Positions 1-24,703 of a stretch of DNA of 24,703 nucleotides are shown one piece after another. This DNA is from a virus. The stretch spans positions 1 to 24,703 of the IMG/VR virus record IMGVR_UViG_3300009609_000061; one strand, 5' to 3'. Each line of letters begins with the position of its first letter. Within the stretch, counting starts at the first letter, position 1. Made by a program: the position numbers and the translations under genes. The notes below the pieces were generated by a model, which was given only the letters and a program-made list of their open reading frames with translations, did not search any database and was not told the DNA's origin.

Positions 1-58
1 CCGCCGCGCAAGCCTTTGCCGCAAAGCGGGTTGATTTGCTAAGGATTTTGGGGGTTGT

Positions 59-496
59 ATGAGTCGCACCGGTGCCGGGAGACCCGGCCGCAGTGGCGGG
101 CACAACCGCCTGTCACCCGCGGAACACCTGTTGCGGGGCACGTTCAATGCCACCCGGCATACGGCCTTGTTGCCACCCGGACCCGGCTGGGATCCCACGC
201 CCGCGGACCTGGCGGCGTTAGGCGACGACGGCCGGGCGTTTGTGGCGCGCATCCACGCGGGCTATGCGGTCGCCGTGGTGGACGGCGTGTTGGTGTTGGA
301 CGGCGCGCACGCGGTTGATCGGTTGGTGGCCATTCGCGCGGCGCGGCACCGGGCTGCGGGCAAGCGGCTGGCCGCGCTGGATCGACAGGAATTGGCCTGG
401 ATGCGGGCGCTGTCGGGCTGCGTCCTGGCGCTGCGTCCGCGCCTGCTGCAGCCGCGCGCCGAGACGCCGGCGAGCAAGTGGGGCACGGCCGTGTGA
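59..496 (+). CDS. Terminase small subunit (TerS), probable
   Basis: Predicted small terminase subunit of 145 aa, which would recognise phage DNA and hand it to the large subunit for packaging. The support is the N-terminal pattern: a basic GRPGRSGGHNR stretch followed by LSPAEHLLRGTFNATRH, much like the opening of P27-type and related phage small terminases (basic GRP segment, then a LxLLxGTxRxxRH helix). The rest is Ala/Arg-rich and helical with no catalytic motif, as expected. The start at 59 follows a GGGGG run at 50-54 and an AAGGA at 41-45. A true large terminase lies one gene downstream, which supports the call. The family assignment is from recognition of the N-terminus only; the C-terminal part is not diagnostic. 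Confidence 0.7.
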   Translation: MSRTGAGRPGRSGGHNRLSPAEHLLRGTFNATRHTALLPPGPGWDPTPADLAALGDDGRAFVARIHAGYAVAVVDGVLVLDGAHAVDRLVAIRAARHRAAGKRLAALDRQELAWMRALSGCVLALRPRLLQPRAETPASKWGTAV

Positions 497-513
497 CCAA
501 AAGGGAGGCCAGA

Positions 514-975
514 ATGCCACGAGTCCTGCCGCTGTTCCTGCTCGTCGGCGCGATCGGCTGCGACCCGGCGACGATCGTGACCACGAACGTCACGTTGCCC
601 ACGTCGCCCACGCCCATCGTGACGACGGCGGGCACCACGAATCCGACCTGTCCGACGTGTCCCACGACGCCGTGTAGCCCCAGCGCCACGACCACGTGCG
701 GCGGTGGCGGCGCCGGCCAGCAGCAGCGCGCACCGGACATCGTGAGCTTTGGCGCCGACAGCGCGCGCGTTTCAAAAGGCGGCCTGGCCGTGCTGCGGTG
801 GGAAGTGCCGGACTTTGGTGCGACCGTGCGGATCGATCCGGGCATCGGCAGCGTGGCCACCACGGGGTTCGTCCTGGTGTTTCCGACGGTGACCACGACC
901 TACACGCTGACGGCGCGGAATAATTTCGGCATCGCGCAGCGGCAATTTACCGTCGTGGTGTTCACGGCCGAGTGA
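514..975 (+). CDS. Ig-like domain lipoprotein between the terminase genes
   Basis: A 153-aa predicted lipoprotein. The N-terminus MPRVLPLFLLVGAIGC is a short signal peptide ending in a lipobox (A-I-G-C), so the mature protein would start at Cys16 and be lipid-anchored. A Thr/Pro-rich linker with several Cys (about residues 20-65) and a Gly run follow. The C-terminal ~80 residues form a bacterial Ig-like fold of a well-known type: an opening PDIVSFGADSARVSKG strand, LRWEVPDFGATVRIDPGIG, and TTTYTLTARNNFG near the end. The start at 514 has a good AAGGGAGG ribosome binding site at 501-508. The stop overlaps the TerL start (TGATG), so it is translated with the packaging genes. The role is unknown; a surface change in the host cell or a virion decoration are both possible. 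Confidence 0.75.
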   Translation: MPRVLPLFLLVGAIGCDPATIVTTNVTLPTSPTPIVTTAGTTNPTCPTCPTTPCSPSATTTCGGGGAGQQQRAPDIVSFGADSARVSKGGLAVLRWEVPDFGATVRIDPGIGSVATTGFVLVFPTVTTTYTLTARNNFGIAQRQFTVVVFTAE

Positions 976-2528
976 TGGCGCGGCGCGACCCTGGTCCCGA
1001 CGAGAAGGTGCGGCTGATCAATCAGCTCACACACACCAAGGGGCCGTTTGCCGGCCAGCCGTTCAATTTGCGGCCCTGGCAGGAGCGGCGGATCATCCGG
1101 CCGCTCTTCAAGACGAATCCCGCGACGGGGCGCCGGCAGTACCGGACGTGCCTGCTGATGATGCCGCGCAAGAACGGCAAAACCGAGTTATGCGCCGCGC
1201 TGGCGTTGGATGGCTTGCTGTTCGATGGCGAGATGGGCGCGGAAGTCTACAGCGCCGCCGCGGACAAGGAGCAGGCCGCGCTGGTGTTCCACGTCGCGGC
1301 GCAGATGATTCGCGCCGATGCGGAACTGTCGGCCGCGTGTGAACTCGTGGACAGTCAAAAGCGGATCGTTCACAGAAAAAGCGGGTCGGTGTATCGCGCG
1401 ATTTCCGCGGAGGCCTACAGCAAGCACGGATTCAACGCGAGCCGCGTTATTTACGACGAGCTGCACGCGGCGCCGACGCGCGAATTATGGGATGTGCTCG
1501 CGTCGAGCACCGGCGCGCGGGCGCAGCCGCTGGTGATGGCGATTTCGACCGCCGGCTACGATCGGCATTCGATTCTGTGGGAGCTCTATCAGCACGCGAA
1601 AAAGGTGCAGGCGCATCCTGAGATTGATCCCACGTTCCTGCCGGTCATCTACGAGGCGCCAGAGGGTGCAGACTGGACGGACGAAGCCGTGTGGCACCGC
1701 GCGAACCCGGCGCTGGGGGATTTCCGGTCGCTGGAGGAAATGCGGGCCGCCTGTCAGCGCGCGAAAGAAATTCCCGCGCAAGAGGCCGCGTTCCGGCGGC
1801 TGTATTTGAACCAGTGGACCGAACAGGCCGTGCGGTGGATCGCGCTGGCGAGCTGGGACGCCTGCTGTGCGCCGATCGACCGTGCGGCCCTCGTCGGGAA
1901 ACGCTGTTACGTCGGCCTGGACTTGAGCACCACGACCGACTTGACCGCGGCCGTCGCGGTGTTTCCCGATGCCGACGGCGCCGGGTTTACCGTGCTGCCG
2001 CAGTTTTTCTGCCCGGCCGACAAGATTCCGCTACGCGTGACGCGCGATCGCGTGCCCTACGATGAATGGGCCAGGCGCGGGCTGCTCGCGGCGATTCCCG
2101 GCCCGACGATCGACTACGAACGGGTGCGGGCGCTGTTGCACGAGTGGGATGCCACGTACGACCTGCGGATGGTGGCCTACGACCCGTTCAACGCAACGGA
2201 TTTGATCGCGCGGCTCGAGCAAACCGACGGCTTGACGTGCGTTCGCATGCGGCAGGGCAAAGCGTCGTTGTCGGCGCCGAGTAAAGCCCTCGAAAAAGCG
2301 GTGTTAGAACGCACGCTGCGGCACGACGGCCACCCGATCCTGCGGTGGAACGTGGCCAATGTGGCCGTTGACGTGGACCATGCCGGGAATATTCAGCCCT
2401 CGAAGCAGAAATCGACGGAGCGGATCGACGGCGTGGCGGCGCTGGTGATGGCGCTGGACGCGATGCACCGCGATCAGGCTGGCCCGGCGGTGACGCCGGA
2501 GATGTTCATCTTCACGGGGACGTCATGA
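975..2528 (+). CDS. Terminase large subunit (TerL), Terminase_1 type
   Basis: The packaging motor ATPase and nuclease, 517 aa, a normal length for HK97-like enzymes. The N-terminal ATPase has the typical start (FNLRPWQERRIIRPLF), Walker A PRKNGKT at residues 64-70 and Walker B VIYDELH with Asp161-Glu162. The C-terminal RNase H-like nuclease has its acidic residues in the expected order: Asp316 in YVGLDLSTTTDLTA, Asp403 in MVAYDPFNATDL and Asp485 in RIDGVAALVMALDA. I take the ATG at 975, which overlaps the upstream TGA; a GTG at 972 is also in frame. It pumps DNA into the prohead through the portal and cuts the concatemer. The gene ends in an ATGA overlap with the next small gene. Confidence 0.95.
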   Translation: MARRDPGPDEKVRLINQLTHTKGPFAGQPFNLRPWQERRIIRPLFKTNPATGRRQYRTCLLMMPRKNGKTELCAALALDGLLFDGEMGAEVYSAAADKEQAALVFHVAAQMIRADAELSAACELVDSQKRIVHRKSGSVYRAISAEAYSKHGFNASRVIYDELHAAPTRELWDVLASSTGARAQPLVMAISTAGYDRHSILWELYQHAKKVQAHPEIDPTFLPVIYEAPEGADWTDEAVWHRANPALGDFRSLEEMRAACQRAKEIPAQEAAFRRLYLNQWTEQAVRWIALASWDACCAPIDRAALVGKRCYVGLDLSTTTDLTAAVAVFPDADGAGFTVLPQFFCPADKIPLRVTRDRVPYDEWARRGLLAAIPGPTIDYERVRALLHEWDATYDLRMVAYDPFNATDLIARLEQTDGLTCVRMRQGKASLSAPSKALEKAVLERTLRHDGHPILRWNVANVAVDVDHAGNIQPSKQKSTERIDGVAALVMALDAMHRDQAGPAVTPEMFIFTGTS

Positions 2529-2728
2529 CGAAACGCACCGGCCGCCCGTCGCTGGATCCGCGCGATGTGACTGTGGAAATGGCGTTATCGTTGCCGGCGC
2601 GCCAGTACGACGCGCTGACGACGCGCGCGCGGGCCGAGCGGGTCAGCGTGCCCGAACTCATCCGGCGCATGATTACGCCGAACCGACTTTTCCTAGGTAA
2701 AGTTCCCTCCCGCGATTCCAGCCGCTAA
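2525..2728 (+). CDS. Small ribbon-helix-helix DNA-binding protein
   Basis: A 67-aa protein with the layout of CopG/Arc-type ribbon-helix-helix regulators: a beta strand VTVEMALSLP (residues 15-24), a first helix around YDALTTRARAERV, a turn, and a second helix VPELIRRMIT. Such dimers bind DNA with the paired strands. It begins inside the TerL stop (ATGA) and sits just before the capsid gene. It may regulate the structural operon or act as an accessory packaging factor; position alone does not decide. The last 15 residues look disordered. No operator could be identified in the short gap that follows. Confidence 0.6.
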   Translation: MTKRTGRPSLDPRDVTVEMALSLPARQYDALTTRARAERVSVPELIRRMITPNRLFLGKVPSRDSSR

Positions 2729-2739
2729 GCTGTCGGCCC

Positions 2740-4659
2740 ATGCTCGACCGGGCCTACGCGCTGCTGTCCATCAAAGCTCTCGACGGCCCGCGGCGCACCA
2801 TCACCGGGCTGGCATCCACGCCGACGCCCGACCGCCGCGGCGACATTCTCGAGCCGCTGGGCGCCACGTTTCGGAATCCCCTCCCGCTGCTGCTGCATCA
2901 CGACCGCGAACGGCCGATCGGCCGCGCCACGCTGACCGCGCGGCGGGACGGGATTGCCTTTGAAGCCACGCTCCCGGACATCACCGAGCCGGGCGCCGTG
3001 CGCGATCGTGTGAATGAAGCGTGGCACAGCATCCAAGCCGGGTTGATGACGGGCGTCAGCATCGGGTTCCGGCCGCTGGGCGGCGCGGACGGCGTGAAGG
3101 CGCTGCCGTCTGGTGGCATGCACCTGTTGATGACCGAGATCTGCGAATTAAGTCTGGTCACGGTACCGGCGAACGTGGAGACCACTATTCACACGATCAA
3201 AAGTTTGGACCTACCGCACTTGGCCGCGTCTGGCCTGACCTTGCCCGGCGTTGCGGGCCGCACGAGCACGAGGCCCACGATGGCCAAACCGACGACTGCC
3301 GAACACATTCAGAACCTCGAAAACAAACGCGCCGCGTTTACCGCGCGCATGACCGATATCCTGCAGACCGGCGCCGACGATGGCGCCACGCTCGCGCCCG
3401 ATCAGGCCGAAGAGCACGACGGGCTCGCCGCGCAAGTGAAGAGCCTGGATGCCGATCTCGTGCGCTGGCGCGAGCTGGAGAAGATGCAGATCACGACCGC
3501 GACGGTGGTCCCGACGGCGCCGCCGACGCTGCGCCTGAACAGCTACGCGGGCCAGGTGTCGGTGCGGCCGAACGTGCCGATCGGCATGCCCTTCGTGCGG
3601 CAGGCGATGGCGCTGCTCGTGTGCCACGGCAACAAGCACGAAGCGGCGCAGTATGCGGAACGCTGGAACGACAGCACGCCCGAAGTGGCGCTGTCCCTGA
3701 AGGCGGCGATTGCGCCCGGCACCACGACGGATAGCACCTGGGCCGCGCCGCTCGTCAACCAGACGATCGTCAACGACTTCATCGAGCTGCTGCGACCCGC
3801 CACGATTCTCGGGAAGATTCCCGGCCTGCGCGTCGTGCCGCCGAATTGCAAAGTGCCGTCCCAGACCGCCGGGGGAACATACGGGTGGGTCGGGGAAGCG
3901 AAACCGAAGCCGTTGACCAAGCTCGCGTTCAGTTCCGAGACGCTGGGCTATTCCAAGATCGCCGGGATCATCGTGCTGACCGAGGAACTGGTGCGGCTCT
4001 CGAATCCGTCCGCGGAGGCGTTGGTGCGCGCTGATATGGTGGCCGGGATTGCAGCCTTTATGGACCAGCAATTTACGGATCCGGCGATCGCCGCGGTCGC
4101 CAACGTGAGTCCCGCCAGCATTACGAACGGTGCGGCCACGGCGGCGGCCACGGTGAATCCGATGGCGGATCTGTTGGGCCTGATCAACCACTTCGCCACC
4201 AATAACATTCCGGTGGATGGGCTCACGTTCATCATGTCGCCGGCAAATGCGCTCGCGCTGTCGTTCCGATCGAATAGCGACGGGTCGCCGCAGTACCCCG
4301 GCATCGGGATCAACGGCGGCAGCTATCGCGGCCTGACGTTCATCACGAGCAATGCCGTGACCACGAATGTGATTGCGTTACAGCCGTCGCTGATTCTGTA
4401 TGCCGATGAAGGCGGCGTGACCATCGATGCCTCGCGCGAAGCCTCGTTGCAGATGGACTCGGCGCCGATGTCGCCGGCCGATGCGACGACGGTCTATGTC
4501 AGCTTGTTCCAGACCAACAGCGTTGCGCTGCGCGCGGAGCGGTTCGTGAACTGGAAGCGCATCGGGACCAACAGCGTGAAATACCTGACGGCCACGGCGT
4601 GGCCGGCGCCGGCCGCCGCGATGGCCGATGCGCCGACCGTCCGCAACGGGAAGGCGTAG
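2740..4659 (+). CDS. Prohead protease - scaffold - major capsid fusion protein
   Basis: One uninterrupted 639-aa frame holds what HK97-like phages usually encode as two genes. Residues 1 to about 165 are an S78-type prohead protease: His53-His54 in LLLHHDRERPIGRA, Ser107 in GLMTGVSIGF, and the acidic EICELSLVTVPAN around 133-145. Residues about 181-250 are a charged helical delta (scaffold) region (HIQNLENKRAAFTARM). Residues about 265-625 are an HK97-fold major capsid protein (TWAAPLVNQTIVNDFIELLRP, YGWVGEAKPKP, SKIAGIIVLTEEL, DPAIAAV). The protease would assemble with the shell and cut away itself and the delta region. No clear ribosome binding site precedes 2740. An internal Met181 with a GAGG six bases upstream could give a separate capsid precursor. 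Confidence 0.93.
   Translation: MLDRAYALLSIKALDGPRRTITGLASTPTPDRRGDILEPLGATFRNPLPLLLHHDRERPIGRATLTARRDGIAFEATLPDITEPGAVRDRVNEAWHSIQAGLMTGVSIGFRPLGGADGVKALPSGGMHLLMTEICELSLVTVPANVETTIHTIKSLDLPHLAASGLTLPGVAGRTSTRPTMAKPTTAEHIQNLENKRAAFTARMTDILQTGADDGATLAPDQAEEHDGLAAQVKSLDADLVRWRELEKMQITTATVVPTAPPTLRLNSYAGQVSVRPNVPIGMPFVRQAMALLVCHGNKHEAAQYAERWNDSTPEVALSLKAAIAPGTTTDSTWAAPLVNQTIVNDFIELLRPATILGKIPGLRVVPPNCKVPSQTAGGTYGWVGEAKPKPLTKLAFSSETLGYSKIAGIIVLTEELVRLSNPSAEALVRADMVAGIAAFMDQQFTDPAIAAVANVSPASITNGAATAAATVNPMADLLGLINHFATNNIPVDGLTFIMSPANALALSFRSNSDGSPQYPGIGINGGSYRGLTFITSNAVTTNVIALQPSLILYADEGGVTIDASREASLQMDSAPMSPADATTVYVSLFQTNSVALRAERFVNWKRIGTNSVKYLTATAWPAPAAAMADAPTVRNGKA
3270..3282 (+). promoter_or_regulatory. 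Candidate internal ribosome binding site and start for the capsid precursor
   Basis: GAGG at 3270-3273 lies six bases upstream of an in-frame ATG at 3280-3282 (Met181 of the fusion). It falls at the junction between the protease domain and the delta region, just where a separate capsid gene would start. Use of this start would yield a 459-aa delta-capsid protein in excess over the fused protease. The motif is short and could be chance. Confidence 0.35.
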
Positions 4660-4665
4660 CGCCGC

Positions 4666-6090
4666 ATGCGTCTCTTCGGCCTGGAAATCAGCCGCACGCC
4701 CCGCCTCCCGGCGCTGTCGCCACCGTCGGGGACCCTTGGCGGCGGCTGGTTTCCAGCCGTGCGGGAAAGCTTTACGGGCGCCTGGCAGCAGAACGCCCCG
4801 CCGATCACCACGCAGTCGGCTCTCAGCTATTTCGCCGTGTACGGCTGCGTCACGCTGATTGCGACGGACATTGGCAAGCTGCATCTGCGTCTCGTGGCCG
4901 AAACGGAAGACGGCGTGTGGGAGGAGACGTCGAATCCCGCGTACTCGCCCGTCCTGCGGCAACCGAACCACTATCAGACGATTGTCAAACTGGTCGAGCA
5001 GTGGATTACCAGCAAACTCACGGCGGGGAATGCGTACGTGCTGAAGGAACGCGATCAGCGTGGCGTGGTGTCCGCGCTGTACGTGCTGGACCCGGCGCGC
5101 GTGACGCCGCTGATCGCGCCCGATGGCTCGGTCTACTACGGCTTGAAGCGGGATGATCTGACCGGCGTCTCGGTCGGGCCGGAGGGCGCGCAGTACGACG
5201 TCGTGGTCCCTGCTAGAGAAATTATTCACGACCCGATGGTCACGCTTTTTCACCCGCTGATCGGCGTGACGCCGCTCTACGCCTGCGGGATGGCCGCGCA
5301 GATGGGCCTGACGATGCAGACCGGGAGCGAGAAGTTTTTCCGCTCCGGCGCGCATCCCGGCGGCGTGCTCACCACGCCGGAAGGCGTGAGTAAAGAACAG
5401 GTCGATCGCTGGAAGGCCGAGTGGCAGGAGAAGTTCAGCGGCGCCAACGTGGGCAACGTCGCCGTGCTGAGCGGCGGCATGAAGTACGAAGCGATGACCG
5501 TCAACGCCTCCGACTCGCAGCTGATCGAGCAATTGAACTGGACGGCGGCGAACGTGTGTAGCGCGTTTCACGTCCCACCGCAATTGCTGGACATCAGCGA
5601 CGCGCCGACCAGCGACCTCGAGACGTTGCTGGCCAAATACCACAGTCAGTGCCTGCAGTCGCTGCTGGCGAACTTTGAAGCCAGCCTGGACGCCGGACTC
5701 GAGCTGAAGCCGCCCTACGGCACCGAGTTCGATCTTGATGATCTGATCTGGATGGTGACGTCCGTGCGCGTCAAAGCCGCGGCGGATGCGATCGGCGCCG
5801 GCGCGTTGTCGCCGAACGAAGCGCGCTTCAAGTACTTCGGGCTGGGCAAGGTGGAAGGCGGCGACAGTCCCATGATGCAGCAGCAGAACTTCAGCCTGAA
5901 AGCCCTGGCGCAGCGGGACGCGGATAACCCCTTCAGCAAACCCGCGCCGCCGACACCGGCGCCGCCGACCAGACCCGAACCGGAACCCGACCCCGACGAG
6001 GACGAGCCCCCGCCGGATGAGGAAGACGAAGAGAAAGAATTCCGCGCGGCCTTCCTGAAGGCCCTCGACGGGTTGTCGTATGCGGCCTGA
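4666..6090 (+). CDS. Portal protein, HK97 family
   Basis: The dodecameric ring at the DNA entry vertex, 474 aa. Family hallmarks are present in order: SALSYFAVYGCVTLIATDIG near residue 45, HYQTIVKLVEQWITSKLTAG, GNAYVLKERD, LYVLDPARVTPLIAPDG, and the EIIHDPMVTLFHPLIGVTPL segment. Then come the stem and crown helices with LIEQLNWTAANVCSAFHVPP, typical of Phage_portal proteins. The C-terminus (about residues 425-460) is an unusual Pro/Glu/Asp-rich tract, probably disordered, ending in a short amphipathic helix. A GGAAGG lies about a dozen bases upstream of the start. The gene lies after the capsid gene, whereas HK97 and most relatives place the portal before the protease and capsid. Confidence 0.95.
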   Translation: MRLFGLEISRTPRLPALSPPSGTLGGGWFPAVRESFTGAWQQNAPPITTQSALSYFAVYGCVTLIATDIGKLHLRLVAETEDGVWEETSNPAYSPVLRQPNHYQTIVKLVEQWITSKLTAGNAYVLKERDQRGVVSALYVLDPARVTPLIAPDGSVYYGLKRDDLTGVSVGPEGAQYDVVVPAREIIHDPMVTLFHPLIGVTPLYACGMAAQMGLTMQTGSEKFFRSGAHPGGVLTTPEGVSKEQVDRWKAEWQEKFSGANVGNVAVLSGGMKYEAMTVNASDSQLIEQLNWTAANVCSAFHVPPQLLDISDAPTSDLETLLAKYHSQCLQSLLANFEASLDAGLELKPPYGTEFDLDDLIWMVTSVRVKAAADAIGAGALSPNEARFKYFGLGKVEGGDSPMMQQQNFSLKALAQRDADNPFSKPAPPTPAPPTRPEPEPDPDEDEPPPDEEDEEKEFRAAFLKALDGLSYAA

Positions 6091-6418
6091 CGTGTTGGCG
6101 GAGTTTCTCGGCGTGACGATTCGCGGGTTGATCGACCCGTTGGCGCAGCGTGTTTCTACCCTCGAGACGCGCGCGCCGGTGCCCGGCCCGCCCGGCCCGG
6201 CGGGCCGGGACGGGATTGACGGCAAGGACGGGCCGGGGCTGCGCTATCACGGCGTGCATGTGCCCGGCAAGACCTACGACGTGGGCGACCTGGTGACGTG
6301 CGGCGGCTCGGCGTGGTACTGCGGGCGCACGACCACGGGCGCGCCGCGGCATTCGCCCGACTGGCAGCTGATGGTGAAGGGCGGCCGGGACTTGCGCGAT
6401 CCGCGAGGGCCGCGATGA
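6080..6418 (+). CDS. Short collagen-like protein with a C-terminal carbohydrate-binding-like module
   Basis: A 112-aa protein that starts inside the end of the portal gene in another frame. A helical N-terminus (residues 1-35) is followed by about six Gly-X-Y triplets (GPPGPAGRDGIDGKDG). Then comes a compact domain with GKTYDVGDLVTCGGSAWYC and SPDWQLMVKGGRD. This last pattern (YxxGDLVTxxGSxW ... DWxLxVKxGRDG) is common in phage tail and decoration proteins, where it resembles small carbohydrate-binding or chitin-binding type modules. It ends in an ATGA overlap with the connector gene. The location in the head-connector block suggests a virion decoration or neck fibre; that is inference. Confidence 0.6.
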   Translation: MRPDVLAEFLGVTIRGLIDPLAQRVSTLETRAPVPGPPGPAGRDGIDGKDGPGLRYHGVHVPGKTYDVGDLVTCGGSAWYCGRTTTGAPRHSPDWQLMVKGGRDLRDPRGPR

Positions 6419-6714
6419 CCCTGGCCACGCTCGCGGCGGCGAAGCTGCAGATCCACGTCAGCGATCCGGCGCGCGACTCCGAGATTACGCTGCTGCTGTC
6501 GCAGGCCAGCGCGATCGTCTTTGACTACATCGGGGAGCGGGCCGATCCGGACTGGACGGAGACGACGGCGCCCGCCGTCGTGCAGGCCGCCACGCTGTAC
6601 ACGCTGGGGCACCTGTGGGAGCACCGCGGCGACGATACGGGCGCCGATGATGACAAATTCTGGGCCGGGCTGTCGCTGCGGTTGCGCCGCACGCGCGATG
6701 AGGCGTTTGCCTGA
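6415..6714 (+). CDS. Head-tail connector, gp6-like
   Basis: A 99-aa, mostly helical protein in the place where HK97 gp6-like connectors sit, directly after the portal block and before the closure protein. The N-terminal MTLATLAAAKLQIHVSDPARD and the DSEITLLLSQASAIVFDYIG helix match the family's usual pattern (LxxxKxxLxIxxxxxDxxIxxLLxxAxxxIxxYxG). Then comes VQAATLYTLGHLWEHRGDD, another family hallmark. Such proteins form a ring under the portal that extends the DNA channel. The start at 6415 overlaps the upstream stop as ATGA; a longer version starting at 6298 in the same frame would run across the previous gene and is not needed. Confidence 0.8.
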   Translation: MTLATLAAAKLQIHVSDPARDSEITLLLSQASAIVFDYIGERADPDWTETTAPAVVQAATLYTLGHLWEHRGDDTGADDDKFWAGLSLRLRRTRDEAFA

Positions 6715-7052
6715 TGGCCATCCCGACGCGCGGGCAACGGCGTCACGTCGTCTCGTTTGAGCACCCGACGCGCACGCCCGACGGGGAAGGCGGCTATACC
6801 GAAGTCTGGACGCCGCTCGAGCCGCCGGTGTGGTACGTCAGCATCCGGCCGGCCACCGCACGCGATGCGGAAGCGGCGCTGGCCGGGACGCAGATTACAC
6901 ACGTCTCGCACGTCGTCGAGGGCGATTACCATCCCGGCGTCACGACCGATTGCCGCATGCGGTTTCAGTCGCACGTCTACCAGATCACCAGCGTGATCGA
7001 CGTCGAGTCGCGCGGCGAGACGATGGAACTGGTTGCCGACCTGCAAAGCTGA
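6714..7052 (+). CDS. Head closure / head-tail adaptor protein
   Basis: A 112-aa protein of the phage head-tail joining type. The pattern is typical: a short N-terminal RGQRRHVVSFEHPTRTPDGE, GGYTEVWTPLEPPVWYVSIRP, then THVSHVVEGDYHPGVTTDCR and YQITSVIDVESRGETMELVA. This SPP1 gp16 / HK97 gp7-like beta-barrel family closes the head after packaging and gives the tail a docking surface. The start at 6714 shares its A with the upstream stop (TGATG), and its own stop overlaps the next start in the same way. Its neighbours on both sides are connector proteins, which supports the call. Confidence 0.82.
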   Translation: MAIPTRGQRRHVVSFEHPTRTPDGEGGYTEVWTPLEPPVWYVSIRPATARDAEAALAGTQITHVSHVVEGDYHPGVTTDCRMRFQSHVYQITSVIDVESRGETMELVADLQS

Positions 7053-7435
7053 TGAGCATCCGCCTACAGCTTGACGGCGTGACCGAGTGGCAGCGCGAGC
7101 TGGCCACGCTGACGCCGGATCTGGCCGAGGGCGCGGCGGCGCAGCAGCGCACGATCGCCGAACAGGCGGCCGAGGAGATTCGCGGGCGGCTCCCCGTCGT
7201 CACGGGCCGCTTGCGCGCCAGCGTGATTGTGCAGCGCGAGCCGGGCCGCACACCCGGCCGGGTGTTCACGCGGATCGCGGTGACGGCGCCGTATGCCGAG
7301 CATGTCGAATTCGGGACCAGCCGCGTGGCGCCGCGGCCCGTGTTCGTGCCGGTGACGCGGCGCGCGCGCGACACCTTCGTGAAGGCCGTGATCGACGAGG
7401 TGCGGCAGACCGGGCTGAAAGTGACCGGCCAATGA
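7052..7435 (+). CDS. HK97 gp10-like tail/neck component
   Basis: A 127-aa protein with the signature of the HK97-gp10 family: a helical start with EWQRELATLTPDLAEGAA, then LPVVTGRLRASVIVQ (the conserved P-V-x-T-G-x-L-R-x-S motif), and PYAEHVEFGTSRVAPRPVFV (Y-A-x-x-x-E-F-G-T-S ... R-P-F/V). Members sit at the top of the tail and join the tube to the connector. The start at 7052 is chosen because it overlaps the upstream stop (TGATG) and gives the usual family length; an in-frame ATG at 6830 would bury most of the previous gene. Confidence 0.85.
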   Translation: MSIRLQLDGVTEWQRELATLTPDLAEGAAAQQRTIAEQAAEEIRGRLPVVTGRLRASVIVQREPGRTPGRVFTRIAVTAPYAEHVEFGTSRVAPRPVFVPVTRRARDTFVKAVIDEVRQTGLKVTGQ

Positions 7436-7860
7436 GCGATGCGGGCCTCGTCGATGCGGCCGTGATGGAAGTGCTGGCCAATGACGCCACGCTCACGAGC
7501 CTGTGTCCGGATGGCGTGTTCTGGGGCCGGGCGCCGGCCGGCGCGACGGCGTTCGTGATTGCGGCGCTGATCGACCACAGCGAGCAGCCGGCGCTGGACC
7601 GTCAGACGCTCTACGAGACGACGGTGTATCTCGTGAAGGCCGTGATCCTGAACGCGAGCAAGACGCCGAGCCGCACGGCCGCCGCGCGGATCCATGTCCT
7701 GCTGCACGGCGCGCAGCTCGATTTGGCGCCCGCCGGCTATCAGGTGATGGCGTGTCAGCGGCTCGAGCGCGTGGCATATCCCGAGTTGGACCCGATCAAC
7801 GCGGTGACGTGGCATCACGGCGGCGGGCAGTACGCGGTGATGAGTTATCCGATTGCGTGA
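7432..7860 (+). CDS. Tail completion/terminator protein (DUF3168-like)
   Basis: A 142-aa protein starting in an ATGA overlap. It fits the tail-completion group that follows gp10-like proteins: an N-terminal helix (VDAAVMEVLANDATLTSL), a turn with GVFWGRAPAGATAFVI, a long strand-helix unit containing the YETTVYLVKAVI strand, and a C-terminal region ending in GQYAVMSYPIA. In lambda-like tails this protein caps the tube and lets it join the head. The recognition rests on the fold-like pattern and gene order; sequence signatures of this family are weak, so the call is moderately sure. Confidence 0.65.
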   Translation: MSDAGLVDAAVMEVLANDATLTSLCPDGVFWGRAPAGATAFVIAALIDHSEQPALDRQTLYETTVYLVKAVILNASKTPSRTAAARIHVLLHGAQLDLAPAGYQVMACQRLERVAYPELDPINAVTWHHGGGQYAVMSYPIA

Positions 7861-7869
7861 GGTATCCCG

Positions 7870-8376
7870 ATGGCCCGACGACATGGCAGCACCGGCTCAA
7901 TCAAGATGGATCCCACCGGCGGCGCGACGACGGTGGCGATCGCGTCCATCAATAACTGGACGCTGGATCTGGAGCGCGACAAGGAAGACGTGACGTGCTT
8001 CGGCGACACGAACAAGGTGTACGTCTTAGGCCTGCCGAACGTCGAGGGCGACATCGGCGGCGTGTGGGATGAGCTGTCGTCGCCCGACTTCCTGCGGATC
8101 GCGATGGGCGTCGTGCCGGTGATGCTCGAGCTGATTCCGTCCACCGTCACGCCCACCCACATGTTCAAAGGCCTGGCCTATCTGTCGGCGGGGCTCGAGT
8201 GCCCGGCGGATGGCGCGGTCACCATCACCGGATCGTTTGTCGCGGCCGGGCCGTGGACGATCGAGCCGCCCGATACGCTGCTGATGGCGCGGATGGAAGC
8301 GGCGCAGCGCGATCGGGAGCAGCAGGACCGTGATCGGCTCGCGCGCGACCGCGAATCGCCGTCGCCGGCGGCGTGA
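7870..8376 (+). CDS. Major tail tube protein
   Basis: A 168-aa protein, the likely tail tube subunit. Key segments are INNWTLDLERDKEDVTCFGD followed by TNKVYVLGLPNVEGDIGGVWD, a pattern widely seen in siphovirus tail tube proteins (DxxDVTxFGDxNKxYVxGLPxxxGxxxGxWD). Later parts give the second half of the beta barrel (GLEYLSAG-like GLAYLSAGLECPADGAVTIT, and SFVAAGPWTIEP). The last 30 residues are highly charged (AAQRDREQQDRDRLARDRES), a short tail not needed for the barrel. GAGG at 7859-7862 is a fair ribosome binding site seven bases from the start. It precedes the tail chaperone and tape measure, the standard order. Confidence 0.85.
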   Translation: MARRHGSTGSIKMDPTGGATTVAIASINNWTLDLERDKEDVTCFGDTNKVYVLGLPNVEGDIGGVWDELSSPDFLRIAMGVVPVMLELIPSTVTPTHMFKGLAYLSAGLECPADGAVTITGSFVAAGPWTIEPPDTLLMARMEAAQRDREQQDRDRLARDRESPSPAA

Positions 8377-8645
8377 TGCTGGAGGCCGGGACGCTGTGCG
8401 GCGCGCGCGGGCTGGTCAAGGCCGCGTATCTGACCGCGGCCGAAGTGACCGGCTACCGGCTCGCGCGCGAGCCGCTGACCGGCGCGTGGCAGGTCACGGG
8501 GACGATCGTTACGAGCGATCCGTATCTGCTGCAACAGCCCGGCCTGCAGTTTGTGGCGCCACACAAAGGCGGCGCGTGGCGCTGGGCGATTGACACGCAC
8601 CGCGTGGCGGGCGGGACGTTGGTCGCCACGCTGAAAGGGATCTGA
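8376..8645 (+). CDS. Unknown small tail-module protein
   Basis: An 89-aa protein that I do not recognise. It is beta-rich in appearance, with an aromatic and glycine pattern (LTAAEVTGYRLAREPLTGAW, QVTGTIVTSDPYLLQQPG, FVAPHKGGAWRWAID, THRVAGGTLVATLKG). The ATG at 8376 shares its A with the tube protein stop (TGATG); a GTG at 8373 is also in frame. Its place between the tube protein and the tail chaperone suggests a small tail or tube accessory protein. There are no membrane segments or cysteine motifs. The function is not assigned. Confidence 0.6.
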   Translation: MLEAGTLCGARGLVKAAYLTAAEVTGYRLAREPLTGAWQVTGTIVTSDPYLLQQPGLQFVAPHKGGAWRWAIDTHRVAGGTLVATLKGI

Positions 8646-8649
8646 TCGC

Positions 8650-9081
8650 ATGTCCATTCGCGTCCGACGCCCGGCGACCGAACGCCTGGACCTGTCCCAG
8701 GGCGATTTCCTGATCGTCAAGCAGGATCTGACCGCCGGCGAGTATCGCGCCTTCCTGCGGGCCGCCACGCGCCCGCTGGCGCTGTCGGCGGGCACCACGC
8801 CGCAAATGGAACTCGATCCGATTGCGGCCGGCGAGGCGATGGTCCTGGCGTACCTGTTGGACTGGTCATTCCAGGATGCCGACGGGCGCCCGCTGGTGAT
8901 TGCCGACCAGCCGCCGGCGGTCGTGCGCGCGGCGCTCGATCATCTCGACAGCGGCTCGTATATGGAAGTCCAGCGCGCGATCCAGGCGCATCAGGCGGCG
9001 ACCGAGGCGGCGCGCGACGAGGAAAAAAAAACCCTCTCTGGCGGGACCGGACCCGACAAGACTTCGACGTCTGCCGCGTGA
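8650..9081 (+). CDS. Tail assembly chaperone, short form (gpG-like)
   Basis: A 143-aa helical protein located between the tail tube and the tape measure genes, the classic site of the lambda gpG / gpGT chaperones. These bind the tape measure and recruit tube subunits. The body (SQGDFLIVKQDLTAGEYRAF, EAMVLAYLLDWSFQDADGRP, VVRAALDHLDSGSYMEVQRA) is a normal G domain. The final 15 residues in this frame (LSGGTGPDKTSTSAA) are low in information, unlike the -1 frame, which remains protein-like. A run of nine A at 9023-9031 lies near the 3' end. The short form would be made when no frameshift occurs. Confidence 0.82.
   Translation: MSIRVRRPATERLDLSQGDFLIVKQDLTAGEYRAFLRAATRPLALSAGTTPQMELDPIAAGEAMVLAYLLDWSFQDADGRPLVIADQPPAVVRAALDHLDSGSYMEVQRAIQAHQAATEAARDEEKKTLSGGTGPDKTSTSAA
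9023..9031 (+). promoter_or_regulatory. A9 slippery site for -1 frameshift in the tail chaperone
   Basis: Nine adenines read in the zero frame as GAA AAA AAA ACC, so the heptamer A AAA AAA fits the X XXY YYZ rule for tandem -1 slippage. After slipping, reading continues from 9030 to a TAA at 9183-9185. A similar slip is conserved in the G/GT genes of very many siphoviruses. RNA polymerase slippage on A9 could give the same product. I see no strong hairpin just downstream. Confidence 0.8.
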
Positions 9082-9185
9082 TGGGCTGGACCTGGACGGA
9101 TCTGCAGGACGTGCCGCAAGGCGTCTATGACGAGCTGATCGCGTATCTCGTGGACGAGCAGGCGCGCACGACGCGCCGCCGGTAA
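9030..9185 (+). CDS. Tail assembly chaperone T domain, reached by -1 frameshift
   Basis: The -1 frame after the A9 run stays open for 51 codons and ends at TAA 9183-9185, four bases before the tape measure start. It reads as a real protein domain: DFDVCRVMGWTWTDLQDVPQ, then VYDELIAYLVDEQARTTRRR. That is a W-x-W-x-[ED]-[IL]-x-x-[LV]-P ... [LI]-x-x-Y motif as in other T domains, which bind the tail tube protein. Joined to the first 127 residues of the short form it gives a product of about 178 aa. An ATG at 9081 in this frame (TGATG with the short-form stop) could also give a free 34-aa protein, so separate translation is an alternative. Confidence 0.75.
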   Translation, partial: NPLWRDRTRQDFDVCRVMGWTWTDLQDVPQGVYDELIAYLVDEQARTTRRR

Positions 9186-9189
9186 CGTC

Positions 9190-10653
9190 ATGGCCCTGAC
9201 CGCTACGCTGCTGGCCGACTTCAGTTCCTTCATTGATGCGACGAAGGAAGCCGGCGCGGCGATGTCCGGCTTCCAGAAGCAGGCGGAAACCGTCGGCCCG
9301 GCCGCAGACAAATCCTTCACGCTGACGCAGGAGCAAGCGGTCAAAGCGGCCAAAGCCGTCAACCAGGTCGTGACGACGATCGTCTCGTCGGCGCAGCCGT
9401 TCATCAAGGCGTTTACGGAGGAACAGGACGCCGTGAACCGCCTGACGACGGCGCTGCAGGCGACGGGCAACGCCACGCCGGCGGTCATCAAGTCGTATCA
9501 GGACATGGCGGGGGAATTCCAGAAGACGACGCGGTTCGCCGACGAGGCCGTGGTAGACATCACGGCGACGTTGACCACGATCGGCAAGGTCGGGCCCGAG
9601 CAGATGAAGCTGGCGCTCACGGCGACCACGAATCTGGCTAGCTCACTCAAGATCGATCTGGAACAGGCGGCGCAAATCGTGGCGAAGTCCCTCTCGAATC
9701 TGGCCAACGAGAAGGGCCCGGTGAGGAAACTGCAGGATGTGCTGAAGGAGGCGTACAAGCCCGGCATGAGTGCCGCGGAGATGTTGCAGGCCATCAACAC
9801 CAAGACCGGCAACGCCGCGCAGAACGACTTGAAGACCTACAACGGGCAAGTCGAGAACATGGCGAACCAGATGGGCGAGCTGGACGAGACGATCGGGAAG
9901 CTCGTGACCGAGCGGATGGCGCCGCTGATGCAGACGTTCCAGGAGTTACCCGACTGGATGCAGACCGTGATTGCCGCGGTGGTGAAGCTGGGCGGTGTGA
10001 TCGCGAGTCTGGCCGGCCCGCTGTCCGCGGTCGTGACGGTGATTGGCGCGACGGGACTGGGCGCGGCGCTGGGCGCGTCCACCGTCGTGCTCACGGCCTT
10101 CGGCGTGGCGATTGTCGGGACGGTGGGGCTGGCGATCCTCTACTGGAATAAAGCGGGCGATCAGGCGAAGCAGCTCTACGTCATCATCCGGGATTCCTTC
10201 GGCAAGATTCCCGCGCTGGCGCAACAGGTCTACGAAGGGATCAAGCTGTGGATCGTCGATCGGTTTACGACGCTGCTGGGGAGCGTCCGACTGATTGGTG
10301 AGCAACTGGTCGCGATCTTCCGCTGGATGTGGGCGCAGATCGTGGGCGGCTCGATCGTGCCCGACCTGATCACCGGCATCGCGAAAGAATTCGGCCAGCT
10401 CGATCGCGTGATGGTGGACCCGGCGCGCAAGGCGGCCGCGCACGCCTCCCAAGCGTTCGCCGGTATCGGCGCGGGCACCGCCGGCGGGTTCGGTGGCCTC
10501 GTGCCGAGTGGCGCGGGCGGGACGGCCATCACGATCAATATGACCGGGATGCTCGGCACGAACGACCCGCAGACGCGGCAGGCCATCACGCAAGTGGTCG
10601 GGGACGCGCTGGCGCACTCCATGCGCGGCCAGCGGCTGCTCTCGAGCGCGTAG
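9190..10653 (+). CDS. Tape measure protein (short)
   Basis: A 487-aa protein that sets tail length and is ejected with the DNA. The N-terminal half is mostly helical, rich in Ala, Gln and Lys (FSSFIDATKEAGAAMSGFQK, TLTQEQAVKAAKAVNQVVTT, FADEAVVDITATLTTIGKVG). The middle (about residues 255-320) has hydrophobic stretches (VVKLGGVIASLAGPLSAVVT, VVLTAFGVAIVGTVGLAILY) that may enter the host membrane. Near residue 390 is GGSIVPDLITGIAKEFGQLD, a common tape measure C-terminal motif. At about 1.5 Angstrom per residue, a rule known for other phages, the tail would be near 70 nm. It starts five bases after the chaperone T-frame stop. Confidence 0.88.
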   Translation: MALTATLLADFSSFIDATKEAGAAMSGFQKQAETVGPAADKSFTLTQEQAVKAAKAVNQVVTTIVSSAQPFIKAFTEEQDAVNRLTTALQATGNATPAVIKSYQDMAGEFQKTTRFADEAVVDITATLTTIGKVGPEQMKLALTATTNLASSLKIDLEQAAQIVAKSLSNLANEKGPVRKLQDVLKEAYKPGMSAAEMLQAINTKTGNAAQNDLKTYNGQVENMANQMGELDETIGKLVTERMAPLMQTFQELPDWMQTVIAAVVKLGGVIASLAGPLSAVVTVIGATGLGAALGASTVVLTAFGVAIVGTVGLAILYWNKAGDQAKQLYVIIRDSFGKIPALAQQVYEGIKLWIVDRFTTLLGSVRLIGEQLVAIFRWMWAQIVGGSIVPDLITGIAKEFGQLDRVMVDPARKAAAHASQAFAGIGAGTAGGFGGLVPSGAGGTAITINMTGMLGTNDPQTRQAITQVVGDALAHSMRGQRLLSSA

Positions 10654-13620
10654 ATGGCCGCGGCGCCGATCCACGTCGTGATCGACGGCATGCTGGCGTC
10701 CGCGCTGACGCGGATCGCCGATCTCGTGATCACCGACGTGCTCAACGAGGAGCCGAACACCGCCACGCTCACGGTGAACCAGACCCCGCACGCGCCCGAC
10801 ACGGCGCCGTTCTATCCGCCGGCCTTCGATGCCGCGGCCTTCGTCACGACGGCCACGCCCACACTGTACCCGTCGATCCGCCGCGGGCAACCGATCGAAA
10901 TCTACCGCGGGACGCTGGCGCCGGATGCGCGGCTGTTCGCCGGCGAAATTGTGGTCGTGCAGCAGTTTTACGACGGCGACCGGCCCGCGCTCGTGGGCTA
11001 TCACCTGTCCTGCACCGACTACACGCGCGCGCTGAACCGCCGCAAGGTCCTGAAGAGTTATGGCACGCAGTCGGCCACCGCGATCGTGCTCGACCTGATG
11101 GCCAGTCGGGCGGCCGACGGGTTCACGACGCAATTCGTCGCACCCAATCTGCCCGCCGTCGCGATTGATTTCACCTTCGAGGAGATGAACCGCGCACTGA
11201 CGCGGCTCGCGAATCGCATCGGCGGCTATTGGTACGTGGATTACACCAGGGCGCTGCATTTTTTCCTGGAGGAACCCGGCGACGTGCCGGCGCCGCTCGT
11301 GCCCGGCGAACGCTTCGATGATCTGCGGGTCGAAACCGACTTGTCACAGGTGCGGACGCGCGTACTGGTGGAAGGGATGGGATCAGCCGTCAGCACGGTC
11401 GTGGGGCCCGGCGAAACGGTGATCCCCGTGCGGACGGCGGTCATGTTTCCGACGACGGGCGGGCAGGCGGTGATCGGGCAGCAGCGGCTGACGTATACCG
11501 GCGTGATCGTCGGCGGGACCGGATCGCTGGTCGGGCCGGGCGCGGCGCCGACGGTGGCGCCGGTGGCCGCGGCGCAGTCGGGCGTGGGGATCGAGGCCGG
11601 GACGCATGCCTACGCCATCACCTGGCAGACCGCGGCCGGGGAATCGCTGCCGTCGCCCGCGGGCACGGTCACGCTGGGCGCCGTGGACCCGCCCGGCGCG
11701 CTGACGCCGGGCACGCCGACGGCGGGCACCGGGCCCGATCCCGGCGTGCATACCTACGCGGTCACGTTCGTGACGAGCAGCGGGGAAACGACGCCGGGCG
11801 GCTCGGCGGCGGTGACCACACAGCCGCCGCCGACGCTGGCGCCGCTGGGGCCGACCGCGGCCACGCTGGCGCAGGCCGCCGGCGGGCTGGCCAATGGCGT
11901 GGCCTATCAGTATCAGACGACGATCGTCACGGCCGACGGCGAATCCCTGCCCGGCCCGGCGGGCGCGGCCATCACGTCGCAGGTCCCGGCGGCGCCGGCC
12001 GCGTTTCTAGACGACGGCGCGCACGGGCCGTACCACACCACTGGCGGCGGCATGACCCCGCTCGCCGAATATCAATACTGGCTCTCGTACGTCGTCGGCA
12101 GCACCTTTGAATCGGCGGTGACCGGGCCGTGGCACACGATCACCGGACCCGGCCAGGGCACTTATCACTGGCCGGAGGGATTTCGCCGGCCCTCCGACGC
12201 GCGGGTCACGGGCCGGCGGCTGTACCGCAGCACGGCGAACGGATCCACGCCGCGGCTGCTGACGACGTTCCCGCACAACAATCCGACCCCGTACACCGAC
12301 GCGACGGCGGATGGCGCCCTCGGTGCCGCGCGCGCGGGCACCGGCCCGATCGGCACGGCGCCCGGCAATCAGGCCGTGGTGTCGTTGCCCACGACCAGCG
12401 ACCCGCGCGCGGACGAGCGGCGGCTCTATCGCTCGGATGCCGGCGCCGCGTTCCGGCGCCTGGCCACGATTCCCAACTTGTCGGCGACCGAATATCTCGA
12501 CAGCGTGGCCAGCGTGGCCAGCAACCCGTTGGCGCCGACCGTGGACACGAGCGGCGGGCCGCCGCTGTGTGTCGTGCCGCTCTCCGGTATCCCCACCGGG
12601 CCGGCGGCGGTGACGGCGCGCAAGGTGTATCGCTCGCCGGCGAATACGACCGCGCTGCAGCTACTGACGACGATCGCCAATAACACCGCGACGACGCACA
12701 CCGACACGACGCCGGACGCGAGCTTAGGCGCGGCGCCGCCGCTGAGTAACGGCGCCGTGACGCAGCAAGTCGCCCTGAGCGTGATTGCCACGGGCGGCGC
12801 CGCCGTGACGGCGCGCAAGGTGTATCGCTCGCCGGCGAATACGACCGCGTTGCAGCTGCTGACGACGATCGCCAATAACACCGCGACGACGCACACCGAC
12901 ACGGCCAGCGATGCCACGCTGGGCGCGGCGCCGCCGGCGGCCGATACCTCCGGCTTGCAGCAGCCGCAGGGCCAGGTGAACGCCGGCGCGACGGTGATGC
13001 CCGTGGCCGGGACGGCGCCCTTTGCCGCGACGGGCGGCTATGCCGTCGTGGGGAACGGCGAACAGGTCGTGCGCTACACGGGCATCACCGCGGGCAGCCT
13101 CACGGGGATTCCGCCCAGCGGGCCGGGCGCGTTGCGGGCCACCGTCGCCTACAACGCGAGCATCACCGTGTCCCCGGCGCTGACGGGCGTCAGCGGCATC
13201 GCGCGGGCGCTGATCGACGGGGAGGAACTCTACCTGCTGGTCGTGCGCGACGACGTGGCGGCGCAAACGGCGCTGGCGGCCATCGAAGGCGGGGACGGCG
13301 TCATTGAGCACTTCGTGCAGGACCGGCGGCTGTCGGCGGCGGGCGCGACGGTGACCGCGGATGCCGAGCTCGCGCTCTTCGCCACGCCCGAAATCCGCGT
13401 GACCTACACCACGCGCGATCCGCTGACGCGCACCGGAAAGCTGATCGCGATCAACCTGCCGGCGCCGACGAACCTGACCGGCGAATTCCTCATTCAGCGC
13501 GTGCAGCTCTCCCGGTTCCACGTGCCACAACTGGCGCCGCTGCGGACGGTGCAGGCCTCAAGCACGCGGTTTAGCTTTGACGACGTGCTGCGCCGGCTGC
13601 AATTCGAGGTGACCGCATGA
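10654..13620 (+). CDS. Large tail hub / tip protein with a repeat-rich insert
   Basis: A 988-aa tail-tip protein following the tape measure. The N-terminal ~265 residues look like a hub domain (HVVIDGMLASALTRIADLVI, YPSIRRGQPIEIYRG, FTFEEMNRALTRLANRIGGY, TDLSQVRTRVLVEGMGSAV). About residues 290-770 form an insert of FN3/Ig-like repeats: four modules with an HxYxxTxxTxxGESxPxP pattern and four with RxxYRSxxxxxxxxLLTTIxxNxTTxxTD. The C-terminal ~170 residues return to a tail-protein domain (LIDGEELYLLVVRDDVAAQT, TREPL-like VTYTTRDPLTRTGKLIAINL, FLIQRVQLSRFHVPQ). The two flanks of the insert carry similar TTGGxAVIGxxxLxYTG motifs. It likely forms the tail tip, with the repeats reaching out toward the cell. 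It starts directly after the previous stop. Confidence 0.82.
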   Translation: MAAAPIHVVIDGMLASALTRIADLVITDVLNEEPNTATLTVNQTPHAPDTAPFYPPAFDAAAFVTTATPTLYPSIRRGQPIEIYRGTLAPDARLFAGEIVVVQQFYDGDRPALVGYHLSCTDYTRALNRRKVLKSYGTQSATAIVLDLMASRAADGFTTQFVAPNLPAVAIDFTFEEMNRALTRLANRIGGYWYVDYTRALHFFLEEPGDVPAPLVPGERFDDLRVETDLSQVRTRVLVEGMGSAVSTVVGPGETVIPVRTAVMFPTTGGQAVIGQQRLTYTGVIVGGTGSLVGPGAAPTVAPVAAAQSGVGIEAGTHAYAITWQTAAGESLPSPAGTVTLGAVDPPGALTPGTPTAGTGPDPGVHTYAVTFVTSSGETTPGGSAAVTTQPPPTLAPLGPTAATLAQAAGGLANGVAYQYQTTIVTADGESLPGPAGAAITSQVPAAPAAFLDDGAHGPYHTTGGGMTPLAEYQYWLSYVVGSTFESAVTGPWHTITGPGQGTYHWPEGFRRPSDARVTGRRLYRSTANGSTPRLLTTFPHNNPTPYTDATADGALGAARAGTGPIGTAPGNQAVVSLPTTSDPRADERRLYRSDAGAAFRRLATIPNLSATEYLDSVASVASNPLAPTVDTSGGPPLCVVPLSGIPTGPAAVTARKVYRSPANTTALQLLTTIANNTATTHTDTTPDASLGAAPPLSNGAVTQQVALSVIATGGAAVTARKVYRSPANTTALQLLTTIANNTATTHTDTASDATLGAAPPAADTSGLQQPQGQVNAGATVMPVAGTAPFAATGGYAVVGNGEQVVRYTGITAGSLTGIPPSGPGALRATVAYNASITVSPALTGVSGIARALIDGEELYLLVVRDDVAAQTALAAIEGGDGVIEHFVQDRRLSAAGATVTADAELALFATPEIRVTYTTRDPLTRTGKLIAINLPAPTNLTGEFLIQRVQLSRFHVPQLAPLRTVQASSTRFSFDDVLRRLQFEVTA
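12610..12708 (+). repeat. Direct repeat copy 1 within the tail hub gene
   Basis: A 99-base unit repeated at 12805-12903 with only two differences (at the third and first bases near CTGCAGCTACTG). The centre-to-centre distance is 195 bases, exactly 65 codons, so the frame is kept. It encodes the TARKVYRSPANTTALQLLTT module and the residues after it. Confidence 0.95.
12805..12903 (+). repeat. Direct repeat copy 2 within the tail hub gene
   Basis: The second copy of the 99-base unit at 12610-12708. The near identity at synonymous positions, compared with the diverged neighbouring modules, points to a recent duplication or gene conversion. Equal recombination between the copies would remove or add one 65-residue module. 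Confidence 0.95.
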
Positions 13621-14180
13621 GTAACGTACTCGGGCATCGGTTTGTGAGTCCAAAGCTGGATGGCGCGGACGCCACGCAGGTGCAACCGTCGGCCTGGAAC
13701 GATGGCCACCGCTTTAGCGGCGGCGCCGCCGGCGACGTGCTGACGCGCGATCCGACGGATGCGACGTTCGGCGCGACGTGGACCACGCCGGTCGGCTGGG
13801 TGCCCTATACGCCGCTGTGGTACCTGGGGGGCGTGGTGACGGCGCCGGGGACGCATACGATCAGCGCGAGCTATCACCGCCGGGGCAATGCGATCTGGTT
13901 CCAGGTGCTGTTTTCTGTCGGCGCGGGTGCGCTGCCGGCGGGATCGTGGGCGTTCGGCTTCCCCGCCCCGAGTACCGGCCTGATCAGCGCGGGCGCCGGG
14001 ATGTTGTATGCCGCGGGGATTGCCTTTGTCCCGTTGTATCAGTTGACGTTCGGCGTCAATGATCGCGCCGGGCTGTTCTATTCGGCCAGCGGCACCCTGA
14101 CGGAGATGACGGGCACCGCGCCGCATGCGCTGGTGGCCGGGGCGGCGGTGGATATCCGCGGCTATTACCAAGCCGCCTGA
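13617..14180 (+). CDS. Tail fibre or tip-attached protein
   Basis: A 187-aa protein starting in an ATGA overlap with the hub gene. The N-terminus has a phage fibre pattern (QPSAWNDGHRFSGGAAGDVL, then TRDPTDATFGATWTTPVGW): a W-N-x-x-H anchor followed by the 'D-P-T-D-A-T-[FY]-G' spacer seen before fibre heads. The rest is a beta-rich head with many aromatic residues (YTPLWYLGGVVTAPGTHTIS, GNAIWFQVLFSVGAGALPAG, LYQLTFGVNDRAGLFYSASG). It could bind the cell surface. No enzymatic motif is seen. Confidence 0.7.
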   Translation: MSNVLGHRFVSPKLDGADATQVQPSAWNDGHRFSGGAAGDVLTRDPTDATFGATWTTPVGWVPYTPLWYLGGVVTAPGTHTISASYHRRGNAIWFQVLFSVGAGALPAGSWAFGFPAPSTGLISAGAGMLYAAGIAFVPLYQLTFGVNDRAGLFYSASGTLTEMTGTAPHALVAGAAVDIRGYYQAA

Positions 14181-14192
14181 CCGGAGGACGCG

Positions 14193-14330
14193 ATGGCGCT
14201 GACGCTGCGGCTCGTGCTGATTGTGATCGCGGTTGTGTGCTTTGCGCTGGCGGCGGCCGGCGTGGCGAGCCGCGTGAACCTGCAGGCGCTAGGGCTGGCG
14301 CTGTGGGCCACGGCGACCCTGCTGCCGTAG
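14193..14330 (+). CDS. Small membrane protein, 45 aa
   Basis: A short gene with a clear CCGGAGGA ribosome binding site (14181-14188) and an ATG at 14193. The product has one long hydrophobic segment (LRLVLIVIAVVCFALAAAGV), a short polar turn with Asn, and a second hydrophobic end (LQALGLALWATATLLP), so two membrane spans are possible. Similar 40-50 aa proteins sit among tail genes of many siphoviruses; their role is not settled. It might be holin-like, but no lysis enzyme is next to it. Confidence 0.75.
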   Translation: MALTLRLVLIVIAVVCFALAAAGVASRVNLQALGLALWATATLLP

Positions 14331-14341
14331 GGGAGGAACCG

Positions 14342-14677
14342 ATGGCGTTACCTTCGCTGGTGAATCTGACGGCCTACGCGGGCGATACCTGGACGCAGCA
14401 GTTCCGGCTGAAGCTCGGGGACACGCCGGTAGACCTGACCGGCGCGACGGTGCGGTCGTGGGCGCAGCAGCTGCAGGGCGCCGTCGTGGAGCTGGCCGTG
14501 ACGGTGCCGACGCCCGCCGACGGCCTGTTCTATCTCGGCATCGGGCCGGATGGCCTGCCCAGCGGCAGCTACACCTACGACGTAGAAGTGACGCAGGCGG
14601 GGATCGTGACCACGTGGATTCGCGGCTCGTTGGTCGTGACCGCGGACATTACGCAGCCCGCGGAGGTAACGCCATGA
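14342..14677 (+). CDS. Baseplate-type beta-sandwich protein (BppU N-terminal-like)
   Basis: A 111-aa protein with the pattern [34 protein letters not shown], then [12 protein letters not shown] and [13 protein letters not shown]. This set of strands (GDTWxxxFRLxxxxxPVDLTGAxVRxxxR ... LPxGxYxYDxEV) is common in small baseplate or tail-tip proteins that hold receptor-binding fibres, similar to the BppU N-terminal domain. A GGGGAGGA ribosome binding site lies at 14330-14337, overlapping the previous stop. It ends in an ATGA overlap with the collagen-like fibre, its probable partner. Confidence 0.72.
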
Positions 14678-15357
14678 GCGACACGGTGATCGAAGTCATC
14701 ACGGATCCGCCGCCGGTCATCGAAGTGATCGAGGGCGCGGCCGGCGCGCCGGGGCCGCAGGGTCCCACGGGGCCCGCCGGGCCGCCGGGTGCCGACGGGG
14801 CGGCCGGGCCGCCCGGCCCACAGGGGACCGCTGGAGCCGACGGCCCGCCTGGTGCCGCGGGCGCCGATGGGGCCGCGGGCGCGCAAGGGCCGCAAGGCGT
14901 GCCGGGCGATCCGGCCAGCGTGCCGCAGGCGGCGCTGGGCCAGGTGCTCATCTCGCAAGGCGCGGGCGTGGCGTCGGTGATGAGTGCGAACCCGGCGCTC
15001 TCGGGCAGTCTCGCGGTGGGGACGAACCCCGCGCAGAGTGGCGCCGTGCGGCTGGCGAACAATCAGCTGATCACGGCGCGCAATGCGGCGAACACCGCCG
15101 ATGTCCCGCTGCTGAAGGCCACGGCGGGCGACGAAGTGGCCATCGCGCCCGATCATTGGTTGAATGCGCCGTATCTCAAGTGTTCCTACATGCTGGACAT
15201 TACCGGCGGATTCCAGCTCACCGAGAATCCCCCCCCTGGCCGGCCGGGGGGGAACATGGCCAACCTCTGGTTGCAAGACAACGGCGCGGGCAAGTCGCAA
15301 CTCATGATCCAGTTCGGGACCAGCGGGGCGATCGTCCTGATCGCCACCGAGCCCTAG
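14674..15357 (+). CDS. Collagen-like tail fibre
   Basis: A 227-aa protein. Residues 1-20 ([20 protein letters not shown]) carry a doubled VIEVI motif, as found at the start of many phage collagen-like fibres. Residues 21-80 are about 20 uninterrupted Gly-X-Y triplets, which would make a trimeric stalk. The C-terminal ~145 residues are a beta-rich head with the fibre patterns [16 protein letters not shown] and [20 protein letters not shown]. An internal C8/G7 inverted repeat lies at 15229-15252. It begins in an ATGA overlap with the baseplate-type protein and is the last gene of the tail block, where receptor-binding fibres are often found. Confidence 0.85.
15229..15252 (+). repeat. C8/G7 homopolymer inverted repeat in the fibre gene
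   Basis: A run of eight C (15229-15236) faces a run of seven G (15246-15252) across TGGCCGGCC, giving a seven-base GC stem around the palindrome GGCCGGCC (15238-15245). It lies inside the fibre head coding region (residues [10 protein letters not shown]). It can form a strong hairpin, and both tracts are prone to length change. Confidence 0.8.
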
Positions 15358-15620
15358 CTCGGCCGCGTCAGTGGCGCTAGGCGCGTTTGGCGTGGCGACT
15401 GGCAGCTAACGCCGCGGGCCGTAGGACCGTTGACAGTCGTCACATCCATTAGCGGCGCAGGCGGGGCTGTCGGTGCAGCGGGGGATCTGGCGCGGGCGGC
15501 CGCCTTTGGCGCCGTTGGCGCGGCTGGCGGCGGCTTTGGCGTCGGTGCGGGAGCGACTGGCCCAGCGCACACTCTTCGCGGGAAGCTAAGCTCGGCCGCA
15601 TGGCTGGCGCCAGGGACGCG

Positions 15621-15660
15621 CCGTGTCCATTCCGTGAAGGCAACTACGGAACGGACACGG
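15621..15660. repeat. 15-bp inverted repeat with a 10-base loop
   Basis: The left arm CCGTGTCCATTCCGT (15621-15635) and the right arm ACGGAACGGACACGG (15646-15660) pair at 14 of 15 positions around the loop GAAGGCAACT. As RNA it would be a strong hairpin. No T-run follows on the + strand, so a standard intrinsic terminator is not clear. As DNA it could be an operator or a recombinase/replication protein site. Confidence 0.85.
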
Positions 15661-15740
15661 ATTGCCGTAGGGGCGCCCGCTGGGGCCGTCGGCGGGGCCG
15701 TTCCAGGCCGCGTGCCATCCTGCAGCGGCGCCGCGTCTGA

Positions 15741-15775
15741 TAACGGCGCTTCCGTTAACTCCACGGTCCACCGTG
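15741..15775. repeat. Two adjacent short hairpins
   Basis: TAACGG (15741-15746) pairs with CCGTTA (15752-15757) across CGCTT. Five bases on, CACGG (15762-15766) pairs with CCGTG (15771-15775) across TCCA. Both lie upstream of the promoter at 15825. They are short and could be chance, but they cluster with the larger hairpin. Confidence 0.55.
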
Positions 15776-15824
15776 ACGCCAAGCGGCGCTTCGTGAGACA
15801 CTAAGGGTACACGCAACTTAGCAC

Positions 15825-15853
15825 TTGACGATATGCGCTGAGATCAATACTCT
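15825..15853 (+). promoter_or_regulatory. Sigma-70-like promoter of the right-hand gene block
   Basis: TTGACG (15825-15830) matches the -35 consensus at five of six bases. A 17-base spacer leads to TACTCT (15848-15853), a weak -10 (three of six, with the first two and last bases correct); AATACT at 15846-15851 is an alternative. The predicted start of transcription falls at or next to the ATG at 15861. The local sequence is clearly richer in A+T than its surroundings. Confidence 0.5.
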
Positions 15854-15860
15854 CTGCCGC

Positions 15861-16121
15861 ATGTCCCTTGAGTCAGATAACACACATATTGTTGAGTCGG
15901 CTGCCGGCCGCGGCCCTGTGGCCCGGCGCCCGACCCTCCCCCCTGACCCGCTCTTCCTGACAGTCCCGGAAGCCGCCAGGCTCGTTAATGTCTGCATGTC
16001 CACGGCCTGGTCCTATGTTCGGCGGGGCATCTGGCCCAGCATAAAGATGGGCCGGACGGTGCGGATTCCCATGGCGGCCTTCCGGGCGTACATCGAAGCC
16101 CGGACAACGGGCGGGCGATGA
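15861..16121 (+). CDS. Small helix-turn-helix DNA-binding protein (excisionase-like)
   Basis: An 86-aa protein. Residues 31-79 form a winged-helix domain of the MerR/excisionase kind (HTH_17): LFLTVPEAARLVNVCMSTAW is the helix-turn-helix, and SYVRRGIWPSIKMGRTVRIP is the wing, followed by the FRAYIEA helix. The first 30 residues are disordered. I take the ATG at 15861; TTG at 15825 is in frame but lies in the -35 box. No ribosome binding site precedes the ATG (CTCTCTGCCGC), so the message is probably leaderless. As the first gene of the right block it could be a regulator or replication-region binder. No integrase was found, so true excisionase function is doubtful. Confidence 0.75.
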   Translation: MSLESDNTHIVESAAGRGPVARRPTLPPDPLFLTVPEAARLVNVCMSTAWSYVRRGIWPSIKMGRTVRIPMAAFRAYIEARTTGGR

Positions 16122-16279
16122 CGCCGGCGCACATCACGGCGCTGTGTCAGCCGGAACGGATTGAGGTCTACATCGGGCTCGGGCTCGCGGCGCTCATCGG
16201 CTATGGCGCGGGCGTGCTGTGGCCGTGGCTGCAGGCGATCGCGCTGGAACGCCGCAAGGCGCTGCACGGCGTCCGCTGA
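16118..16279 (+). CDS. Small membrane protein, 53 aa
   Basis: A short gene starting in an ATGA overlap with the helix-turn-helix gene. The product has a polar N-terminus (TPAHITALCQPERIE), one membrane span (VYIGLGLAALIGYGAGVLWPW) and a short basic tail (ALERRKALHGVR), suggesting the N-terminus outside and the C-terminus in the cytoplasm. I do not recognise a family. It forms a pair with the next small membrane protein; the two could be holin-, spanin- or exclusion-type proteins, but nothing in the sequence decides. Confidence 0.6.
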   Translation: MTPAHITALCQPERIEVYIGLGLAALIGYGAGVLWPWLQAIALERRKALHGVR

Positions 16280-16290
16280 GTCAGCCTGTC

Positions 16291-16449
16291 ATGGCATGGC
16301 TGGCCTTACTCGCCGCCTTGGGGCTGGCGTTCGGCTGCGGCGTGGCCGTCGGGCGCTGGCAGGCCGCCGCGCGGCCGCCGCGGCTCGCGTTCTACGCCCG
16401 CATGCAAACCGGCGCCGACCTGCGCCGACGGTTGTTCGGAGGGCACTGA
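16291..16449 (+). CDS. Small membrane protein, 52 aa
   Basis: A short gene 11 bases after the previous one. The product begins with a hydrophobic segment MAWLALLAALGLAFGCGVAV, followed by a basic tail (GRWQAAARPPRL ... DLRRRLFGGH). The segment could be a single span; the A-F-G-C at residues 13-16 also resembles a lipobox, so a small lipoprotein is possible. The stop overlaps the start of the methyltransferase (TGATG). No ribosome binding site is obvious, so coupling to the upstream gene is likely. The family is not known to me. Confidence 0.55.
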   Translation: MAWLALLAALGLAFGCGVAVGRWQAAARPPRLAFYARMQTGADLRRRLFGGH

Positions 16450-17507
16450 TGACTGATGAACTGGTCCCGCAATCCCCCGACGAGGCGATGGCACTGGCCG
16501 ATCGATTGCGCGCCGATCGCCTGGCCGTCCGCGGGAACCTGTCGAAACAGGTGGTTGTCCGCAAGCGCATCCAGATCATCGGCGACCTGATGCGCGCGCG
16601 TGGCGCGGCGGTGCCGCTGCAGCTTGCGTTCACGCGCGAGCGGGTCGAGGCCGAGCGCGACATCGGCGATACGCTGCTGGCCGAAGGCGACCGCCGCAAG
16701 CCGCCACGCGGGCCGGGACGTGGGAAAAAGACTATGCAAGACGCACAGTCTTTTTCTGTTGGCGGCACGACTCTTCCGCTGCCTTCTGGTGTCACACACC
16801 GATTAGCGCACGACTGTCGGACTCTCGCGCGCTGGCCGAAGGAACACTACGACGCGGCGATGAGTCGATGTATCGCCGAACCCGAAAAACACGAACTGAC
16901 CAGCCACGCGCTAATCAGTTTGGCGCAACGCTGGGCGCGGACGCAGGCCACGACGGATGCGCCCGTGTTTCCGGCGGGCACCTTCGCGGTGCTCTGCGCC
17001 GATCCGCCGTGGGCCTATCGCAATAGCGGCTTCGAGCAGTCGGCCGCGGCGCAGTATCAGACGCTCGAGACGCCGGCCATCTGCGACCTGGCCGATGCCG
17101 ACGGGCGCCCGGTCGCCGAGCTCGCGACTGATGCGAGCGTGCTGTTTCTCTGGGTCACGTCGCCGCTGTTGCCCGACGGCCTGCGCGTGCTTGATGCCTG
17201 GAAGTTCAGCTACGTCGCATCGCTCGTGTGGGTGAAAGACCGGGCGCCCGGCCTAGGCTGGTGGGTTGAGACGCGCCACGAATTCCTGCTGATTGGCCGA
17301 CGCGCCGATAGTCCGCAGCCCGCCATCAAACCGCTATCCGTCATCGACGCTGCCGTCAGCGGGCATTCTGAAAAACCGGCGATCGTGGCCGAAATGATCG
17401 AGGCGATGTTTCCCGGCCCGCTGGACGAGACGCACTACATCGAACTGTTTTCGCGCCAGCCGCGCGCCGGCTGGGCCGCGTTCGGAAATCAGGTGCCCGC
17501 ATGCTGA
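16449..17507 (+). CDS. MT-A70 family adenine methyltransferase
   Basis: A 352-aa protein with two parts. Residues 1 to about 170 are a helical N-terminal region (ADRLRADRLAVRGNLSKQVV, ERDIGDTLLAEGDRR, HRLAHDCRTLARWPKEHYDA) like the ParB/KorB-type helices found before phage MT-A70 domains. Residues about 175-350 are the methyltransferase, with the catalytic DPPW at 185-188 (CADPPWAYRNSG), FLWVTSPLLPDGLRVLDAW, and SLVWVKDRAPGLGWWVETRH, then EKPAIVAEMIEAMFPG. It would make N6-methyladenine in DNA, probably to protect phage DNA from host restriction or mark its own replication. The start at 16449 overlaps the prior stop; an in-frame start at 16161 would cover two small genes. Confidence 0.9.
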   Translation: MTDELVPQSPDEAMALADRLRADRLAVRGNLSKQVVVRKRIQIIGDLMRARGAAVPLQLAFTRERVEAERDIGDTLLAEGDRRKPPRGPGRGKKTMQDAQSFSVGGTTLPLPSGVTHRLAHDCRTLARWPKEHYDAAMSRCIAEPEKHELTSHALISLAQRWARTQATTDAPVFPAGTFAVLCADPPWAYRNSGFEQSAAAQYQTLETPAICDLADADGRPVAELATDASVLFLWVTSPLLPDGLRVLDAWKFSYVASLVWVKDRAPGLGWWVETRHEFLLIGRRADSPQPAIKPLSVIDAAVSGHSEKPAIVAEMIEAMFPGPLDETHYIELFSRQPRAGWAAFGNQVPAC

Positions 17508-17890
17508 CCGAAAACGAGAAGACGTCGGAGCGGAAGTTTGAGATCAAGTACGGCCCTGTGCGCCAGCTCGCAGGGAAGACGTGGGCCAAGATTTACCTTC
17601 ACGGCGCGCATCGTGACGAATGGGTGCCGTCACTGGCCGACATGTATCGCATCGCGTGGGCGCTCGCTCATTGCGAGGAATTGAAATACCCGTCAGAGAA
17701 GGGGTTTGCCGGTAGCCGACTGCTTTATGAATTCCTGATGGCGGCAGCGAACGCCCATCACGACGGGCGGACGTTTGCCGACTTGTGTCGACAATTTGAG
17801 ATTCCCGAACGCACCGGCGACGGCACGCTCATCCGTGCGAATGGGGCGCGATTGCCGCAGGACGCCGGGCGCGGACTATTTGACGAGTAG
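17501..17890 (+). CDS. Unknown 129-aa protein
   Basis: A 129-aa protein that starts seven bases before the end of the methyltransferase gene. I do not recognise a family. It is mixed alpha/beta with a basic, charged N-terminus (LTENEKTSERKFEIKYGPVR) and a helical centre (WVPSLADMYRIAWALAHCEE, LKYPSEKGFAGSRLLYEFLM). The C-terminal FADLCRQFEIPERTGDGTLI is followed by a short disordered end. A strong AAGGAGG signal for the next gene begins two bases after its stop. Its place among likely replication genes suggests a role there, but there is no direct evidence. Confidence 0.65.
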   Translation: MLTENEKTSERKFEIKYGPVRQLAGKTWAKIYLHGAHRDEWVPSLADMYRIAWALAHCEELKYPSEKGFAGSRLLYEFLMAAANAHHDGRTFADLCRQFEIPERTGDGTLIRANGARLPQDAGRGLFDE

Positions 17891-17901
17891 AAGGAGGCCT
17901 C

Positions 17902-18654
17902 ATGACTGACACCGACTTGATGACGATTGACGCGCAGACGGGCGAAGCCATCGCCACGCTGACGCTGCGCGAAGTGCCCGCCGACACCCTGGCCGCCGCG
18001 CACCGCGCCGCCGTCGCGCTGCAGGACGTGATTCGGCGCAAGGCGAAACCCGTCATGTTCGGCGGCGAGCAATACCTCGAATTCGAGGACTGGCAAACCG
18101 TCGGCCGCTTCTACGGCGTGACGTCCAAAGCCGTCAGCGTGGACCCGATCACCATTGGTGGCGTCCACGGCTTCAAGGCGGTCGCAGTGGCGCAGCTCGT
18201 GGACGGCCGCGCGATCAGCCGCGCCGAGTCACTGTGCATGTCGGATGAAGCCAACTGGGCGCACAAGCCGCTCTATCAGCTCGCCAGCATGGCGCAGACG
18301 CGGGCGTGCGCGAAGTCGCTGCGCAACGTGCTCGCGTGGGTCGTGGTCTTAGCCGGCTACCGCGCCACGCCGGCGGAGGAACTCCAGGGGACGGCCGTCC
18401 CGACGCGCAAGCCCCAGCCGGCCGTGCGGCCCGCGGCGCCGCTGCTGATCTCGAAGATGCAGCGCGACTACTTCGTCGAGCTGGTCGCCAAGCACCCGGC
18501 CTGGTCGGAAGCGGAAGTCAAGGCGCTGCTGAAGCAACACGACGTCCCTCACTCGTCGAAGATGCCGATCGCCAAGTTTGACCTGCTCTGTCAAGCCATC
18601 GAAGCCGGGCCGTCGGTGGCCCTGGCCGACTACCTGCCGGATACGACCGAGTAA
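17902..18654 (+). CDS. Unknown replication-block protein, possibly ssDNA-binding/annealing
   Basis: A 250-aa protein with a strong AAGGAGG ribosome binding site at 17891-17898. The core motif series YLEFEDWQTVGRFYG, AQLVDGRAISRAESLCMSDE and LYQLASMAQTRACAKSLRNV then LAGYRATPAEEL is shared by a group of phage proteins, usually unannotated, near recombination genes. The MAQTRAxxKxLR helix recalls parts of annealing proteins, but I cannot prove homology to RecT, Erf or Rad52 types. The C-terminal ~55 residues (KMQRDYFVELVAKHPAWSEA, then EVKALLKQHD) look like a small helical domain often at the end of phage ssDNA-binding and recombination proteins. Confidence 0.6.
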   Translation: MTDTDLMTIDAQTGEAIATLTLREVPADTLAAAHRAAVALQDVIRRKAKPVMFGGEQYLEFEDWQTVGRFYGVTSKAVSVDPITIGGVHGFKAVAVAQLVDGRAISRAESLCMSDEANWAHKPLYQLASMAQTRACAKSLRNVLAWVVVLAGYRATPAEELQGTAVPTRKPQPAVRPAAPLLISKMQRDYFVELVAKHPAWSEAEVKALLKQHDVPHSSKMPIAKFDLLCQAIEAGPSVALADYLPDTTE

Positions 18655-18666
18655 GAGGCCCGGCGT

Positions 18667-19296
18667 ATGTGGGTCAAGCTCGATGACGAATTCCCCGTTC
18701 ATCACAAGCTCACCATTGCGGGCCGGCATATCGGCCGGCAGGCCACCGGGCGCGTGCTGGCCGTGTTCGTCGAGGGACTCTGCTGGTCAAACAAGCACCA
18801 CACGGAAGGGTTTCTCCCCGCGGCGGTCGTGGGCTCGTTTCGGCATGACCGCGACCCGCTGCAGGTGGCCGCCGCGCTGGTGTGGGCCCGGTTCTGGGAA
18901 CCCGCCGACGGCGGCTGGCGCATTCATAACTGGGGTAAATACCAGCTCGACGAAGCCAGGCGCGCGGCCATTTCACAGGCGCGCTCGTCGGCTGGCAAAA
19001 AAGGGGCGGAATCGCGCTGGCATGGCCAGAAAAATGGCAACCATGGCAAAAGTATGACAAATAATGCCCCCGTTCCCGTTCCCGTTCCCTTTGCTTCTAA
19101 CGAAGCAAAGACGCGCGCGCGAGAACTGCGCGCCGAGTCGGTGTCAGGCGCACAACCGCTTCCCCCCCCATCTCGGGATCGAGAAACCCCCAGCCCCCAG
19201 CCGAAGACCTTCAGCGCCTTCCGCTGTCCGCACGACCCGATGTGCGAGAGCTACACCGCCTGCATTGACCGGGCACTCGCGGAGGGCAAGGTATGA
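18667..19296 (+). CDS. Replisome-organizer-like protein with a C-terminal CHCC motif
   Basis: A 209-aa protein. The first ~100 residues match the opening of phage replication initiators/organizers that resemble DnaD-type winged helices: MWVKLDDEFPVHHKLTIAG, LAVFVEGLCWSNKHHTEGFL, LVWARFWEPADGGWRIHNWG. A basic helix (AAISQARSSAGKKGAESRWH) and a Pro-rich linker with a PVPVPVP stretch follow. The extreme C-terminus carries Cys187, His189, Cys193 and Cys199 in CPHDPMCESYTACI, a likely zinc or metal site. It would bind the origin or load a helicase in related systems. GAGG precedes the start. The C-terminal motif is repeated in the next gene. Confidence 0.7.
   Translation: MWVKLDDEFPVHHKLTIAGRHIGRQATGRVLAVFVEGLCWSNKHHTEGFLPAAVVGSFRHDRDPLQVAAALVWARFWEPADGGWRIHNWGKYQLDEARRAAISQARSSAGKKGAESRWHGQKNGNHGKSMTNNAPVPVPVPFASNEAKTRARELRAESVSGAQPLPPPSRDRETPSPQPKTFSAFRCPHDPMCESYTACIDRALAEGKV
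19069..19089 (+). repeat. Hexanucleotide microsatellite (CCCGTT)3
   Basis: Three perfect CCCGTT units followed by CCC, encoding Pro-Val repeats in the linker of the replisome-organizer-like protein. Six-base units keep the frame, so length change would only alter the linker. Confidence 0.95.
19194..19209 (+). repeat. 16-bp direct repeat, copy 1 (start of the CHCC module)
   Basis: CCCCCAGCCGAAGACC here is repeated exactly at 19328-19343. It marks the left end of two similar ~80-base segments, each encoding a PQPKT ... CPHxPxCxSYxAC module. The offset of 134 bases is not a multiple of three, as the second copy is read in a different gene and frame. Confidence 0.9.
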
Positions 19297-19436
19297 CCCG
19301 CGCGGCGCCGAAGAAGTCCAAGCCTCACCCCCAGCCGAAGACCGCCGGCGCGTGGAGCTGCCCGCATGCGCCGCAATGCCCGAGCTACGACGCCTGCATC
19401 AAACGCACCCTGGATGACGCCAATGCCCGGTCCTGA
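19293..19436 (+). CDS. Free-standing 47-aa CHCC mini-protein
   Basis: A short gene starting in an ATGA overlap with the preceding gene. The product has a basic, Pro-rich N-terminus (TRAAPKKSKPHPQPKTAGAW) and then CPHAPQCPSYDACIKRTL, with Cys23, His25, Cys29 and Cys35. The motif has the same spacing (C-x-H-x3-C-x5-C) and flanks as the C-terminus of the upstream protein, so this is a duplicate of that module released as its own protein. It could bind zinc and compete for the same partner. I know no named family for it. Confidence 0.7.
   Translation: MTRAAPKKSKPHPQPKTAGAWSCPHAPQCPSYDACIKRTLDDANARS
19328..19343 (+). repeat. 16-bp direct repeat, copy 2 (start of the CHCC module)
   Basis: Exact copy of 19194-19209, here inside the 47-aa CHCC mini-protein gene. 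Downstream similarity continues patchily to about 19409. Confidence 0.9.
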
Positions 19437-19824
19437 CACCCGGCGCCAGCCGCGCGTCCCCGAGAAGGCCGTGCAAGCGGACTGCGTGACCTTGCTGCGG
19501 TGGTTTGGGTTTCACGTGATTGTGCTCGGGACGGTGCGGCCGCAGGGCGATCATCCAGGCACCCGCCAGTCACCCGGCGCGCCGGATCTGATCGCGATTG
19601 GGCACGGGCGGTGCCTGATGGTGGAAGTCAAGGCGCGCGGCGGTCGGTTGCGCCCGGCACAGATGGTCTTTCGGCAGCGGTGTCTCGAGGCGGCTGTGAG
19701 CCATGTCGTCGGCGGGGTGGATGACCTGATTGCCTGGCTGCAGGCGGAAGGGGTGCGGCGGCCGCTGGCGCTGTCATCGCTCGCGGCCCCGGCCGACGTG
19801 CCCGAGGAAGGCGAGGCCGACTGA
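19423..19824 (+). CDS. VRR-NUC domain nuclease
   Basis: A 133-aa nuclease of the PD-(D/E)XK superfamily. The key motif is GAPDLIAIGHGRCLMVEVKA with Asp55, then Glu68-Val-Lys70, preceded by Glu14 in VPEKAVQADCVTLL. The following helix GRLRPAQMVFRQRCLEA is typical of VRR-NUC proteins in phage replication or packaging modules, which cut branched DNA such as Holliday junctions in studied relatives. I choose the ATG at 19423, inside the end of the mini-protein gene; ATGs at 19414 and 19366 are in frame. No good ribosome binding site is seen, so translation is probably coupled. The C-terminus is acidic and disordered. Confidence 0.88.
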   Translation: MPGPDTRRQPRVPEKAVQADCVTLLRWFGFHVIVLGTVRPQGDHPGTRQSPGAPDLIAIGHGRCLMVEVKARGGRLRPAQMVFRQRCLEAAVSHVVGGVDDLIAWLQAEGVRRPLALSSLAAPADVPEEGEAD

Positions 19825-20114
19825 TGCAGCGCACCTACCAGGGCCGCCTCGTGCGGCTGACGATCGACGCAAACCACCATCTGTGGCTCGACTACGGCGA
19901 AGGCGAAGTGCATCCGGTGCCGTGGTGCTACAGCGCCGGCGCGCAGAGCGTCGTGCTGCCACTCGAAGCCGTGCAGGACTTGGGGCCGACGGCCTACGGG
20001 CAATTTGTGCTGGACGCGGCGGAAGCGGGCATCGTCGTGCTCGCCGCCGTGACGCCGCGCGCGCGGGCCGAGTGGCGGCTCGAGCAGCAGGAGCAGGAGC
20101 CGCGCGAGCCATGA
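19824..20114 (+). CDS. Unknown 96-aa protein
   Basis: A 96-aa protein starting in a TGATG overlap with the nuclease. It seems to be a compact beta domain (TYQGRLVRLTIDANHHLWLD, then VVLPLEAVQDLGPTAYGQFV and AAEAGIVVLAAVTP) with a charged C-terminal helix (ARAEWRLEQQEQEPREP). No family is recognised, and no catalytic or metal motif is visible. Tight coupling to the nuclease and the next PP-loop enzyme (ATGA) means they are made together. Confidence 0.65.
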   Translation: MQRTYQGRLVRLTIDANHHLWLDYGEGEVHPVPWCYSAGAQSVVLPLEAVQDLGPTAYGQFVLDAAEAGIVVLAAVTPRARAEWRLEQQEQEPREP

Positions 20115-20920
20115 AGATCCTGTCGCTGGGCGCCGGCGTGCAGTCGTCGACGCTCGCGCTGATGGCCGCAGTCGGGGAACTTGAGCGGCCAGAGCATGCG
20201 ATTTTTGCCGACACGCAAGCGGAACCGCCGAGCGTGTATCGGTGGCTCGACTGGCTGGAAACACAGCTGCCGTTTCCAGTGCATCGGGTGACGGCGGGCA
20301 ACCTGCGATCGCAGGCATTGCGGGTCGAAACCTCGGCCAAGGGGAACCCTTACACGGTGACGAAGATTCCGGCGTTTACGCTCGGCGCCGATGGGTCGCA
20401 CGGGATGATTGGGTTTCGCGACTGCACAACGGATTTCAAAGTGTTGCCGATTCGGCGCCGAGCGCGGCGCCTGGCCGGGATCACGCGCGGCCAGCGCACG
20501 GTCGGCGTCGAGATGTGGCTGGGGATCAGCACGGACGAAGCGAGCCGCCAGCGCGATGCACACGATCTCTGGTGCGTGAATCGGTATCCGCTGATTGAAC
20601 GCGGGATGACGCGCTCGGCGTGCTTGCGCTGGATGGAGCACCACGGCTATCCGACACCACCGCGTAGCGCCTGCACGTTTTGCCCGTTTCACAGCGATGC
20701 AGAATGGCGGCGCCTGCGTGATGATGAGCCGGAAGCCTTCGCCAATGCGGTGCGGTTTGAAGCCGAATTACAAGCGGCCCGGTCCATGACTGCGGGTGAT
20801 TCCCTGTCGTTTCTGCACCGGCAGCGGATTCCGTTGTCGCTGGTGGACCTGTCCACACTGGAAGATCACGGGCAACGGCGATTGTGGGAGCACGAATGTG
20901 AGGGCATGTGCGGCGTCTAA
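20111..20920 (+). CDS. PAPS-reductase-like PP-loop enzyme
   Basis: A 269-aa member of the adenine nucleotide alpha-hydrolase (PP-loop) superfamily, often labelled phosphoadenosine phosphosulfate reductase in phages. The start MKILSLGAGVQSSTLALMAA has the PP-loop variant (residues 5-13), followed by IFADTQAEP (Asp34), FRDCTTDFKVLPIR (Cys105), GISTDEASRQRD and the pair Cys188-Cys191 in RSACTFCPFHSDAEW. The Cys pair suggests a metal or Fe-S site and sulfur chemistry, for example nucleic-acid thiolation, rather than ordinary sulfate reduction, but the substrate is unknown. Its neighbours are two DNA methyltransferases and zinc-type small proteins, which would suit nucleic-acid modification. Confidence 0.85.
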   Translation: MKILSLGAGVQSSTLALMAAVGELERPEHAIFADTQAEPPSVYRWLDWLETQLPFPVHRVTAGNLRSQALRVETSAKGNPYTVTKIPAFTLGADGSHGMIGFRDCTTDFKVLPIRRRARRLAGITRGQRTVGVEMWLGISTDEASRQRDAHDLWCVNRYPLIERGMTRSACLRWMEHHGYPTPPRSACTFCPFHSDAEWRRLRDDEPEAFANAVRFEAELQAARSMTAGDSLSFLHRQRIPLSLVDLSTLEDHGQRRLWEHECEGMCGV

Positions 20921-21117
20921 CGCGCGACGACGACGGCCCGCCGCTAGACGTCACCACGTTCAACGCCGAGCAGCGCGCCGGGTGTGACACGCTGGCGCCG
21001 GTCGATAGCGTGCCCTGCGCGGCCTGCCACCGTCTGATGCCCCGCGCGGAGCTGCTGCCGCCGGATTACGAGTGCGAGGAGTGCCGATGTCAGACGACGC
21101 GGTGGCCGTACCGTTGA
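20908..21117 (+). CDS. Small zinc-ribbon-like protein
   Basis: A 69-aa protein starting at a GTG inside the end of the PP-loop enzyme gene, with GAGGG just upstream (20900-20904). Two Cys pairs (CAACHRLMPRAELLP and YECEECRC) make a zinc ribbon likely: C-x2-C ... C-x2-C with a spacing of about 18. The N-terminal ~30 residues are charged. It bridges the gap between the PP-loop enzyme and the next small gene. The start is less certain because the spacing to GAGGG is short. It could be a partner or metal donor for the enzyme; that is a guess from position. Confidence 0.5.
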   Translation: MRRLTRDDDGPPLDVTTFNAEQRAGCDTLAPVDSVPCAACHRLMPRAELLPPDYECEECRCQTTRWPYR

Positions 21118-21293
21118 AGCGAAAGGCATCGCTGGGGCTGCTGACGTCGCATCATGTCAGCGCCGCGCATGCGCCGAAACCCGTGCGCCGCGTCGTGGCC
21201 GTCACCGAGCCGCCGCGCGTCGTCACCTACAACGGCGTAGACTTCCTCGTCATGTTCGATGGCGTGGACCACCACACCGTGCAGGACGCCTGA
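21087..21293 (+). CDS. Unknown 68-aa protein
   Basis: A 68-aa protein with GAGGAG at 21076-21081 as a good ribosome binding site for the ATG at 21087. It overlaps the previous gene by 31 bases in another frame. The N-terminal part is basic with His residues (LKRKASLGLLTSHHVSAAHA), and the C-terminal part forms a short beta unit (PPRVVTYNGVDFLVMFDGVD). No family is recognised. The stop overlaps the start of the methyltransferase (TGATG), so it is probably co-translated with it. Confidence 0.6.
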   Translation: MSDDAVAVPLKRKASLGLLTSHHVSAAHAPKPVRRVVAVTEPPRVVTYNGVDFLVMFDGVDHHTVQDA

Positions 21294-22825
21294 TGCTGGT
21301 GCAGGCCGACGCGCGCGCGCTGCCGTTGCGGGATGCGTGCGTGCAGTGCGTCGTTACCAGCCCGCCGTATTGGGGCTTGCGCGACTACGGGACCGCGATA
21401 TGGACCGGCGGTGATCCGGCGTGCCGGCATGTGCAACGGATGGCCCGGCAAGATGTGACGCCGGAAGCGTTGGCTCGTCGGGCCGCGCAATATGGCACTG
21501 GACAATCGTCGGGATCGTTTGTGCCGGCGATCCAGTTTCGTGACGCCTGCCGGACGTGTGGCGCGCAGCGGCAGGACCGACAGATTGGCCTCGAGCCGAC
21601 GCCGGAGGCCTACGTCGCCACGCTGGTGCAGGTGTTCCGCGAAGTGTGGCGCGTGCTGAAGGCCGACGGGACCGTGTGGCTTAATTTGGGTTCCAGTTAC
21701 TTTGGGGCGGCTGGCGGCGACACACACACGGGGTTCAATGAGCGTTACTTCGGCAAACAGTTCGCAACCAATAAGCAGGCTACCGTGCCTTTTCCTTGCG
21801 ATGGTAAACCTGCCAACCAGTCTCGCCAGCGTCGGCGTGCTCACGCATATGGCACCGATGGCACAGCACTTCAAGATTCGACGGGCGCTGATTCCGCTTG
21901 TCGCGATCTTTGTGATGAATGCCTAGCCGACTGGATGACCCATTGTGAGCGCATCGCTGACATTTCCCGACCTCCGCCACCAGTCGAGCCGCTTCTGTTG
22001 CCGACAAGCCGTGATAGCGCGCTGACGGATTGCGCGTCAGCATCTCTTGACGCTTTGCTTCCCGGCGCTCAGGCGTCCAATACGCTTGAATCTTGGCAGC
22101 AACATCGGGGCGAGTGCTCGCGCTGCGATAGGCGTGCTTCTGCCCTGTCAGGCGTTCGCTCATCTTCTGGCGATGCTCATGCGTTCGCTCGTATGACATG
22201 GCTCGATTATACAAGAAGGTTGAAGCATAAAGATATGGTGCCAGTGCCGTGGATGGTTGCAATGGCGCTGCAAGCCGACGGCTGGTATCTCCGCAGCGAC
22301 ATCATCTGGCACAAGCCCAACCCGATGCCGGAATCGGTGACGGATCGGCCGACGAAGGCGCACGAATACCTGTTCCTGCTGACGAAGGCCGCGCGGTACT
22401 ACTACGACGCCGACGCGATCAAGGAACCGCAAACAGCGGGATCTTTGGCGCGGTGGACGGAGGGCGCACGGCGCGTTAACGGGGCGAAGTCGGACGCACG
22501 CACGGGAAAAGACACCAGTTTTACGACGAGTGGCTTCCTGCCGGATGGCCGCAACCGGCGCAGCGTGTGGACGATCGCCACGCAATCCTATCCAGGTGCC
22601 CACTTCGCGACGATGCCCGAGGCGCTGATCGAGCCGTGCATCCTGGCCGGCAGCAAACCCGGCGACGTGGTGTTGGATCCGTTTGGTGGAACTGCCACCG
22701 TTGTCCGCGTGGCGCGGCGGCTGAACCGCGAGGGGATCGCCTGCGACCTGAACCCGCAGTACCTCGCGCTGGCTGAAGACCGGATTACCGAGGTGCAGCC
22801 GTCATTGCTGCACGTGGGCGCCTGA
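21293..22825 (+). CDS. DNA methyltransferase (N4/N6 type, beta-class order) carrying an insert
   Basis: A 510-aa DNA methylase with motif IV near the N-terminus (TSPPYWGLRDYG, residues 22-33) and the AdoMet site near the C-terminus (VLDPFGGTATVVRVARR, Asp462), the beta-class order. Further family hallmarks are VFREVWRVLKADGTVWLNLG and SDIIWHKPNPMPESVTDRPT. Residues about 162-308 do not look like this family; they are the complement of an HNH gene on the other strand (21780-22199). Without them the flanks (GKQFATNKQ and LKHKDMVPVPW) would join as in normal relatives, to give an enzyme of about 360 aa. No stop interrupts the insert, so the enlarged protein could be made, but its activity is open. 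Confidence 0.88.
   Translation: MLVQADARALPLRDACVQCVVTSPPYWGLRDYGTAIWTGGDPACRHVQRMARQDVTPEALARRAAQYGTGQSSGSFVPAIQFRDACRTCGAQRQDRQIGLEPTPEAYVATLVQVFREVWRVLKADGTVWLNLGSSYFGAAGGDTHTGFNERYFGKQFATNKQATVPFPCDGKPANQSRQRRRAHAYGTDGTALQDSTGADSACRDLCDECLADWMTHCERIADISRPPPPVEPLLLPTSRDSALTDCASASLDALLPGAQASNTLESWQQHRGECSRCDRRASALSGVRSSSGDAHAFARMTWLDYTRRLKHKDMVPVPWMVAMALQADGWYLRSDIIWHKPNPMPESVTDRPTKAHEYLFLLTKAARYYYDADAIKEPQTAGSLARWTEGARRVNGAKSDARTGKDTSFTTSGFLPDGRNRRSVWTIATQSYPGAHFATMPEALIEPCILAGSKPGDVVLDPFGGTATVVRVARRLNREGIACDLNPQYLALAEDRITEVQPSLLHVGA
21780..22199 (-). CDS. HNH homing endonuclease, antisense to the methyltransferase
   Basis: A 139-aa protein. The N-terminal ~50 residues (EHRQKMSERLTGQKHAYRSA, then PDVAAKIQAYWTPERREAKR) resemble NUMOD3-like DNA-contacting helices. 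The C-terminal HNH domain has zinc pairs Cys80/Cys83 (CQRC) and Cys113/Cys116 (CHRC), the catalytic His95-His96 in LGIHHKDRDKRN, Asn108 in PSNLEVLC and His117. Such enzymes cut DNA lacking the insert and so spread. I take the ATG at 22199; an in-frame start at 22262 would run past the promoter. No ribosome binding site precedes it, and the -10 box lies six bases upstream, so the message looks leaderless. The stop TAG is at 21780-21782, at the insert edge. Confidence 0.9.
   Translation of the reverse strand: MSYERTHEHRQKMSERLTGQKHAYRSASTRPDVAAKIQAYWTPERREAKRQEMLTRNPSARYHGLSATEAARLVAEVGKCQRCAHNGSSSRLGIHHKDRDKRNQRPSNLEVLCHRCHMREHADAGETGWQVYHRKEKAR
22200..22211 (-). promoter_or_regulatory. -10 box for the antisense HNH gene
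   Basis: On the minus strand a perfect TATAAT (22211 to 22206) is followed by CGAGCC and the HNH start codon. Transcription would be expected to begin at the A of the ATG. No good -35 box is seen 16-18 bases upstream. Confidence 0.55.
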
Positions 22826-23049
22826 TGCCGCACTGGTACCGCGTGCAGACGATCTGCGCCGCCACGATCCGCGAGACGTGGACGATCCACAGCGACGTCC
22901 CGCTGACGGCCGACGGCATTGCGGACGCGCTCGAGGCTCGCGGGCCCAACGTCGTGAACCTGGAAGACGAAGCGCGCGTCACCGAAGCCGATCGCAGCAT
23001 CATCCAGATCACGCGCCTGGCCGGCGATCCGCGGCGCCCGACGCACTGA
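22825..23049 (+). CDS. Unknown 74-aa protein
   Basis: A 74-aa protein starting in a TGATG overlap with the methyltransferase. It has a strand-helix pattern (HWYRVQTICAATIRETWTIH, then LTADGIADALEARGPNVVNL) and a C-terminal strand (SIIQITRLAG). It could be a small single-domain alpha/beta protein. No family is recognised. The stop is followed by GAGGAGG, the ribosome binding site for the next gene. Confidence 0.65.
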   Translation: MPHWYRVQTICAATIRETWTIHSDVPLTADGIADALEARGPNVVNLEDEARVTEADRSIIQITRLAGDPRRPTH

Positions 23050-23059
23050 GGAGGACTCC

Positions 23060-23221
23060 ATGCCGCTGCTCCACGCGCTGCTGATCGTCGTGCTGATCGT
23101 GCTGCTGCTCGGCGTGTTGCCCGGCTGGCCGTACTCGGCGACGTGGGGCTACGGGCCGAGCGGCCTGATCGCCGTGGTGCTGATTGTCCTGCTCGTGCTG
23201 CTGCTTGCCGGGAGGCTGTGA
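23060..23221 (+). CDS. DUF3309-like small membrane protein
   Basis: A 53-aa protein with a strong GAGGAGG site (23049-23055). Two hydrophobic spans (HALLIVVLIVLLLGVLPG and LIAVVLIVLLVLLLAGRL) flank the loop WPYSATWGYGPSG. The P-x-WPYS-x-x-WGYxPSG loop is the signature of the DUF3309 family, small membrane proteins common in proteobacterial and other Gram-negative genomes and occasionally in phages. The function is not known. Here it is followed by a still smaller membrane protein. It might act in lysis or in the envelope; nothing proves either. Confidence 0.8.
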   Translation: MPLLHALLIVVLIVLLLGVLPGWPYSATWGYGPSGLIAVVLIVLLVLLLAGRL

Positions 23222-23313
23222 TGACGCTGGCGGATGCGGCGGGCATCGTGGTGCTGGTGGTCGCCGGGTGGCAGATTGGGAACTGGTTGCGAAGGAAGGG
23301 GTGGGTGCGGTGA
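23221..23313 (+). CDS. Tiny membrane protein, 30 aa
   Basis: A 31-codon frame between two supported genes, with TGATG overlaps at both ends. The product, MTLADAAGIVVLVVAGWQIG followed by NWLRRKGWVR, has one short hydrophobic segment and a basic end, like a minimal membrane-anchored peptide. The exact fit between neighbouring stop and start supports real translation, but so short a frame could be chance. Confidence 0.5.
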   Translation: MTLADAAGIVVLVVAGWQIGNWLRRKGWVR

Positions 23314-23690
23314 TGCAGTTCTGCGGCGAACCCGGCTGCGGTGCGCTGGTCCCGAGTGGCCGCTGCCCGACGCATGCGCCCCGCGACCGCTACACCCGCC
23401 CGGTCTACGCCGCCACGCATGCGTGGTACGGCTCGCTGCGCTGGCGCCTGCTGCGGGCCGAGATGCTACGCGCCGAGCCGTTCTGCCGGGCGTGTCGGGC
23501 CGACGGCCACCACGTGCTGACGCATGACATCGATCACATCACGAAGCACGCCGGCGACCCGGCGAAGTTCTGGGATCGGAGCAACCTGCAGGGCTTGTGC
23601 AAGCCCTGCCATACGAGAAAAACAACGTGGGAAAGCCGAGGCGATTCCTTCCACGAATCGCCTCGTTTCAACAAAGGAGAGAACCGATGA
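23313..23690 (+). CDS. HNH endonuclease (phage packaging-associated type)
   Basis: A 125-aa HNH nuclease. The N-terminus has a small Cys cluster (Cys4, Cys9, Cys18, His21). The SLRWRLLRAEMLRAEPFCRA helix leads to the core: zinc pairs Cys58/Cys61 and Cys96/Cys99, Asp74-His75 in THDIDHITKHAGDP, Asn91 in WDRSNLQGLC and His100. This type (W-x-x-L-R-x-x-x-L) is found next to terminase genes of HK97-like phages, where it assists DNA cutting in packaging. Here it is at the far right edge from TerS, but about 1.07 kb upstream if the molecule is circular. The start overlaps the previous stop (TGATG). Confidence 0.9.
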   Translation: MQFCGEPGCGALVPSGRCPTHAPRDRYTRPVYAATHAWYGSLRWRLLRAEMLRAEPFCRACRADGHHVLTHDIDHITKHAGDPAKFWDRSNLQGLCKPCHTRKTTWESRGDSFHESPRFNKGENR

Positions 23691-23974
23691 GCAGCACTGC
23701 CCTTGATCAACCAAAGAGTCTACAGGTCGCCGAACGGGGAATCAAAACGGGCCGGGATTTCGCGGATTTCATGTCGTGCCTGATGTCCGACATCGTCGCA
23801 GGCCGTGTCACGCCGCAGGTCGGCAACGGCGCGTGCAACGCTGGCGGGAAATTGTTGAAGGTCGTGGAGATGCAATACAAGTACGGCGACACGACGCCCG
23901 GCCGCCCGAAAACCTTGTTTCTCGCGCTGAGTGATGAGGATCTGAATCCATCCGACGATCCGCAAGAGAAGTAA
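23687..23974 (+). CDS. Unknown 95-aa phage protein
   Basis: A 95-aa protein with a good AAAGGAGAG ribosome binding site (23674-23681) in the tail of the HNH gene. The sequence LQVAERGIKTGRDFADFMSC, LMSDIVAGRVTPQVGNGACN, AGGKLLKVVEMQYKYG is of a type seen in small phage proteins near packaging genes, with a helical core (GRDFADFMSxLMSDxxxGRVTPxxxNAxCNAGGKLLKxVExxxKYG). No enzymatic motif is seen. It may assist terminase or be a small regulator; the neighbourhood fits the first. Confidence 0.7.
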   Translation: MSSTALDQPKSLQVAERGIKTGRDFADFMSCLMSDIVAGRVTPQVGNGACNAGGKLLKVVEMQYKYGDTTPGRPKTLFLALSDEDLNPSDDPQEK

Positions 23975-23980
23975 AGCGCA

Positions 23981-24652
23981 ATGGCTGGCAAACGCAAGAC
24001 GGGCCCACGTTTACCGAACGGTCGTTTTAGCAGCGATCAGACAAGGCGATCGCGGGCAATGGACGTGTGCCCGTCTTGCGGACAGCCGAAGATGAAGCGA
24101 TCGCGCCGATGTGTGGCGTGTGACACGCGCGACCGTCACGCGCGGACGATCCGATACTGCGAACACTGCGGTGTCTCTTTTCAGCGGCATCGCTGTGCCC
24201 ACGGGAATCGCCCTTATCGGTTTTGTTCTAAGGGCTGCGCTGGTGCGGCACGTACAGCAGCCCGCATAAAACGTTTAGCGGCGCTGGCGATCTGTGAGTG
24301 TGGCAACCGTAAGGGTCCGCGCGCGCGCTGCTGTCGGTCCTGCATGTATCGGTTCCGTGGCCGTCACCGATCGCCGCAACCACGCGCGAAGCTGCCCATC
24401 CCGAGCATTACTCCGCGCGGTGTCTGCGTGGAGTGTGGCGCATCGCTCCCGCTGGGACCGCGTCGTCGCTACTGTTCAGACCAATGCGCGCGTCGCATGT
24501 ACCGGCGACTGCGGAGATACCAAACGAAGACCGGCATCAGGTTGCGGCCCGATTCAGAGCTGTTTCAGATGCGGCGCGCGTACGGTACCGCGTGCTTCGC
24601 GGTGCAACAAGTGCAAGCCGCCGACAACCGGAAGAATGTGCGAAATTGCTAA
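23981..24652 (+). CDS. Multi-zinc-ribbon protein (frame possibly shifted at the end)
   Basis: A 223-aa basic protein with four zinc-binding ribbons: Cys30/33/44/47 (CPSCG-x9-CVAC), Cys60/63 with Cys82/86 (YCEHCGVSF ... FCSKGC), Cys105/107/118/121 (CECG-x9-CRSC) and Cys149/152/165/169 (CVECGASLP ... YCSDQC). Many Arg residues suggest binding to nucleic acid. The start at 23981 lacks a strong ribosome binding site. The last ~30 residues in this frame look out of keeping, while the +1 frame from 24561 gives a fifth ribbon with the same spacing. A base change or a programmed shift may have cut the gene short. It could be a degraded HNH or a DNA-binding regulator. Confidence 0.65.
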   Translation: MAGKRKTGPRLPNGRFSSDQTRRSRAMDVCPSCGQPKMKRSRRCVACDTRDRHARTIRYCEHCGVSFQRHRCAHGNRPYRFCSKGCAGAARTAARIKRLAALAICECGNRKGPRARCCRSCMYRFRGRHRSPQPRAKLPIPSITPRGVCVECGASLPLGPRRRYCSDQCARRMYRRLRRYQTKTGIRLRPDSELFQMRRAYGTACFAVQQVQAADNRKNVRNC

Positions 24653-24703
24653 CAAAAACACCGGGGGGGCTTCGCGTGTGGCGGCGCGCGGTCGACCAGC
24701 GAG
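24561..24703 (+). other. +1-frame continuation with a fifth zinc ribbon, runs off the window
   Basis: In the +1 frame relative to the gene above, 24561 onward reads CFRCGARTVPRASRCNKCK, a C-x2-C-G-x9-C-x2-C ribbon with exactly the spacing of the in-frame ribbon 1, and stays open to the right edge. If the molecule closes on itself, this frame would stop at TGA 32-34, shortly before TerS. An ATG at 24636 in this frame could also start a separate short protein. Confidence 0.45.

Follow-up and report, generated by a model that had tools for sequence, protein, structure and literature searches.

Genes and features at the locus

The window, by which is meant the whole stretch of viral DNA analysed (24,703 nucleotides, positions 1 to 24,703 of IMG/VR record IMGVR_UViG_3300009609_000061), carries its head genes as one tightly packed series on the + strand. 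The gene found between those for the large terminase subunit and the portal protein is a single reading frame with zero stops that holds a prohead protease, a delta region and a capsid protein. The features of this part of the window are as follows.

972–2528, + strand: large terminase subunit, upstream neighbour (Pfam TerL_nuclease/TerL_ATPase)
2525–2728, + strand: 67-aa ribbon-helix-helix protein between the terminase and the fusion gene (Pfam RHH_1, E = 2.2e-4)
2740–4659, + strand: long product of 639 aa, i.e., S78 prohead protease, linker, delta/scaffold region and HK97-fold major capsid protein; ATG start with a weak Shine-Dalgarno (SD) sequence
2878–3198, + strand: Peptidase_S78 domain, residues 47–153, with conserved His54, Ser107 and Glu136 (Pfam PF04586, E = 1.2e-10)
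3178–3279, + strand: linker, residues 147–180, hypervariable and predicted to be disordered (low pLDDT); 9–55 aa long across relatives
3270–3273, + strand: internal SD core GAGG, 6 nt 5' of an ATG, supported by conservation and a synonymous-site test in relatives
3280–4659, + strand: nested gene for a candidate short product of 459 aa (Met181–Ala639, delta and capsid precursor); its start is kept in 194 of 194 fused relatives and is homologous to the capsid gene start of 30 split relatives
3280–3702, + strand: delta/scaffold region, residues 181–321, mostly helical (predicted helices 186–213, 220–252 and 283–322)
3703–4656, + strand: mature capsid domain with predicted start at Ala322 (PF05065 at residues 338–617; match to HK97 prohead I; putative cleavage site)
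4666–6090, + strand: portal protein, encoded 3' of the capsid gene (Pfam Phage_portal, E = 4.3e-78)

Domains of the long product

The 639-aa protein matches the S78 prohead protease profile PF04586 with 42.2 bits (cut-off 21), Phage_capsid with 53.9 bits (cut-off 24.2) and, from residue 194, TIGR01554 major_cap_HK97 with 59.3 bits (cut-off 27.5), while its residues 2–621 align with positions 9–626 of the 626 in the phrog_617 profile as one family (E = 2.9e-121). An earlier reading of the window made from the letters alone (the sequence-only reading) had placed a protease, a delta region and an HK97-fold capsid in this one frame, and the Pfam, TIGR01554 and phrog_617 matches agree with it. As the phrog_617 profile spans protease, delta and capsid, the protein can by profile be assigned to this family of protease-capsid fusions. 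The NCBIfam model for prohead protease/MCP fusion proteins (NF045541) gave 21.8 bits, which is below its curated cut-off of 525, and a phmmer search of PDB sequences returned capsid matches only, all of them weak.

Ser107, which the sequence-only reading had named as catalytic, is invariant together with Glu136 in all 80 aligned sequences. The catalytic histidine had been placed at residue 53 and has to be moved by one position: column 53 holds H, Y, K, or E, whereas a histidine is found at column 54 in 79 of the 80 sequences, the remaining one having a gap. Both the His and the Ser expected of the active site of an S78 prohead protease are thus retained.

An AlphaFold2 model (mean pLDDT 71.5) consists of the protease domain, a low-confidence stretch, the helices 186–213 and 220–252 and then the capsid. 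The pLDDT is below 50 over residues 147–181, and about 30 for most of that stretch, and the disordered linker stops at Met181. Residues 280–621 of the model superimpose on HK97 prohead I with Z = 16.3 and an rmsd of 3.5 over 246 residues, so that by profile and predicted fold the capsid part is an HK97-fold major capsid protein. The residues Lys321-Ala322 are invariant across 25 aligned members; this invariance makes Lys321/Ala322 the likely delta cleavage site, and the 3' end of the delta/scaffold region was set from it.

Fusion of protease and capsid genes is already known, as the sequence-only reading had stated, and the question at issue is the internal start. Fusions of protease, scaffold and capsid have been described for actinobacteriophages with small genomes and for cluster EL (PMC7302621), records deposited for actinobacteriophages use "major capsid and protease fusion protein" as a standard product name, and the PAJU2 record names the gene "prohead protease fused capsid protein." The phrog_617/PAJU2 type (UniProt P85500, "capsid polyprotein," Detrevirus) is homologous over its full length and has the same domain order. 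Its gene lies between terminase and portal as in the window, and the order terminase, fusion gene, portal also occurs in Salmonella FSL SP-016.

Relatives compared

A total of 230 sequences, including the window, was gathered from IMG/VR, GTDB genomes, phages and plasmids; 194 of these are fused and 30 are split, i.e., have separate protease and capsid genes. A non-redundant set contained 51 members with less than 70% identity. The site of the internal start lay inside one of the six search peptides used for retrieval and inside one peptide of another search; these exact peptides occur in just 6 and 2 sequences, and dropping those sequences leaves the result unchanged. Retrieval with patterns located away from the site gave the same outcome (23 of 23 from genome contigs). 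One relative (L051, 3500–5389, 65% identity) has an in-frame stop near residue 93 in the protease while the capsid part and the internal start are intact. It is either a broken copy or a sequencing error and, treated as such, was omitted from the tree described below.

Conservation of an internal start codon and ribosome-binding site

The sequence-only reading had pointed to GAGG, six bases and the in-frame Met181 at the junction of protease and delta region, and this arrangement is present, with the ATG at 3280–3282. The anti-SD energy in the window is −1.6 kcal/mol at the first start versus −5.9 kcal/mol at the internal start. The internal SD of the window is a 4-base core, and within the window alone the arrangement is not significant, as about 15% of the codon positions in the ORF match the anti-SD equally well or better. 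It is solely by sequence comparison with relatives that the internal motif becomes highly significant.

An in-frame start codon (190 ATG and 4 GTG) precedes the delta domain by 2–6 residues in each of the 194 fused members, and the four members without Met have Val at the site, encoded by GTG every time. The distance between the end of the protease profile and this codon varies from 9 to 55 aa. In the non-redundant set the residue entropy at the site is 0.24 bits versus roughly 2.5–3.4 bits at the flanking positions, and ATG makes up only 8 of the 1849 other linker codons.

An SD core of at least 4 bases located 4–12 nt upstream is found at the site in 45 of the 51 non-redundant members; the remaining six are without a 4-base core at the right distance. 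At the other in-frame ATGs of the same genes such a core is found in 68 of 614 cases (11%; Fisher p = 3.5e-32, where this and the other p-values assume independent members, so that shared ancestry overstates the evidence, and effect sizes are free of this assumption). Conservation of Met181 and GAGG in relatives was the check proposed with the sequence-only reading, and these counts bear its expectation out. The mean anti-SD energy for the internal start is −7.1 kcal/mol versus −3.6 kcal/mol (p = 4e-14).

The peptides encoded at the SD vary among members (RP, QE, KE, EG, KG, RK), i.e., the SD is achieved via different residues. When codons were resampled synonymously using the codon usage of each gene, the mean anti-SD energy at the site was −5.6 with a bias toward the SD (z = −5.4), and random control sites gave z values from −0.4 to +2.5. 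Dereplication at 50, 60, and 80% gave z = −2.4, −4.1, and −7.7, respectively, and the clade of the window gave −5.6 and −9.7. Taken together, these sequence comparisons demonstrate that the internal start codon and its SD are conserved and under selection.

The two starts differ in strength in the clade of the window (78 members). Of the first starts, 45 are GTG, 31 ATG, and 2 TTG, and their mean SD energy is −2.7; the internal starts are ATG without exception (78 of 78) and have a mean SD energy of −6.0. These strengths fit a need for few proteases and many capsids. The stronger statement that the internal SD always beats the SD of the first start was rejected: it holds on average in the clade of the window, and across the full set of 47 comparable members the difference in SD strength does not reach significance (p = 0.10).

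Fused and split relatives

Where the capsid has a gene of its own, i.e., in the 30 split relatives, this gene begins at the codon homologous to the internal start (27 ATG, 2 GTG, and 1 TTG). The joints between the two genes differ: in Moraxella Mcat1 and Mcat9 the genes overlap at an ATGA, in Stenotrophomonas SOVA965 an intergenic gap lies between them, and in three relatives (L125, L199, and L210) the two parts are separated by little beyond an in-frame stop. A tree of 78 capsid domains contains 11 changes between the fused and the split state, at least nine of which are forced by well supported branches. The clade of the window, which occupies 16 rows on this tree, is all fused; its intact internal start is therefore not a recent leftover. 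One Brucella daejeonensis genome has the gene pair in both forms, fused and split, each on its own contig (L104 and L120).

Two probable nested products from one frame

It is very probable, judging from these comparisons, that the frame specifies two nested products, a minor protease-delta-capsid polypeptide and a major delta-capsid precursor. Internal initiation had been raised by the sequence-only reading as an option, and it is now well supported through the start codons, the SD and the starts of the split relatives. The frame would thus consist of two nested, in-frame and co-terminal genes. Initiation at the ATG at 2740 would give the long polypeptide as the minor product, and initiation at the ATG at 3280, by way of the GAGG core in the linker, would give the counterpart of HK97 gp5, a delta-capsid precursor. 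We infer that this short form is made and is the majority product, i.e., the bulk subunit of the shell, so that internal initiation would set the ratio of protease to capsid. The long form may co-assemble by means of the delta-capsid part that it carries, and its protease would in this way come to lie within the prohead, where it would cut off the delta regions, probably at Lys321/Ala322, and free itself.

The separate genes for gp4 (protease) and gp5 (delta-capsid) of HK97 share with the window the S78 protease, the delta-capsid precursor and the HK97 fold; HK97 differs in having two genes and in that the portal precedes the protease (PMC12749128). HK97 Prohead 1 holds 415 copies of the capsid protein and about 60 of the protease, and D3 has about 90 proteases (PMC12749128). 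A shell of about 400 capsid subunits with only about 60–90 proteases per prohead poses a problem of stoichiometry for fusions, which a conserved internal start would solve in one gene.

The best surviving alternative, although improbable, is that the 639-aa form is the only product, a polyprotein, so that each capsid subunit bears a protease that is removed autocatalytically. This has been proposed for the PAJU2 fusion, according to a secondary account (PMC8306868, citing Uchiyama 2009), and the frame is uninterrupted in all 194 fused relatives. A protease on every subunit would, however, far exceed the roughly 60–90 copies per prohead of HK97 and D3, and a single polyprotein leaves unexplained why a start codon is conserved in a hypervariable linker, why GTG replaces the Met, why the SD is conserved with selection at synonymous sites and why the split relatives have the same starts. 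PAJU2 itself has CAGGAGGG 5' of its internal ATG.

It is less probable still that the short form is made from Met181 by way of a separate internal transcript, as for herpesvirus UL26/UL26.5. In that case translation would still begin at this start codon with this SD; against such a transcript stands the arrangement of the head genes in one closely spaced series on one strand. A very unlikely explanation is that the internal start is a relic, inherited from ancestral separate genes and non-functional in fused members. Given the repeated switching on the tree, some lineages may have become fused only recently, but the all-fused clade of the window retains the site in every member despite the divergence of the linker, and the synonymous selection on the SD is strong inside this clade alone. 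Equally hard to credit is that the SD-like motif, which sits exactly on the domain boundary, makes translation pause between domains or that the Met serves a need of the protein such as a cleavage site, as a pause has no need for a start codon at a fixed distance, and a need for Met predicts neither GTG in all four exceptions nor the synonymous selection.

Comparable systems and other fusion families

The frame in the window resembles lambda C/Nu3 in having an in-frame start within the protease gene for a candidate co-terminal, shorter head-assembly product. In lambda the capsid has a gene of its own, the short product consists of scaffold alone, and the protease belongs to the S49 type. Unlike lambda Nu3, the nested product predicted for the window includes the capsid itself. 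Herpesvirus UL26/UL26.5 encodes nested protease-containing and protease-free assembly proteins, and differs in that these are made from separate transcripts and that the short form is scaffold only. With its conserved internal start and ribosome-binding site, the frame in the window would belong to the same kind of nested in-frame pair as lambda C/Nu3, the nested start of which is cited in PMC8508860. Searches that covered mainly open-access papers returned no account of an internal start in a fusion of protease and capsid, which within this scope does not prove absence.

The actinobacteriophage fusions, i.e., BurtonThePup (phrog_2263) and Camille/Count (phrog_3270), likewise have protease, scaffold and capsid in one ORF (PMC7302621). 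They belong to PHROG families other than that of the window, and have an internal ATG or GTG with an SD in a variable linker. In phrog_2263, BurtonThePup gp5 and RRH1 Orf7 have an ATG after GAGAGGAC and GGAAGGA at the joint between protease and scaffold; seven close relatives are 80–100% identical, and the comparison covers these two members. In phrog_3270 (genes L232, 8242–10263, and L242–L321) 54 of 64 members have Met at a single alignment column that lies between scaffold and capsid, four more have GTG there and a further five a start codon within two residues of the column, while in the last member (L320) an ATG with an SD is placed a few residues further upstream. The anti-SD energy of this internal start is −8.9 versus −4.1 (p = 1.5e-14). 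The position differs from that in the window, as the start in phrog_3270 lies between scaffold and capsid (Camille M256) and that in the window between protease and delta. As the internal start in phrog_3270 lies after the scaffold, the bulk shell subunit would be scaffold-free.

Internal starts are thus seen in three PHROG families, with statistics for phrog_617 and phrog_3270 and in the two members compared for phrog_2263. Whether "major capsid and protease fusion" genes of tailed phages in general are nested gene pairs rather than single-product genes, and whether in phrog_3270 the scaffold is carried only by a rare, protease-bearing long form and is missing from the bulk subunit, is a proposal for which we consider the chances to be even. 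A conserved internal start would change the annotation of several hundred phage genes, and proteomic and structural work on these phages would then expect translation to yield mainly a delta-capsid precursor and not a self-cleaving polyprotein. The repeated switching between the fused and the split state about one preserved start codon would offer a clean natural case of fusion in which separate expression is not lost.

Other genes in the window

Outside the head genes, an ORF for an HNH endonuclease (21780–22262, − strand; Pfam HNH_3, HNH, and a weak NUMOD3) lies antisense within an ORF for an N6_N4 DNA methylase (21293–22825, + strand), which remains open across it. The GC content is 0.57 in the nested HNH part versus 0.65 on either side, and this dip suggests that the HNH ORF is an insertion. 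A second HNH endonuclease is found at 23184–23690 (+ strand), close to the right end of the window, and an MT-A70 adenine methylase at 16161–17507 (+ strand) brings the number of DNA methylases in the window to two.
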